Assembly: GCA_021819085.1 (NCBI GenBank)
Contig: JAKASJ010000020.1
Location: 1 to 62,248, forward strand
Source of the DNA: Pseudomonadota bacterium
Lineage (GTDB): Bacteria; Pseudomonadota; Gammaproteobacteria; Acidiferrobacterales; UBA6901
Direction: 5' to 3'
Length of the DNA stretch: 62,248 nt
A model generated the notes under the pieces. It saw nothing but the letters and a program-made list of their open reading frames with translations. It was not told the origin of the DNA and searched no databases. The stretch's first letter is position 1. The number at the start of each line of letters is the position of its first letter. Positions 1 to 62,248 of the stretch are shown in pieces. Position numbers and translations under genes: made by a program.

Positions 1-36
1 CGAGAGCGTGATAGTCCATGGACTTTTTCTTGGCAT
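1..36 (-). CDS. Transposase N-terminus, IS630-like (partial, cut by window edge)
   Basis: The minus strand starts ATG at 36 and reads MPRKSPWTITLS before the window ends. A start of MPRKSP followed by a short I-x-L-S/T stretch is typical of many IS630-family transposases, which are DDE enzymes inserting at TA dinucleotides. Only 12 codons are visible, so the family call is tentative. A strong Shine-Dalgarno GGAGG lies 6 bases upstream of the ATG. The same 12 codons occur in the right-hand copy. Confidence 0.5.
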   Translation of the reverse strand, partial: MPRKSPWTITLS

Positions 37-42
37 ACTTCA

Positions 43-55
43 CCTCCAGTGGAGG
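43..55 (-). promoter_or_regulatory. Hairpin covering the transposase ribosome-binding site (left copy)
   Basis: CCTCCAGTGGAGG is a near-perfect palindrome whose GGAGG arm (minus strand) is the Shine-Dalgarno of the transposase. Folding would hide the ribosome-binding site, a known way for insertion sequences to limit transposase synthesis from read-through transcripts. Folding is inferred, not shown. Confidence 0.4.
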
Positions 56-123
56 GAAATATGCTCCGAATCGCCGGTGATTGCCACATTTTATACGTCA
101 CTATATTTACGGATGTGTGTACT

Positions 124-469
124 TAGGCACGGCCAACGCCACCCCCTCGGTTGCCAGAAGCGTTCGGGGTGGCGGGTCGACATTGGGCGTGTCGCGATCC
201 GTGCATTATCTTCAGTCGGCTGCTGGATTTCGGCAATCTTGTCGTGTTCCTGCTTGTCCGGGCAAGGCGGACCCGGCGCCCGCCCGGGACAAGCCGCGCC
301 ATGGGCAGCTTGTGGCGGGAATCGGATCCGGGGCGCCTCTGCCTCCATCCAGGAAGGGGTCGGCAATCCGCCTCTTACACTCGCTGAACTGCTGTGAAAT
401 AATCTTGCTCCCAGCGACGTCAGGAACCGAAAACCGGTTGCCTGTGACAAGTGACTCAGGAGCGTATTC
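124..469. other. Non-coding stretch between the IS end and the OmpH/Skp gene
   Basis: No ORF here has a credible ribosome-binding site or recognisable product; the overlapping frames look like GC-rich shadows. Two structures are visible. One is an imperfect stem (252-294) with arms GCTTGTCCGGGC and GCCCGGGACAAGC, perhaps the remnant of a terminator of a gene displaced by the IS. The other is a weak promoter-like pair before the Skp-like gene: TTACAC at 375-380 and TAATCT at 400-405, with a rather long 19-base spacer. Confidence 0.4.
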
Positions 470-1006
470 ATGAAATCAAAGCTATTGGCCACCGTGTTTC
501 TTGTGGGGGGCATCATCGCATGTGCGCCTGCACATGCGGCAGGTGGTCTCAGGATCGGGTTTGTCGATATGCGGCAGGTGATTTTGGAGAGCAAGGCGGG
601 CAAGGAGCATCAGGCGCAGATGGAGCGGCTTATCAAAGAACGGCAGGGTCCGCTCAATGTGGAAAAGGAGAAACTGCAGGCGATGCGGGCCAGCTTCCTG
701 AAGGAGCGGCTCACTCTCACAAATACCCAGAAAGCAACGAAGCAGAAGCAATTCCAGGCCGAATTGGAGAAATACCAGGAGATGGCAGGCGAGGCGCAGA
801 ATGCATTGCGCGCGAAGGACAACGAGTACATGCAACAGTCAATCGGGGCGATCAAGGCCGTCATTGCCAAAGTGGCGCGCAAGGACCGGCTCAATCTGGT
901 GTTCGAAAAGACCCAGCTGATGGTGCTGTATTCTGATCCCGGCATGGACATCACACAGCAGGTTATGCAGATGTATAACGCCACGGACACACCGGTAACC
1001 AAGTGA
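470..1006 (+). CDS. OmpH/Skp-family periplasmic chaperone
   Basis: 178 residues. An N-terminal signal peptide (hydrophobic run LLATVFLVGGIIACAPAHA, cleavage probably after AHA at residue 23) is followed by RIGFVDMRQV, the opening strand of OmpH/Skp proteins, then a long charged alpha-helical/coiled-coil stretch (about residues 45-130) forming the chaperone tentacles, and a closing strand near NLVFEKTQLMVLY. Skp trimers hold unfolded outer-membrane proteins in the periplasm. Usually it sits next to bamA and lpxD; here it is alone between an IS end and leuS, so it may be a second copy. The start has the signal peptide in frame and CAGGAG upstream. Confidence 0.8.
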   Translation: MKSKLLATVFLVGGIIACAPAHAAGGLRIGFVDMRQVILESKAGKEHQAQMERLIKERQGPLNVEKEKLQAMRASFLKERLTLTNTQKATKQKQFQAELEKYQEMAGEAQNALRAKDNEYMQQSIGAIKAVIAKVARKDRLNLVFEKTQLMVLYSDPGMDITQQVMQMYNATDTPVTK

Positions 1007-1051
1007 TGACGTCGCGCACCCCGCGGTGGTTGGCGACCGGGGTGCTGATAG

Positions 1052-3823
<2,772 letters not shown>

Positions 3824-3827
3824 GAAG

Positions 3828-4397
3828 ATGACGAAGAATGCGCTTCCGGTCGCACGCAACCGCGCCGCTCGGATTCCCAGACTGCTGGTTGTCGCCGGCT
3901 TTCTGTCGTTCGGCGGATGTGGGTTCCATCTTCGTGGTACGCAGCATGCGGTGCTGCCGGCTCAGCTCTCAGTGCTCCGGGTAACGATGGGAGGGGGATC
4001 CGCCTACCCGCCACTGCTTGTCAAGATGCGCGATGCCCTGCGCACCGAGACAGACGCGCGGCTGATTGACAACGCCGCGGCGCGAGTGCCCACATTGACA
4101 TTGTGGGGAGAAAACATCGGCAGCGAAGTGGCGGCAATCGATGTCACCGGGCGCGCAACCGAATACATGCTGGACTACGAGGTGAGCTTCAGCCTCACCG
4201 ATGCCTCCGGTCGCCAGATCATTCCCGCACACACGATCAAGATTCAGCGTGAATACAGGTTCAACAAGCTGAATGTGTTGGCGACCGAGCGGGAAAACGC
4301 GTTCCTCCAGAACGACATGCAGCGCGACGCAATACACCAGATCATTCGCCAGCTTGTGGCAGTCGGCGCCAGCCACGAGGGCAGTCATGCAAATTGA
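3828..4397 (+). CDS. lptE: LPS-assembly lipoprotein LptE
   Basis: 189 residues. A hydrophobic N-terminal segment ends in the lipobox F-G-G-C with the lipidated Cys near residue 31, followed by GFHLRG, the typical start of mature LptE. LptE plugs the LptD barrel in the outer membrane and helps insert lipopolysaccharide at the cell surface. The start at 3828 follows leuS by 4 bases with GGAAG just upstream. The 3' end overlaps holA by 11 bases. The lpt partners lptA, lptB and lptC lie elsewhere in this window (29754-31544). Confidence 0.9.
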   Translation: MTKNALPVARNRAARIPRLLVVAGFLSFGGCGFHLRGTQHAVLPAQLSVLRVTMGGGSAYPPLLVKMRDALRTETDARLIDNAAARVPTLTLWGENIGSEVAAIDVTGRATEYMLDYEVSFSLTDASGRQIIPAHTIKIQREYRFNKLNVLATERENAFLQNDMQRDAIHQIIRQLVAVGASHEGSHAN

Positions 4398-5430
4398 TTC
4401 AGACCGCCTGCCGGGGCTGTTGGGCAAGGGTCTTGCCCCCGTGTATCTGGTTTGCGGCGATGATCCGCTGCTGGTCGACGAGAGCTGTGAGGCGATTCGC
4501 CAGGCGGCGCGCGCGGCCGGATATGCGGAACGCAGCGTGACGAGCGTTGGCAGCGGCTTCGACTGGAACGATCTGCTGCTATCTTCGCAGTCCTTGTCGC
4601 TGTTTTCGCGCGCGCGCCTGTTGGAGGTGCGTATGCCTAACGGCAAGCCGGGCGAACATGGTACGCGAATCCTGTCGCAGTTGGCAGCGCATCCGCCTGC
4701 CGACACCATACTACTGGTCATCACCGGCAAGCTCGACAGGCAAACACGGGAAGGCGGCTGGGCAAAGACCCTGGAAGAGGCCGGTGTCTTGGTAGGCATC
4801 CGGCCGCTCGATGGACAGCGGCTGCCTGGCTGGATCGAACAACGCATGGCACTGCGCGGTCTGCGCGGAGAATCAGGCGTGGCGGACCTTCTGGCCTACC
4901 ATACGGAAGGAAATCCGCTGGCCGCAGCACAGGAAGTGGACAAGCTGGCGTTACTTTACGGTGACGGCGTGGTGCGGGTCGCGGAGGTGGAAAATCTTCT
5001 TGCCGATAATACGCGCTTCACGGTGTTCGGGCTGGCAGATACCTGTCTTGCCGGCGACGGGCGATCAGCCATTCGCGTCCTGGAGAGCTTGCGCGCGGAA
5101 GGGCTTGATCCGATACTCGTGCTCTGGGCGCTGGCCCGGGAGGCGCGTACCATGGCGCAGATTGCGACGCAGATCGCCCAAGGTCGCTCCGAATCTGGTG
5201 TATTTCAGGCGCACCGCGTCTGGGCAAGCCGCCGGCCCATGGTGACGAAGGCGCTGCGGCGATTTCGTCCGACACAGTGGCTGGGCATGCTGGTGCGCGC
5301 GGCGCGCATTGACCGCATCATCAAGGGCCGTGCCGAAGGCGATGCTTGGACAGAAATCGAATCTCTGGTACTGGCCTTGTGCGGTATCCGTACTCAGGCG
5401 GCGGCTGCGCCTGTTGAGCGTGGAATGTAG
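4387..5430 (+). CDS. holA: DNA polymerase III subunit delta
   Basis: 347 residues, close to the usual ~343. The opening MQIDSDRLPGLL followed by APVYLVCGDDPLLVDE is characteristic of the clamp-loader delta subunit, which opens the beta clamp during loading. The longer upstream ORF is discarded because it overlaps lptE in another frame. It overlaps lptE by 11 bases and is followed by proA after 39 bases. Confidence 0.93.
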   Translation: MQIDSDRLPGLLGKGLAPVYLVCGDDPLLVDESCEAIRQAARAAGYAERSVTSVGSGFDWNDLLLSSQSLSLFSRARLLEVRMPNGKPGEHGTRILSQLAAHPPADTILLVITGKLDRQTREGGWAKTLEEAGVLVGIRPLDGQRLPGWIEQRMALRGLRGESGVADLLAYHTEGNPLAAAQEVDKLALLYGDGVVRVAEVENLLADNTRFTVFGLADTCLAGDGRSAIRVLESLRAEGLDPILVLWALAREARTMAQIATQIAQGRSESGVFQAHRVWASRRPMVTKALRRFRPTQWLGMLVRAARIDRIIKGRAEGDAWTEIESLVLALCGIRTQAAAAPVERGM

Positions 5431-5469
5431 AGTTGCGGTCCAGGCAGTGGGGGTTTGTGGAGCGTCTAT

Positions 5470-6756
5470 ATGAAAACGGCATCGCGTGAGCCGGAAGTTC
5501 TGGACATCAGGCAGTACGTGCGGCAGGTCGGGGAACGTGCCCGCCAGGCATCGCGCGAAATGGCGCGTGCGGAGACTGCAGCCAAGAACAGTGCGCTCGA
5601 AGCCATTGCCGTTGCCGTCGAGCGCGCGACCGACAGTCTTGTCCAGGCGAACGGCAAGGATCTCGAGGCCGGCGCGCGCGCCGGCCTCGATGCTGCGCTG
5701 CTTGACCGGCTGACCCTGGACTCGCGGCGAATAGCCGCGATGGCCCAGGGACTGCGTCAGATCGCAGCGCTGCCTGATCCGATTGGCGAGATAACCGGGT
5801 TCAATTACCGACCTTCGGGTATACAGGTAGGTCGTATGCGCGTGCCGCTCGGTGTGATCGGTATCATATACGAGTCGCGACCGAACGTGACCGCAGATGC
5901 CGCCGGGCTGTGCCTGAAGTCCGGGAACGCCGCCATACTGCGTGGTGGTTCCGAGGCGCTCCATTCGAACAAGGCAATAGGCGCCTGCATCCATCGCGGT
6001 CTCGCCGAGGCTGGGCTGCCGGAAGACGCGGTTCAGGTCATCGATACCCCGGACCGCGCGGCAGTCGGAGAGCTTATCCGCCTGAAAGAACATGTCGACG
6101 TAATTGTTCCGCGCGGCGGCAAGGGCCTCATCGAACGCATTGCCCGGGAAGCAACCATTCCGGTAATCAAGCATCTGCACGGTGTCTGTCACGTGTACAT
6201 TGATGACAAGGCCGATATGGACAAGGCCGTACGCGTGGCCTTCAATGCGAAGACCCAGCGCTATGGAACCTGCAACACCATGGAGACGCTGCTGGTTGCG
6301 CAGGTAGTTGCCGACCGGGTGCTGCCGGTGCTGGGAGTGATGTATCGTGACAAAGGTGTGGAACTGCGCGGCTGCGACGTGACGCGCCGTGTTCTGCCCT
6401 GGGCCAATGTAGCCACCGAGGACGACTGGCATGCTGAATATCTCGCACCCATTCTGGCGATCCGGGTCGTCTCCGGACTGGAAGAGGCGCTCGAACATAT
6501 TGCCAAGTATGGGTCTCAGCATACGGACGCCATAGTCACCGAGGACCTCACGCATGCGCGGCGCTTCCTGCGGGAGGTTGACTCCAGCTCGGTGATGGTC
6601 AACGCTTCAACGCGTTTTGCCGACGGCTTCGAGTATGGTTTGGGTGCCGAGATCGGCATTTCGACTGACAAGCTCCATGCGCGCGGGCCGGTCGGTCTCG
6701 AGGGGCTCACCTCCCAGAAGTTCATCGTGCTCGGTGACGGCCATATCCGCAGTTAG
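5470..6756 (+). CDS. proA: Gamma-glutamyl phosphate reductase
   Basis: 428 residues from ATG (a TTG 15 bases upstream is possible). It reduces gamma-glutamyl phosphate to glutamate semialdehyde with NADPH in proline biosynthesis. The aldehyde-dehydrogenase-like catalytic Cys lies in [13 protein letters not shown] near residue 268, and the [19 protein letters not shown] segment is typical. proB is not in the window. holA-proA-nadD is a common order in Chromatiales-type genomes. Confidence 0.95.
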
Positions 6757-6899
6757 TGCGTCCGCAATACCCGGTCCGATCCCAGGGCAGTGCGATTCGA
6801 CGCGGAGTCGCAGGGCCCGGGCGGTTTGCTACGGATATGGGGCCGGGCTATGATGTGCAGGCGCGATCGAGCGCAAGTGCGGAACATCAGAAGCGGCGA

Positions 6900-7553
6900 G
6901 TGCAGCCCATCGGCATTTTTGGCGGTACGTTTGACCCGATTCACTTCGGTCATCTGCGTCCGGCGCAGGAAATCATGCGGACGCTGGCCTTAGAGGAAGT
7001 GCGCTTTATTCCCGCCGCCGTCCCACCCCATCGTCAAGCACCGGTAGCCAGCGCAGACGAGCGATTGCGCATGGTGGAAATCGCTGTTTCCGGAATCCCA
7101 GGATTTCGGTCCGATGATCGCGAGATACGGCGCAGTGGTCCATCCTATACGGTACCGACACTGGAGTCGTTCCGTACAGAACTTGGACAGCGTCCGCTTT
7201 GCCTGGTTATAGGAATGGACGCCTTTGGCGGCATAGAATCGTGGTACAGAGCGCATGATCTGCCGGGACTCGCGCATCTGGTTGTCATCCAGCGTCCGGG
7301 CTGGGATTTTGCACCGGAGGACGAGGCGCTTCCGCCATGGCTGCGCGGACGACGCTGTGAGGATCCGGCCCAGATAGTGGATGCTCCGGCCGGGAGGCTG
7401 GTATTCCAGGCGGTGAGCCCCCAGAACATATCCGGTTCGCGCATACGCGCGATGCTCGCATGCGGCGAGTCGGTCCACGGGATGCTTCCCGCGGCGGTAG
7501 AAGAATTCATTGCGGGCCGCAGGCTTTACCGCAATCCAACTCAGAGGATGTAA
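6900..7553 (+). CDS. nadD: Nicotinate-nucleotide adenylyltransferase
   Basis: 217 residues from a GTG start giving VQPIGIFGGTFDPIHFGH, where GGTFDPIHxGH is the nucleotidyl-transferase signature. The enzyme adenylates nicotinate mononucleotide in NAD synthesis. The ORF is open further upstream (ATG at 6837), but family length (E. coli 213) and motif position favour 6900. Its TAA stop overlaps the rsfS ATG by one base, so the two are translationally coupled. Confidence 0.92.
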   Translation: MQPIGIFGGTFDPIHFGHLRPAQEIMRTLALEEVRFIPAAVPPHRQAPVASADERLRMVEIAVSGIPGFRSDDREIRRSGPSYTVPTLESFRTELGQRPLCLVIGMDAFGGIESWYRAHDLPGLAHLVVIQRPGWDFAPEDEALPPWLRGRRCEDPAQIVDAPAGRLVFQAVSPQNISGSRIRAMLACGESVHGMLPAAVEEFIAGRRLYRNPTQRM

Positions 7554-7900
7554 TGACAGCAAGTACGATAGAACAACTCATCTGTGATACGCTGATCGAC
7601 GCCAAGGGCCAGGATATCCGGGTTCTTGACGTCCGCAAGGTAACCGATTTTACCGATTTCATGGTGATTGTGAGCGGAACTTCCAACCGTCATGTGGTTT
7701 CCATGGCCGAAAAAGTGCGTGAGAAATTGCGTGATTTCGGTCGCAAGGCGCTTGGGACCGAGGGCGAAAAGCCCGGAGATTGGGTCTTGGTCGACTTTGG
7801 CGACGTTGTAGTCCACATCATGCGGCCACAAACGCGCGATTTCTACAATCTGGAAAAGTTGTGGAGTGATGGAGAGAGGGCTGATGTTGCCGGGCGCTAG
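7553..7900 (+). CDS. rsfS: Ribosomal silencing factor RsfS
   Basis: 115 residues, family length. The core VTDFTDFMVIVSGTSNRHV and the later DFGDVVVHIM are diagnostic of RsfS/DUF143, which binds ribosomal protein uL14 and blocks subunit joining when nutrients are short. It starts on the last base of the nadD stop and precedes rlmH, the standard nadD-rsfS-rlmH order. Confidence 0.93.
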   Translation: MTASTIEQLICDTLIDAKGQDIRVLDVRKVTDFTDFMVIVSGTSNRHVVSMAEKVREKLRDFGRKALGTEGEKPGDWVLVDFGDVVVHIMRPQTRDFYNLEKLWSDGERADVAGR

Positions 7901-7949
7901 ACTGAAAGCGGCAGGGGTCATACGGCTTGTCTGAGCGCCGAGCAGCCAG

Positions 7950-8426
7950 ATGGCCGTGCGCCTGCATCTGATCGCTGTTGGCACACGCATGCCCGAGTGG
8001 GTGAGCACGGCCTATGTGGACTACGCGAAGCGGCTGCACTCCGGTTGTAAGCTGGAGTTGCGGGAAATTCCCGCCGGCAGGCGCTCACAGTCCGCCGACA
8101 TTGCGCGGGTGCTGAGAATGGAAGGAGAACGCTGTCTCGCTGCTGTGCCGGCGGACGCGCGTATTATCGCGCTTGAAAGGCAGGGGAGGGCGATCGCAAC
8201 AGACCAGATTGCTGACTCCATGGGGCGGTGGCTGCGCGATGGACGGGATGTCGCCTTTCTTGTCGGCGGGCCAGAGGGGCTCGCGCCCCAATGCCTGCAC
8301 GATGCGGACGAGCAGTGGTCACTGTCGGCGCTGACGTTGCCTCATCCGCTGGTGCGAGTGCTGCTGGCCGAGCAGTTGTACCGCGCGTGGAGCATGCTCA
8401 ACCATCTGCCCTATCATCGTGATTAA
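7950..8426 (+). CDS. rlmH: 23S rRNA (pseudouridine1915-N3)-methyltransferase RlmH
   Basis: 158 residues. A SPOUT-class SAM methyltransferase acting on pseudouridine 1915 of 23S rRNA in the assembled ribosome. The knot motif VAFLVGGPEGLAP (about residues 99-111) and the C-terminal SALTLPHPLVRVLLAEQLYR are family hallmarks. The start MAVRLHLIAVGTRMP matches the family opening. It lies 49 bases after rsfS. Confidence 0.94.
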   Translation: MAVRLHLIAVGTRMPEWVSTAYVDYAKRLHSGCKLELREIPAGRRSQSADIARVLRMEGERCLAAVPADARIIALERQGRAIATDQIADSMGRWLRDGRDVAFLVGGPEGLAPQCLHDADEQWSLSALTLPHPLVRVLLAEQLYRAWSMLNHLPYHRD

Positions 8427-8509
8427 GCGTTGCCAGCGGGTCAGTCACAGAGAACATCTGTCGAAGTCCGGCTTTCATGAAAACGGTTCGATCTTCGTCT
8501 GAATTGGAA

Positions 8510-9100
8510 ATGCCCAGTCCGAGCATCTACCTCGCTTCATCGAGCCCACGTCGGCAGGAACTGCTGCGCCAGCTCGGTATTGCATTCGAGGTGGTGGCAC
8601 CGCAAATCAGCGAGCAGCCGCGCACCGACGAACTGGCCACCGACTACGTTCTGCGGCTGGCCGCAGAGAAAGCCCGTTGCGTAGCCCGTCGCGTTGACTT
8701 GCGTGCCGGGTGCCCGCTTCCGGTGCTGGGCGCGGACACCGAGGTGGTTGTCGACCGGGAAATTCTCGGGAAGCCCCGGAACCGGGACCACGCCTGCCGA
8801 ATGCTGCGACGACTGGCTGGCAGAACCCACCGAGTCTTTACGGCCTTGTGCATCGTGAATCAAGGTGTGGAGCGCAGTGCTATCAGTGAAAGCCGTGTCA
8901 CCTTTGGCCCCCTCTCCGAGGAGGAGATTGCGCGATACTGGGAGTCTGGCGAACCTGCCGACAAAGCAGGCGCCTATGCGATCCAGGGCAGGGCCTCTGC
9001 CTTCATCGCGCGCCTGGAGGGAAGCTATTCGGGTGTCATGGGACTGCCGTTGTACGAACTTGCAATGCTCTTGCGAGAGCTGGGAATGCCGATTCCGTGA
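8510..9100 (+). CDS. maf: Maf-family nucleoside triphosphate pyrophosphatase (YhdE type)
   Basis: 196 residues from the ATG giving MPSPSIYLASSSPRRQEL; SSSPRR is the Maf motif. An upstream ATG at 8477 adds 11 residues without family support. YhdE-type Maf proteins hydrolyse dTTP/UTP and modified nucleotides. The conserved GADTEVV and the C-terminal GLPLYELAMLLRELG fit YhdE rather than YceF. The stop overlaps the rng GTG by 4 bases, matching the yhdE-rng pairing of many gammaproteobacteria. Confidence 0.9.
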   Translation: MPSPSIYLASSSPRRQELLRQLGIAFEVVAPQISEQPRTDELATDYVLRLAAEKARCVARRVDLRAGCPLPVLGADTEVVVDREILGKPRNRDHACRMLRRLAGRTHRVFTALCIVNQGVERSAISESRVTFGPLSEEEIARYWESGEPADKAGAYAIQGRASAFIARLEGSYSGVMGLPLYELAMLLRELGMPIP

Positions 9101-10587
9101 GCGAAGAAATACTCATCAACGTAACACCCCAGGAGTCTCGGGTTGCTGTCGTCGAGAACGGTGTGCTTCAGGAAGTGCACATCGAGCGCACACGCAACCG
9201 CGGAATCGTCGGCAATGTATACATGGGGAGGGTCTCCCGAATTCTGCCCGGAATGCAGGCTGCATTCATAGATATCGGGCTCGAGCGCGCTGCTTTCCTG
9301 CATGTCTCGGACGTGCGCAGTGTCGGTTCCGCGGCCCAGACCCGAATTGCATCGGGCGGATCGAACCAGGATTCCGACCCGGCCGCAATCGGCGACGTAC
9401 TTCATGACGGGCAGCCAATTGTCGTACAGGTGGTCAAGGATCCGCTCGGCACCAAAGGTGCGCGTGTGACGACACATATTACGCTTCCAGCGCGATATCT
9501 AGTGTACATGCCGTACACTAAACACATAGGCATCTCACAGAAGATCGGCGACGACGCGGAGCGCGAACGCCTGCGTGCTGCGGTGAAGTCGGCCATGGAC
9601 GAAGGTGATGAGGGCGGCTACATCCTGCGGACCGTAGCCGAGGCGGTCAGCGACGAGGAGTTGCGGACCGATATACGCTACTTGCGCCGGGTGTGGCTGG
9701 CTATCCAGGATCGCATCAAGGGCGCCGCGCCGTGTAGCCTGTTGCACGAGGATCTCGTGCTCGCGTTACGTGCAATGCGCGACCTGGTGCGTGAAAATGT
9801 GGAAAAGGTGCGAATCGACTCGCGCGAGTCCTATCATAAGGCACGCGAATTCGCACGCGAATTCATACCTGAAGTGGAAAACCGCATCGAGTATTACCCG
9901 GGCGAGCGGCCGATTTTCGATCTGTATTCCGTCGAGGATGAAATCAAGAAGGCGCTGGAGCGCAAGGTGCCTCTGAAGTCCGGTGGATACCTGATCATTG
10001 ACCAGACGGAAGCCATGACCACGATCGACGTAAACACCGGAGCCTATGTCGGTCGCAAGAATCTCGAGGAAACGCTATTCAAGACCAACCTGGAGGCGAC
10101 CCAGACCATCGCCAGGCAGCTGCGGTTGCGCAACCTGGGCGGGATGATCATCATAGATTTCATCGACATGGCCGATAGCGACCATAAGCGCCAGGTGTTG
10201 CGGGCACTGGAAAAGGCTCTCGCGCGTGACCGATCGAAGACCTATATGACCGAGATGTCACCGCTCGGGCTGGTCGAGATTACGCGCAAGCGGATCCGCG
10301 AAAGCCTTGAGCACGTGCTGTGTGAACCGTGTCCGGTCTGCAAGGGTCGCAGCGTGCTCAAAACGCCACAGACCGTCTGTTATGAAATCTTTCGGGAGAT
10401 CTTGCGCGAGGCACGTCAGTTCGACGCCGACAAGTATCTCGTTCTGGCCTCACCAACGGTGATCGACCTGCTGCTTGACGAAGAATCGACGAGCTTGGTG
10501 CAGTTACAGGAATTCATCGGTAAGTCCGTGACCCTGCAGGTGGAGGCGCACTACAACCAGGAACAGTTCGACGTCGTGCTGTTATAG
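9097..10587 (+). CDS. rng: Ribonuclease G
   Basis: 496 residues from GTG. MSEEILINVTPQESRVAVVE is the RNase G opening. An S1-like domain (about 35-125, interrupted by a 20-residue insertion rich in Ala/Gly/Ser), the catalytic core with TTIDVNTGAYVG and IIDFIDMAD metal-binding aspartates, and a zinc-link motif CEPCPVCKG follow. There is no long C-terminal scaffold, which separates it from RNase E. It matures the 16S rRNA 5' end and degrades some mRNAs. Confidence 0.94.
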   Translation: MSEEILINVTPQESRVAVVENGVLQEVHIERTRNRGIVGNVYMGRVSRILPGMQAAFIDIGLERAAFLHVSDVRSVGSAAQTRIASGGSNQDSDPAAIGDVLHDGQPIVVQVVKDPLGTKGARVTTHITLPARYLVYMPYTKHIGISQKIGDDAERERLRAAVKSAMDEGDEGGYILRTVAEAVSDEELRTDIRYLRRVWLAIQDRIKGAAPCSLLHEDLVLALRAMRDLVRENVEKVRIDSRESYHKAREFAREFIPEVENRIEYYPGERPIFDLYSVEDEIKKALERKVPLKSGGYLIIDQTEAMTTIDVNTGAYVGRKNLEETLFKTNLEATQTIARQLRLRNLGGMIIIDFIDMADSDHKRQVLRALEKALARDRSKTYMTEMSPLGLVEITRKRIRESLEHVLCEPCPVCKGRSVLKTPQTVCYEIFREILREARQFDADKYLVLASPTVIDLLLDEESTSLVQLQEFIGKSVTLQVEAHYNQEQFDVVLL

Positions 10588-10633
10588 GACTGTTTCCGCC
10601 GAGGATCCGATTCGTCGGTTTCCTGCAATATGG

Positions 10634-10789
10634 TCAGTGACGCGCCGTGTGTTCAGGTTGCGCGCCGGCTTGGTGCGTTTTCCCGGTGCAGGCGCTCGCC
10701 AACGCGGCATCCAGATCCTTGGTGCTCCTCAGAAAATCGACGATGCTTGCTATGATGACATCAAGTTCCCGATGCTGCTGTTGTGTCAT
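10634..10789 (-). CDS. Possible small protein, 51 residues
   Basis: A minus-strand ORF inside the gap between rng and yhdP, too short for most gene callers. ATG at 10789 is preceded by GGAGGGG four bases upstream, much better than expected by chance. The product is soluble, starts MTQQQHRELDVIIASIVDFL and has one Cys. The first ~30 residues look like an amphipathic helix; the tail is Ala/Gln/His rich. Not recognised. Evidence is only ribosome-binding site and composition. Confidence 0.4.
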   Translation of the reverse strand: MTQQQHRELDVIIASIVDFLRSTKDLDAALASACTGKTHQAGAQPEHTARH

Positions 10790-11073
10790 AACCCCTCCAC
10801 CCCGTTTGTTTTAATTTTCATGTCCCGCTGCAGGATATCCGGTGCAGTATCGGAAGATCGCAGTGGCGCCGCCCGGGTGGCTGTCACCAAAAACAGATTT
10901 CCCTGCTCTAGCGGGAGTACGCCTATTATACTGTTGGTTAGCGTCCAGTCCATCCACGGGCGGAGCGTCGGCCGCAGCTTGGCGGCTTGCTATCTCCGCG
11001 GCAGTTGATACGGCAAAATAGTACGATGCGTCGGATCTTGAGGAAAATAGGGCACCAGCGGGCCCCAGGAAAT
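10790..11073. other. Upstream region of the yhdP-like gene
   Basis: No credible gene besides the small minus-strand ORF that starts at 10789. On the plus strand TATACT at 10927-10932 resembles a -10 box for the yhdP-like gene, but no good -35 box lies 16-18 bases before it. AT-rich sequence near 10808-10818 lies upstream of the small minus-strand ORF and could serve its promoter. Confidence 0.3.
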
Positions 11074-14000
11074 ATGGGCATGAGGCGCCTGGCGACGCTC
11101 GATGCGGCGTGGAGGACCTGGCACCGTCCGGTACTGCGAATCTGTCGCTGGACGGCTTATGTTGCAGTGATGCTGCTGGTACTGGGTGCGGCGGCACTGG
11201 TTCTCGCTCATTCCTGGCTGCCGACGTTCGCCAGCCGCAAAGACCAGATTGCCAAATTCATCAGCCAGCGTTCGTCGTATCGAGTGCAGATTGATCGATC
11301 CGAGGCGTACTGGCATGGGCTGAATCCCGGCCTGCGCGTCTACGGTTTGACCGTCTACCCTCCTGGCAGCCAGGAAGTCGCGGTCAGACTCAAGGAATTA
11401 CGGATTACGCTGGCCTGGCTGCCGCTGCTTGCCGGGCGAATCCAGATCAACAACCTCATTCTGGTTCATCCGGACCTGTCATTTGAGCGGCTTGCCGACG
11501 GCACATTCCGGATCACCGGCCTTGCGGGGGTCGGGAAGAGCATTCCGGGGCAGGGTTCGGGGTTTCTGCCGTGGCTGTTCCAGCAGAACGATGTCTCTGT
11601 ACAGGACGGCGAGGTCGAATGGATAGACTACAAATCGACCGAGCCACCGCTGCGCTTGGCGCACGTCAATCTGAGTCTCCAGAACAGCGGCAACCGCCAT
11701 CGGCTGCAGATGAGTGCCACCTTCCCCCGCACCATGTGCCAGGCGTGTTCCTTTCTGGCGGACGTCACCGGCAATCCTTTTACCGGCAAGAATTGGGAAG
11801 GTGAGATTGATGTCCAGGCTGAGGGGCTCAATACTTATGTTCTCCCGAAAATCATCCGCAGCAAGCTGCCCGCCGGTTTCGACGGCCGATTCAACGTAAA
11901 CATCTCCAGCCAGTGGTCGAATGGAGTCGCGGTATCGCTCTACGGTCACGCCGGGGTTGCCGCGCTTAAGCTGGCTTTGTCCGGAATTCCCGCATTTGAC
12001 GTAAAAACGGCGGCAGCACGCGTGAACTGGACTGCAACCTCCCAGGGTGGAAGTTGGACACTGCAGCTCGACCAACTGCGCCTTGGCTTGGTTTCCTCGC
12101 CGTGGTCCGCCGGCGAACTGCGCATTGAGCACAACCCCTATGCAAACCATCTCTTTGTCCAGCACGTCGATGTCGACGACGTCGATGCATTTCTGGAGCG
12201 ACTGAAAGGAAGCAGCAAATTGCTGACGACTCTGCGGGCGATTCACCCCGGCGGGGCAGTGAACAATCTGAGACTGCGGATTGACAGCAAGAACGGGAAT
12301 GTGTCCGGCTACGCGGTCGAGGCCGACATGAACGGGCTGCGATTCGATCCGTATGGGGAGTTTCCCGGCGTGCACGGCCTGACGGGTCATGTATCGTTCG
12401 GCACTGCGGGTGGTGAATTGGTGCTGGCCAGCCAGGTTACCAAGGTGGCTTTACCTCTCGTTTTCCGGCGCGTGATAGATGTCCAGTCCGCAAGCGGACG
12501 CATAAGCTGGCAGCGTGACGACCGTTCGTGGCGCGTGAATGGAAAAGACCTGTATGTGGTAGCGGACGGCGCCACGCTGCAGGGTCATATGGTGCTGCGA
12601 TTGCCGGACGACAGCAATGTGTCGCCACATCTGGATCTTCAGGCCAGCCTGACCAACGGTAATCTGGCCGACGCAACTCGCTATTATCCGAACTGCCTGT
12701 CTGAGGGGTTGCGTGACTGGCTGAGCCAATCAGTCGGGTCGGGCACCGTCTCTTCTGGGCAGGTGGTCATCCAGGGCGCGCTGAGCGATTTTCCGTTTCG
12801 CGACGGCAATGGCCGCTTTCAGGTCTCGGCGCACATCAAAAATGGCGTATTCCGTTACCTGGCGGGTTGGCCCAAGATCGTGAACATCGACGCGGATTTG
12901 CTGGCCAGCGGCCCCAGTTTGTCTGTGGCGGGCCGCAGCGGCAATATCCGCGGGCTTTCGGTGCGCCGGGTGGCAGTGACCATCAATGACCTGGCCGCTG
13001 TTGGCGGGCCTGTGATCCAGGCTGTAGGTCAGGTGACGGGGCCGGTGGATCAGACGCTTTCCGTGCTTTACGCCAGCCAAATCGATCCTCGACCGCGGCT
13101 TCTCGTCCCCGGCATGCACGCGAGCGGTCAGGGTGTGCTCAGCCTGGATCTGGCGATTCCGACGCACGACCTGTCGCAGCTGCAAGTGACGGGGGTGTAT
13201 CAGCTCCGCGACGCGGCCATTCATTTCCCGCTGCCGGGGGTCGGCCTCAAGTCCATCAATGGATCGCTGCAGTTTGATCGGAACGGTCTGAACGGCGGCA
13301 GCGTGCGCGGAAATCTGCTCGGGGGCGAGGCATCGCTGGCAGTGAGTACGCGCCGCGGAACCATTCCCGAGGCCCCCATCGTGAACCTGCAGGCGTCCGG
13401 TACCATGACTCAGGCCGGCCTGCAGCGGGCGCTCGGAAACGTCCTCGGAAGCCGGCTGAGCGGAGACGTTCCGTGGAATGCCTCGCTGCAACTCTCCAAG
13501 CCCGGGGCGCGTTTTGACCTGGCGATGGACCTGAAGGGCGTGGGCGTGCAGCTGCCACAGCCGCTCGACAAGCCGATAGGAGCTGCCGCCAAGCTGACGC
13601 TGCAAACGCGTGCCACCGGTGCGGGGCATCAGGTTTTGGATTTACACGTTGCTGACAAGCTTAACGGGCGCTTTGTCCTTGACGCACCGCCCGGCGCTGA
13701 CTGGAAGCTCACGCGTGCCACTGTCGAGATCGGCGGCGGACCGGCGAGGCTCGTAGCGGCACCGGGTCTGCGCATGAGCATCGATACACCGCAACTGGAT
13801 GCCGATCGCTGGTGGCATGTCATCCGGGCGCTCGGGCGGAACAGATTTGATTCCGGTTTTGCCAAGATGCTTACGGCCATAGATGTGCGGGTCGGCCGCC
13901 TTCACTTTCTCGGGCGATCCTTCGGGGCGTTTCAGATGAGCGCGGCAAGACAGGCGAACGGCTGGCTCGGGACCCTGAACGGTGATGATGTGGCTGGACA

Positions 14001-15081
14001 TCTTGACGTACGGCCGATCCCCGCGGCTTCAATCCCGGCGCTGGTTCCGGAGCCGGCTGCGGCAGTCGACCAGGATATTCTCGGGCCGCCGCCCGCCTTT
14101 GGGCGGCCAGCAACGCAGGACGTTTCTGGAGAGAAAAGCCTGCGGAATAATGTGGTCAATCTCGTGTTGCAGCGATTGACGATTCCGCAGAAACCCCCTA
14201 CGGCCGGCACCGGGCAAACAACAGAGGTGGACCCACGCTTGATGCCGGAGCTGCATTTGCAAGTCCAGAACTTTCAGGACTGGGGCAAGGCTCTTGGCCA
14301 GCTGGAGGTGGCCGCGGTTCCGGCAGCGCAGGGTTGGCATATCCAATCTGTCCATATTTTCCAGCACGATCTGGACTTCAGTGCCAGCGGCGACTGGCAG
14401 GTCTCGCAGGCGGGTGACCAGTCGACCCACATCAACACGCAGGTTCAAAGCGCCGACCTGGGGCGTGTTCTCGATCGCCTCGGCTATGGGGGAAATCTCG
14501 CCCAGGGCCATTTTCAGGCGAGCGGCCAATGGGACTGGGCGGGGGGGCCGGCCAGCTTCAGCGCCGGGCGGCTGAACGGCAGCTGCGCGCTGTCGCTGAA
14601 GAACGGGCGTTTACCCAAAATCAGCCCGGGTAGTGCCGGGAGGCTGCTTGGCCTGATCGACACACGCGCGCTGACGCGGTACCTCACACTGGATTTCAGC
14701 AACGTCTTCGGCAAAGGCTTTACGTTTGATAGCATAGGAGCCAAGGTAACGGTGCAGAACGGAAATGCCTACACGAAGAGCCTGACCGTGAAAGGCCCCT
14801 CTGCCACGATCGACGTCAGCGGCCGGTTGGGTTTGGCGGCGCGCGACATGGATCTGAACATCACGGTTGTGCCGCGATTGGGCGACCAGCTGACGGTGAC
14901 CGGCATGCTGTTGGGTGGCCCGGTGGTCGGTGCGGCCGTGGCGGTGTTCCGGAACATGCTCAAGGGGCCCCTGGAACAGACCACGGAAACACAGTACGCC
15001 GTAACGGGTTCGTGGGACAATCCGAAGGTGATCAAGGGTGGCCCACTTACCCCACTGGATCTGCTGTCGACGAAAAAATAG
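11074..15081 (+). CDS. yhdP: YhdP-family (AsmA-like, TIGR02099) envelope protein
   Basis: About 1335 residues from ATG 11074, which has AGGA five bases upstream; ATG 11026 (1351 residues) is the main alternative. One N-terminal membrane segment (around VAVMLLVLGAAALVLAHSW) is followed by a very long periplasmic part rich in beta strands, including AsmA-like repeats, and ends with a C-terminal domain containing MLLGGPVVGAAVAVFRNMLKG. Members are bridge-like lipid-transfer proteins between inner and outer membranes, acting with TamB and YdbH in phospholipid transport. Location after rng and before a nitrilase gene and tldD is the conserved context. Confidence 0.88.
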   Translation: MGMRRLATLDAAWRTWHRPVLRICRWTAYVAVMLLVLGAAALVLAHSWLPTFASRKDQIAKFISQRSSYRVQIDRSEAYWHGLNPGLRVYGLTVYPPGSQEVAVRLKELRITLAWLPLLAGRIQINNLILVHPDLSFERLADGTFRITGLAGVGKSIPGQGSGFLPWLFQQNDVSVQDGEVEWIDYKSTEPPLRLAHVNLSLQNSGNRHRLQMSATFPRTMCQACSFLADVTGNPFTGKNWEGEIDVQAEGLNTYVLPKIIRSKLPAGFDGRFNVNISSQWSNGVAVSLYGHAGVAALKLALSGIPAFDVKTAAARVNWTATSQGGSWTLQLDQLRLGLVSSPWSAGELRIEHNPYANHLFVQHVDVDDVDAFLERLKGSSKLLTTLRAIHPGGAVNNLRLRIDSKNGNVSGYAVEADMNGLRFDPYGEFPGVHGLTGHVSFGTAGGELVLASQVTKVALPLVFRRVIDVQSASGRISWQRDDRSWRVNGKDLYVVADGATLQGHMVLRLPDDSNVSPHLDLQASLTNGNLADATRYYPNCLSEGLRDWLSQSVGSGTVSSGQVVIQGALSDFPFRDGNGRFQVSAHIKNGVFRYLAGWPKIVNIDADLLASGPSLSVAGRSGNIRGLSVRRVAVTINDLAAVGGPVIQAVGQVTGPVDQTLSVLYASQIDPRPRLLVPGMHASGQGVLSLDLAIPTHDLSQLQVTGVYQLRDAAIHFPLPGVGLKSINGSLQFDRNGLNGGSVRGNLLGGEASLAVSTRRGTIPEAPIVNLQASGTMTQAGLQRALGNVLGSRLSGDVPWNASLQLSKPGARFDLAMDLKGVGVQLPQPLDKPIGAAAKLTLQTRATGAGHQVLDLHVADKLNGRFVLDAPPGADWKLTRATVEIGGGPARLVAAPGLRMSIDTPQLDADRWWHVIRALGRNRFDSGFAKMLTAIDVRVGRLHFLGRSFGAFQMSAARQANGWLGTLNGDDVAGHLDVRPIPAASIPALVPEPAAAVDQDILGPPPAFGRPATQDVSGEKSLRNNVVNLVLQRLTIPQKPPTAGTGQTTEVDPRLMPELHLQVQNFQDWGKALGQLEVAAVPAAQGWHIQSVHIFQHDLDFSASGDWQVSQAGDQSTHINTQVQSADLGRVLDRLGYGGNLAQGHFQASGQWDWAGGPASFSAGRLNGSCALSLKNGRLPKISPGSAGRLLGLIDTRALTRYLTLDFSNVFGKGFTFDSIGAKVTVQNGNAYTKSLTVKGPSATIDVSGRLGLAARDMDLNITVVPRLGDQLTVTGMLLGGPVVGAAVAVFRNMLKGPLEQTTETQYAVTGSWDNPKVIKGGPLTPLDLLSTKK

Positions 15082-15112
15082 GTCAACTCGACGCCGTGCT
15101 TGTCCCAGCATC

Positions 15113-15577
15113 ATGAAGACGGAATCCAGACTTTTGATCCCAGCCTTGTTGCTGACGATGCTTGCCGCCGTTACGATGCCGGCACGCGCGCTCACTGTAG
15201 GTTCCGCGGATACCGCGTTTGCATCCAGCGCCAAACCAGTATCCACGACGGGAGCCGGGCTGCGTGGATGCGTGCATCAGGCGGCAAAGAGTGTGACGCT
15301 GAACGCCGTTCAACTGGCGCAGCCGCGCACCGGACAGAGGATAGCGCGTTTGCCCGGACTGGGCAGCCTGGCCGGCAGCTTCGAGGAACGCCGTGGCGAA
15401 CGACTGGTCATGCGCTATCCGGCGGGCGACAAGGGCACTTTGTGGGCGGAGGAGCTGCGGGCGTGGCTGGTAGCGCTCGGCATTCCGGCGAAACGCATAA
15501 TGCTTGAACCCGATCCGGCACACGATGACGACTCGGTAACCATTGCAATTCATCGACAGGGAGAACAGGTGCCTTGA
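15113..15577 (+). CDS. Small exported protein of unknown function
   Basis: 154 residues. A Lys/Arg start and hydrophobic stretch LLIPALLLTMLAAVTMPARA form a Sec signal peptide, cleaved probably after ARA. The mature part has one Cys (LRGCVHQAA) and ends in GTLWAEELRAWLVALGIPAKRI, which resembles a small alpha/beta fold reminiscent of the edge of OmpA-like domains; this comparison is weak. It lies 31 bases after yhdP, and its TGA overlaps the TTG start of the nitrilase gene, so it is probably part of the yhdP-nitrilase-tldD operon. Not recognised as a named family. Confidence 0.7.
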   Translation: MKTESRLLIPALLLTMLAAVTMPARALTVGSADTAFASSAKPVSTTGAGLRGCVHQAAKSVTLNAVQLAQPRTGQRIARLPGLGSLAGSFEERRGERLVMRYPAGDKGTLWAEELRAWLVALGIPAKRIMLEPDPAHDDDSVTIAIHRQGEQVP

Positions 15578-16386
15578 GCAAGATCGCCGCCATACAGATG
15601 GCTTCGGGACTGCAGGTGAGCGCAAATCTCAACGAAGCGGCACGGCTCATAGCCAACGCCGCTGCGGCCGGCGCGTCCCTAGTCGTGCTGCCGGAAAACT
15701 TCGCGATAATGCCAATGAAGGATGCCGATCGTGTGGCTGTGATGGAGACCGACGGCAAGGGCCCGATTCAGGAATTTCTCGCGAACCAGGCTCGCCATCA
15801 CGGCATATGGCTTGTTGGCGGAACGATCCCCATGCGCGCGACCCATGCCGATCGGGTGCGGGCGGCGTGCCTGTTATTCGATGATCGCGGCACACGGGTC
15901 GCACGTTATGACAAGGTGCACCTGTTCGACGTGCACTTGGAGAACGGAGAGCAGTACAATGAATCCGCGGCAATCGAGCCGGGCAGCGACGTGGTGGTCG
16001 CGGCGACACCGTTCGGGAAACTCGGACTGGCGGTGTGTTACGATCTGCGGTTCCCGGAACTGTTCCGGCGTCTGCTCGATGCCGGTGCGGAGCTGTTCGC
16101 GGTGCCTTCAGCTTTTACAGTTCGCACCGGACGCGCTCACTGGGAAGTGCTGGTTCGCGCACGTGCCATTGAAAACCTGGCCTACGTCGTTGCGGCCGCC
16201 CAGGGTGGCTATCACCTGAATGGGCGCGAGACTTATGGAGACAGCATCATAGTGAACCCCTGGGGCGAGGTCGTCGACCGCCTGGCACGTGGTTCGGGCT
16301 TTGTGCTCGCCGATATCGATCGCACGATGCAGCGCCGGATACGCAGCAACTTTCCCAGCATCCGTCACCGGAGGTTCGGCGCATGA
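15574..16386 (+). CDS. Carbon-nitrogen hydrolase (nitrilase superfamily, Nit1/YbeM type)
   Basis: 270 residues starting at TTG (TTGA overlap with the previous stop). The Glu-Lys-Cys triad is visible in [17 protein letters not shown] and [13 protein letters not shown]. The relatives next to tldD resemble Nit1/YbeM, which hydrolyse deaminated glutathione or other omega-amides; substrate here is inferred. The stop overlaps the tldD ATG by 4 bases. Confidence 0.88.
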
Positions 16387-17831
16387 CCAGTCTTTTGAAT
16401 CAAGTACGCGGGACCCTGCTCGATCCGGCTGGCATCGGCGAGGGCGAAGTCGGACGGCTGATGGCGAGGTTGCTCGGCCATCGCCTGGATTATGCCGACA
16501 TCTATTTTCAGTATAGCCGCCACGAGAGCTGGATGCTGGAGGAAGGACAGGTCAAGAGTGGCAGCCACAACATCGAGCAGGGTGTGGGTGTGCGTGCCGT
16601 GAGCGGAGAGAAGACAGGGTTTGCCTACTCCGACGACATCGTGCTGCCCGCGCTGCTGGAGGCTGCCACCGCCGCACGGGCGATCGCGCGCCAGGGCGGC
16701 GACCTAGCGGTGCCATCGGCTTGGCGTTCGAGCCCGGTTCTCGATCTGTACCAGCCGCTCGACCCCCTGACCAGCCTCGAGGATGGGGCCAAGGTGAAAC
16801 TTCTGGAGCAGGTGGAAACCGAAGCGCGGCGCCAGGATCCGCGGGTGAAGCAGGTGATGGCCAGCCTGTCCGGCGTGCAGGAGACCGTCCTGGTAATGCG
16901 CAGCGACGGTGTTCAGGCAGCGGATATCCGGCCCCTGGTGCGATTGAACGTCACGGTGATCGTAGAGCAAGGCGGGCGACGTGAACAGGGCAGTCATGGT
17001 GGGGGTGGACGCTTCAGCTATCAGGACCTGCTCGCAAAAGGCGCTGCCGCGACGTATGCGCATGAGGCGGTACGCCAGGCCTTGGTGAACCTCGACGCTG
17101 ACGCGGCCCCGGCCGGTACCATGAAAGTCGTGCTCGGACCTGGATGGCCGGGCATACTGCTGCACGAGGCCATCGGGCATGGGTTGGAAGGGGATTTCAA
17201 CCGCAAGGGTACTTCGGCGTTTTCCGGACGTATCGGCGAACGTGTCGCTTCGATCGAATGTACAGTCGTCGACGATGGCAGCCTGCCCGGCCGCCGTGGC
17301 TCGCTCAACGTGGACGACGAGGGGACTCCAACGCAGCAGACCGTGCTGATCGAAAAGGGAATCCTGAAGTGCTATCTCCAGGATCTGCAGAATGCCCGCC
17401 TCATGGGCATGGCGCCGACCGGTAACGGGCGGCGTGAGTCCTATGCCCATATTCCGATGCCGCGCATGACCAATACGTTCATGCTGGCCGGCCGGCACGA
17501 TCCCGGAGAGATCATTGCATCGGTCGATAAGGGGCTCTACGCCGTCAACTTTGGTGGGGGCCAGGTCGACATCACGTCCGGTAAATTCGTATTTTCAACG
17601 AGCGAGGCCTATTTGATCGAAAACGGCAGGGTTACGCGGCCGGTAAAAGGGGCCACGCTCATTGGAAACGGTCCGGATGTTCTGACGCGAGTGACGCGCG
17701 TCGGTTCCGACGTTCAGCTTGATTCCGGAGTCGGCACCTGTGGCAAGGAAGGCCAGAGTGTGCCCGTTGGTGTCGGACAACCGACGCTGCTTATCGAAGG
17801 TCTTACAGTGGGCGGAACACATGGCAGCTGA
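16383..17831 (+). CDS. tldD: TldD metalloprotease subunit
   Basis: 482 residues. The zinc motif [11 protein letters not shown] lies near residue 260; the C-terminal half carries the TldD/PmbA beta-barrel-like domain with [24 protein letters not shown]. TldD pairs with PmbA (TldE) to form a peptide-digesting heterodimer that removes leader peptides of microcins and other modified peptides and helps degrade the antitoxin CcdA. The partner pmbA follows at 18158, separated by a small unknown gene. Confidence 0.95.
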
Positions 17832-17894
17832 CGGGTTTTGGAGGCGCCTGACCGGCGCATACCTGACCCGTTGCGAATGCAGGAGGGTTACGTC

Positions 17895-18146
17895 ATGAAT
17901 GACCAGTTTCTGAATGAGGAGCGGCCGCTTCCAGAGGCTGGACGCGGCAATGTCGTGCAGTGGCACGTGTATCGGCGCATCGGCGAGGCACGTGCCCACC
18001 TTACCCACATAATTCTTGGACAGGGTCAGCATATAGTCGGGGGTCACAGCCACGACAGCATTGGTGATCTGTGGTGGGTCGGCGTCGAAGTGGACAACAT
18101 CGGGCATTGGGGAAATCGCGGTGCCATCAACAAGCACTCGGGTTAG
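17895..18146 (+). CDS. Unknown 83-residue protein between tldD and pmbA
   Basis: ATG at 17895 has an excellent ribosome-binding site, AGGAGGG ten bases upstream. The product starts MNDQFLNEERPLPEAGRG, is rich in His, Gly and Trp (GQHIVGGHSHDSIGDLWWVG) and has no signal peptide or membrane segment. It is followed 11 bases later by pmbA. In many gammaproteobacteria yjgA (DUF615, ribosome associated) occupies this site; this protein is shorter and does not look like it. The His-rich centre could bind metal, which is speculation. Confidence 0.6.
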   Translation: MNDQFLNEERPLPEAGRGNVVQWHVYRRIGEARAHLTHIILGQGQHIVGGHSHDSIGDLWWVGVEVDNIGHWGNRGAINKHSG

Positions 18147-18157
18147 GGGCATACTTG

Positions 18158-19513
18158 ATGACGCAAGAACTGAAGCCGGCGGCGTCCGTCGCCACCACTC
18201 CTGAAGCGCTGCGCGCGCTGATCAGCGAAGTCCTCGCGGAAGCGTTGAAGCAGGGCGCCAGTGCGGCGGAGGCCAGCGCAAGTGTCAGTCAGGGTCTGTC
18301 TGTGACCGTGCGGCTCGGTAATGTCGAGACAGTCGAACACACCCGGGACAAAGGCTTGGGCATAACCGTCTATTTTGGCAAGCAGAGCGGTTCGGCCAGC
18401 ACTTCGGACCTGGGGCCAGAGGCCATTCACGGCACGGTGCGGGCGGCGGCGAGCATCGCGAAATATACGGCCGCCGATGAGTTTTCCGGACTTGCCGACG
18501 TCGCATCCCTTGCCAAATCGATTCCCGATCTTGACCTGTATCATCCGTGGAACCCCGGCGCCGACCGTGCCATCGAGATCGCTGCTGCGTGCGAGCATGC
18601 GGCTCGCTCGGCCGATGCACGCATCCTCAATTCCGAGGGTGCATCACTGTCTTCGCACGAGGGGCTGGAGGTATATGGCAACACCAATGGTTTTCTCGGC
18701 GCCGTCGCTGCCACACGTCACGCACTGAGCTGTGCCGTTGTGGCGCAGGACGACTCCGGGATGCAGCGCGATTACTGGTATACAGTCGCGCGCGATGCGC
18801 GCGATCTCGAGGTACTGGAGTCCGTTGGCCGCCAGGCGGCGGCGCGGGCGGTGCGCAGGCTGGCTGCACGCAAGTTGTCCACGCGTGAAACCCCGGTACT
18901 GTATGAGGCGCCTGTTGCCTCCAGTCTCCTGTCGCACTTTGTCGGAGCAGTGCGCGGAACCAGCCTGTATCGCGAGGCTTCATTCCTGTTGGGTCAGCTC
19001 GGCAAGCCGGTGTTTGCGCCGTGGATCCGGATTTATGAGCAGCCACACCTGAGGAAGGGTCTGGGCAGCGCCCCTTTTGACAACGAAGGTGTCGCCACAC
19101 GCGACCGTGATCTTGTGCGCGACGGCATGCTGCTGGGTTACGTTCTGGATTCGTATTCGGCGCGTAAGCTTGGCATGGAGACAACCGGAAATGCCGGAGG
19201 CGTGCACAATCTTGCGATCGAGGCCGGGGACGACGATTTTCCGGCACTGCTTGCGCGCATGCATACCGGGTTGCTCGTGACCGAGTTGATCGGCTTCGGA
19301 GTCAATACCGTCACAGGCGATTATTCGCGCGGGGCTGCCGGATTCTGGGTGGAAAATGGTGAAATCCAGTTTCCGGTTGAAGAGATCACCATTGCCGGAA
19401 ACCTGCGCGAGATGTTCCGCCAGATCGTTGCTGTCGGTCGGGACGTCGATCTGCGCGGCAACATCCGCACCGGGTCCATTCTTGTCGAGAACATGACGCT
19501 CGCCGGCTCCTAG
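18158..19513 (+). CDS. pmbA: PmbA/TldE metalloprotease subunit
   Basis: 451 residues from ATG giving MTQELKPAASVATT. The non-catalytic or regulatory partner of TldD; it shares the fold but lacks the HExxxH motif, as expected. The C-terminal segment GVNTVTGDYSRGAAGFWVENGEIQFPVEEITIAGNL is the signature region of PmbA. Separated from tldD only by the 83-residue gene, and convergent with the next, minus-strand gene (28-base gap). Confidence 0.94.
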   Translation: MTQELKPAASVATTPEALRALISEVLAEALKQGASAAEASASVSQGLSVTVRLGNVETVEHTRDKGLGITVYFGKQSGSASTSDLGPEAIHGTVRAAASIAKYTAADEFSGLADVASLAKSIPDLDLYHPWNPGADRAIEIAAACEHAARSADARILNSEGASLSSHEGLEVYGNTNGFLGAVAATRHALSCAVVAQDDSGMQRDYWYTVARDARDLEVLESVGRQAAARAVRRLAARKLSTRETPVLYEAPVASSLLSHFVGAVRGTSLYREASFLLGQLGKPVFAPWIRIYEQPHLRKGLGSAPFDNEGVATRDRDLVRDGMLLGYVLDSYSARKLGMETTGNAGGVHNLAIEAGDDDFPALLARMHTGLLVTELIGFGVNTVTGDYSRGAAGFWVENGEIQFPVEEITIAGNLREMFRQIVAVGRDVDLRGNIRTGSILVENMTLAGS

Positions 19514-19541
19514 GCAGCGCGCGGAGCCGGCAGGGACAGGC

Positions 19542-20024
19542 TCAGAATGGCCCCCACGATGCAGAGTGGATCTCGTTTTCCTCGGGTGGCAGGCCGCGTT
19601 TGAGACGCAGACCGTCAGCCTCAAGGTACAGTGCCGCGTGAAAGCGAGTTCCGATTTCATCAAGCATCCATGCGATGTCGGCCGGGTGACAGATTGCGCC
19701 GTTGCGGTTCAAATGGCGGACCAGCATGGTCGTGGGCTCAACCTTGATCACCAGGGGAAGTGGCAGGGCGAGCGGCAGTACCTGCTCCCGAACCACCCGC
19801 TCCAGTGGGCCAGGCGAACGCGGCCGGGCCTGACGGATGTCGAAGCGCAGGTGTCCGCCACCGCCGCCCACCATCAGGAGTTCCTTTGTCCACTCGATGC
19901 ACAGGCCGGAGTGAACGATGATTGTTCTGCCGGTAAACATCGCGAAGAACGGTCCATACGCAGTTGCCCGTAGACGCGCACTGCGTCCGCGTCTACGGAT
20001 CAGCGTGACCAGCCTGGATATCAT
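19542..20024 (-). CDS. Orphan protein of unknown function (about 160 residues)
   Basis: An isolated minus-strand ORF between two plus-strand genes. I chose the ATG at 20024 (160 residues, opening MISRLVTLIRRRGR); the frame stays open to ATG 20147 (201 residues) and no candidate start has a clear Shine-Dalgarno. Codon use supports coding on this strand: most leucines are CTG, as in the neighbours, whereas the opposite frame uses few. Features are a basic N-terminus, a Gly run (MVGGGGGHLRFD) and a hydrophobic stretch LPLALPLPLVIKV. No family recognised. Confidence 0.5.
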   Translation of the reverse strand: MISRLVTLIRRRGRSARLRATAYGPFFAMFTGRTIIVHSGLCIEWTKELLMVGGGGGHLRFDIRQARPRSPGPLERVVREQVLPLALPLPLVIKVEPTTMLVRHLNRNGAICHPADIAWMLDEIGTRFHAALYLEADGLRLKRGLPPEENEIHSASWGPF

Positions 20025-20281
20025 ATGCCATGATGCCCAGCGTCCGCAGGACCTGCAAGTCGCCACCATCGGGACGCGAGTTGTCGTGGCCGCCGGTCTT
20101 GCGGGGTGGCATGCCACCGCTGCATTTTCGGCCCAATCGTGCCGCAATGCAGGTGTTGGCGAATCAGTACGTTTCCACCTGCCGCTGGGGGATTTCGCGG
20201 CTGCAGCCGGTCAGGTGCGCCGAGTGGCCAGATTCCGTAGCGAGCTGATTACCGCTTGTGACTCGGAAGGAGCGAGATATT

Positions 20282-21715
20282 GTGACTGAAGTGTTCGATA
20301 TCGCTGTCATCGGATCCGGCCCTGGAGGGTACCGTGCCGCAGTACTCGGCGCGTTACGCGGCAAGCGCGTCGCGATCGTCGAGAAGCAGGACTGGGGCGG
20401 CTGCTGCTTGAACCGCGGATGTGTACCGAAGAAGGACTGGTACCACAGCGCCCGTCTGATTGCCGCGTCACGTACCTTTGCCGGGCGCGGAATCAGCGGG
20501 AGTCTGGCAGTTGACCTGACGCGCGCATGGGAGCACCAGGAGACTGTCGTGCGCATGGTGCAGGACAGCTACCTGGACTACATGAAGCGCCTGGGTATCA
20601 GCATGTACAGCGGAAACGCCCGCTTTGCTTCTTTGCACGCGCTGGATGTTCTGGCCGGGACCGGTTGCGAGCGCCTGCAGGCCGCTCATGTCATAATCGC
20701 TACCGGATCGAAACCCACGGCGCCAGCGGGGCTTGTGCCGCTGGATCGGCGGATTCTGACCTCGGACATGCTCTTCGATGATCCACCCCCGCCGGGGCGT
20801 CGTGTCGCAGTCATCGGCGGCGGTCTGATAGGTGCCGAATTCGCTTTTATACTGTCGATGCTTGGCCTGCAGGTGCGCTGGATCACACGTCGTTTGCCCC
20901 TGAGCCGAACCCGATTCAGTCCGCAGGCGCTGACCGCCCTCAGGGAAGCATTGCGCGACCACGGTATTGAGCCGCTAGAAGGAACAAGCGTTACGAGCAG
21001 CGAGGTGCGCGATGGGGATCTGGTACTTGGGCTTGCTGGGGGACAAGAGCTGGCCGTCGACTGGGCGCTGCTTGGCACAGGGCGCGTTCCGTTCACGGAC
21101 GGACTTGCGCTCGACGCTGTCGGGATCGAGCGGGACGATCGCGGGTTCGTGCGCGTGAACGAATGGCTGCAGACCAGCCTGCCGCACGTTTACGCGGTCG
21201 GCGACTGCGTATCCGAACACATGACTGCCAATCAGGCACTTGCCGATGCCGCTGTTGCGGTGCAGAACATCGTCTCCGGTGGTTCGCCACAGGCGCAGAG
21301 ACGGCGCGACGTGCTGTGGGTGCCGGAAGTGGTCTACAGTGCCGTGGAGCTTGCGCGCATCGGCCTGAATGAGGATCTTGCGGAAGACGCCGGACTTGAA
21401 CCTGCGGTGGGTTTTGCAGCCTTCGAGAAATCGCCGTGCGCCCTGGGCCAGGACGACACCCGCGGTTTCGTGCGCCTGATCGGAGAACTGGACAGTGGAG
21501 CGCTCCTGGGGGCGGAAGTGGTCGGGAGCGAAGCGGGGGAACTGATCCATATGCTGGCGCTTGCGCCAGATCATGCGTCCACACTCGCGCTGCTCGCGCA
21601 CGCCTGGGTCAATCACCCTACGCGGGCTGAGGAATTCGTCAATGCAGCCGAAACCCTGGCGAGCAAGTGGGGCCTCGCGGATCAAATATTCGGGGTATCG
21701 GATCGCGACAGGTGA
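20282..21715 (+). CDS. Dihydrolipoamide dehydrogenase-like FAD disulfide oxidoreductase
   Basis: 477 residues from GTG with GGAAGGAG upstream. FAD-binding GSGPGGYRAA sits at the N-terminus, an NAD(P)-binding GGGLIGAEFAFILSMLG in the middle, the FAD contact YAVGDC near two thirds, and the dimerisation domain at the end with HPTRAEE containing the His-Glu pair. The redox pair is in GGCCLNRGCVPKK: the usual Thr before the first active Cys is another Cys, and the PKK ending is more glutathione-reductase-like. No lipoyl-enzyme genes adjoin it, so substrate is uncertain; a role with lipoate-binding proteins or a low-molecular-weight disulfide is possible. Confidence 0.8.
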   Translation: MTEVFDIAVIGSGPGGYRAAVLGALRGKRVAIVEKQDWGGCCLNRGCVPKKDWYHSARLIAASRTFAGRGISGSLAVDLTRAWEHQETVVRMVQDSYLDYMKRLGISMYSGNARFASLHALDVLAGTGCERLQAAHVIIATGSKPTAPAGLVPLDRRILTSDMLFDDPPPPGRRVAVIGGGLIGAEFAFILSMLGLQVRWITRRLPLSRTRFSPQALTALREALRDHGIEPLEGTSVTSSEVRDGDLVLGLAGGQELAVDWALLGTGRVPFTDGLALDAVGIERDDRGFVRVNEWLQTSLPHVYAVGDCVSEHMTANQALADAAVAVQNIVSGGSPQAQRRRDVLWVPEVVYSAVELARIGLNEDLAEDAGLEPAVGFAAFEKSPCALGQDDTRGFVRLIGELDSGALLGAEVVGSEAGELIHMLALAPDHASTLALLAHAWVNHPTRAEEFVNAAETLASKWGLADQIFGVSDRDR

Positions 21716-21833
21716 CCGTACAGACCTGGAAATGGACCACCGGTCCGGACTGCTTGCCGCTGTTTTGCCGGATGGCGTAGTATTTTTAGTCAAGAAGGCG
21801 CCCAAACCGGATGAGAAAGTGAAGGCTGGATCT

Positions 21834-22241
21834 ATGATTCCCAATGTCTTGCAGGTACTTACCGCGGCGGTCAAGGAAAAGCGCTGCGTGGCGATCCGTT
21901 ATCACGACCAGACCCATATCCGCGTTATAGAGCCGCATGCGATCTATACCGCCGAGAATGGAGAAATCGTGGTCGATGGATACCAGATCCGCGGCTATTC
22001 TTCTTCGGGCCGCCAGCCGCCGTTCTGGCGCCCCTACCGGCTGAAAAAGATCAGCGCGGTCTCGCTGCTGAAGGAGTCCTTCGAGACGCGAACCGGGGAT
22101 GGTTTCGCGTCGGCCAAGGAAAAATACCGCGATAAGCTGCTTGCGATGGTGGACGACCGGCGTCAGTCGTTTGTCTTTCCTTCGTCGGCGGGGCCAGAAG
22201 AAATGGGACCGCACCTGCCGGGCAACCCCCACCGCCGCTGA
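21834..22241 (+). CDS. Small WYL-like domain protein
   Basis: 135 residues from ATG 21834 with GAAGG upstream. It starts MIPNVLQVLTAAVKEKRCVAIRYHDQ and contains RVIEPHAIYTAENGEIVVDGYQ followed by WRPYRLKKISAV, the pattern of WYL ligand-binding domains (basic residues after a hydrophobic strand, then R-x-Y-R-L). There is no helix-turn-helix. Stand-alone WYL proteins are thought to sense ligands or nucleic acid; the role is unknown. Convergent with ptsP. Confidence 0.6.
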   Translation: MIPNVLQVLTAAVKEKRCVAIRYHDQTHIRVIEPHAIYTAENGEIVVDGYQIRGYSSSGRQPPFWRPYRLKKISAVSLLKESFETRTGDGFASAKEKYRDKLLAMVDDRRQSFVFPSSAGPEEMGPHLPGNPHRR

Positions 22242-22255
22242 AGCAGTGTCTCGAG

Positions 22256-22292
22256 TTTCCCGGCTGTATGCCGTTGCGGCATCGCCGGGAAA
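22256..22292. terminator. Bidirectional stem-loop between converging genes
   Basis: TTTCCCGGC (22256-22264) pairs with GCCGGGAAA (22284-22292); inside, ATGCCG pairs with CGGCAT across a 3-base loop. It sits between the WYL-like gene (+) and the EI gene (-), where a shared terminator is expected. The outer A/T triplets substitute for a long T run, so efficiency is uncertain. Confidence 0.5.
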
Positions 22293-22307
22293 CAGCGGTA
22301 AATCCGG

Positions 22308-24047
22308 CTAGCGTTCGTTCATTTTGTCCACCAGCGCGTGCAGTTCGCCGGTGTGGCGCGCATTCAGCACATCTTCTGCGAACCTGCCCAGCTCGGTGAG
22401 GTCGCTTTCGCGCACAATCCTCTTGATTTCCAGCAGCGCGGACGGGTGCATGCTGAATTCGTCCAGGCCCAAGCCCAGTAACAGGCGTGTATAACGCACG
22501 TCGCCGGCCATTTCACCACACATGGCGACGGGAATGCCGGCCGATTTCCCGGCGCGTATCGTCATTGAAATCAGCCGCAACACCGACGGGTGCAGCGGAT
22601 CGTAGAGATAGTTTACCGCCTCGTCGACGCGGTCGATCGCAAGTGTGTACTGGATCAGATCGTTCGTCCCGATCGAAAAAAAATCCAGGTGTGGCGCAAA
22701 CAGGTCCGCTGAAACGGCCGCTGCCGGTACCTCGATCATGCCGCCAATCTGCGTTTCCGGATCGAATGGCTGCCCCTGGCGTGTCAGTTCCGCCTTGGTC
22801 TCCTCGATAAGATCCAGAACGCGGAACATTTCCCCGAGGCTAGAAAGCATGGGGATCATGATACGCACTTGACCCAGCGCCGAAGTCCGCAGTATTGCCC
22901 GAAGCTGCGGCCGGAACAGTGATGTGTCGTGCAGGCACAGCCGCACGGCACGCAAGCCCAGGGCCGGATTTACGGTGATCGTTTCGCCGCCCCGACTGTT
23001 GCTATCGATGCGCTTATCAGCACCGAGATCAAGCGTGCGTATCGTTACCGGTTTTCCGGGGATGGCCTTCACGACCTTCGCATAGGCCCGGTATTGTTCT
23101 TCTTCGTCAGGCAGATCGGGCCGGTTCATGAACAGAAACTCGGTACGGTACAGCCCGATTCCCTCGGCCGCGACCTTGTTTGCTGCTTTGATGTCATCCG
23201 GCAGTTCTATGTTTGCGTAAAGCTTGATCGCGCATCCGTCACGTGTTTCCGAGCGGCTGGCCTTGATGGTCTCCAGTTCGCGCTTGAGCTGGACTATCCT
23301 CTTCTGCCGGTGCTGGTACTCGGCGACGACGCCGGGCTCGGGCAGCACAATCAGGACGCCGAGCTTCCCGTCGACGATCAGCTGTTCGCCGCTGCGTATG
23401 GCGCGCGTGGCATTATGCACCGCGACGATGGCAGGGATTTCAAGGCTGCGAGCCAAGATCGCCGTGTGGGAAATCGGACCTCCTAGATTGGTCACGAATG
23501 CCGCGATGCGGGTGTGCTTGAGCAGCACTATATCAGCGGGCGTGAGGTCGTTGGCGACCACGATTTGCCCGTCAAGCGCATCCGTTATCTGTTCATGTTC
23601 CTCATCGTTGGACACCAGCAGATTGCGCAGGATGCGGTCTACAACCTGACCGACGTCGGTTTTCTTGCTGCGCAGATAGGGATCGTCCATCTGCTCGAAC
23701 ACGGCGGAAAGTTCATCGCTCTGCGTCTTGAGCGCCCACTCGGCGTTGCATCGTTTCTTGCGGATTGTGTCGACCGGAGCCTCGCATATCATCTTGTCGT
23801 GCAGAATCAGCAGATGTGTGTCGATAATGCTCGAAATTTCGGGAGGCGCGGACTTCGGGATGTGGTCGCGTATGCTCTCGAGCTGGCTTCGTGCGGAATC
23901 GATTGCCGCAGTGAAACGCCTGATCTCTCCTTCGATCAGGTTCTCCGGCAATGCATACTCCGGCACCTCCGGCCGTTCGCGGTGCAGCACGTAGGCCTTG
24001 CCGATGGCAATTCCGCTGCTGACGCCGGTTCCGTGCAGTACGAGCAT
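22308..24047 (-). CDS. ptsI: PTS phosphoenolpyruvate-protein phosphotransferase (enzyme I)
   Basis: 579 residues. The phosphorylated His lies in GGPISHTAILARS at about residue 194; the PEP-binding TIM-barrel follows with YRTEFLFMNR and the catalytic Cys in MCGEMAGD. It lacks a GAF domain, so it is an EI of the short type rather than E. coli PtsP. It takes phosphate from PEP and passes it to the HPr encoded 5 bases upstream. Last gene of the hprK-rapZ-EIIA-HPr-EI set. No sugar permease is nearby, which suggests a regulatory PTS. Confidence 0.92.
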   Translation of the reverse strand: MLVLHGTGVSSGIAIGKAYVLHRERPEVPEYALPENLIEGEIRRFTAAIDSARSQLESIRDHIPKSAPPEISSIIDTHLLILHDKMICEAPVDTIRKKRCNAEWALKTQSDELSAVFEQMDDPYLRSKKTDVGQVVDRILRNLLVSNDEEHEQITDALDGQIVVANDLTPADIVLLKHTRIAAFVTNLGGPISHTAILARSLEIPAIVAVHNATRAIRSGEQLIVDGKLGVLIVLPEPGVVAEYQHRQKRIVQLKRELETIKASRSETRDGCAIKLYANIELPDDIKAANKVAAEGIGLYRTEFLFMNRPDLPDEEEQYRAYAKVVKAIPGKPVTIRTLDLGADKRIDSNSRGGETITVNPALGLRAVRLCLHDTSLFRPQLRAILRTSALGQVRIMIPMLSSLGEMFRVLDLIEETKAELTRQGQPFDPETQIGGMIEVPAAAVSADLFAPHLDFFSIGTNDLIQYTLAIDRVDEAVNYLYDPLHPSVLRLISMTIRAGKSAGIPVAMCGEMAGDVRYTRLLLGLGLDEFSMHPSALLEIKRIVRESDLTELGRFAEDVLNARHTGELHALVDKMNER

Positions 24048-24052
24048 GGCGT

Positions 24053-24322
24053 TTACTCTTCCTCGCCGAAGCGGTTATCCATCAAATTGCGCAAGGCCTG
24101 CATTGCTTCGTCCTCGTCTTTTCCGTCGACGCGCAGGATAAGCTGGCTTCCTTGGCCGGCAGCCAGCATCATGATTCCCATGATGCTCTTTCCATTCGCC
24201 TGGTGGCCATTGCGCTCCAGAATGATGTCACTCTTGAACTGCGACGCAAGATTGACGAACTTTGCCGAAGCGCGCGCATGCATGCCGAGTTTGTTGACTA
24301 CCGTTATGGTTGCATTCTTCAT
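24053..24322 (-). CDS. ptsH: Phosphocarrier protein HPr (NPr type)
   Basis: 89 residues. The EI-phosphorylated His15 is in KLGMHARASAKF, and the serine target of HPr kinase is in NGKSIMGIMML (Ser46 region). Both are intact, so it should be a substrate of EI and of the HprK encoded at 25648. The start overlaps the EIIA stop (ATGA). In this operon type HPr works in nitrogen or cell-envelope regulation, not sugar uptake. Confidence 0.92.
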   Translation of the reverse strand: MKNATITVVNKLGMHARASAKFVNLASQFKSDIILERNGHQANGKSIMGIMMLAAGQGSQLILRVDGKDEDEAMQALRNLMDNRFGEEE

Positions 24323-24732
24323 CGACGCGGCTCCGCCTTGCGCAGTTCCACCGGTGCCGACACTATGCCTTCGGGGCCGCCCGTCAGAGCTTTTGCGACG
24401 AGCCCCGCCATGTCCAGGCCGCGGTAATTCAGTATCCGGATGAGCATCGGAAGGTTCACGCCGCTCACGAGTTCGATGTGACTCTTTCTGAGGAGGCGGC
24501 AGGCCGTGTTGGTGTGGGACGCGCCGTAGATGTCAGCCAGAATCAGCACCCCCTGGCCATGGTCGAGCTGCTTCAGCCGTTCGGCGATAGCCTGCTCCAG
24601 AAGCTCCTGCGGCAGTTCGTAGTCCACAGGAAGGGTCTCGACGCCAGGCGGCAATTCGCCCAGAACGTGTTCCGCCGAGCGCAGTAATCCCTTGCCGAAA
24701 TCTGCCTGAGCCAGAATCAACAGACCTATCAT
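24319..24732 (-). CDS. PTS EIIA component, mannose-type fold, lacking the active-site His
   Basis: 137 residues from MIGLLILAQADFGKGLL. In family members this start reads MIG-x-LI-x-THG, where the His at position 9 or 10 receives phosphate from HPr. Here the codon is CAG, giving Gln9. The rest of the fold is present, including VLILADIYGASHTNTACRLL and the late GVNLPMLIRIL. Start and stop overlap rapZ and HPr by 4 bases each, so the gene is kept in the operon. It may act as an unphosphorylated regulator, or phosphorylation may be lost. ptsN is also absent nearby. Confidence 0.85.
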   Translation of the reverse strand: MIGLLILAQADFGKGLLRSAEHVLGELPPGVETLPVDYELPQELLEQAIAERLKQLDHGQGVLILADIYGASHTNTACRLLRKSHIELVSGVNLPMLIRILNYRGLDMAGLVAKALTGGPEGIVSAPVELRKAEPRR

Positions 24733-25583
24733 GCCAACTCCCGGTGTCGAACCTGCGCGTTTACCCCTTTGCGCGAAAAGTACTCTGCCAGCCTCTTGAC
24801 CAGATATACCGAGCGGTGCTGGCCGCCGGTACACCCCAAGGCGATGGTCATGTAGCTGCGATGTTCTGCCTCGAAGCTCGGCAGCCAGTTCTCAAGGAAG
24901 TCGCATAGCTGCCCAAACATGGCTTGCACCCGCTTGTCTTTCTCGAGGAACGCCATGACCGGCGGGTCGAGTCCTGTCAGCTTGCGCAGGTCGGCCTCCC
25001 AGTAGGGATTTGGAAGGCAGCGAACATCGAAAACGAAATCTGCATCAAGCGGGGTCCCGTTTTTGAACCCAAAGGATTCGAACATCAGGGTCATTCCCTC
25101 CGTATTATCGCTGCGCGCGAAGTTATTCACCAGATGGCGCAGCTCGTGCGGGGTGGTATGGGTAGTGTCGACCCGTAGTGCGGCATTGGCAGACAGCGGC
25201 ACGAGCAGCGCTTTCTCCTGACGGATTCCATCCAGCAGGGGAATCCCCCGCCTGGTGAGCGGGTGCTTGCGGCGCGTAGCCTTGAAACGCGTGACCAGGA
25301 CGGATTCCTCCGCCTCGAGAAAAATGATCCTATAGCTCAGTCCAATGGATTCGAGCTGGGCCAGCCCGGTCGGCAGGGCGTCAAGGAAGCGGTGAGTGCG
25401 CGCGTCGATGCCGACTGCCGCGTTGCGCAGTTCGTCGCGCCCGCTTTCCATGATCTGGCGCGCAAAGTGCGGCAGCAGCGCCGCCGGGAGGTTGTCTATG
25501 CAGTAGAACCCCATATCCTCCAGCGCCTGGAGCGCGATACTTTTTCCGGATCCGGAGAGCCCGCTGACTATCAGAAATGTCAT
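24729..25583 (-). CDS. rapZ: RNase adapter protein RapZ
   Basis: 284 residues, exactly the E. coli length, from MTFLIVSGLSGSGKS; the upstream extension to 25661 is not family-like. The Walker A motif GLSGSGKS (about 8-15), the middle EAEESVLVTRFKATRRKHPL and the C-terminal IALGCTGGQHRSVYLVKRLAE are diagnostic. RapZ binds glucosamine-6-phosphate and RNA, guiding RNase E to GlmZ sRNA and so controlling glmS. Other members have mostly a nucleotide-binding role. It lies 64 bases after hprK. Confidence 0.94.
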   Translation of the reverse strand: MTFLIVSGLSGSGKSIALQALEDMGFYCIDNLPAALLPHFARQIMESGRDELRNAAVGIDARTHRFLDALPTGLAQLESIGLSYRIIFLEAEESVLVTRFKATRRKHPLTRRGIPLLDGIRQEKALLVPLSANAALRVDTTHTTPHELRHLVNNFARSDNTEGMTLMFESFGFKNGTPLDADFVFDVRCLPNPYWEADLRKLTGLDPPVMAFLEKDKRVQAMFGQLCDFLENWLPSFEAEHRSYMTIALGCTGGQHRSVYLVKRLAEYFSRKGVNAQVRHRELA

Positions 25584-25647
25584 GTCTGGAACCGCCCCGG
25601 CGCAGGGGCTGCAGGTGTCGCCGGAATACCGATGATCCGGTATGTGA

Positions 25648-26598
25648 TCATTTCTCGGCACCGTGCATTGCCGCTTCCTGCCGCTTCACTATGTCGTCCA
25701 GCGGGTTCACTCCGCGCATGCGGAGGATATGGCTGCGGGTCGCGACTTCGACCAGAACCGCAAGATTTCTGCCGGGCGCCACGTAAAGCACCACTTCGGG
25801 AATCTCGACGTCGAGGATGCGCCGGGTCTTCTGTTCAGCCTGCAGGCGGTCTATGCTGCCCAGCCGCCTGCGTTTCAGCTGCTCGAGACGCACAATCAGT
25901 CGCAGGGTCTTCTCCGAACGCACTGCGGTTTCGCCGAACATGGCGCGCACATTGAGTATCCCAAGGCCGCGTACTTCGAGGAAATCCCGCAAGATGCTCG
26001 GGCTGCGCCCAAGCAGCACGTCAGGGCCGGTTCGGAAGAATTCGACGGCATCGTCGGCGATGAGGCGATGATTGCGGCTCAGCAATTCCAGCGCCAGTTC
26101 ACTTTTGCCCATGCCGCTTTCGCCGGTTAGCAGTACGCCCACGCCCATTACCTCCAGGTATACTCCGTGCAGTGTGACGTGCGCAGCTAGCGCAGCGGCA
26201 AGGTAATGCTGCAGGTGGTCGATCAGCTTGGGGCTGGGCAACGGTGAAGACAGCAGTGGCAATTTCATCGATTCAGATGCCGAGCGCAGGTCGGTGGCCA
26301 CCTTTTCGCCATTGGCCACGACCACCACGGCGGTTGTGGCGCAGCTGAACAAATCACGGACGGCCTGGCGGCGTTTTGCCACCGAGAGTTTCCGCAAATA
26401 GGCGGTCTCGGCACTCCCGAGAACCTGCACGCGGTTGGGGTGCACGAAATTCAGGTGACCGACCAGCGCCATGCCTGGGAATTTCGCAGTCGCCGGTTCC
26501 AACAGCCGGTCCCGGCCGGCATGGCCAGAAAGCCACTTGAGCTTCAGGGGCTCGTGCTGGGCCTCAAACAGGCCATTGGCGGTAAGAATCGTGGTCAT
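25648..26598 (-). CDS. hprK: HPr kinase/phosphorylase
   Basis: 316 residues. The Walker A TGESGMGKSE is near residues 158-167 and the HprK signature LEVRGLGILNVRAMFG near 208-223. The enzyme phosphorylates and dephosphorylates HPr on Ser46. Proteobacteria with rapZ-EIIA-HPr-EI often carry hprK, where it regulates the PTS rather than catabolite repression via CcpA. In related genomes ptsN lies directly upstream; here a gap of about 980 bases is found instead. Confidence 0.94.
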   Translation of the reverse strand: MTTILTANGLFEAQHEPLKLKWLSGHAGRDRLLEPATAKFPGMALVGHLNFVHPNRVQVLGSAETAYLRKLSVAKRRQAVRDLFSCATTAVVVVANGEKVATDLRSASESMKLPLLSSPLPSPKLIDHLQHYLAAALAAHVTLHGVYLEVMGVGVLLTGESGMGKSELALELLSRNHRLIADDAVEFFRTGPDVLLGRSPSILRDFLEVRGLGILNVRAMFGETAVRSEKTLRLIVRLEQLKRRRLGSIDRLQAEQKTRRILDVEIPEVVLYVAPGRNLAVLVEVATRSHILRMRGVNPLDDIVKRQEAAMHGAEK

Positions 26599-27577
26599 AT
26601 GTGCAGTCGTTTGTGCCGCATGCTCGCAAAGTCAATGTTCGGGGACAAGACATTGTGACCGGCGCATTTATTCCGACCAGGCATCCGCTGATGTCTGCAG
26701 TGCTCCGCGCCATATCGCCGATGCCGCAAGCCACCTCGTCAGGCCCCCGCCGCCGATGTCTGGCAGCGTTCTCCCGTGCCGGGTGCATGGCCCCCGGGTC
26801 CCTGTAGCGCGCCGCGCAGACAATGAATCTGCCGGACTGGCGCGCCGTGTACGGTTACCGGATCTGTGTGTCCGGCCCGGCTGGACGCTGTGCGGGGAGG
26901 CCAAAGACCGTGCCCGTCGCCAACGCTGGCCAAAAGGGGGGAAGGGCCCGTTGGAGTGGAACAGCCAGCGGCGCTCCCGCGCGCGGCTGGCGCGTTCTGG
27001 GGCCCGGCTGCGCAATGCGGCGGCAACCCGCAGCAGGGGTTCCCGTTCAAAACTGGAGGGCATGAAGGAATCGCATAAAGACTGTGTGATTAGCCAGTAT
27101 AATTAAACTGTCTGATCCGGGCACGCCATACACCCCCAAAGCCTGGAGCGCGACCGCACTGTCCGGGTAAATATCAGACGCTCAAGCAGTCCGCAAGGTT
27201 GCCACCGATGTTGCACGCCACGCAAGCCAGGTCCTGGGCCGTGGGCGAGAGGTTTTTCCGGACGGTTACCGAGGCAAGTGCGCTGCGATCCACCTGGAAG
27301 CGGTCCATGCCCCTCAACATGTCACGCTAGCACAATGGCGTCGCAATTACGAAAAATCAATATCTTGGGGCATCCAGTGGACGTCGCGGCAGGCATAGAG
27401 CGACCGTCACGGAGACGCTGCAAAGAGGGCAACTGGCACCGGAATGGGTTGCCAGCCAGTCTGGCTGGTGTCTTCGTGGAACGCTGTAAATCAGAAGTGA
27501 GGTGCCGGCGCCTCGGTCACGTAGTCCACGTGCCTCGACGCCGGGCGCGCGCCGTGGTAACCGGCGCGCAAGCCGTG
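26599..27577. other. Gap between hpf and hprK; expected place of ptsN
   Basis: 979 bases without an EIIA-Ntr (PtsN) gene or a recognisable remnant. The minus-strand ORF 26668-27063 is Arg/Ser/Pro rich with no ribosome-binding site and is taken as a shadow. One short ORF (27174-27308, listed separately) has a good Shine-Dalgarno. TATAAT at 27098-27103 (+) overlaps TATACT (minus, 27101-27096), two good -10 boxes sharing bases, though -35 boxes are poor. Local base composition is less codon-like than the flanks. Confidence 0.5.
27174..27308 (-). CDS. Possible 44-residue Cys-containing protein
   Basis: ATG at 27308 preceded by GAGGGG about 5 bases upstream. The product starts MDRFQVDRSALASVTVRKNL and contains CVACNIGGNLADC (Cys29, Cys32, Cys41), a CxxC plus a third Cys. 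An ATG 12 bases upstream is also in frame. A possible promoter lies upstream on the minus strand: TTGATT followed after about 17 bases by CATTGT. Not recognised; the support is ribosome-binding site, motif and its place in a gap that otherwise looks non-coding. Confidence 0.4.
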   Translation of the reverse strand: MDRFQVDRSALASVTVRKNLSPTAQDLACVACNIGGNLADCLSV

Positions 27578-27910
27578 CTAGTCAGCTTTCTGATCCTTGA
27601 GAGCGCCACCGTTGCGGTGATGGTCCGTCATTTTTTCCTTGTGTCTCAAAACCTGACGGTCCAGCTTATCGGCCAGGTTGTCGATGGCGGCATACATGTC
27701 ATTGTGCTCGGAATCCGCATGCAGCTTGGTGCCCTTGGCGTTGATCGTGGCCTCGACCGTGTGACGATTCTTGCGTTTCTCGAAATGCAGCACTACGTTG
27801 GTGGTTGTCATGTAATCAAAGTGCTTCTGAATCCGACCGATTTTCTCCGAGACATAGTTGCGCAGGGGTTCAGTAACTTCTACCTGCTGTCCGGTCACTG
27901 TGATCTGCAT
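27578..27910 (-). CDS. hpf: Ribosome hibernation-promoting factor
   Basis: 110 residues. MQITVTGQQVEVTEPLRNYV and the later NVVLHFEKRKNRHTVEATI are the short-HPF signatures. It binds the 30S A/P sites and promotes 100S dimers in stationary phase. It starts 22 bases after rpoN, the standard rpoN-hpf pairing. The C-terminal tail (residues ~95-110) is short and basic/acidic without the long-HPF dimerisation domain. Confidence 0.93.
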   Translation of the reverse strand: MQITVTGQQVEVTEPLRNYVSEKIGRIQKHFDYMTTTNVVLHFEKRKNRHTVEATINAKGTKLHADSEHNDMYAAIDNLADKLDRQVLRHKEKMTDHHRNGGALKDQKAD

Positions 27911-27932
27911 AGCTGCTCTCCGAATGCAACGA

Positions 27933-29483
27933 TTAAACCAGCGATTTCCTCTGGCTGGATGGGGGAATATTAAGGGATTCTCGGTACTTGGCGACGGTGC
28001 GCCGTGCTACATGAATGCCCTGCTCCTCCAGGATCTCGGCGATCTTGCTGTCGCTGATGGGCCTGGATGAGGTTTCCGATTCCACCAGCTTCTTGATCAG
28101 ACTGCGGATCGCAGTCGCCGAACAGGTACCACCATCGGCGGTATTCACGTGGCTTGAAAAGAAGTACTTGAGCTCAAAGATGCCGCGCGGTGTCAGCATG
28201 TATTTCTGGGTTGTAACGCGCGAAATGGTCGATTCGTGCATTTCGACCACCTCGGCGATGTCGTGCAGTACCAGCGGTTTCATGGCCTCGGGCCCGTGGT
28301 CAAAGAACGCGCGCTGACGATCGACAATGGCTCTTGCCACCTTCAGCAACGTGTCGTTGCGGCTTGCCAGGCTCTTGATGAACCAGCGTGCCTCCTGCAG
28401 GCGCTCCTGCAGGTATTTGTTGTCGGCACTTCCGCTTCCGCGGTGAATCATCTTTTCGTAGTGCGTGTTGATGCGCAGCCGCGGTGTCGTACCACTATTC
28501 AGTTCGGCCCGCCATACACCGCGCATTTTTTTCACGATGATATCGGGCACGACGTAGCTGGCTTGCGAAGTCTGGACACTTCCGCCGGGTCTGGGATTGA
28601 GCTGCTGAATAAGCTCAATCGCCGCCTGCAGTTCATCCGGCCGCAGCTTCAATACCCGGCGCAGCTGCTTGAAGTCGCGTGATGCCAGCAGATCGAGGTT
28701 CCCAGGCTGCGCGAGTTCGTGTGCGGCGTCAAGAAACGGAGTGCCGGGCTTCATCCCGCGCAGCTGCAACAGCAGGCATTCGCTCAGGTTGCGTGCCCCC
28801 ACTCCGATGGGGTCGAAGTTCTGGATCTGATGCAGTACCGCTTCAATCTCGTCCAGCTCCACCGTGTCTGCGTTGTCCGACTGGCCTGCCGGGTCTTGGC
28901 GGGCGTCGGTGCCCACTGCCTGGCGAATTTCCTCCAGGCCGACGGTCAGATAGCCATCGTCATTGATGGCATCGATCAGGGCCATCGCGATCTGGCGGTC
29001 GGCATCCGAGAAAGGCGTCATCTGCATCTGCCACAGGAGATGGTCCCGGAGGGTGAGCGGAATGCTGTTACGGGCATCTATGTCGGGAAGTCCGTCATCC
29101 GAAGCCGGCCGGTCAGCCGTGCCTGCAGAAGTGTCGAAGGTATCTTCCCACGACTCGGCGACATAGTCGTCCGGGTTTGTCTCGGCATCGTGGTCCGGAC
29201 CTGTGTCCGTCGCGACCTCATCGCCCGCGACCGCCTCTTCGCTTTCCTCTCCGCCTGCTTCGGGTTCGTCCTTCTTTTCCTGGTCGCCCGGGGGGCTGTC
29301 GCCATCGTTCTTGCCGGCGCTGACCTCCTCATCAACCTCTTCCAGCAGAGGATTGTTTTCGATCGCCTCCTGGATTTCCTGCTGCAGTTCCAACGACGAC
29401 AGCTGCAGCAGCCGTATTGCCTGCTGCAGCTGGGGCGTGATGGTCAGATGCTGACCGAGTTTAAGATCCAACGACTGCTTCAT
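27933..29483 (-). CDS. rpoN: RNA polymerase sigma-54 factor
   Basis: 516 residues. Region I is the Gln/Leu-rich start MKQSLDLKLGQHLTITPQLQ; region II is an acidic linker (about 50-115, many Asp/Glu); region III ends in the RpoN box ARRTVAKYRESLNIP near the C-terminus, which reads the -24 element. It directs transcription that requires AAA+ activators. Upstream is lptB, downstream hpf, as in most proteobacteria. The leader holds a 19-base palindrome. Confidence 0.95.
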   Translation of the reverse strand: MKQSLDLKLGQHLTITPQLQQAIRLLQLSSLELQQEIQEAIENNPLLEEVDEEVSAGKNDGDSPPGDQEKKDEPEAGGEESEEAVAGDEVATDTGPDHDAETNPDDYVAESWEDTFDTSAGTADRPASDDGLPDIDARNSIPLTLRDHLLWQMQMTPFSDADRQIAMALIDAINDDGYLTVGLEEIRQAVGTDARQDPAGQSDNADTVELDEIEAVLHQIQNFDPIGVGARNLSECLLLQLRGMKPGTPFLDAAHELAQPGNLDLLASRDFKQLRRVLKLRPDELQAAIELIQQLNPRPGGSVQTSQASYVVPDIIVKKMRGVWRAELNSGTTPRLRINTHYEKMIHRGSGSADNKYLQERLQEARWFIKSLASRNDTLLKVARAIVDRQRAFFDHGPEAMKPLVLHDIAEVVEMHESTISRVTTQKYMLTPRGIFELKYFFSSHVNTADGGTCSATAIRSLIKKLVESETSSRPISDSKIAEILEEQGIHVARRTVAKYRESLNIPPSSQRKSLV

Positions 29484-29513
29484 TGGCGAAACGGTATCGT
29501 TCTTGGTGTCCGT

Positions 29514-29532
29514 GCTGCATGGGCCATGCAGC
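29514..29532 (-). promoter_or_regulatory. Palindrome in the rpoN leader
   Basis: GCTGCATG at 29514-29521 and CATGCAGC at 29525-29532 form an 8-bp perfect inverted repeat around a 3-base centre, about 30 bases before the rpoN start. It could be a dimeric regulator's operator or a small hairpin. No T run follows it on either strand. Confidence 0.3.
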
Positions 29533-29598
29533 GAAAGTGATGTTTTTGTCTTCCCTTGCCCAGAAGTCTAGTCCATTTTCCGATCCATTGAATGTCAT

Positions 29599-29615
29599 TT
29601 GGCGGGCTGGTTGCA
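29599..29615 (+). promoter_or_regulatory. Sigma-54-like -24/-12 match (weak)
   Basis: TTGGCGGGCTGGTTGCA has the GG and GC dinucleotides at the right spacing for a -24/-12 element (consensus TTGGCACG-N4-TTGCA). It departs from consensus in the middle of the -24 box and points antisense to lptB, with no plus-strand gene after it. It may be chance; listed because it lies between rpoN and lptB. Confidence 0.2.
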
Positions 29616-29753
29616 AGCAGCGGCCGGCCCGGAAGTTGCCTCACTGATAGATATGCTGCCGCCTTGGACGGGCGGGCGCCGCGGTCCGTTGCCTTTTACC
29701 CCGAATATCTGCGGTCAGCGGGGCCGGAAAGCTGCATTGTCCGCCTGGCACTG

Positions 29754-30479
29754 CTATAGACGGAAGTCTTCGCCCAGGTAGACCTTTTTTACCTCTTCAT
29801 TATACAAGATTTCCGCCGGCATGCCCGCGGCGAGTACCCGGCCTTCGCTAAGAATGTAGGCGCGATCACAGATTTTCAGGGTTTCGCGCACGTTATGGTC
29901 GGTAATCAGCACTCCTATCCCCAGTTCTCGCAGATGCGTGATGAGTTGTTGTATATCGAGAACCGAGATGGGATCGACACCGGCGAAGGGCTCATCCAGG
30001 AGGATAAACTGGGGTCGAGTCGCGAGTGCACGCGCAATCTCCACGCGCCGCCTCTCGCCGCCGGACAGGCTCACCCCGAGCGTCGTGCGCCGCTCCGTGA
30101 TGTGAAGCTCCTGCAGCAGTTCTTCGAGCCGATGAGCGCGCTCGGTCGGGCTTAGGCCGGAGACAGTTTCGAGTATTGCAAGAATGTTGTCCTGTACTGA
30201 AAGTTTGCGAAAAACCGATGGTTCCTGGGGCAGATAACCCAGTCCAAGGCGTGCACGTTTGTGCATTGGCAGGCGGCTGATATCCCGGCCATCAAGGTGG
30301 ATTGTGCCGCGGTCAATGGGAATGAGGCCGACGATCATGTAGAAGCAGGTTGTCTTCCCGGCGCCGTTCGGACCGAGCAGACCCACGACCTCACCGCTGC
30401 GGATTTCAAGCGACACGTCCTGAACGACCTGACGTGCCTTGTAGCGCTTACTTAGGCCGGTTGCGGCGAGGATCGTCAA
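29754..30479 (-). CDS. lptB: LPS export ABC transporter ATP-binding protein
   Basis: 241 residues from a TTG start, one base after the lptA stop. Walker [11 protein letters not shown], signature [15 protein letters not shown], Walker [14 protein letters not shown] and the switch His are present. LptB dimers power extraction of lipopolysaccharide from the inner membrane with LptF/LptG and LptC. The order lptC-lptA-lptB-rpoN is conserved in proteobacteria. lptF and lptG are not in the window. Confidence 0.94.
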
Positions 30480-30480
30480 T

Positions 30481-31113
30481 TCAAGGCCTCTTGCCGGGCT
30501 GAACCGGACCGGAATTTGTAGGTGCTGAAGCCTCTTGTGGCTGGATGACGACGTGAACGCGGTCCTGGGCGGAGCCCGCTACCGCAGTCAGAGTGCCAGT
30601 TGCAATGTCGTAATGCAGCCTGGCGCTGCGCAACGTGTCGTTTCCCTGTCTGAAACGGACCATTTCGTAAAGGTCGAGGCGCCGTTCGGACGCGTAATAC
30701 TTGAGGCGCAATGCGGAACCCCGGATGTCCTCTTGCGGAGCCGGCATTCTCTGGAAAAAGGTGATCGGATTGCCTTGGGCGGAGATAGTCTGAACGGCAT
30801 TGTTGTGCATGCTCGCTTGGGCTTTGGCCGCTGTGATGCGCAGTCCGCCCTGCACGAACGTCACGTGCCCCCGGTAATAGGCCATGCCATTCTTCTGGTC
30901 TATTTCTATGCGGTCCGCGCTGATCTGGATCGGCAGACTGCGCTCGGAAGCGATTCCGCCCGCGCGATGGGTTGCGGCGGCCGCCGCAACCGCCGCGTGC
31001 CCCGCGCCCCGGGAAGGCGGTTGACTGCCGGCACGCGCCGCCGGGGATTCGCCGAGGTACAGCGCGGAGCCCACCAGGACAAGCGCCACGGCCACGATCG
31101 AGGGGAGGCGCAT
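30481..31113 (-). CDS. lptA: LPS transport periplasmic bridge protein LptA
   Basis: 210 residues. Signal peptide [20 protein letters not shown], then an Ala/Gly-rich linker (about 25-55), then the beta-jellyroll LptA/OstA domain from [17 protein letters not shown]. LptA polymerises from LptC to LptD and carries LPS across the periplasm. The start ATG overlaps the lptC stop by one base. The linker between signal and domain is longer than in E. coli. Confidence 0.9.
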
Positions 31114-31544
31114 CAGTCGAGCACGATCCGCAGCTGATGCGTCGTAATTTCGCCTGCCGGGGCCCCTTTGTCGTGTCCACGCTTCACTTTGACATTTCCG
31201 GTCATGAGCAATTCCTTGCCGTTGTTATAAACACGGCCGCGTTCCGCCGAAGTGTAGACTGCCGGCGCACCCGGTGTGTACTGGATCAGGCGCGGTTGCG
31301 TCAATGTGGCGGATTTCTCGTTGGGATAGTGCACCAGGGTGCTAGCAGTCAGTACATACTTGGGTCTCCCCAGCTTGCTCATCGCGGTTACGGTGAAATT
31401 GCGGATGATGTAGTCGGGTTGGTGCTGTTGGCCGGGCTTCAGTGCAATTACCGGGGTGACAAGCGCATTCGGCAGCCACACTGTCAGAATCAGCAGCGCC
31501 AGAAGGATCGCCGCGATAATGAGTTTGTTGATGCTCCAGTTCAT
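31113..31544 (-). CDS. lptC: LptC, short form lacking the C-terminal part
   Basis: 143 residues against about 190 in E. coli. A transmembrane segment (about residues 8-27) precedes YIIRNFTVTAMSKLGRPKYVLTA and the strands up to ELLMTGNVKVKRGH and ITTHQLRIVLD, where the protein stops. Aligning by the ITTD/ITTH strand, roughly 50 C-terminal residues are missing. LptC sits in the inner membrane with LptBFG and hands LPS to LptA. The stop abuts the lptA ATG (TGATG) and no frame downstream encodes the missing part, so this is not a simple frameshift. Confidence 0.82.
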   Translation of the reverse strand: MNWSINKLIIAAILLALLILTVWLPNALVTPVIALKPGQQHQPDYIIRNFTVTAMSKLGRPKYVLTASTLVHYPNEKSATLTQPRLIQYTPGAPAVYTSAERGRVYNNGKELLMTGNVKVKRGHDKGAPAGEITTHQLRIVLD

Positions 31545-31579
31545 GCGTTCAGCCGGTGCACCGACGTGCCGCTTCCACC

Positions 31580-32134
31580 TCAGAGGTAACGCTGCATTTC
31601 AGCGGCGTAGCTGCCTTGCGCTGCCATGATCAGTTCGCACAGCTCGCGAGCGGCGCCACGACCACCGGCGCTCGGCGTCACCCAGTGAGCGTGCTTCTTG
31701 ACGAGTGCATGGGCGTCCTGGACGGCAATGGCAAATCCGGCACGCAGCATGACGGGCAGGTCGACTACGTCGTCACCGGCGAAGGCCACGTGCGCGGATT
31801 CGAGGCCCAGCCGAAAGAGCAGCGATTCGAAGGCGGCCAGCTTGTCCGCGCACCCCTGGCAGACATGCCTTACTCCCAGTTCGGCGGTGCGATGCGCGAC
31901 GATGCGCGACGTGCGACCGGTGATGACCCCGACTTCCACGCCATTGCGCTGCAACATCTTGATTCCATGGCCGTCACGCGAATTGAATGCCTTGTACTCC
32001 TCTCCGGCGTTATCCAGAAAAAGACTGCCGTCGGTCAGCACTCCGTCCACATCGAACAGAACCAGCTTGACGCCAGCCGCCCGCTCAAGGGTGGCACGCG
32101 GCACATCGAATGGCAATGTGCAGCCGCTGGTCAT
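31580..32134 (-). CDS. kdsC: 3-deoxy-D-manno-octulosonate 8-phosphate phosphatase
   Basis: 184 residues. HAD motif I is FDVDGVLTDGSLF (Asp nucleophile and acid/base), with TGRTS as motif II, and Lys and GDDVVDLPV as motifs III and IV. It removes phosphate from KDO-8-P to give KDO for the LPS core. The ATG overlaps the kdsD TGA (TGATG). kdsC-lptC spacing is 35 bases. Confidence 0.94.
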   Translation of the reverse strand: MTSGCTLPFDVPRATLERAAGVKLVLFDVDGVLTDGSLFLDNAGEEYKAFNSRDGHGIKMLQRNGVEVGVITGRTSRIVAHRTAELGVRHVCQGCADKLAAFESLLFRLGLESAHVAFAGDDVVDLPVMLRAGFAIAVQDAHALVKKHAHWVTPSAGGRGAARELCELIMAAQGSYAAEMQRYL

Positions 32135-33132
32135 CAGACCACGCCGGCCTTCAGCAGATCGTGCATGTTGAGCGCGCCGACCACCCGATTGTCGTCGTCG
32201 ACGACGAACAGGCCGCTGATGTTGAGGGATCGCATCAGCTGAACCGTTTCTGCGGCAAGCTTGTCCGGACGGGTGGTCTTTGGGTCGCGGGTCATGACTT
32301 CACTGATCGCCGCGCCATAAACATCGACGCCCTTGTTCAGGGTCCGCCTCAGATCCCCGTCGGTGTAGATCCCGATGAGTCTGCCTGCCGCATCCGCTAT
32401 GCCGGTCATTCCCAGCCCCTTGCTCGTCATCTGCAGCAGCGCCTCGCGCAGGGACGCGTCTTCGTTGACCAGCGGTATGCTTTCCCCGGTGTGCATAATG
32501 TCGCTTACGTAGAGCAGCAGCCGGCGGCCAAGTTTTCCGCCCGGGTGGGATCGCGCAAAGTCCTCTGACGTAAAGCCGCGCGACTGGAACAATGCCATCG
32601 CCAGGGCGTCGCCCATGGCCAGGGTGGCGGTGGTGCTGGCGGTTGGCGCAAGGTTGAGCGGACAGGCCTCTTTTTCCACCCCCACGTCCAGATTCACGTC
32701 CGCCTGTAGCGCGAGGCTCGATTGCGCGCTGCCGGTCAAGCTTATGAGCTTTGCGCCCATGCGCTTGATGATCGGAAGGATCGTCAGAATCTCGTCGGTC
32801 TCGCCGGAGTTGGAAATCGCTATCACAACGTCAACCGGCGTGATCATCCCGAGGTCGCCATGACTCGCCTCGCCCGGATGCACAAAGAACGCCGGAGTGC
32901 CGGTGCTTGCGAGGGTGGCGGCAATCTTGCCACCGATATGTCCGGACTTGCCCATACCGACCACGACCACACGGCCCTGGCATTCCATCACGATACGGCA
33001 TGCCTGCACGAAGCGGTCGTCGATGCGACCGGACAGCGCAGACACTGCCGCCGCCTCGAGTTCGATGACTGCCCGCCCGATCTGCGTCAGTGATGACGTT
33101 TCCGTCTGGTATTTCGCGATGTTACGAGGCAT
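32134..33132 (-). CDS. kdsD: D-arabinose 5-phosphate isomerase
   Basis: 332 residues. An SIS sugar-isomerase domain (GRVVVVGMGKSGHIG, about 50-65) is followed by two CBS domains in the C-terminal third (from about residue 200; GIYTDGDLRRTL, GLFVVDDDNRVVG). It converts ribulose-5-phosphate to arabinose-5-phosphate for KDO synthesis. First gene of the kdsD-kdsC-lptCAB-rpoN-hpf run; its likely -10 box TATACT lies 16 bases upstream and overlaps that of the divergent antiporter gene. Confidence 0.94.
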   Translation of the reverse strand: MPRNIAKYQTETSSLTQIGRAVIELEAAAVSALSGRIDDRFVQACRIVMECQGRVVVVGMGKSGHIGGKIAATLASTGTPAFFVHPGEASHGDLGMITPVDVVIAISNSGETDEILTILPIIKRMGAKLISLTGSAQSSLALQADVNLDVGVEKEACPLNLAPTASTTATLAMGDALAMALFQSRGFTSEDFARSHPGGKLGRRLLLYVSDIMHTGESIPLVNEDASLREALLQMTSKGLGMTGIADAAGRLIGIYTDGDLRRTLNKGVDVYGAAISEVMTRDPKTTRPDKLAAETVQLMRSLNISGLFVVDDDNRVVGALNMHDLLKAGVV

Positions 33133-33147
33133 AAGTTAACCTTGATG

Positions 33148-33155
33148 AGTATAAC
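33148..33155. promoter_or_regulatory. Shared -10 element of a divergent promoter
   Basis: The 44-bp gap between kdsD (-) and the antiporter gene (+) contains AGTATAAC. Read on the minus strand it gives TATACT (33153-33148), on the plus strand TATAAC (33150-33155). Each is one mismatch from TATAAT and would start transcripts with leaders of roughly 10-15 bases. -35 boxes are poor on both sides, so this is a prediction. Confidence 0.4.
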
Positions 33156-33176
33156 GAAACGGAAAACAATATCCTA

Positions 33177-35150
33177 ATGCACTCCTTAGCTCTCGGGCAG
33201 ATCCTGATCCTCCTGGGTGTGGCAGTGGTCCTGGTGGCGGTGTTCCGCTACGTCCATCTTCCCCAAGTGCTCGCCTACCTCTGTGCCGGATTGCTGATCG
33301 GACCATTCGGGCTTTCCTGGATCCCCGATCTTCAAGGAATTCGCCAGCTGGCGGAGTTCGGACTGGTATTCCTGATGTTCACGATTGGCCTCGAGTTCTC
33401 GCTCCCTCAGTTGCTGGCGATGAAACGCATGGTCCTCGGCCTGGGCGGCGCCCAGGTCTTGTTAAGCGTCCTGCTGATAGGGGCTGCAGTCTGGATGCTA
33501 GGGATGTCGGTGCAGGCGGCAATCGTCATTGGCGGGGTACTCAGTCTGTCCTCGACGGCGATCTCGCTGAAGCTGCTGGTGGAGCAGGTGGAGCAGCACT
33601 CCCGGCACGGGTGGGCCGCGATCGGGGTGCTCCTGTTCCAGGATCTGGCCGTCATCCCGTTCCTGATCGTAATCCCGATGCTCGCTGGCGGCCCGGCGCA
33701 GTCGGCGCTGATCACGATGGCCTGGGCGGTGCTGAAGGGTGTGGGGGTGTTGCTGGCGATCCTGCTGGTGGGACCGGCAATTCTGCGTCCAGTGTTCCAC
33801 GGGGTCGCGCTCTCGCGTTCGCGCGAGTTCTTCATGCTGACCGTTCTGCTGATTACGCTTGCTTCGGCATGGCTGACGCGGCTCGCTGGCCTGTCGCTTG
33901 CGCTTGGCGCATTCGTCGCCGGGATCATGATCGGAGAGACCGAATACCGGCATCAAGTCGAGAGCGATATCCTGCCGTTCCGCGATGTTTTGCTCGGATT
34001 GTTCTTTATCACCGTCGGAATGCTTCTCAACCTGTCGGTTCTCCGCTCACTGTGGCCGTGGGTGATCGGAGGCCTGATTGCCATGCTCGCGCTCAAGATC
34101 GGCCTCATCACGCTTCTCGGAAGGGCGTTTGGCCTTGAAAGTGGCGTTTCTCTACGCACCGGCCTGGTTCTCGCGGAGAGCGGCGAGTTTGGTTTCGCCC
34201 TGCTGATCCAGGCGCAGCGCGTCCACCTGCTGCCGGACCGTACCATCGAGGGTGTACTCGCGACCATGGTTCTGAGCATGCTGCTGGCACCGCTGATCAT
34301 CCGCTACAACGGTCGCATCGCGGTGCGCGCGGTTTCAAGCTACCGCGAGCGCCGTCGCAGCAATCTCGATGTGATTCGCGCCGAGTCGAAAGGCGTCCAG
34401 GGCCACGTGATTATCTGCGGATACGGGCGTAGTGGACAGAACCTGGCCTGGATGCTCAGGCAGGAAAGCCTGCCCAGTATTGCGCTCGATCTCGATCCAA
34501 TACGGGTGCGCGATGCGCGCGATGCCGGCGAGCCCGTGATCTACGGAGATGCCGCCCGCAGCGACATATTGCAGGCAGCGGGACTGATGCAGGCGCGGGC
34601 GCTGGCCATCAGCTTCGTCGATGTGGCCGTGGCGATGCGCATCCTGGAGATCGTGCGCCAGCTGCGCCCGGAAATGCCCGTGATCGTCCGCACCATGGAC
34701 GACCGTGACCTCGATCAGCTCAAGGCGGCGGGGGCAGCCGAAGTCGTACCTGAAAGTCTCGAGGGCAGCCTGATGATGGGTTCGCACCTGCTGATGCTTC
34801 TCGGTGTGCCGGTCTCGCGGGTGCTGCGCCAGGTACAGACCGTGCGCCGCGATCGGTATCGCATGCTGCATGGCTTTTTTCACGGCGCCGCCAGCGAAGA
34901 CGAGGCCGAAGAATCCTATCGGCAGCGGCTGCACTCCGTGATCCTGCCGGCTGGCGCCCACGCCGTGGCGAAGCGGCTGGCGGACCTGGGACTGGAAAAG
35001 TACGGCGTGGTGGTCACTGCAGTGCGCCGCAGCGGCATCAGCGGATCCTCGCCGAGTGCCGATATCCGCCTGAACGATGGCGATGTGCTGGTCCTGTACG
35101 GGACGCCAGAGGCGCTGAATCAGGCCGAGAAGATCCTGCTGCAGGGCTGA
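33177..35150 (+). CDS. CPA2-family cation:proton antiporter with RCK domain (KefB/YbaL type)
   Basis: 657 residues. Twelve or more membrane segments fill residues 1-385, followed by a cytoplasmic RCK_N/TrkA-N domain starting VIICGYGRSGQNLAWML and a RCK_C/TrkA-C domain at the end (IRLNDGDVLVLYGTPEAL). Such proteins exchange K+ (or Na+) for H+ and are gated by nucleotide or glutathione ligands. Without kefF/kefG beside it, a glutathione-gated role is not supported; YbaL-like is equally possible. Divergent from kdsD. Confidence 0.88.
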   Translation: MHSLALGQILILLGVAVVLVAVFRYVHLPQVLAYLCAGLLIGPFGLSWIPDLQGIRQLAEFGLVFLMFTIGLEFSLPQLLAMKRMVLGLGGAQVLLSVLLIGAAVWMLGMSVQAAIVIGGVLSLSSTAISLKLLVEQVEQHSRHGWAAIGVLLFQDLAVIPFLIVIPMLAGGPAQSALITMAWAVLKGVGVLLAILLVGPAILRPVFHGVALSRSREFFMLTVLLITLASAWLTRLAGLSLALGAFVAGIMIGETEYRHQVESDILPFRDVLLGLFFITVGMLLNLSVLRSLWPWVIGGLIAMLALKIGLITLLGRAFGLESGVSLRTGLVLAESGEFGFALLIQAQRVHLLPDRTIEGVLATMVLSMLLAPLIIRYNGRIAVRAVSSYRERRRSNLDVIRAESKGVQGHVIICGYGRSGQNLAWMLRQESLPSIALDLDPIRVRDARDAGEPVIYGDAARSDILQAAGLMQARALAISFVDVAVAMRILEIVRQLRPEMPVIVRTMDDRDLDQLKAAGAAEVVPESLEGSLMMGSHLLMLLGVPVSRVLRQVQTVRRDRYRMLHGFFHGAASEDEAEESYRQRLHSVILPAGAHAVAKRLADLGLEKYGVVVTAVRRSGISGSSPSADIRLNDGDVLVLYGTPEALNQAEKILLQG

Positions 35151-35289
35151 CGGCCGCCTCAGCCCGGGCGGGTTGGCCGTTCGTCGCCGGTGGCTCTGAA
35201 ACGCCTCCCGCTGCCCATCCAGGTTCAACTGGCATGCAACTTCTGGTAAGTTGAGACGATCGCGCCTTGGCGCTGCATGTGAGCCTGCA

Positions 35290-36300
35290 ATGAACACAAT
35301 GCAAGCTGTTCTCATGACCAACCCCGGTGAACCGGATGTCCTCAGGCCGGCCGAAATTCCCGTACCCGGGCTGCCCAGTTCTTCGCACATGCGTGTGCGC
35401 TTGCACGCAGCCGGAATCAATCCGATCGACACCAAACTGCGCCGTAATGGCACGTACTACCCGGACCGGTCATTGCCCGTGCTCGGTTGTGACGGCGCCG
35501 GAGTCGTGGACGCCGTCGGCGGCAGCGTGAAACGCTTTCGCCCCGGCGACGAGGTGTACTTCTTCCAGGGCGGGATTGGCGGCGAACAGGGCAACTATGC
35601 ACAGTACATCACTATCCACGAGGAATACGCTGCAGCAAAGCCAGCCAGGCTGTCGTTCACAGAGGCGGCGGCATTGCCGCTGGTCCTGATAACGGCCTGG
35701 GAGGCCCTGCACGATCGGACGGAGTTGCGTGACCGGCAACGCATCCTCATACATGCTGGCGCCGGAGGGGTTGGACATGTGGCAGTGCAGCTTGCCCGCA
35801 ACGCCGGTGCCCAAGTGGCGACGACGGTGAGCGGAGAACAGAAGGCGGCGTTCGTACGCAGTCTGGGCGCTGAGCAGGTGATCGACTACCGGCGCCAGGA
35901 CTTTGTTCAGGCAGCCCTGGACTGGAGCGATGGCGAAGGCGTGGATGTCAGTTTCGACACCGTGGGCGGAGCCACGTTCTGCCGCTCATTTGCGGCCACG
36001 CGCGTCTACGGTCGGATCGTAACGATTCTCCAGACGGCCTGCGAAGCGGACGCCCTCAAGACAGCCAGGTTGCGCAACCAGTCGATCAGCTACGAGCTCA
36101 TGCTTGCGCCCCAGCTTCTTGGCATGCATGAGGCCCGCTGCGCGCAATGCCGCATCCTGGAGCGTGGCGCGCAGCTGATCGAGCAGGGCGCGCTGAGTGT
36201 TACCGTAAGCCGGGTTCTGCCGCTCGCCGAGGCAGCCGAGGCTCATCGCCTGATCGAGGCCGGGCACACGACCGGAAAGATCGTGCTGAGCATTGAATAG
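35290..36300 (+). CDS. Zinc-independent quinone oxidoreductase / MDR-family dehydrogenase
   Basis: 336 residues. N-terminal GroES-like domain begins MQAVLMTNPGEPDVLRPAE; the Rossmann fold has ILIHAGAGGVGHVAVQLARNAGA. No zinc-binding Cys cluster is evident, as in zeta-crystallin-type NADPH:quinone reductases. It lies 139 bases after the antiporter and 33 bases before an unknown gene in the same frame. The substrate cannot be told. Confidence 0.85.
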   Translation: MNTMQAVLMTNPGEPDVLRPAEIPVPGLPSSSHMRVRLHAAGINPIDTKLRRNGTYYPDRSLPVLGCDGAGVVDAVGGSVKRFRPGDEVYFFQGGIGGEQGNYAQYITIHEEYAAAKPARLSFTEAAALPLVLITAWEALHDRTELRDRQRILIHAGAGGVGHVAVQLARNAGAQVATTVSGEQKAAFVRSLGAEQVIDYRRQDFVQAALDWSDGEGVDVSFDTVGGATFCRSFAATRVYGRIVTILQTACEADALKTARLRNQSISYELMLAPQLLGMHEARCAQCRILERGAQLIEQGALSVTVSRVLPLAEAAEAHRLIEAGHTTGKIVLSIE

Positions 36301-36333
36301 CCCCGCATTCACTCGCTGCCGGACGCATTCTTC

Positions 36334-36774
36334 TTGGAAACGTTCATAGACCTGCTTGTAGCGCGCGGCCGCGCAGTCGAGCCGCAGGTCGATCGACAAC
36401 TCGATAATGCGCTCATGCGGCTCAGTTTGATGCTCGAGGCGCTCGCCGCCGAGTTGCGGGTCGAGTACTTGGGGCCCGAAGTCGGACTGGGGCCGGGCGC
36501 GCATGTCTACAGGCTGGCGGTGCGGGAGCACGAGTGCGAGTGGCAGAGACGCGTGTGGTCGGTACGCGTGTGCACGGCGCTGCCCCATGCCGGTTGGCGT
36601 GCTGAATGGACGCTGCCAGGGGCAAGTCGCCTGCGCAAGCGGATCATCGTCCGCTGTCTTCCGGAATTCTTCCACGGATACGGACAGGCGATTCTGGCTG
36701 CAGGCAAGGATCGTACCAATGCCGGCATGCGCATACTCGAGCTTGCGCGGTGGTTTCAGCGAGGAAGCGGCTGA
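36334..36774 (+). CDS. Unknown protein, about 146 residues
   Basis: In the same frame as the preceding oxidoreductase, 33 bases after its stop. A TTG at 36334 gives METFIDLLVARGRAVEPQ; ATG 36415 gives 119 residues. Neither start has a good Shine-Dalgarno. The sequence is soluble, with two Trp-rich strands (WQRRVWSVRVCTALP, GWRAEWTLPG) and a basic end. Coding potential is supported by composition and absence of other frames with sense; the family is not recognised. Confidence 0.5.
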   Translation: METFIDLLVARGRAVEPQVDRQLDNALMRLSLMLEALAAELRVEYLGPEVGLGPGAHVYRLAVREHECEWQRRVWSVRVCTALPHAGWRAEWTLPGASRLRKRIIVRCLPEFFHGYGQAILAAGKDRTNAGMRILELARWFQRGSG

Positions 36775-36861
36775 GAAGAATCACTCATGCCCTGTCCTGT
36801 GCCGGCATTGTTCCGTTACAGGCCGGAATCACGGGCCATGCCGGTTGCCGCAGTGCGGGCG

Positions 36862-37047
36862 CTAGAGCAGTTCGAGTTTTTCCTTGCCGCAGCGTATGCA
36901 GCGCAGCACGGTAACGAGCCTGCCGCGCTTGACGTCGAAGCGTCTTTCCGTCACGACTTGCCAGCGGTGAAAATTGCTGGCGCACAACGTCTTTCCGCGG
37001 TTCCTGGTGCGCACCGAGGGCTTCTTGAAGGCAAGGATTTTCGCCAT
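36862..37047 (-). CDS. Small protein with a possible zinc-binding site
   Basis: 61 residues, very basic, start MAKILAFKKP. Cys22, His27, Cys50 and Cys53 (in LCASNFHRW and CIRCGKEK) could bind one zinc ion. It resembles small conserved hypothetical proteins of gammaproteobacteria seen beside epimerase genes, from memory rather than search. It follows the epimerase gene on the same strand after 23 bases. Confidence 0.6.
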   Translation of the reverse strand: MAKILAFKKPSVRTRNRGKTLCASNFHRWQVVTERRFDVKRGRLVTVLRCIRCGKEKLELL

Positions 37048-37070
37048 GGCCGTCTTTCGTGGATGGTCGG

Positions 37071-38000
37071 TCAGCGTGCGTCGAGCACTGACCTCCAGGA
37101 ATCATGTTTTGGCTTCCAGCCAAGCTCATGGCGCGCACGCGTCGAGTCCACGGCTAGCGAATGACCCAGTGTGTCCAGCCATGCCGGATCGGTGCCTGCA
37201 CCGAACCATTTCCAGCCGGCCCTTGCCAACACCTCCACGAGCGGCCGTGGCAGCGGTAGCGGCAGCCAATGTGCATGGCGCTGCATGGTGCGCAATGACG
37301 CGCTGTCGGCGCATGCCAGATTGAAGGCCCCGCGCGCGTCACCGAACAGTGCCAGACACACCGCCTCGGCCACATCCTGTTCGTGCACGCACTGCACGAC
37401 CGGTTGCGGGTCCGGCAGGGCCGGGTAGAACGGATAACGCAGGAGCGCACGCAGGAAGGGTTGTGCCCGTGGACCCAGGATCATGTGGGGCCGCAGCCGC
37501 ACCACCCGCAGCTGCGGTTGGTCCTTCTCGAAACTATCCAACCAGCTCTCTACGGCTACCTTGTCCTCGGCGTAGGCGAAACCCGGCAGCGCCGCCCTGG
37601 GGTGGGATTCGGCGGCGCGCTTGAAGTGTGTCGGCAGGGCGTAGACCGCGGCGCTTGAAAGTTGTACGAAATGCCGGACGCCGCTTTGCGCAGCCAGCGT
37701 GAATACGTTCTGGCTGCCATGCACGTTTATGTCGCGTATCAGCGCCCTGTCGCGACGGTTGCTTCCCAGATCTCCTTGCATGACAACGAAGGCCAAGTGC
37801 ACGACAGCGTCGACCCCGGTCATGAGACGAACCAGCTGGGGTGACCGCACGTCAAGCAGCACTTCCGTATAACGCGACAGGAAGAGGCCGCTGTCTTGCC
37901 AGTCCACACCGATTATTTCGTCCACATTGCGGTCATCCAGCAACCGTGGAATCAGTACACGCGCGAGGTGTGATGCGCTGCCGGTGACGAGAATTCTCAT
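37071..38000 (-). CDS. NAD-dependent epimerase/dehydratase-family (extended SDR) protein
   Basis: 309 residues from ATG at 38000, giving MRILVTGSASHLARVLIPRLL, a variant of the GxxGxxG nucleotide-binding loop. The catalytic YxxxK is YAEDK (Tyr, Lys) around residue 140. Nearest relatives act on nucleotide sugars, but no LPS-sugar genes adjoin. It overlaps the luciferase-like gene by 4 bases (ATGA), so the two are likely co-expressed. Confidence 0.8.
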   Translation of the reverse strand: MRILVTGSASHLARVLIPRLLDDRNVDEIIGVDWQDSGLFLSRYTEVLLDVRSPQLVRLMTGVDAVVHLAFVVMQGDLGSNRRDRALIRDINVHGSQNVFTLAAQSGVRHFVQLSSAAVYALPTHFKRAAESHPRAALPGFAYAEDKVAVESWLDSFEKDQPQLRVVRLRPHMILGPRAQPFLRALLRYPFYPALPDPQPVVQCVHEQDVAEAVCLALFGDARGAFNLACADSASLRTMQRHAHWLPLPLPRPLVEVLARAGWKWFGAGTDPAWLDTLGHSLAVDSTRARHELGWKPKHDSWRSVLDAR

Positions 38001-39076
38001 TTTCTGAAATGTGGGATCAGGTATTTGGCGACAGTGCGCATGGATTCGACCGCTACGTCGGAAGGGCTGCCTCCGGCGCCGATGGCGCACAGGAGGTGAT
38101 CGACACCGCCCGCGCTGAACGGTTCCAGCTTCCGGATGCAGTGGTCGGGGTCTCCGGCGACGACCATGCCTGCAGCTTCAAGTACGGGAAGGCTGATGGT
38201 TTTCTCGAGAAGAAATTTTAGCCCCCCGACGCGGCGGTAGTACTCGTAACCTGAGTGCAGCTTCTCCAGAACAGATGCAGTGCGTCTGAGTAGCTCGCGG
38301 TAAAACCAGGTGATGTTGGACCCGGCAATGGCGCGCGCGCGTTGGCCGTCCTCCAGACAGAACAGTCCGAGCGTCATGCCAACCCGAGTGTTGATCCCTC
38401 CCATGGATGCGTCCCGGCCCTGCTGTTCACGCAGGGCCGTGCGATAGCGCTCAATGTCTGCCCTGACCATGAACCATGGCTTGAAAGGGCCGACCAGCGC
38501 ACCAACGCCGAGCTGTGCCGCGAGATCGAATGACTCCGGGCTCACCGCAGCCATCCACAGCGGCGGGTGCGGGTGCTGCACGACAGAAGGCACGATATCC
38601 AGCTCCTCCAGTTGGTAATGCTTTCCCGAGTGCGACAGCGAACCGCCACGAAAGTGCCCGCGCAGAATCGCGATGGACTCGGCAACACGCTCCCGGCTCT
38701 CGCCCATCGCGACGCCGAAGGCCGCATACTCGTCCGGCGAGAATCCACGCCCGAAACCAAATTCGATGCGCCCGCTGGAGAGAATGTCGAGAGTCGCGAG
38801 GCGCTCGGCGACATGGATGGGGTGATGATAAGGTAGCGGCACGATCGCGTGTCCCAGACGCAGGCGCGATGTTCGTTGCGACGCCGCTGCCAGAACAAGG
38901 TCCGGCGCACTCGAGTGGGAATAGCCGCGCATAAAGTGATGTTCCACGAACCATGCTGTGCGAAAGCCGCAGGATTCCGCGACGCACAGTTCTTCGAGCG
39001 TCTCGTGAAACATGCGAGCTTCGCTGCGCGCGCCCGGATCCGGAACTGCCAGCTCGTAAAAGAGGTCGAATTCCAT
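37997..39076 (-). CDS. Luciferase-like (LLM) flavin-dependent monooxygenase
   Basis: 359 residues from ATG at 39076 (MEFDLFYELAVPDPG). The bacterial-luciferase TIM-barrel pattern is clear: GFRTAWFVEHHFMRG, LRLGHAIVPLPYHHPIHVAE, LDILSSGRIEFGFGRG. It would use reduced FMN or F420-like flavin to oxidise an unknown substrate. No flavin reductase gene adjoins. Divergent from the mla operon and overlapping the epimerase gene. Confidence 0.82.
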   Translation of the reverse strand: MEFDLFYELAVPDPGARSEARMFHETLEELCVAESCGFRTAWFVEHHFMRGYSHSSAPDLVLAAASQRTSRLRLGHAIVPLPYHHPIHVAERLATLDILSSGRIEFGFGRGFSPDEYAAFGVAMGESRERVAESIAILRGHFRGGSLSHSGKHYQLEELDIVPSVVQHPHPPLWMAAVSPESFDLAAQLGVGALVGPFKPWFMVRADIERYRTALREQQGRDASMGGINTRVGMTLGLFCLEDGQRARAIAGSNITWFYRELLRRTASVLEKLHSGYEYYRRVGGLKFLLEKTISLPVLEAAGMVVAGDPDHCIRKLEPFSAGGVDHLLCAIGAGGSPSDVAVESMRTVAKYLIPHFRK

Positions 39077-39130
39077 GTCGATAGGATACCGCAATCGGGG
39101 TATTTCCCAACGACGCAATGCCGGTTTGTG

Positions 39131-39160
39131 CTGACAAGGCGCCGTCCGCGCGACTAGAAT
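39131..39160 (+). promoter_or_regulatory. Promoter of the mla operon
   Basis: CTGACA (39131-39136) and TAGAAT (39155-39160), each one mismatch from consensus, with an 18-base spacer. Transcription would begin near 39167, leaving a leader of about 80 bases before mlaF. This is the only strong sigma-70 type pair in the 170-bp divergent gap. Confidence 0.55.
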
Positions 39161-39246
39161 GGGTACCGCCGTGATCGACGGGCGCATACGGGATTCCCTC
39201 CGGCGACCCCTGTTATGGATTCTGAACAGCAACCGGAAGAAGGCGA

Positions 39247-40080
39247 TTGAGCACTACTCAAACCGACCCTGGCGCCAGCGGCGCGCTGGTAGAAATCCGC
39301 AATGTCCACTTTTCCCGTGGCGAACGTACCATCCTCAATGATCTTTCGATGACCATCGCGCGTGGCAAGGTCACCGCGATCATGGGCGGCAGCGGCTGCG
39401 GCAAGACCACGTTGCTGAATCTCATCGGTGGCCGGCTGCGACCCAGCAGCGGACAGGTGCTGGTGGATGGCATATCGGTCCCCGAACTGGGCACGCGCGA
39501 TCTTTTCGAGCTGCGCAAGCGCATGGGCATGCTGTTTCAGAACGGCGCTTTGCTCACCGACCTCGATGTTTTCGAGAATGTGGCCTTTCCGATTCGCGAG
39601 CACAAGCGTCTGCCTGAGCCGATTCTGCGCCACGTTGTCCTGATGAAACTCGAGACAGTGGGTTTGAGAGGAGCGCGCGAGCTCATGCCTGCGGAGCTGT
39701 CCGGCGGCATGGCGAGACGTGTGGCGCTGGCGCGCACAATATCCCTGGAGCCCATGCTGGTCATGTACGATGAACCGTTTACGGGCCTTGATCCGATTTC
39801 GAAAGGGGTGATTGCGAAGCTCATCCGCGAACTGAATACCGGACTCGGCATCACTTCGGTCCTGGTTTCCCACGACGTCGCGGATACCTGTGCAATCTCG
39901 GATTATGCCTACCTGATGGGCCAGGGACATATTATCGGGCAGGGCACACCGCAGGAGATCAGGCAGTCCGAGGCCGAAGAGGTGCGCCAGTTCATGGATG
40001 GACTGCCGGACGGTCCGGTGCCCTACAGATACCCGGCCCCGGACTACCTGAAGGACCTGCTGCAAGAGGGCCCGGCATGA
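39247..40080 (+). CDS. mlaF: Phospholipid ABC transporter ATP-binding protein MlaF
   Basis: 277 residues from a TTG start with AAGAAGG upstream. Walker [12 protein letters not shown], signature [16 protein letters not shown] and Walker [15 protein letters not shown] identify the ATPase. MlaFEDB in the inner membrane exchanges phospholipids with MlaC to keep outer-membrane asymmetry. The stop overlaps mlaE by 4 bases. Confidence 0.94.
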
Positions 40081-40850
40081 ACTCGCTGCGCAGGCTCGGG
40101 CAATACGTGTTAGACAGCGTCGAGGGATTGGGCCGCGCCAGCCTGTTCTTTCTCGAGGTTGCTTCCGGTGCCCGGAAGCTGATAAGGCGTTTCGATCTCG
40201 TGGTGCAGCAGGTCTTCGCCGTGGGCGTGCTCACGCTGCTGATCATCCTTGTTTCGGGACTTTTCGTCGGCATGGTGCTGGGGTTGCAGGGCTACAATAC
40301 GCTTTCCAAATTCGGCGCTGCCGATTCACTCGGGCTGCTGGTGGCTCTGTCGCTGGTTCGGGAACTGGGCCCGGTGGTTACGGCGCTGCTTTTCGCAGGT
40401 CGCGCGGGCTCGGCGCTGACGGCCGAGATCGGCCTGATGAAGGCAACCGAGCAGCTGGCGGGCATGGAGATGATGGCGGTCAATCCGGTCGAGCGCGTGA
40501 TCGCACCGCGCTTGGTCGCAGGAATCATTTCCATGCCGCTGCTCGCGGCGCTGTTTTCCGCGATCGGTGTGCTCGGCGGGCAGCTCGTCGGTGTGGGTCT
40601 GCTGGGTGTGGATAGCGGTGCATTTTGGTCGCAGATGCAGAGTGGCGTCAGCTTTCATGAAGACGTGCTTAACGGCGTGATCAAGAGCGTGGTTTTCGGC
40701 GTGGTAGTGACCTGGATTGCGGTATTTCAGGGCTATGAGTCGGTGCCGACCTCCGAGGGCGTGAGTCGCGCAACCAATCGCACCGTTGTGTACTCGTCGC
40801 TGGCGGTACTGGCGCTGGATTTCGTCATGACAGCATTGATGTTCAAGTGA
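40077..40850 (+). CDS. mlaE: Phospholipid ABC transporter permease MlaE
   Basis: 257 residues. A first half with [20 protein letters not shown] and then [27 protein letters not shown], the MlaE signature, is followed by several membrane helices. It forms the transmembrane core around which six MlaD chains assemble. Overlaps mlaF by 4 bases; mlaD begins 8 bases downstream. Confidence 0.94.
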
Positions 40851-40858
40851 GGAAGGGC

Positions 40859-41338
40859 ATGATACAACGACGGCAACTGGAGCTTTGGGTCGGAGTGTTC
40901 GTTGCGGCGGGATTGCTGGCGCTCGCGATGCTGGCATTCCGTGTCGGCAATCTGGCCGCCGGAGCGGTAACCAACGGCTACAGCGTTCAGGCCGAATTCA
41001 ATGATATCGGAGGCCTCAAGGTGAGGGCGCCCGTGACCCTTGCAGGCGTGCGCATTGGCCGTGTTTCGTCGATCAGCATAGATCCTTCAAACTACGAGGC
41101 GGTGGTGACGATGGAGCTGGACGGTCGCTACAACAACATTCCGGTGGATACCAGTGCATCAATCCTTACCGCCGGCCTGCTGGGAGAGCAGTACATTGGG
41201 CTCGATCCGGGTGGGTCGAGCCAGTACCTGAAGAATGGGGGCAGGATCCAGGTGACGCAGTCGGCGCTGGTGCTCGAGAAAATTATAAGTCAGTTTCTGT
41301 TCAATGTTGCATCCAAGCCCGGCGCGGAGAAGAAGTAG
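40859..41338 (+). CDS. mlaD: Phospholipid-binding MCE-domain protein MlaD
   Basis: 159 residues from ATG with GAGGAAGGG upstream; a GTG at 40847 overlaps the mlaE stop but lacks support. One N-terminal membrane anchor (LWVGVFVAAGLLALAMLAF) is followed by the MCE domain (FNDIGGLKVRAPVTLAGVRIGRV). Its hexamer makes the periplasmic pore of MlaFEDB. Confidence 0.93.
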   Translation: MIQRRQLELWVGVFVAAGLLALAMLAFRVGNLAAGAVTNGYSVQAEFNDIGGLKVRAPVTLAGVRIGRVSSISIDPSNYEAVVTMELDGRYNNIPVDTSASILTAGLLGEQYIGLDPGGSSQYLKNGGRIQVTQSALVLEKIISQFLFNVASKPGAEKK

Positions 41339-41374
41339 TTAAGTTCCAGTTCCACTAGCGTTTAGGAGCGCAGA

Positions 41375-41992
41375 ATGAAAAAGACAGCCATTTTTCTGAT
41401 AAGCCTGCTGATCCTCGGCACGCCTGCGGTGCGTGCTGCTGTGACACCCGAACAGCTCGTTCAACAGACCACCAACCAGATTCTGGAAACCATCAAGGCG
41501 CATCGAGAGGTGTACGCCAAGGACCATGACAAGCTGTACCAGCTTGCGGAAGAGAAGGTGCTGCCGTACTTCGATTTCGTGCGCATGTCCCAATGGGTGC
41601 TGGGGCGCAATTGGCGCACCGCCAGCGAAGAGCAGCGCACGCGCTTCGTCACTTTGTTCCGCGATCTGCTTGTGCGTACCTATTCGACCGCCCTGCTGCA
41701 GTACACCGATCAGAAGATTATTTATCTGCCTGTGAGCGCGGCGCCAGGATCTACACAGATGCTGGTCAGGACGGAGGTCCAGCAGTCCGGTGGTGCGCCC
41801 GATATCCCGATTTACTACAGCTTCTACAAGAACCGTAGCGGGGACTGGAAGGTCTACGACGTGAGCATCGACGGCGTAAGCCTCGTAACCAACTATCGCT
41901 CGGTCTATGCCGAAAAGATCCGGCGGGAGGGCATGAATGCGCTGCTCGATTCTCTGTCGGTGCGCGATGCGCAGTTGCGGAAGAAAAAGTGA
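41375..41992 (+). CDS. mlaC: Periplasmic phospholipid carrier MlaC
   Basis: 205 residues. Signal peptide (MKKTAIFLISLLILGTPAVRA) with cleavage probably after VRA. The MlaC/Ttg2 domain follows with VLPYFDFVRMSQWVLGRNW. It ferries phospholipid between MlaA-porin at the outer membrane and MlaFEDB. GGAGCGCAG precedes the ATG; mlaA is not in the window. Confidence 0.94.
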   Translation: MKKTAIFLISLLILGTPAVRAAVTPEQLVQQTTNQILETIKAHREVYAKDHDKLYQLAEEKVLPYFDFVRMSQWVLGRNWRTASEEQRTRFVTLFRDLLVRTYSTALLQYTDQKIIYLPVSAAPGSTQMLVRTEVQQSGGAPDIPIYYSFYKNRSGDWKVYDVSIDGVSLVTNYRSVYAEKIRREGMNALLDSLSVRDAQLRKKK

Positions 41993-42291
41993 GCCTTTCG
42001 GCTGGCAACTTGGGGGGCGTGCGGGCGATTTCCGGCCCCCTGGTCTTCGATTCCGTGCCGGAAGTCTATGCCGCCACCAAGGAGTGGTTTACAGGCAGCG
42101 GAGAGCTGGTTCTTGACCTGGCGGCGGTTACCCAGGTGGACAGTGCGGGCCTCGGGCTCGTGATCGAATGGCTGCGTCTGGCGCGCGCCTCCGGTCGTGC
42201 ACTCAAGTTCGTCAACATGCCGGCCCAGATGCAGGTCCTGGTCAGCGTCAATGGCCTTCAGGATATACTTTTCAAGGCGACGGCGACCTAG
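41989..42291 (+). CDS. mlaB: STAS-domain protein MlaB
   Basis: 100 residues from a GTG start overlapping the mlaC stop. STAS hallmark VTQVDSAGLGLVIEWLRLAR around residues 45-65, with the conserved D-S-A-G. MlaB binds MlaF and is needed for activity. The operon ends here with a hairpin region immediately downstream. Confidence 0.92.
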   Translation: MSLSAGNLGGVRAISGPLVFDSVPEVYAATKEWFTGSGELVLDLAAVTQVDSAGLGLVIEWLRLARASGRALKFVNMPAQMQVLVSVNGLQDILFKATAT

Positions 42292-42336
42292 CGGCAGGGT
42301 GCGACCTGCCGTCCGGGGCCCATCCGCCCTTTTTTT
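42292..42336 (+). terminator. Probable terminator after mlaB
   Basis: A perfect 7-bp stem CGGCAGG/CCTGCCG (42292-42311) begins right after the mlaB stop. A second stem GGGGC/GCCCT (42315-42330) is followed by seven T (42330-42336). The second element is a weak intrinsic terminator; together they could end the mla transcript. Confidence 0.5.
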
Positions 42337-42402
42337 GCGGGCGGTGGCAGCGTATTCTGTTGAGCTTGAATCATTCTAATCAGGACCGGATATAGACAGC
42401 CT

Positions 42403-42633
42403 GTGACGCAGCCTGAAGATATTAAGCGATTGATCGAAGCGGGAATACCCGGAGCGGAAGCGCGGGTTACGGGCGATGGCCGGCACTTCGAGGCCGTGGT
42501 TGTTTGCGGCGCGTTCGCTGGCCAGAGTATCGTCGCTCAGCACCAAATGGTCTATCAGGCCCTGGGCGAGAAGATGCGGGCGGAGATCCACGCGCTGTCG
42601 ATACGGACCCTTGCGTCCGATGTGCAACGCTAG
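42403..42633 (+). CDS. ibaG: BolA-like protein (IbaG/YrbA type)
   Basis: 76 residues from GTG. BolA/IbaG fold with TGDGRHFEAVVVCGAFAGQSIVAQHQMVYQALGEKM; the family His residues that bind iron-sulfur clusters with monothiol glutaredoxins are in GRHFEA and AQHQMVY. In E. coli ibaG lies between mlaB and murA as here. The next gene, grxD, is the expected Fe-S partner. Confidence 0.88.
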   Translation: MTQPEDIKRLIEAGIPGAEARVTGDGRHFEAVVVCGAFAGQSIVAQHQMVYQALGEKMRAEIHALSIRTLASDVQR

Positions 42634-42672
42634 GCTGCGCATTGGACCGAAACCTAAAGAGGTGAACCAAAG

Positions 42673-42987
42673 ATGAATGTGCAGGACAGGATCAAACAGC
42701 AGATTTCAGAGAACAGTATTGTTCTTTACATGAAGGGCAGCCCGCAGTTCCCGCAGTGCGGCTTCTCCGGGAAGTCGGTGCAGCTGCTGCAGGCATGCGG
42801 GGCCAAGTTTGCGAGCGTCGACATCCTAGCCGATCCCGAAATACGGGAGGGCATCAAGCAGTTTTCCAACTGGCCGACCATCCCCCAGCTTTACATAAAG
42901 GGCCAGTTTATCGGGGGTTGTGATATCATGACGGAACTATATCAGAACGGTGAGCTGCAGAAGCTTATCGCCGGGGCGCAGCATTAA
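42673..42987 (+). CDS. grxD: Monothiol glutaredoxin, Grx4 type
   Basis: 104 residues. The monothiol active site is CGFS in PQCGFSGKS, and the GSH-binding WPTIPQLYIKGQFIGGCDI is intact. Grx4 with BolA-like proteins makes a [2Fe-2S] heterodimer. A strong terminator follows at 43033. Confidence 0.93.
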   Translation: MNVQDRIKQQISENSIVLYMKGSPQFPQCGFSGKSVQLLQACGAKFASVDILADPEIREGIKQFSNWPTIPQLYIKGQFIGGCDIMTELYQNGELQKLIAGAQH

Positions 42988-43020
42988 TTCCGGCTCGGCC
43001 GGTCGCTGCCGCAGCGGTGA

Positions 43021-44451
<1,431 letters not shown>

Positions 44452-44454
44452 TGC

Positions 44455-45099
44455 ATGTTGCCGCTCACCATTGCATTGTCGAAGGGCAGGATTCTCGAGG
44501 AGGTGTTGCCGCTGCTGGCGCGCGCCGGCATTGAACCGGCCGAAAATCCGCTGGAAAGTCGCAAGCTTGTTATTGCAACGAGTTTGCCGGACGTGAATCT
44601 TGTGATCATCCGGGCCGCAGATGTGCCGACCTATGTGCAGTACGGTGCGGCCGACCTCGGAGTTGCAGGCAAAGACGTTCTCATGGAATACGGCGGCGAT
44701 GGACTCTATGAATTGCTGGATCTGAAAATAGCAGCCTGTCGTCTGATGGTGGCAGAACCCGCACGTCTCGCCGAGCGCGATGACCCCCGCCAGTGGACGC
44801 GGTTACGCATAGCGACCAAGTATCCCATGACTACGCGCCGGCACTTCGCGGACAAAGGCATACAGACCGACATTATCAAACTCTACGGGTCCATGGAACT
44901 CGCGCCGCTGGTGGGTCTGTGTGACCGGATCGTGGACCTGGTCGGCACCGGCAAGACTCTGCGCGCCAACGGATTGGTAGAGGTCGAGCACATTGCCAAC
45001 ATCAGCGCCTGGCTGGTGGCGAACAAGGCATCAATGAAGATGAAACATGCGCCGCTAAAGGGACTGGTGCAGCGTCTTGGCCAGGCCGCAGGCGGCTGA
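44455..45099 (+). CDS. hisG: ATP phosphoribosyltransferase, short-form catalytic subunit HisG
   Basis: 214 residues, the short HisG_S form without the C-terminal ACT-like regulatory domain. Motifs [18 protein letters not shown] and [18 protein letters not shown] (PRPP loop). Such enzymes need the HisRS-like HisZ as regulatory subunit; hisZ is not in the window. First step of histidine synthesis, with histidine feedback expected through HisZ. Confidence 0.94.
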
Positions 45100-45108
45100 G
45101 AAACGGCC

Positions 45109-46419
45109 ATGATCAGGATTAGACAGCTCAGCACCATCACCGGCGATTTCCCGCAGGCATTGGACCGCTTGTTGAACCATATTGAGGAGACGGACCTTGG
45201 CATAGAAGAGCGCGTACGCGAGATCATCGCCGCCGTGCGCGCGCGCGGCGATGAGGCGCTGCTGGAATATACGGGCAAATTCGACCGCTTCACCCCCGCT
45301 TCGGTGGAGATGCTCGAAGTACCAGCGTCGCGATTGCACCAGGCCGCGGAGGAGGTGTCAACGACGCAGCGTGCTGCCCTGGAAGTGTCCGCCGAACGTA
45401 TCTGGCGCTATCACGAGCGTCAGCGTCTGGAATCATGGAGTTACACTGAAGCCGACGGCACACGCCTCGGTCAGCAGGTTACGGCACTCGATCGTGTCGG
45501 ACTCTACGTGCCGGGAGGCAAGGCGGCATACCCATCGTCGGTTCTCATGAACGCCATACCGGCGAAGGTCGCTGGAGTGCGTGAACTTGTCATGGTGGTT
45601 CCGACTCCCGACGGCCGGGTAAACGAGCTGGTTTTTGCCGCCGCACATATTGCGGGTATCAATCGCGTGTTTTGCGTGGGCGGGGCACAGGCGGTAGCGG
45701 CGCTCGCCTATGGCACGCAAACCGTTCCGCGCGTCGACAAGATCGTGGGGCCAGGCAATGTGTACGTGGCGACAGCCAAGCGCTTGGTCTTCGGTCAGGT
45801 GGACATCGATATGGTCGCTGGTCCGTCCGAAATTGCCGTCATATGCGATGGCGCCACCGATCCTGCCTGGGTCGCAATGGATCTGTTCTCCCAGGCTGAA
45901 CACGACGAGCACGCACAGGCAATCCTGATCAGTCCGCGCGAGGATTTTCTGCGCGCTGTGCTTGCGCAGATTGAAAGTCTCCTGCCCGGCATGGAGCGTG
46001 CCGACATCATCCGCGCTTCCCTCGAAGGCCGCGGCGCGCTGATTCTGGTACGTGACCTGGACGAGGCAGTGGACATCGTCAACCGCATTGCGCCCGAACA
46101 TCTTGAGCTGTCGGTCGAAGATCCGGATCGTCTTGCGGCGCGAGTGCGGCATGCGGGCGCCATCTTCCTCGGACGCTATACCGCGGAAGCCCTCGGCGAC
46201 TACTGTGCCGGGCCGAATCACGTGCTGCCTACTTCCGGGACTGCCCGTTTCAGTTCGCCGCTCGGGGTATACGATTTTCAGAAGCGCACCAGCCTGATCT
46301 ACTGCTCGGAGAAAGGAGCGTCTGATCTCGGCGCGACGGCATCGGTCCTGGCGCGCGGCGAGGGCCTTGCCGCACACGCCTGCTCTGCCGAATTCCGCAT
46401 GAAGGGCGGCGGCAAGTAA
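45109..46419 (+). CDS. hisD: Histidinol dehydrogenase
   Basis: 436 residues. Motifs [35 protein letters not shown] and [11 protein letters not shown] are diagnostic. Zinc enzyme that makes the last two oxidations to histidine. Starts 9 bases after hisG; hisC follows after 68 bases. Confidence 0.95.
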
Positions 46420-46487
46420 GGCATGACGCAAGGAATCCGCAACCTGCCTTGCTCGCGGAAATCAGCGCGCCGCGCACACGTTGCACC

Positions 46488-47576
46488 ATGAGCACTGTCG
46501 CTGACAAGGTCAGGCGCCTGATGCGGCCGGAGATCCTGGCGCTGAGCGCCTACCATGTCGCCGATGCCGCTGGCCTGGTCAAGCTCGATGCCATGGAGAA
46601 TCCCTACGTCTGGCCGGAGCCCCTGAAGCGCCAGTGGCTCGAATGTCTGCATGACGTAGCGATAAACCGCTATCCCGATCCCGCATCGCGCGCGTTGCGG
46701 GAACGACTCAGGGAATCACTCGGCCTGCCTGCCGGGTTCGAGCTGCTTCTCGGCAATGGCTCGGATGAACTCATCCAGCTGATCCTCCTGGGTGTCGCCC
46801 ATGCGGGCGCTTCCGTCGTGGCACCGGTTCCTACCTTCGTGATGTACGAGATGATCGCGAAATTTGTCGGAATGGAGTTTGTGGGGGTGCCACTGGCAAA
46901 GGACTTTGCGCTCGATCTGCAGGCAATGCAGGCCGCCATCCGTACCCACCAGCCGGCAGTGGTGTTTTTGGCCTACCCCAACAATCCGACCGGCAACCTG
47001 TTCGATGCCTCCGCCATGGACGCCATACTCCGAGATGCGCCGGGGCTGGTTGTGGTGGATGAGGCCTATCACGCCTTCGCACTTTGCAGCTTCATGGACC
47101 AGCTCCGGCGACATGACAATCTCCTCGTGCTGCGTACCCTGTCAAAGCAGGGCCTGGCCGGCCTGCGCCTGGGAGTGCTTGCAGGCGATGCGGCGTGGCT
47201 CGCGGAATTCGATAAGCTGCGTCTTCCGTACAACATCAATGTCCTGACCCAGGCGAGCGCCGAGTTCGCGCTCGCGCACGCGCAGGTATTGGATGCCCAA
47301 ACGGCCCAGATACGTGCCGACCGGGAATGGCTTTACGACCAGCTCGGACGCCTGCCGGGGGTACATGTCTGGCCGAGTGCGGCAAACTTTCTGCTGTTCC
47401 GTACGGCCAGACCGGCAAATGCCGTTTTCGCCGAACTGCGCCAGCGTGGTGTTCTCATCAAGAACCTGGCAGGCGCCGGGGGTGCGCTCGATGGATGCCT
47501 GCGGGTCACGATCGGTACCCCGCAGGAGAACACGCTTTTCCTGGATGCGCTGGCGCAGGCTCTGGAGTCTTCTTGA
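46488..47576 (+). CDS. hisC: Histidinol-phosphate aminotransferase
   Basis: 362 residues from MSTVADKVRRLMRPEILALS. The PLP lysine lies in RTLSKQGLAGLRLG and the anchoring PNNPTGN is present. Transaminates imidazole-acetol phosphate in histidine synthesis. ATG 46488 was chosen over the upstream ATG 46449 by family start. Confidence 0.93.
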   Translation: MSTVADKVRRLMRPEILALSAYHVADAAGLVKLDAMENPYVWPEPLKRQWLECLHDVAINRYPDPASRALRERLRESLGLPAGFELLLGNGSDELIQLILLGVAHAGASVVAPVPTFVMYEMIAKFVGMEFVGVPLAKDFALDLQAMQAAIRTHQPAVVFLAYPNNPTGNLFDASAMDAILRDAPGLVVVDEAYHAFALCSFMDQLRRHDNLLVLRTLSKQGLAGLRLGVLAGDAAWLAEFDKLRLPYNINVLTQASAEFALAHAQVLDAQTAQIRADREWLYDQLGRLPGVHVWPSAANFLLFRTARPANAVFAELRQRGVLIKNLAGAGGALDGCLRVTIGTPQENTLFLDALAQALESS

Positions 47577-47622
47577 CCGATTCTTCTGCCCGGGGTGGTT
47601 TATTTGTTAACATGACGGTTCG

Positions 47623-48240
47623 ATGAATCGAACCGGGAGCATGGCCGTGGCCGAACGCATTGCCCAGGTGGCACGCGATACCCAGGAAACGCAAATCGCC
47701 GTCAAGTTGGACCTCGACGGCCGTGGCGCGGCAGAGCTCGATACCGGATTGCCGTTTCTCGAGCACATGCTTGATCAGGTGGCGCGGCACGGCCTTATCG
47801 ATCTGACAGTACGTGCCCGTGGTGATCTGCAGATCGACGCGCACCATACGGTCGAGGACATCGGCATCACGTTCGGACAGGCGCTTGCTCGTGCCGTTGG
47901 CGACAAAAAGGGGTTGCGCCGCTATGGCCATGCCTATGTGCCCCTGGACGAGGCGCTGAGCCGCGTGGTTATCGACCTGTCGGGCAGGCCGGGGCTTTCG
48001 TATCGCGTGGATTTTCCGCGGGCCCGCATTTATGAATTTGACGTGGATCTGATCCGCGAGTTTTTCCAGGGGTTCTGCAACCACGCGATGGTGACACTAC
48101 ACATCGATGCGTTGCATGGCGAGAATGCCCACCACATGGCCGAAACGATTTTCAAGGCTTTCGGCCGCGCGCTGCGCATGGCGCTGGAGATCGATCCGCG
48201 CATGGCCGGGGTTGTACCCTCGACCAAGGGCACTCTGTAG
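47623..48240 (+). CDS. hisB: Imidazoleglycerol-phosphate dehydratase (monofunctional HisB)
   Basis: 205 residues. No histidinol-phosphatase domain, unlike E. coli. Metal-binding motifs [26 protein letters not shown] and [15 protein letters not shown] with a later ENAHHMAET coordinate two Mn ions. ATG 47623 or 47641 are both possible starts. Confidence 0.94.
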
Positions 48241-48337
48241 CCATGACGTACGGAGTCGATGCCGGCTGCAACCGCGGCAGGCGGAGGCGGGCACACCCCG
48301 CCGGCCCGGGTGTGGATCCAGTATTTCGCGAGTGGCC

Positions 48338-48988
48338 ATGAGTACGGTGGCGGTCATCGATTATGGCATGGGCAACCTGCGTTCGGTGTGTAAGGCGCTG
48401 GAACATGTGGCGCCCACCGCACGCGTGTTTCTGACCGCCGATCCGGATGCGCTGGTGCGGGCGGACCGGGTGGTCTTTCCTGGCCAGGGCGCAATCGGGG
48501 GGTGCATTGCGGAGCTTGACCGGCTTAGCTTGCGCGCCGCGGTTCTGCAGGCTATGGACAACAAGCCGTTTCTCGGGATATGCCTCGGACTGCAGGCGCT
48601 CTATGACTTCAGTGAGGAAGGCGGGGGTACCAAGGGGCTGGGGGTACTGCCCGGACGCGTCGCGCTGTTTCCAAGTGAGCGGATGCACGATGCCAGAAGT
48701 GGTCAGGCGCTGAAGGTTCCGCATATGGGCTGGAATCAGGTGCATCAGGTTGCCGGTCATCCCCTGTGGCAGGGCATTGACCAGGATGCGCGTTTCTACT
48801 TTGTGCACAGTTACTACGCCGATGCGGGGGATCGCGGGCAGGTCATGGCAGTGACCGAATATGGCATACGCTTTACGTCGGCGGCAGGCCGTGAGAATAT
48901 TTTTGCGGTTCAGTTTCACCCCGAAAAGAGCCAGCAGGCGGGGCTGAAGCTGCTGGAGAATTTTGTGTCTTGGGACGGGACCGCATGA
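48338..48988 (+). CDS. hisH: Imidazole glycerol phosphate synthase, glutaminase subunit HisH
   Basis: 216 residues. Cys-His-Glu triad in [11 protein letters not shown] (Cys) and [10 protein letters not shown] (His, Glu). Provides ammonia to HisF. Start [21 protein letters not shown] is family typical; the upstream ORF is not. Gap to hisB is 97 bases. Confidence 0.94.
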
Positions 48989-49088
48989 GGATGCGACGCT
49001 GCACAGAGTCCTGGGTGACGTGGCAGGCGCCCGAGTTGCGTATCCGCAAGATGCGCACATTCCAGCAAGGGCGGCGTGCGTGGTTCCA

Positions 49089-49844
49089 ATGAGCGACCTA
49101 CCGATGTTGGTCATCCCGGCAATCGATCTCAAGGATGGAAAATGCGTGCGCCTCAGGCAGGGACGCATGAACGATGACACGGTCTTTTCCGACGACCCTG
49201 TGGCGGTCGCGGACCGGTGGGTGACAGCCGGAGCGCGGCGGCTGCATGTGGTCGATCTCAATGGTGCATTCGCCGGCAGACCGGTCAACGCGGCGGTGAT
49301 CGAAGCGATCGTGAGAGCACACCCGGATCTGCCTGTGCAGGTGGGCGGCGGAATCCGGGACGAGGAGACAATCCAGACCTATCTGGATGCAGGCGTGCGT
49401 TACGTGATTCTGGGAACCAAGGCGGTCAACGTACCCCATTTCGTGGGTGACATGTGTGCAGAATTTCCCGGACATATCATTGTTGGCCTGGATGCCAAGA
49501 ACGGAAAGGTGGCGATCGACGGGTGGTCGAAGCTGTCCGGCCATGACGTGGTCGATCTTGCGCAGCGCTATCAGGATGACGGCGTGGACGCGATCATCTA
49601 CACCGATATAGGCCGTGATGGCATGCTCAGCGGAGTGAATATCGATGCGACATTGCGGCTGGCGCGATCGATATCCATTCCGGTGATCGCATCCGGCGGA
49701 ATCACCAATCTCGAAGACATCCGTCTGTTATGCGGGATTCGGGACCAAGGGGTCATCGGTGCAATCACGGGCCGTGCGATCTACGAAGGTACGCTGGATT
49801 TCACTGAAGCCCAGCAGCTTGCAGACACGCTGACCGCCTCCTGA
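49089..49844 (+). CDS. hisA: ProFAR isomerase HisA
   Basis: 251 residues from [18 protein letters not shown] (ATG 49089; the next in-frame ATG gives 246). Catalytic Asp in [14 protein letters not shown] and the second Asp in [10 protein letters not shown]. The (beta-alpha)8 barrel isomerises ProFAR to PRFAR. The ORF is open upstream into hisH but lacks family sequence there. Confidence 0.94.
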
Positions 49845-49911
49845 GCGCAGACTCTGGCCGCGGTCCGGAATTCTGAGCGCATATTCCCTGTATTCGATAC
49901 TGGAAACCGAC

Positions 49912-50682
49912 ATGGGCCTAGCCAAACGCGTTATTCCCTGTCTCGATGTCGATAATGGCCGGGTCGTCAAGGGTGTACGCTTCGTTGATATCCGGGATGC
50001 CGGCGACCCGGTAGAGATCGCACGCCGCTATGATCAGCAGGGTGCGGACGAGATCACCTTTCTGGACATTACCGCAAGCTCGGATAACCGCCGCACCATG
50101 GTGCATGTTGTCGAGGCGATGGCCGAGCAGGTTTTCATTCCACTGACGGTCGGTGGTGGCATCCGGCAGATCGAGGACGTCAGGCGCATGCTTGGCGCGG
50201 GTGCCGACAAGGTTGCCATCAATACGGCCGCAGTGGCCAACCCGGAATTTGTGCAGGAGGCAGCGGGCCACTTCGGCTCGCAGTGCATCGTGGTGGCCAT
50301 CGACGCGAAGCAGGTGAAGGCGGGCGAAAGCCCGCGCTGGGAGGTATTTACCCACGGTGGGCGGCGGGCAACAGGAATCGATGCGGTGTCCTGGGCGCTG
50401 AGGATGACGGAATACGGCGCTGGTGAGATTCTGCTCACGAGCATGGATCGCGACGGTACGCGCGACGGATTCGATCTCGCGCTGGTCCGAACGGTGTGCG
50501 ATGCCGTGCCAATCCCGGTGATCGCGTCGGGTGGCGTGGGTAACCTCGATCATCTAGTGGACGGAATCCTGCAGGGCCATGCCGACGCGGTTCTGGCGGC
50601 AAGTATCTTTCATTTCGGAGAGTACACGGTCGGAGATGCCAAGCGAAGGATGGCCGAATGTGGAATAGAGGTGCGGTTATGA
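49912..50682 (+). CDS. hisF: Imidazole glycerol phosphate synthase, cyclase subunit HisF
   Basis: 256 residues. Catalytic aspartates are in [15 protein letters not shown] (Asp11 equivalent) and [15 protein letters not shown] (Asp130 equivalent). Uses ammonia from HisH to make IGP and AICAR. Spaced 67 bases from hisA. Confidence 0.95.
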
Positions 50683-50714
50683 GAGTCTTGACTTACGGGC
50701 GGGAACATCCGGCG

Positions 50715-50751
50715 GGCACTGTGGCCGGTACCGCCGGACACGAACAGTGCC
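50715..50751 (+). other. Stem-loop between hisF and hisI
   Basis: GGCACTGT (50715-50722) pairs with ACAGTGCC (50744-50751), 8 bp with a 21-base loop. No T run. It lies in the 106-base hisF-hisI gap and may affect mRNA stability. Confidence 0.3.
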
Positions 50752-50788
50752 GCGCGTGCCGCCCGGTCTGCGGTCGCAAAGAAGGCAT

Positions 50789-51187
50789 ATGAATCAATCC
50801 TGGCTGGATGCGGTCAAATGGGACGCAGGCGGGCTGGTGCCGGTAGTTGCCCAGGAACACGGCAGCGGACGTGTGCTGATGGTTGCATGGATGAACCGCG
50901 ACGCCCTGGCGGCGACCGCCCGCGAAGGAAGGGCGGTATACTGGTCGAGGTCGCGTCACCGGCTCTGGCGCAAGGGCGAGGAGTCGGGGCATGCCCAGGT
51001 AGTCCGCGATATACGCCTGGACTGCGACGGTGACGTGGTGCTTATCAGCGTCGAGCAGATCGGGGGCATTGCCTGCCATACCGGTCGGCACAGCTGTTTT
51101 TTCCAGCAGTTGCAAGATGACCATTGGGTGGCGGTGGAGCCGGTTCTCAAGAGCGAGTCCGAGATCTATCGCAAGGACGGGAAATAG
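50789..51187 (+). CDS. hisI: Phosphoribosyl-AMP cyclohydrolase
   Basis: 132 residues from [15 protein letters not shown]. Zinc and substrate motifs: [32 protein letters not shown] and [10 protein letters not shown]. Separate from hisE, in contrast to the E. coli HisIE fusion. An upstream ATG at 50747 exists but the family start is at 50789. Confidence 0.94.
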
Positions 51188-51222
51188 CAGGTGGTGCCGG
51201 CAGCATCCGGAAAGCGGCTGGC

Positions 51223-51243
51223 AATGGGGCCGAAAGGCCCATA
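51223..51243 (+). other. Hairpin between hisI and hisE
   Basis: GGGCC-GAAA-GGCCC with one flanking bulge, a GNRA tetraloop stem. A -10-like TAGAAT follows at 51253-51258 but no -35 box fits. Possibly an mRNA-processing or stability element. Confidence 0.25.
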
Positions 51244-51305
51244 GACTTTACTTAGAATAGCGGCAAAAGCTTCGCTGCCGGAAATGTGCCCAGGGTGCCA
51301 GTATA

Positions 51306-51632
51306 ATGTCCGAGATCCTTACAGAACTTGCCGCCGTCCTTGAAGCCCGCAAGACTGCGGATCCGGCGTCATCCTACGTTGCGGGGCTATACAGCAAGGG
51401 GATGGATGCGATCCTTAAGAAGATTGGCGAGGAAGCGACCGAGGTGGTGATTGCGGCCAAGGGTGGTGATGGACAACAGCTGGTGCACGAGACCGCGGAC
51501 CTCTGGTTCCATACGCTGGTGCTACTTGCACAATGCGGCCTGAAGCCGGATGATGTATTGTTTGAGCTCAAACGCCGCTTCGGCCTTTCCGGTATCGAGG
51601 AAAAGGCAAAACGAGGCAAGACGGGGCCATGA
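51306..51632 (+). CDS. hisE: Phosphoribosyl-ATP pyrophosphatase
   Basis: 108 residues. [16 protein letters not shown] and [18 protein letters not shown] are the all-alpha HisE/MazG-like signatures with metal-binding Glu residues. Its stop overlaps the HIT gene start by 4 bases. Confidence 0.93.
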
Positions 51633-51967
51633 CCGAGTGTCTATTCTGCCGGATCGTGGAAGGCAAAGTGCCGTCGGAGCGGGTCCACGAAGATGACGAC
51701 GTCATTGTCATCCGTGATATTTACCCAAAGGCTCCAGTGCACCTGCTGGTGATTCCACGTATTCACTGCGAAAGCCTGAACGAACTGACGCCGGCGCACG
51801 ATCGGTTGATTGCGCACATGGTGCGGCTGCTGCCCGGCCTGGCGCGCAGTCAGGGCTTGGACAGCGGATTCCGCACGGTGATCAACACCGGCCGCGGAGG
51901 TGGTCAGGAGGTTTTTCACCTCCATATTCACTTATTGGGCGGCGCCGGGCGCCTGCCGGGATTTTGA
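51629..51967 (+). CDS. hinT: HIT-family purine nucleoside phosphoramidase (HinT)
   Basis: 112 residues. The histidine triad HLHIHLLGG (HxHxHxx) is near residue 98, and the start [15 protein letters not shown] is Hint-like. Hydrolyses AMP-lysine type adenylates. hisE-HIT-tatA is a common proteobacterial order. Confidence 0.92.
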
Positions 51968-51988
51968 CAGACCAAGAGGTAAACGGAC

Positions 51989-52279
51989 ATGGGCGAATTC
52001 AGCATCTGGCACTGGCTGGTCATACTGGCCATCGTCCTGATCATCTTCGGAACGAAGAAGTTGCGCAATGTCGGCAGCGACCTGGGCGGGGCGATCAAGA
52101 ACTTCAAGCAGGCGATGAAGGAAGAATCCGACAAGGCCGAGGTTGCGGACACGACCACGGCGGCAGTGGAAGCTCCGAAGATCGAGCGACAAACGGCGAA
52201 AGCGCCGCGCGCAAGAGCGGCAGCTGCATCCAGATCCTCAAAGGCGAAGAACGGCTCGCGCTCCAAGAAGACTGCTTAA
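51989..52279 (+). CDS. tatA: Twin-arginine translocase subunit TatA (first copy)
   Basis: 96 residues: membrane helix [20 protein letters not shown], amphipathic helix [17 protein letters not shown], then an Ala/Lys/Arg-rich tail of about 50 residues. TatA multimers form the translocation path for folded proteins. A second, near-identical tatA follows 117 bases later. Confidence 0.93.
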
Positions 52280-52396
52280 GCGCCCGGTTACTTCCGGACG
52301 GTGGCCGTGCTTCAGATGGCGGATGCGACAGCCTGACATTCAGAACGCATAGACTTACGGCGGGCATGTTGCCTAGCGAACAGACGGAATACGGAC

Positions 52397-52660
52397 ATGG
52401 GTGAATTCAGCATCTGGCACTGGCTGGTCATACTGGCCATCGTTGTGGTCATCTTCGGTACCAAAAAGCTGCGCAACATCGGCAGCGATGTGGGCGGGGC
52501 GATCAAGAGTTTCAAGGAGTCCATGAAGGGCGAGATGGAAAAGCCGTCGGGCGATTCCGCCGACCAACCGGACAAGCCCCAGGGGGATGATGGCTCTCAC
52601 CGAATCATCGAGGGCAAGGTAACCTCCAAGCACACCGGCAGGGACAAGAAGAAGATTTGA
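52397..52660 (+). CDS. tatA: Twin-arginine translocase subunit TatA/TatE (second copy)
   Basis: 87 residues. The first 46 residues match the first copy at about 38 positions, and the first ~50 bases of the gene plus upstream bases are almost identical. The C-terminal tail differs: acidic then basic, ending HTGRDKKKI. Tandem TatA paralogues occur in some bacteria (TatA/TatE); this pair looks recent or gene-converted. tatB follows after 25 bases. Confidence 0.9.
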
Positions 52661-52685
52661 CCCGGCCCTGACGCGGGCGCAATCT

Positions 52686-53204
52686 GTGTTCGATTTCAGC
52701 TTTTCAGAACTGGTCTTGGTCGGCCTAATAGCCCTGATTGTCTTGGGGCCAGAGCGGCTGCCGGAGGTGGCGCGTGCCTTGGGCCGCTGGATGGCGCGTC
52801 TGCGGCGCTTCATCGAGGACGTGAAGCGTGACATCGACCACGAAGTAAACGACGATAATCTGGCCGCGTTTCGCAAGGTCCAGGAAGAGCTCGCCGAGAC
52901 CCGCAATGTTCTGGAGCGGTCCGCCAAGGAAACGTTTTCGAGTCTGAGCGCGTCTGTGGAACCGGATGCGCCGGCCATTCCGGCGCCGACCGATGCGGGT
53001 GAGTCCGACCGCAGCCAGCCCGCCGTTCCGGAAGTGCTCCCGGTCGCAACGGCGCGCACGGTCCCCGCGCGCAAGCGTTCTGGCCGCAGAACTCCATCGC
53101 AGCCCAAGACTCCATCGCAGCCCAAGACTGGTTCCCCGCGCACCGCGGGCCCCAAGACCACCCGGAACAGCCATGGCAGCGCAAGAAAAACCCGACCCCG
53201 TTGA
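52686..53204 (+). CDS. tatB: Twin-arginine translocase subunit TatB
   Basis: 172 residues from GTG. One membrane helix ([21 protein letters not shown]) with the GPERLP motif typical of TatB, then an amphipathic helix and a basic, Pro-rich tail. TatB with TatC binds the twin-arginine signal. The tail contains a duplicated TPSQPK. The 3' end overlaps tatC by 32 bases. Confidence 0.92.
53091..53126 (+). repeat. Tandem 18-base repeat in tatB
   Basis: ACTCCATCGCAGCCCAAG occurs twice in a row (53091-53108 and 53109-53126), in frame, encoding TPSQPK twice in the TatB tail. It is a simple in-frame tandem duplication in a disordered region, likely from slippage. Confidence 0.9.
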
Positions 53205-54066
53205 CGCCCCTGGCGAAGGGGCGGAAGGCAGTTTCATTTCCCATTTGCTGGAGCTGCGCAACCGCCTGCTGTATTCGGTGATCGCGGTGGCTGTCATATT
53301 TATTGCGCTGTTGCCGTTCTCGAACAAGGTGTACACGCGTGTGGCGCAGCCGCTGTTATCCGTGCTGCCCAAGGGGGCGAGCATGATCGCCACCGATGTG
53401 ACATCGCCTTTTCTGACCCCCATCAAACTGACTCTGGCGGTAGCGATCGTTATTGCGATACCGTTTATCCTGTTTCAGCTGTGGGCCTTTGTAGCCCCCG
53501 GTCTGTACCGCCACGAGCGACGGCTGATTTTGCCCCTGCTCGTGTCCAGCACGGTCCTGTTCTATACCGGCATGGCGTTTGCGTATTTCGTCATCTTTCC
53601 CATGGTGTTCCGGTTTTTCGTGCACTCCTTGCCGGCCGGGGTGACGATGATGACCGACATCAGGTCCTACCTGAATTTCGTGTTTTCCATGTTTTTCGCC
53701 TTCGGTATTGCTTTCGAGCTCCCGGTAGCGGTGGTGCTGCTGGCATGGATGGGGATACTGGATCCGGACGCGTTGGCGAAGAAGCGCCCGTATGTGATTC
53801 TGGTGGTATTTATCATCGCCGCGTTTCTCACGCCGCCCGACGTGTTCTCCCAGACCTTTCTGGCGATTCCGATGCTGCTGCTGTTCGAGATCGGCCTGTT
53901 TTTCGCTCGCCGGGTCGTTCGCGCCAAGAAAGCGCGCGCGCAGGCTGCTGTTGAGGGCGATGAGGCCGCTGCTGCGCCCAAACCGCAGCCGGATGGGCAA
54001 GCGCAGACCCGTGCCGTCCGAAGCGGACGGCGCAAGGGTGGTAAGGCAAGCCGCCGCAAGCGCTGA
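53173..54066 (+). CDS. tatC: Twin-arginine translocase subunit TatC
   Basis: 297 residues from ATG 53173. Six membrane segments, with [16 protein letters not shown] (the Tat-signal binding loop) and [16 protein letters not shown]. The C-terminal tail past residue 260 is longer and very basic, ending GGKASRRKR. It begins 32 bases before the tatB stop. Confidence 0.93.
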
Positions 54067-54075
54067 TCTGTCGGT

Positions 54076-55248
54076 TTATTCGAGCTGTGTTGCCCGCGCC
54101 GGCCGCTCGGCCGTGGTGGCCGAGAGCGCTATGATCCTGTTGCCGCGCAGGATTCTCATTTGGATGAGATCTCCTGGCCGGTGTCCGGAAATCGTGAGCA
54201 ACGCCTGGCGCCCATCATCAAGAGGCTTTCCGTCCAGGGAGAGAATGATATCCCCCGGTGCGATTCCAGCCTTGGCCGCAGGGCCGCCGCGTACCACGCC
54301 GATGACGATGATGCCGTGAACGAACGGTTTGATCCCCAGTGCCTGGGCGATCTGCGGGGTGAGCGCATGGGCATCGATGCCGAGCCAGCCTCTCAGTGGC
54401 CTGCCGTACTGGATAATCTGCTCCATGACGTTGACGGCGAGACTCGTCGGAATGGCGAAACCGATGCCCTGCGATCCGCCGCTCTGGCTTACGATCAGGG
54501 TGTTGATGCCGATCAGGTCACCGTTGGTGTCCACCAAAGCGCCGCCGGAATTGCCGGGATTGATGGGCGCGTCCGTCTGGATGAAGTTGTCAAACCGGCT
54601 GACCCCAAGCCGGCTGCGCCCGGTAGCGCTTACGATGCCCATCGTGACCGTCTGTCCGACTCCAAAGGGGTTTCCGATCGCCAGGACGACATCACCGATG
54701 CGTATGTGGTCCGAATGGCCGAGGGTGATGACTGGGAGGTCGGGGAGGTTGACCTTCAGGACGGCGATGTCCGTATCCGGGTCGCTGCCAACGACCTTGG
54801 CCGGCGCACTGCGGCCATCCCGCAAAACCACCTGGATTGCATCGGCTTTGGCAATCACGTGCCGGTTTGTGAGGATGTAACCCTGCTTGCTGATGATGAC
54901 ACCGGAACCCAGGCTGGTTTCCAGGCGCTTGTCCGGTGGTGCTAGCGGTTCGGTGTTACCGAAAAACTGCTGGAACAGCGGGTCGCCGAAAAATGGGTTC
55001 GGCTGCACCGTTACGACCCTGGCGGTGTTGACATTGACAACGGCCGGAGCGGCACGGTCAACGGCTCCTGCATAGGACACGGGTCCGCCCACGCGTACCG
55101 GGGTCGGTGATGGCGGGGCTTCGATGATCTGGATTGCCGGTGCCTTGTGTGGGATCAGTCCCGGCCAGAGCACGGTCAGGACGAAAGCAGCCGCAAGGCC
55201 CAGGGTAATCGTCTGGGCGACGAAGACTACAGCACTGCGAAAACGCAT
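54076..55248 (-). CDS. DegS-like serine protease (membrane-anchored HtrA)
   Basis: 390 residues. An N-terminal membrane anchor (ITLGLAAAFVLTVLWPGLI) precedes the protease domain with His130 (TNRHVI), Asp160 (DPDTDIAVLKV) and Ser234 (NPGNSGGAL), then a single PDZ domain (GIAPGDIILSLDG). One PDZ and an anchor fit DegS, which starts the sigma-E envelope stress cascade by cutting RseA; DegQ/DegP would have two PDZ. Converges with tatC (9-base gap) and diverges from petA. Confidence 0.88.
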   Translation of the reverse strand: MRFRSAVVFVAQTITLGLAAAFVLTVLWPGLIPHKAPAIQIIEAPPSPTPVRVGGPVSYAGAVDRAAPAVVNVNTARVVTVQPNPFFGDPLFQQFFGNTEPLAPPDKRLETSLGSGVIISKQGYILTNRHVIAKADAIQVVLRDGRSAPAKVVGSDPDTDIAVLKVNLPDLPVITLGHSDHIRIGDVVLAIGNPFGVGQTVTMGIVSATGRSRLGVSRFDNFIQTDAPINPGNSGGALVDTNGDLIGINTLIVSQSGGSQGIGFAIPTSLAVNVMEQIIQYGRPLRGWLGIDAHALTPQIAQALGIKPFVHGIIVIGVVRGGPAAKAGIAPGDIILSLDGKPLDDGRQALLTISGHRPGDLIQMRILRGNRIIALSATTAERPARATQLE

Positions 55249-55552
55249 GGTTGATTCCGTACGATGGGGTGAGCCGTAAGACGCGCATTGTCTGGCAACA
55301 TGTGCGGGTTTACAACCACCGCAATCACGCGTTCTGGGGTCGATTCACACGATTTGGTATTGATCTGGGTCGTAATTGGCGCAAAAACCCGATTTCTACT
55401 CTTGACTGCGCTAGGACGATGGACCATCCTATGCCCGCTTTGGAGGGTCCATCAGCATTTTCTGATCTAAAAAATGGTTGAACATCAAATAGTTAAGTTC
55501 GAATACGGCGGATTTTCCCGACTCAGGTGAAATCATCCTCAGGGGGTCTTAA
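55249..55552. promoter_or_regulatory. Divergent regulatory region between the DegS-like gene and petABC
   Basis: 304 bases without a gene. A possible pet promoter is TTGACT (55402-55407) with a 17-base spacer and CATCCT (55425-55430), good -35 but poor -10. An inverted repeat, GATGGACC (55418-55425) and GGTCCATC (55446-55453), spans the -10 and start region and could be an operator. The AT-rich stretch 55461-55500 lies just before petA, whose ribosome-binding site is AGGGGGT. Confidence 0.35.
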
Positions 55553-56161
55553 ATGAGTGAAGATGGCGTTGACCGCGGAAAGCGGCGGTTTTTGACAGCT
55601 TTGACTGCAGGTGTGGGCACGGTTGGTATCGTGTTTGCCGCCACCCCGTTCGTGCTCAGCATGAATCCCAGCGCCCGGGCGCGTGCCGCCGGCGCACCGG
55701 TCGACGTGGACATCAGCAAGCTGGAGCTTGGTCAGATGCTTGTTGTGGGTTGGCGCGGGAAACCGGTTTACATCGTCAATCGCACCAAGGCGATGCTGGC
55801 CCAGCTGCCGAACAACACGCCACTCCTGGTCGACCCGTTCTCCAAAGTTCAGAGCCAGCAACCGCCTTATGCGGAAAACATATACCGCGCCCGTAAACCT
55901 GAAATTCTCGTCGTGCTCGGCGTCTGCACCCATCTTGGATGTGCACCAAGCAAGGCCTTCACGGTGGGAGTTCCCTCTGGTTTTGGCGCGAACTGGCCAG
56001 GCGGTTTCTTCTGTCATTGTCACGGGTCCAAATACGACATGTCCGGGCGCGTTTTCAAGAATGTACCGGCCCCGATGAATTTGGATGTCCCCCCCTACAT
56101 GTACCTTACTGACACGTTAATTCGTATCGGTAGTGACAAGAAGAAACAAGGAGCCGCCTGA
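55553..56161 (+). CDS. petA: Ubiquinol-cytochrome c reductase Rieske iron-sulfur subunit
   Basis: 202 residues. N-terminal Tat-type arginine pair and membrane anchor (GKRRFLTALTAGVGTVGIVF), then the Rieske fold with CTHLGC (Cys125, His127, Cys130) and CHCHGS (Cys154, His157) binding the [2Fe-2S] cluster. Likely exported by the Tat system encoded upstream. Takes electrons from quinol to cytochrome c1. Its stop overlaps the petB ATG by one base. Confidence 0.95.
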   Translation: MSEDGVDRGKRRFLTALTAGVGTVGIVFAATPFVLSMNPSARARAAGAPVDVDISKLELGQMLVVGWRGKPVYIVNRTKAMLAQLPNNTPLLVDPFSKVQSQQPPYAENIYRARKPEILVVLGVCTHLGCAPSKAFTVGVPSGFGANWPGGFFCHCHGSKYDMSGRVFKNVPAPMNLDVPPYMYLTDTLIRIGSDKKKQGAA

Positions 56162-57534
56162 TGCAAAAGATCATGACGTGGATCGATGACCGCTTCCCAC
56201 TGACAAAAGTGTGGAACGAGCATCTGGCGCAATACTATGCGCCCAAAAACTTCAATTTCTGGTATTACTTCGGATCTCTGGCGCTGCTGGTGCTGGTGAA
56301 TCAGATTGTCACCGGCATCTTCCTCACCATGAGCTACAAGCCGGATTCGGCGCTGGCATTCGCGTCAGTCCAGTACATCATGTATGACGTGTCGTGGGGG
56401 TGGCTGATCCGCTACATGCATGCAGTCGGCGCTTCGATGTTTTTTATCGTCGTCTACCTGCATATGTTCCGCGGTCTGCTCTACGGGTCGCACCGGCAGC
56501 CGCGCGAACTGATCTGGATTTTCGGTACCCTCATTTTCGTGGCGTTGATGGCTGAAGCGTTCATGGGCTATCTGTTGCCCTGGGGCAACATGTCATACTG
56601 GGGTGCCCAGGTGATCATTTCGCTGTTTACCGCGATCCCGGTCATCGGCAACGGGCTTGCCCAGTGGATTCGCGGAGACTTCGTGGTGTCCGACGCGACG
56701 CTCAACCGCTTCTTTGCCTTTCATGTCATCGCGCTGCCTCTGGTGCTGGTTGCTCTGGTGTTCGTTCATCTTGTGGCGCTGCACAAGGTCGGTTCGAACA
56801 ACCCGGACGGTGTGGAAATCAAGAAGAAAAAGGACGCCAAGGGAATCCCGCTCGATGGCATACCGTTCCATCCCTATTACACGGTCAAGGACATCGTGGG
56901 TGTGACCGTGTTTCTTATGGTATTTTCCGCCATCATCTTCTTTGTGCCGACGCTTGGCGGACATTTCCTGGAACGCGACAACTTCATTCCGGCGAATATC
57001 CTTTCGACTCCGCTCGACATCCATCCGCTGTGGTATTTCACACCCTTCTACTCGATGTTGCGGGCCTCCACCAATCAGTATACGCATGGTGTGCTGGTGG
57101 TCTGTACCGTGCTGGTTGCGGCGCTTGCATTCTTTACCAAGCGTGGCTTTAAGGCCAAAGCGATAACGGTGATTATTGCGGCGCTGATGGTCCTCGGTCT
57201 GTACACCCTGCAGGCCAAGCTGTGGGGCGTAATTTTGATGGGATCGTCGATCGTGCTGATTTTCTTCCTGCCGTGGCTCGATCGTTCCCCGGTCAAATCG
57301 ATACGCTATCGAGGTGCGTTGTACAAGAGTGCGCTTGCGCTGTTTGTAGTGAGCTTCATCCTGTTGGGATATCTCGGCACCAAGTCGCCTGATGCGGTAA
57401 GCCTGTTCCTGTTCAAGAATCTGGCATGGGGACAGGTCCTTACACTCGTCTACCTCGCCTTCTTCGTGTTGATGCCGTGGTATACGAAGATCGACAAGAC
57501 CAAGCCGGTTCCAGAGAGGGTGACAACCAAATGA
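56161..57534 (+). CDS. petB: Cytochrome b of the bc1 complex
   Basis: 457 residues. Haem ligands are His87 and His101 (RYMHAVGASM, VVYLHMF) and His188 and His203 (FAFHVIALPL, VFVHLVAL); the second pair is 15 apart, the spacing of beta/gamma-proteobacterial proteins, not the 14 of mitochondria. The Qo-site PEWY motif appears as PLWY. A long C-terminal membrane extension is present. Transmembrane core of the quinol:cytochrome c oxidoreductase. Confidence 0.95.
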   Translation: MQKIMTWIDDRFPLTKVWNEHLAQYYAPKNFNFWYYFGSLALLVLVNQIVTGIFLTMSYKPDSALAFASVQYIMYDVSWGWLIRYMHAVGASMFFIVVYLHMFRGLLYGSHRQPRELIWIFGTLIFVALMAEAFMGYLLPWGNMSYWGAQVIISLFTAIPVIGNGLAQWIRGDFVVSDATLNRFFAFHVIALPLVLVALVFVHLVALHKVGSNNPDGVEIKKKKDAKGIPLDGIPFHPYYTVKDIVGVTVFLMVFSAIIFFVPTLGGHFLERDNFIPANILSTPLDIHPLWYFTPFYSMLRASTNQYTHGVLVVCTVLVAALAFFTKRGFKAKAITVIIAALMVLGLYTLQAKLWGVILMGSSIVLIFFLPWLDRSPVKSIRYRGALYKSALALFVVSFILLGYLGTKSPDAVSLFLFKNLAWGQVLTLVYLAFFVLMPWYTKIDKTKPVPERVTTK

Positions 57535-58301
57535 AAAAAATTGTTCTGAGCCTGTTGCTGGCGCTATTGCCGGCCATTTCGCATGCCGATGAGGGCCCGA
57601 AGCTCGACCATGTCAAGATTGACCTGAGCGACCGGGCATCTCTGCAGCGTGGCGCGCGCATATTCGTCAATTACTGCCTGTCCTGCCACAGTGCGGCCTA
57701 CTTGCGCTATAACCGCATGGGCCACGATCTGGGGATCAGCAACGAGCTGGTGAAGCAGGACCTGCTGTTTGCGGCGAACAAAGTGGGCGACCGCATGAAG
57801 GCGGTAATGCCGGCTGCCGATGCCAAGAAATGGTTCGGTGTGGCTCCGCCCGATCTGACCCTGGAGGCGCGGTATCGTGGGCCTGACTGGATCTACACGT
57901 ACATGCGCAGCTTCTATCGGGACCCCAAGTCCTTCAGTGGCTGGAACAACACTGTGTTTCCCCACGTCGCCATGCCGTTCGTGCTGTATGGATGGCAAGG
58001 GGAGCAGCGCGCCGTGTTCCGAACCAAGAAGATCGTCAGCCATGTGGTTGAGAACGGGAAGCCCGTGACCGAAGTGTCGGAGGAGAAGATATTTGACCAT
58101 TTCGCACTGGTCAAACCGGGCACGATGACCCCAAAGCAGTACGACCAGGCTATTCGCGACCTGACCAACTTTATGGCGTACATGGCCGAGCCGACCAAGC
58201 TTGAACGCATCCGCGTGGGCGTTTATGTGTTAATATTCCTTGCGGTATTCTTGGTTCTTGCGATTCTGCTTAAGAAGGAATACTGGAAAGACATACACTG
58301 A
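57531..58301 (+). CDS. petC: Cytochrome c1
   Basis: 256 residues. A signal peptide (VLSLLLALLPAISHA) precedes the haem-binding CLSCH at 49-53; conserved LKPGTMTPKQYD-like segment (LVKPGTMTPKQYDQAI) and a C-terminal membrane anchor (VGVYVLIFLAVFLVLAILL) complete the c1 architecture. The start overlaps the petB stop (ATGA). A strong terminator follows. Confidence 0.95.
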   Translation: MKKIVLSLLLALLPAISHADEGPKLDHVKIDLSDRASLQRGARIFVNYCLSCHSAAYLRYNRMGHDLGISNELVKQDLLFAANKVGDRMKAVMPAADAKKWFGVAPPDLTLEARYRGPDWIYTYMRSFYRDPKSFSGWNNTVFPHVAMPFVLYGWQGEQRAVFRTKKIVSHVVENGKPVTEVSEEKIFDHFALVKPGTMTPKQYDQAIRDLTNFMAYMAEPTKLERIRVGVYVLIFLAVFLVLAILLKKEYWKDIH

Positions 58302-58322
58302 AAGGCGGTAGTGTTCCAGTCC

Positions 58323-58356
58323 AAAGGGGCCCCTATCGTGATAGGGGCCCCTTTTG
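58323..58356 (+). terminator. Rho-independent terminator after petC
   Basis: A 14-15 bp perfect stem: AAAGGGGCCCCTATC (58323-58337) with GATAGGGGCCCCTTT (58340-58354), ending in a T run. It closes the petABC transcript and stands before sspA. Symmetric enough to work for either strand. Confidence 0.85.
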
Positions 58357-58398
58357 CTGTTTGACTGCACGCCATATTCCACGCAGGAGAATCCGTAA

Positions 58399-59034
58399 AT
58401 GGCATCCCTGGCCACCCGCAAGCATGTCATGACCCTCTATTCGGGCACGACCGATCCCTATAGTCACCGTACCCGCATCGTACTCTACGAGAAGGACGTC
58501 GAATGCCAGGTGATAGAGGTCGATATCAAGAAGAAGCCGCGCGAACTCGCCGATTTGAACCCCTATAACTGCGTCCCGACCATGGTGGACCGTGACCTGG
58601 TCCTTTATGAATCCCTGATTATCAACGAGTATCTCGACGAACGCCTTCCCCACCCGCCGCTTATGCCCGTAGACCCGGTTTCGCGGGGACGGGCGCGGCT
58701 CATGCTTATGCGTTTTGATCGCGACTGGTACAGTTTACTGCCGGAGCTCGAGGGTGGTGACCGCAAACTTGTCCAGCGTGCACGCAACATCGTGCGCGAC
58801 GGGCTCACCGTCATTTCCCCGGTTTTCAAGGAAAAGCAATTCGTGCTGGGTGAGGAATTTTCGCTCGTGGATTGTTCGCTGGCCCCCCTGTTGTGGCGCC
58901 TTCCGGTCTATGGCATCGAACTGCCTCGCCAGGCGCGCCCCATACTCGATTATGCCGAGCGGCTGTTTGAGCGCAAATCGTTCAAGCTGAGCCTGACCGA
59001 TGCCGAGCGCGATATGCGCGCGCAGATTCGATAG
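58399..59034 (+). CDS. sspA: Stringent starvation protein A
   Basis: 211 residues. GST fold with an N-terminal thioredoxin-like domain (VMTLYSGTTDPYSHRTRIVL) and an all-helical C-terminal domain. SspA binds RNA polymerase and helps acid tolerance and phage transcription in E. coli. GCAGGAG precedes the ATG. Follows petC and precedes sspB, the classical petABC-sspAB order. Confidence 0.93.
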   Translation: MASLATRKHVMTLYSGTTDPYSHRTRIVLYEKDVECQVIEVDIKKKPRELADLNPYNCVPTMVDRDLVLYESLIINEYLDERLPHPPLMPVDPVSRGRARLMLMRFDRDWYSLLPELEGGDRKLVQRARNIVRDGLTVISPVFKEKQFVLGEEFSLVDCSLAPLLWRLPVYGIELPRQARPILDYAERLFERKSFKLSLTDAERDMRAQIR

Positions 59035-59052
59035 CCCACCCGGCCCGGTCAG

Positions 59053-59493
59053 ATGCCAGAAGCGAGTTCTACGCGACCGTACCTGATACGTGCCATCTAC
59101 GACTGGGCAGTCGATAACGGATTCACGCCGCACGTGCTTGTGGACGCCCAGGCACCGGGTGTCGAGGTCCCGTCCACTTATGTCCATGAAGGCAAGATCG
59201 CCCTCAACATCCATCCCCGGGCGGTAGAAGGCCTGCAGCTCGGCCGGGACAGCATCATGTTTTCTGCGCGCTTCAGCGGACGCAGCTTCGAGGTCGCCGT
59301 TCCGGTCGGTGCGGTGCTGGCCATCTATGCGCGCGAGAACGGGCGCGGCTTCTTTTTCCAGAAGGAACCCGATGGCGACGGAAACGGACCGGCAGACGGA
59401 AGCCCGCCCGGAGACGGCAGTGTTACCCCGTCCGGTCAACCCCGAGGCAGGCCTGGCGGGCGCAAGGGGGTTACTCTGAAGCGGGTCAAATAG
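59053..59493 (+). CDS. sspB: ClpXP adaptor SspB
   Basis: 146 residues. SspB fold (PYLIRAIYDWAVDNGFTPHVLVD, then a beta-rich core with IMFSARFSGRSFEVAVP), a flexible Gly/Pro-rich linker, and a C-terminal ClpX-binding tail RKGVTLKRVK. Delivers ssrA-tagged proteins to ClpXP. Confidence 0.93.
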   Translation: MPEASSTRPYLIRAIYDWAVDNGFTPHVLVDAQAPGVEVPSTYVHEGKIALNIHPRAVEGLQLGRDSIMFSARFSGRSFEVAVPVGAVLAIYARENGRGFFFQKEPDGDGNGPADGSPPGDGSVTPSGQPRGRPGGRKGVTLKRVK

Positions 59494-59510
59494 CGCCTTG
59501 GCGTCGGTGT

Positions 59511-59819
59511 TCAGCGTGGAGCCGGGTCGGCGTTCAAGCAAAGTTCCTCAATTTGCAACCCGATCAAGACCGCCTTGCCGGCGTGGCGTCGACCGTCTCC
59601 GTCAGCGAACTCGAAGCGGTACTGACGACGCACGCGTATCTTTCCGTTACGGCGTTCCAGCGAAATTCCCGCGAAGGCTACGGTCCCATCCAGAAACTGC
59701 AGGTCCATGTCCGCACACCGCTCCCGCGCCAGCTGTGTAGCCAGTTCGCGTGCCTCTAGGCCCGTATGCCAAAGCCATCCGGCGGCGCCTAGTCCCATCA
59801 AAGCAAGCAGGTATTCCAT
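59511..59819 (-). CDS. DUF3301-like membrane-anchored protein
   Basis: 102 residues from ATG 59819 (MEYLLALMGLGAAGWLWHTG). An N-terminal membrane segment is followed by RELATQLARERCADMDLQFLDGTVAFAG and RVRRQYRFEFADGDGRR, the pattern of the DUF3301 family as I recall it. Function unknown. Convergent with sspB, 17 bases apart. The upstream extension to 59924 lacks family support. Confidence 0.75.
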   Translation of the reverse strand: MEYLLALMGLGAAGWLWHTGLEARELATQLARERCADMDLQFLDGTVAFAGISLERRNGKIRVRRQYRFEFADGDGRRHAGKAVLIGLQIEELCLNADPAPR

Positions 59820-60278
59820 GAAGGATGATTCAACCACGGGTGTGGCTGGTCCGCCAGCGCGGTCTGCCTGTTCCGGGCCGTTGTTCAGGCGCGCCGCGCA
59901 CCGGTAGGCTTCGAATCGGCGCAACGAGTTCGGGTCGAGAGTCGACGGCGTTCCGCTGCCCGGCCTGCGCGGGTCTGCGGGCTTTGCAAATAGCCGCAGA
60001 CCCGCGGCCGGCCTATTGACCGAGACAGAAACGGGACAAGCGCATTCGCGGTGCCCCAGGCTTCAGGATCCTGACATTGTGCAAGACCGGCCTCATTGGC
60101 ACACCGTAACCCGAAATGGGTGAGGATTCATTCTGCAGCCAGGTGAAAATCCAGATTGGCCTCCCCCGCAAGTCACCATGACCGTTTAGACGCCGCTCAT
60201 GTCGATATAAAGGTGATTTTCTTCGCGAGCACCCTAAGGGTTGGTCGCGCGGGAGGTGCGCTGTATGATCGAGTCATC
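59820..60278. other. Non-coding region with a long hairpin, upstream of the macrodomain gene
   Basis: 459 bases with no credible ORF. The main structure is 59960-60011: CCGGCC pairs with GGCCGG at the base and GCGGGTCTGCGG-GCT with AGCCGCAGACCCGC above, 20 bp in all, with a TGC bulge near the base, a one-base bulge higher up and the loop TTGCAAAT. There is no T run after it. It could be a structured RNA, an attenuator or a non-coding RNA. The macrodomain promoter is at the right end. Confidence 0.45.
60241..60269 (+). promoter_or_regulatory. Promoter of the macrodomain gene
   Basis: TTGGTC (60241-60246) and TATGAT (60264-60269), with an ideal 17-base spacer. Transcription would start near 60275-60278, practically at the ATG (60279), so the mRNA may be leaderless or nearly so. 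No Shine-Dalgarno is visible. Confidence 0.6.
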
Positions 60279-60773
60279 ATGATTCAATCCGTGCGTGCCG
60301 ATATCACCACTTTGGCCGTGGACGCGATCGTCAATGCCGCCAACGAAACGCTGCTCGGTGGCGGGGGAGTTGACGGGGCGATACATCGTGCGGCAGGTCC
60401 GGAACTGCTTGCGACTTGCCGCCGCCTGGGCGGCTGTCGCACCGGCGAAGCCTGTATTACTCCAGGTTTCAGGCTGGCGGCAAAATGGGTTATCCATACC
60501 GTCGGACCCGTGTGGCGCGGCGGCAAATACCACGAGCCGCAGCTTCTGGAATCGTGCTACCGCAATGTGTTCGATATTGCCCTACAGCGGCGGGTGCGCA
60601 CAATCGCGTTTCCAGCCATAAGTACTGGGGTCTACGGCTACCCGAAGGATCAGGCTGCGCAGATTGCGCTCACTGCCGCGCGTGCCTACGAAAACCGGTT
60701 CGACCTGATCATTTTGTGCAGCTACAGTGACCAGGACAAAGCCATCTACGATGCGCTGCTGGTATCCCGGTGA
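60279..60773 (+). CDS. Macrodomain protein (YmdB-like O-acetyl-ADP-ribose deacetylase)
   Basis: 164 residues from ATG 60279. Macro-domain signatures: [47 protein letters not shown] and [13 protein letters not shown]. Removes ADP-ribose-like groups or deacetylates O-acetyl-ADP-ribose; the MacroD/YmdB type fits by motif. A strong promoter lies immediately upstream. Confidence 0.9.
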
Positions 60774-60834
60774 CAAGGCGCGACGGCCCCGTACCCTTGT
60801 GCTCTCGGGATACATCCGGACGGAGCCGCCAGCA

Positions 60835-61575
60835 TTAGATACGCCAGCCGAACTTGATGCCGTAGGTGGTGTCGTTTCCGGTCCTGTCGGCTTCGAGCAC
60901 CATGTTGAGAATGGCAAAATTGATGTCAGCGCCGATGAAATACTTGTTCAGCGAGAAGCGCTCGGCCTGGATACTGGAAATTCCGACCGGAGTGCTGTCC
61001 ACCCACACCCGGCCAATGCCCGCATACGGCGTAAACATGGCAAAGCCCTTGGAGATCGACAGGTCAAGACCAGTGGTATGGAAGTCGAGCTGGTTCACAT
61101 TCTGAAGCTTCGAGTAGCTTGCCCGCAGGCCGATTGCCGGCATCGTGATTCCGCCTTGCAGCAGAGCGTAACGCAGCTCAGCTCCCCATAGCCTGATATT
61201 GCTGTCAGGGACCGCCGAGTAGAAGGCGCCGACATCAAAGCCGAGCGGCAGGCCTTTGTAGACATGTATCTTGGGAATAACGAGCGAGTTCGACCCGTTT
61301 CCGTTTGTGGCGAGACGCCAGGCTGCTGTGTTCGTAATCTCGGTGTCGGTCACCTCAATGCCGACGTCAAGACCGGTCAGCCCCAGCGGAGTTGCCGGGG
61401 TTAGTGGCTTGTAGCTCAATGCGGAGCCGAGGTCTTCGGAAAGCAGTCGGAAATCCGGCTGGGTAACGGCACCGAGGTTGTTGATGTCGTTCGCAGCACG
61501 GCTCGCCGGAGCCAGGAAAAGCATGGCAGCAACAAACAGCGGGGCGACAAAAACCAAACGTATCCAGTGCCGCAT
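60835..61575 (-). CDS. Outer-membrane beta-barrel protein of unknown function
   Basis: 246 residues. Signal peptide (LVFVAPLFVAAMLFLAPASRA), then alternating hydrophobic/polar strands, and a final NDTTYGIKFGWRI with aromatic residues near the end, like many OMPs. No ligand motifs. GAGGAG precedes the ATG. Converges with the macrodomain gene (61-base gap). Confidence 0.7.
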   Translation of the reverse strand: MRHWIRLVFVAPLFVAAMLFLAPASRAANDINNLGAVTQPDFRLLSEDLGSALSYKPLTPATPLGLTGLDVGIEVTDTEITNTAAWRLATNGNGSNSLVIPKIHVYKGLPLGFDVGAFYSAVPDSNIRLWGAELRYALLQGGITMPAIGLRASYSKLQNVNQLDFHTTGLDLSISKGFAMFTPYAGIGRVWVDSTPVGISSIQAERFSLNKYFIGADINFAILNMVLEADRTGNDTTYGIKFGWRI

Positions 61576-61676
61576 TCGAAGCTCCTCAATAGGTTTGCAG
61601 CAGTAGCAACATTCCCGTCTGGGAAGCGCATTCGGTATGCGCCTTGCCCCTGCCCCAAGACTGCAGGGTGGCTCAT

Positions 61677-61718
61677 TTAGAGTATATAGACTCCAAGTTA
61701 GAGTATATAGACTCCAAG
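61677..61718 (-). repeat. 21-base perfect tandem repeat at the end of a small gene
   Basis: TTAGAGTATATAGACTCCAAG occurs twice, 61677-61697 and 61698-61718. On the minus strand each unit reads LGVYIL plus TAA stop, so the last six codons and stop of the 64-residue gene have been duplicated downstream of the stop. Confidence 0.9.
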
Positions 61719-61892
61719 CAGCAACAGGCCATATCCCCCGATCAGCAGATCAACGGCAATGCGATTGAGCACATTGAGGGCCGGCCCGATATACGCCACG
61801 TGGCCGAGGGGAATGAAGTGACCAACGAGGCCCAGTACAAAAAGAAGCAGACAGATCAGCGCTGTGTTTCTCGATGGTGCACCGGCCTTCAC
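61698..61892 (-). CDS. Small membrane protein, 64 residues
   Basis: GTG start with a perfect AAGGAGG Shine-Dalgarno about 8 bases upstream. Two membrane helices (NTALICLLLFVLGLVGHFI and AVDLLIGGYGLLLLGVYIL) around a short loop, like many small YqaE- or DUF-type proteins. Its 3' end is a 21-base tandem repeat. It lies between the OMP gene and the IS end. Function unknown. Confidence 0.65.
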   Translation of the reverse strand: MKAGAPSRNTALICLLLFVLGLVGHFIPLGHVAYIGPALNVLNRIAVDLLIGGYGLLLLGVYIL

Positions 61893-62193
61893 TTTGGAAT
61901 CCTCCTTTTATATCCTTGGCGTCGCCTGCCGAAGGAATCGTGACGAAATCAGTGCGGGCTGGCTGTACGCCTGCGATCTCTGCAGCGCCCGGCAGGATGG
62001 ACGGCCGAGGCGCAGCCCGGACTGCCGCCACCACCACGTCAAACCGCTGTAATGGCAGGGCGTGCCCGCAGCGAGGTACATGCTTACGCGCAGTCCCTTG
62101 CCACGATCTGTGCCTTGAACCCCTTAGTACACACATCCGTAAATATAGTGACGTATAAAATGTGGCAATCACCGGCGATTCGGAGCATATTTC

Positions 62194-62206
62194 CCTCCAC
62201 TGGAGG
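62194..62206 (+). promoter_or_regulatory. Hairpin covering the transposase ribosome-binding site (right copy)
   Basis: CCTCCACTGGAGG places the GGAGG Shine-Dalgarno of the transposase in a stem with CCTCC. Same structure as at 43-55. Confidence 0.4.
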
Positions 62207-62212
62207 TGAAGT

Positions 62213-62248
62213 ATGCCAAGAAAAAGTCCATGGACTATCACGCTCTCG
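62213..62248 (+). CDS. Transposase N-terminus, IS630-like (partial, cut by window edge)
   Basis: ATG 62213 and 12 codons (MPRKSPWTITLS), cut by the contig end. Identical to the left copy. The same reservations on family apply. Confidence 0.5.
   Translation, partial: MPRKSPWTITLS

Follow-up and report, generated by a model that had tools for sequence, protein, structure and literature searches.

Putative relocation of the phospho-accepting histidine in the EIIA-Man-type protein of a regulatory PTS operon from the Acidiferrobacterales

Phosphorylation of an EIIA-Man-like protein by P-His-NPr has been obtained in vitro with the Brucella proteins, and His9 is proposed as the site in the part of that report available to us (PMC2937029). 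The surroundings of the phospho-accepting histidine are best described for E. coli IIA-Man. According to the accessible portion of that study, the imidazole of His10 has as neighbours Gly71A, Ser72A, Pro73A and Phe36A, together with Met23B and Leu24B of the other subunit; Asp67 is hydrogen-bonded to His10, Ser72 binds the phosphoryl group, Asn75 is a likely contact of HPr, and Met23B touches both His10 and HPr (PMC7587183). In the EIIA of S. agalactiae, the sections of the source at hand list Asp63, Gly67 and Pro69 as contacts of His9, with the same spacing as in the E. coli set (PMC6837340).

The protein studied here is encoded in a genome of the order Acidiferrobacterales, two cultured members of which are sulfur-oxidising autotrophs according to the available text of PMC5024460. 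The window (the whole stretch of DNA analysed, 62,248 nucleotides) carries on its minus strand an operon composed, in order, of hprK, rapZ, the EIIA-Man gene and the genes for HPr and EI; no permease gene is present in this operon. Its features are as follows:

22308-24047, minus strand: Enzyme I (EI), His194 intact
24053-24322, minus strand: HPr, the phosphate donor, His15 and Ser46 intact
24319-24732, minus strand: EIIA-Man-type gene, 137 amino acids plus stop, PF03610, His9 replaced by Gln; ATG at 24732-24730, stop at 24321-24319
24514-24516, minus strand: EIIA codon 73, CAC (His), candidate new phospho-acceptor; Pro in ordinary EIIA-Man
24532-24534, minus strand: EIIA codon 67, Asp, which pairs with the phospho-His where structures have been solved
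24667-24669, minus strand: EIIA codon 22, His, aligned with E. coli Met23
24706-24708, minus strand: EIIA codon 9, CAG (Gln), position of the classical phospho-acceptor (His10 in E. coli IIA-Man)
24729-25661, minus strand: RapZ, reading frame starting at GTG, NCBIfam match from residue 30
25648-26598, minus strand: HPr kinase/phosphorylase HprK, P-loop GESGMGKS present

The EIIA gene overlaps by 4 bases both rapZ (24729-24732) and the HPr gene (24319-24322), and its translation is MIGLLILAQADFGKGLL. These overlaps, the glutamine at the codon of the phospho-accepting histidine (24708-24706), EI His194, HPr His15 and Ser46, and an intact HprK had all been pointed out in the first-pass annotation, and each was found as described.

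The protein matched the PF03610 (EIIA-man) profile with 53.4 bits, above the cut-off of 21.4. This was its sole Pfam match at E <=0.001, with no EIIA-Ntr (PtsN, PF00359) domain, and its scores lay below the equivalog cut-offs of sugar-specific IIA models (62.8 versus 130 bits for NCBIfam AgaF, 47.7 versus 98.35 bits for TIGR00824). An AF2 model (8 sequences, pLDDT 79) was compared to E. coli IIA-Man (1pdo; Z 16.9, rmsd 4.0 over 125 residues) and to S. pneumoniae IIA-Man (6fmg; Z 16.3), and Foldseek recovered the IIA-Man fold with E 1.1e-8. As for the residues of the classical family, the histidine at the end of beta1 (His9/10) is replaced by Gln9, while Asp67 and Ser/Thr72 are both present, as is each of them in 51/51 members of the order carrying His73 (H73-type). 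A search for another EIIA in the genome, which is 99.98% complete, had been suggested; it returned this gene as the single PF03610 member and no PF00359 protein, the EIIA families covered being these two. Taken jointly with the move of the phospho-accepting histidine discussed below, we lean towards reading the operon as a regulatory PTS with an EIIA-Man-type end acceptor.

About 980 bases separate hprK from hpf (26599-27577). Four reading frames tested in this interval gave no Pfam match above cut-off, and tblastn with the PtsN proteins of four relatives detected no ptsN remnant in it (best E 3.5). In two relatives that possess ptsN (G026 and G013), the gene lies ~1.9-2.0 kb before EIIA, by distance just past rapZ and hprK; on account of this distance, ptsN may have been lost from the hprK-hpf spot of the window.

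The classical phospho-accepting histidine is gone from this EIIA and the gene is under selection, as had been proposed: compared with the genes of four genomes from the same genus, it shows dN/dS values of 0.09-0.17. These four genomes also encode Gln9, which makes five genus members including the window. At the level of the order, 52 of the 57 genomes searched carry an EIIA-Man gene; residue 9 is Q in 32 of them, E in 7, Y in 4, H in 4, F in 2, and D, L or T in one each, and His9 is therefore missing from 48/52. To put these figures in context, 145 sequences from the class outside the order were read (22 first, 24 new best-scoring, 59 from weak-scoring genomes and 40 others; two targeted groups aside). 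Among them 139 were His9/Pro73 and three Tyr9/His73 (family f64), the remaining ones being one Tyr9/Ser73, one Gln9/Pro73 and one truncated sequence. An EIIA-Man match exists in 218 class genomes, 63 of which lie outside this reading. The two targeted groups comprise nine sequences: family f116 gave H9/H73 twice and P9/H73 twice, and the order of G163 gave Q9/H73, H9/Q73, R9/Q73, H9/P73 and H9/A73.

Absence of His9 goes with a histidine at position 73. In 205 EIIA-Man sequences, counted as one copy per genome (G306, for example, has more) and without G155 (truncated, lacking residue 9), His73 was found in 54/57 proteins without His9 versus 5/148 proteins with it, the largest difference between the two sets among all residue/position pairs compared. 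Within the order it is present in 51/52 members, in a loop that reads D-I-Y-G-A-[ST]-H-x-N or nearly so; in the initial 22 sequences from outside the order, position 73 is Pro without exception. The 51 H73-type members of the order share six invariant columns: Asp67, Gly70, His73, Asn75, Gly91 and Met96. The codon of His73 varies among the 59 sequences that have it (CAC 38, CAT 21) and the residue does not, so it is the amino acid that is kept. Asp67 is retained whatever the state of position 9 (57/57 without His9, 148/148 with it). A second histidine, His22, occurs in 48/51 H73-type order members and beside His9 in 20/148 of the His9 proteins.

Three sequences lack His9 and do not have His73: G088 (Q/P at positions 9/73), G383 (Y/S) and G423 (R/Q). 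EI and HPr with intact phospho-histidines are encoded alongside the EIIA of G423 (locus L243; Arg9/Gln73/His22) and that of G383 (L239; Tyr9/Ser73/Ala22). The EIIA of G088 (L081) has Gln9, Pro73 and Arg75; neither HPr nor EI was found in its 12-kb locus, and HPr is on another contig. This EIIA looks like one that lost its histidine without replacement, and is a candidate for an EIIA that truly goes unphosphorylated. G050 (L003), an order member whose neighbour genes place it inside the clade described below, has the ordinary His9/Pro73, either by reversal or by gene transfer, between which the EIIA gene tree does not decide. In G024 (L056, the same contig as L038) the EIIA frame contains one internal TGA and the open part is ~96 residues; a frameshift, a stop or an assembly error is possible.

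The His73 motif was also looked for at the DNA level. A pattern scan of 369 class genomes gave hits in 10, and a reversed-pattern control also gave 10; the hit count alone is therefore uninformative, and weight is given to how each hit reads. Four hits belonged to the order, four were EIIA-Man genes outside it (G163, G165, G281 and G379) and two were not EIIA. The same scan over 398 phylum genomes, class members included, gave 10 with hits (control 4): one was that of the window itself and the other nine encode no EIIA. The pattern misses variants such as DLRGCTH of f64, detected by reading only.

In the HMMER alignment, positions 9, 22, 67 and 73 of the query correspond to 10, 23, 67 and 73 of E. 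coli IIA-Man. From this correspondence and the contacts given in the accessible structural accounts, both new histidines are predicted to sit at places that pack on the old phospho-histidine, position 73 in the same subunit and position 22 in the neighbouring one.

Resolution of the EIIA gene tree was poor (44 starred branches among 202 inner ones), and the history was therefore reconstructed on a tree of the neighbour genes (RapZ, HPr, EI and HprK; 151 genomes, quick LG+G4, SH-aLRT only). Of its 162 initial rows, 11 had too little sequence and were removed, and many of those kept are part-filled (G088, 29%). The order, f116 and f64 form one clade of 58 rows (SH-aLRT 100), whose sister group consists of four genomes, all His9/Pro73 and three of them with His22. 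G163, which is also Q9/H73, falls outside this main clade, a placement based on HPr and EI only. Inside the clade (tree length 12.2) 13 changes fall on position 9, a single one on position 73 and three on position 22; outside it (93 rows, length about 55) the corresponding numbers were 4, 5 and 59. When 126 positions were compared with the protein's own average, position 9 was the most relaxed inside the clade (p 2.9e-5), and the strongest new constraint fell on position 22 (p 8.2e-6); both shifts remain significant after correction for 252 tests.

A two-trait likelihood analysis on the neighbour-gene tree favoured dependent evolution of His9 and His73 (LR 18.6, p 9e-4), as it did after removal of the G163 group and G088 (p 3e-3) and on the weaker EIIA gene tree (p 1.7e-6). 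The stricter independent-pairs test of treekit was not significant, the pairs being too few: the main clade shows essentially a single gain of His73, and the association rests on few independent gains. Five genomes inside the clade (G034, G046, G055, G379 and G422) have both His9 and His73. Read as intermediates, they suggest that His22 came first, then His73, and that His9 was lost last. They may instead be regains of His9, since in the fitted rates of both trees most His73 gain falls after His9 loss and since equal-cost parsimony gives a tie: a clade ancestor bearing His9 requires 7 changes within the clade, and an ancestor lacking it requires 6 there and 1 earlier; with regain of His9 forbidden, 11 losses are needed.

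We favour, with modest confidence and on comparative sequence evidence, the view that the phospho-acceptor has moved from His9 to His73, helped by His22 of the neighbouring chain. In this reading His73, with which the beta3/alpha3 loop begins, would have taken over the function of the ancestral residue that ends beta1, His9. It would still be paired with the buried Asp67 and the phosphate-binding Ser/Thr72, and His22 from the partner subunit of the dimer would probably assist it. His73 would take its phosphate from HPr-His15-P. It may have appeared alongside a still-present His9 that was lost later, the order of these steps being the one tied by parsimony. The retained Asp67, Ser/Thr72 and Asn75 and the intact donor chain are elements that a functional site would require. 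The first-pass annotation had concluded that phosphate has no obvious end acceptor in this operon and that the EIIA may have become an unphosphorylated sensor or a partner of RapZ or HprK, with an alignment placing another histidine in the role as the finding that would speak against it. Given the distribution of His73, that conclusion is probably wrong: as far as can be judged from residues and alignments, His73 fits the role, replacing the proline that packs on the phospho-histidine in the structural accounts accessible to us.

An unphosphorylated EIIA would nevertheless be consistent with part of these data. In this main rival, a refinement of the first-pass idea, His73, His22 of the other subunit and Asp67 would make up either a docking surface or a new binding site, whether for a metal or for some different ligand, in a protein that acts as a sensor or as a partner of HPr, RapZ or HprK. 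Two conserved histidines with an aspartate are typical metal ligands, the residues that replaced His9, including F, L and P, are not phosphorylatable in the same way, and G088 shows that the fold persists without His9 and His73. We hold this explanation to be less likely than the move to His73, for several reasons. Residue 9 itself (Q, E, Y, F, L, T, D or P) is too varied to be a metal ligand. Asp67 and Ser/Thr72, which orient or bind the phosphoryl group, and the HPr-contacting Asn75 are kept, their roles being those given in the available part of PMC7587183. The phospho-sites of EI and HPr are intact wherever the proteins were found: in 68 loci searched (66 genomes, 52 from the order and 14 others, two being counted twice), HPr was detected in 66, always with His15 and Ser46, and EI in 64, always with its phospho-histidine. 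PtsN was found in 19/57 order genomes, all but one of them (18) with the EIIA gene, and in 0/7 genomes of the family of the window; it was not found in 34/52 EIIA-bearing order genomes, some of them incomplete. In those 34, EIIA-Man is therefore the only acceptor of HPr-P found (two EIIA families searched), and the relay would stop at HPr unless it has another acceptor.

It is improbable, in our view, that phosphate is now accepted by His22 of the neighbouring subunit, with His73 as its helper. The equivalent Met23B of E. coli, in the same place, touches both His10 and HPr according to the accessible text of PMC7587183, position 22 is the most newly constrained of the 126, three of the four sister-group genomes are H9/P73/H22, and G423 has His22 alone of the three histidines. 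Against it, G010 (Ala22), G015 (Ser22) and G025 (Arg22) are order members that have neither His9 nor His22, yet carry His73, and the 20/148 proteins with His22 beside His9 indicate that this residue is compatible with a classical site. A sequencing or assembly error at codon 9, a doubt raised at first pass, or decay of the gene can be set aside, since Gln9 recurs in five genus members and in 32/52 order members, dN/dS is 0.09-0.17, the frame is open and the overlaps are tight.

Relocation of the acceptor to His73 would mean that the phospho-accepting histidine has crossed the active site and now belongs to another structural element, in a composite site at the dimer interface formed by His73 from one subunit and His22 from its partner. 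The old, the double and the new state are all found in present-day genomes, and the move would have had at least two origins (the main clade and G163). We advance this fuller picture more tentatively than the move itself. Among the literature matches listed, which mostly leave out subscription journals, no report of a His9 to His73 relocation was present. The phospho-histidine is the defining residue of a PTS domain, and a protein without it is easily taken as inactive; nearly a whole bacterial order would thus be misread as carrying a dead EIIA. A relocated site would also bear on the role of the relay where PtsN was not found. If His73 is indeed the acceptor, this would be a natural migration of a catalytic residue within a phosphorelay, and since genomes in each of the three states are extant, the path would be testable by single-residue changes.

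In WNK kinases, the catalytic lysine is relocated to a neighbouring strand. The likeness with the present case is that a catalytic residue migrates within one pocket; the fold and the chemistry differ. Among PTS proteins, the EIIA-Man-like protein of the permease-less PTS of Brucella belongs to the same family, has the same His9 numbering and the same kinds of partners (EI-Ntr, NPr and HprK), also with the permease absent, but, in the part of the report available, it retains His9, where the protein described here has Gln9 with His73 and His22 (PMC2937029). The IIA-Man proteins of E. coli and S. pneumoniae share with it the fold, Asp67, Ser/Thr72 and Asn75; according to the accessible text they are, in contrast, transporter components phosphorylated on His10, with Pro73 and Met23 at the two positions that are both histidine here (PMC7587183).
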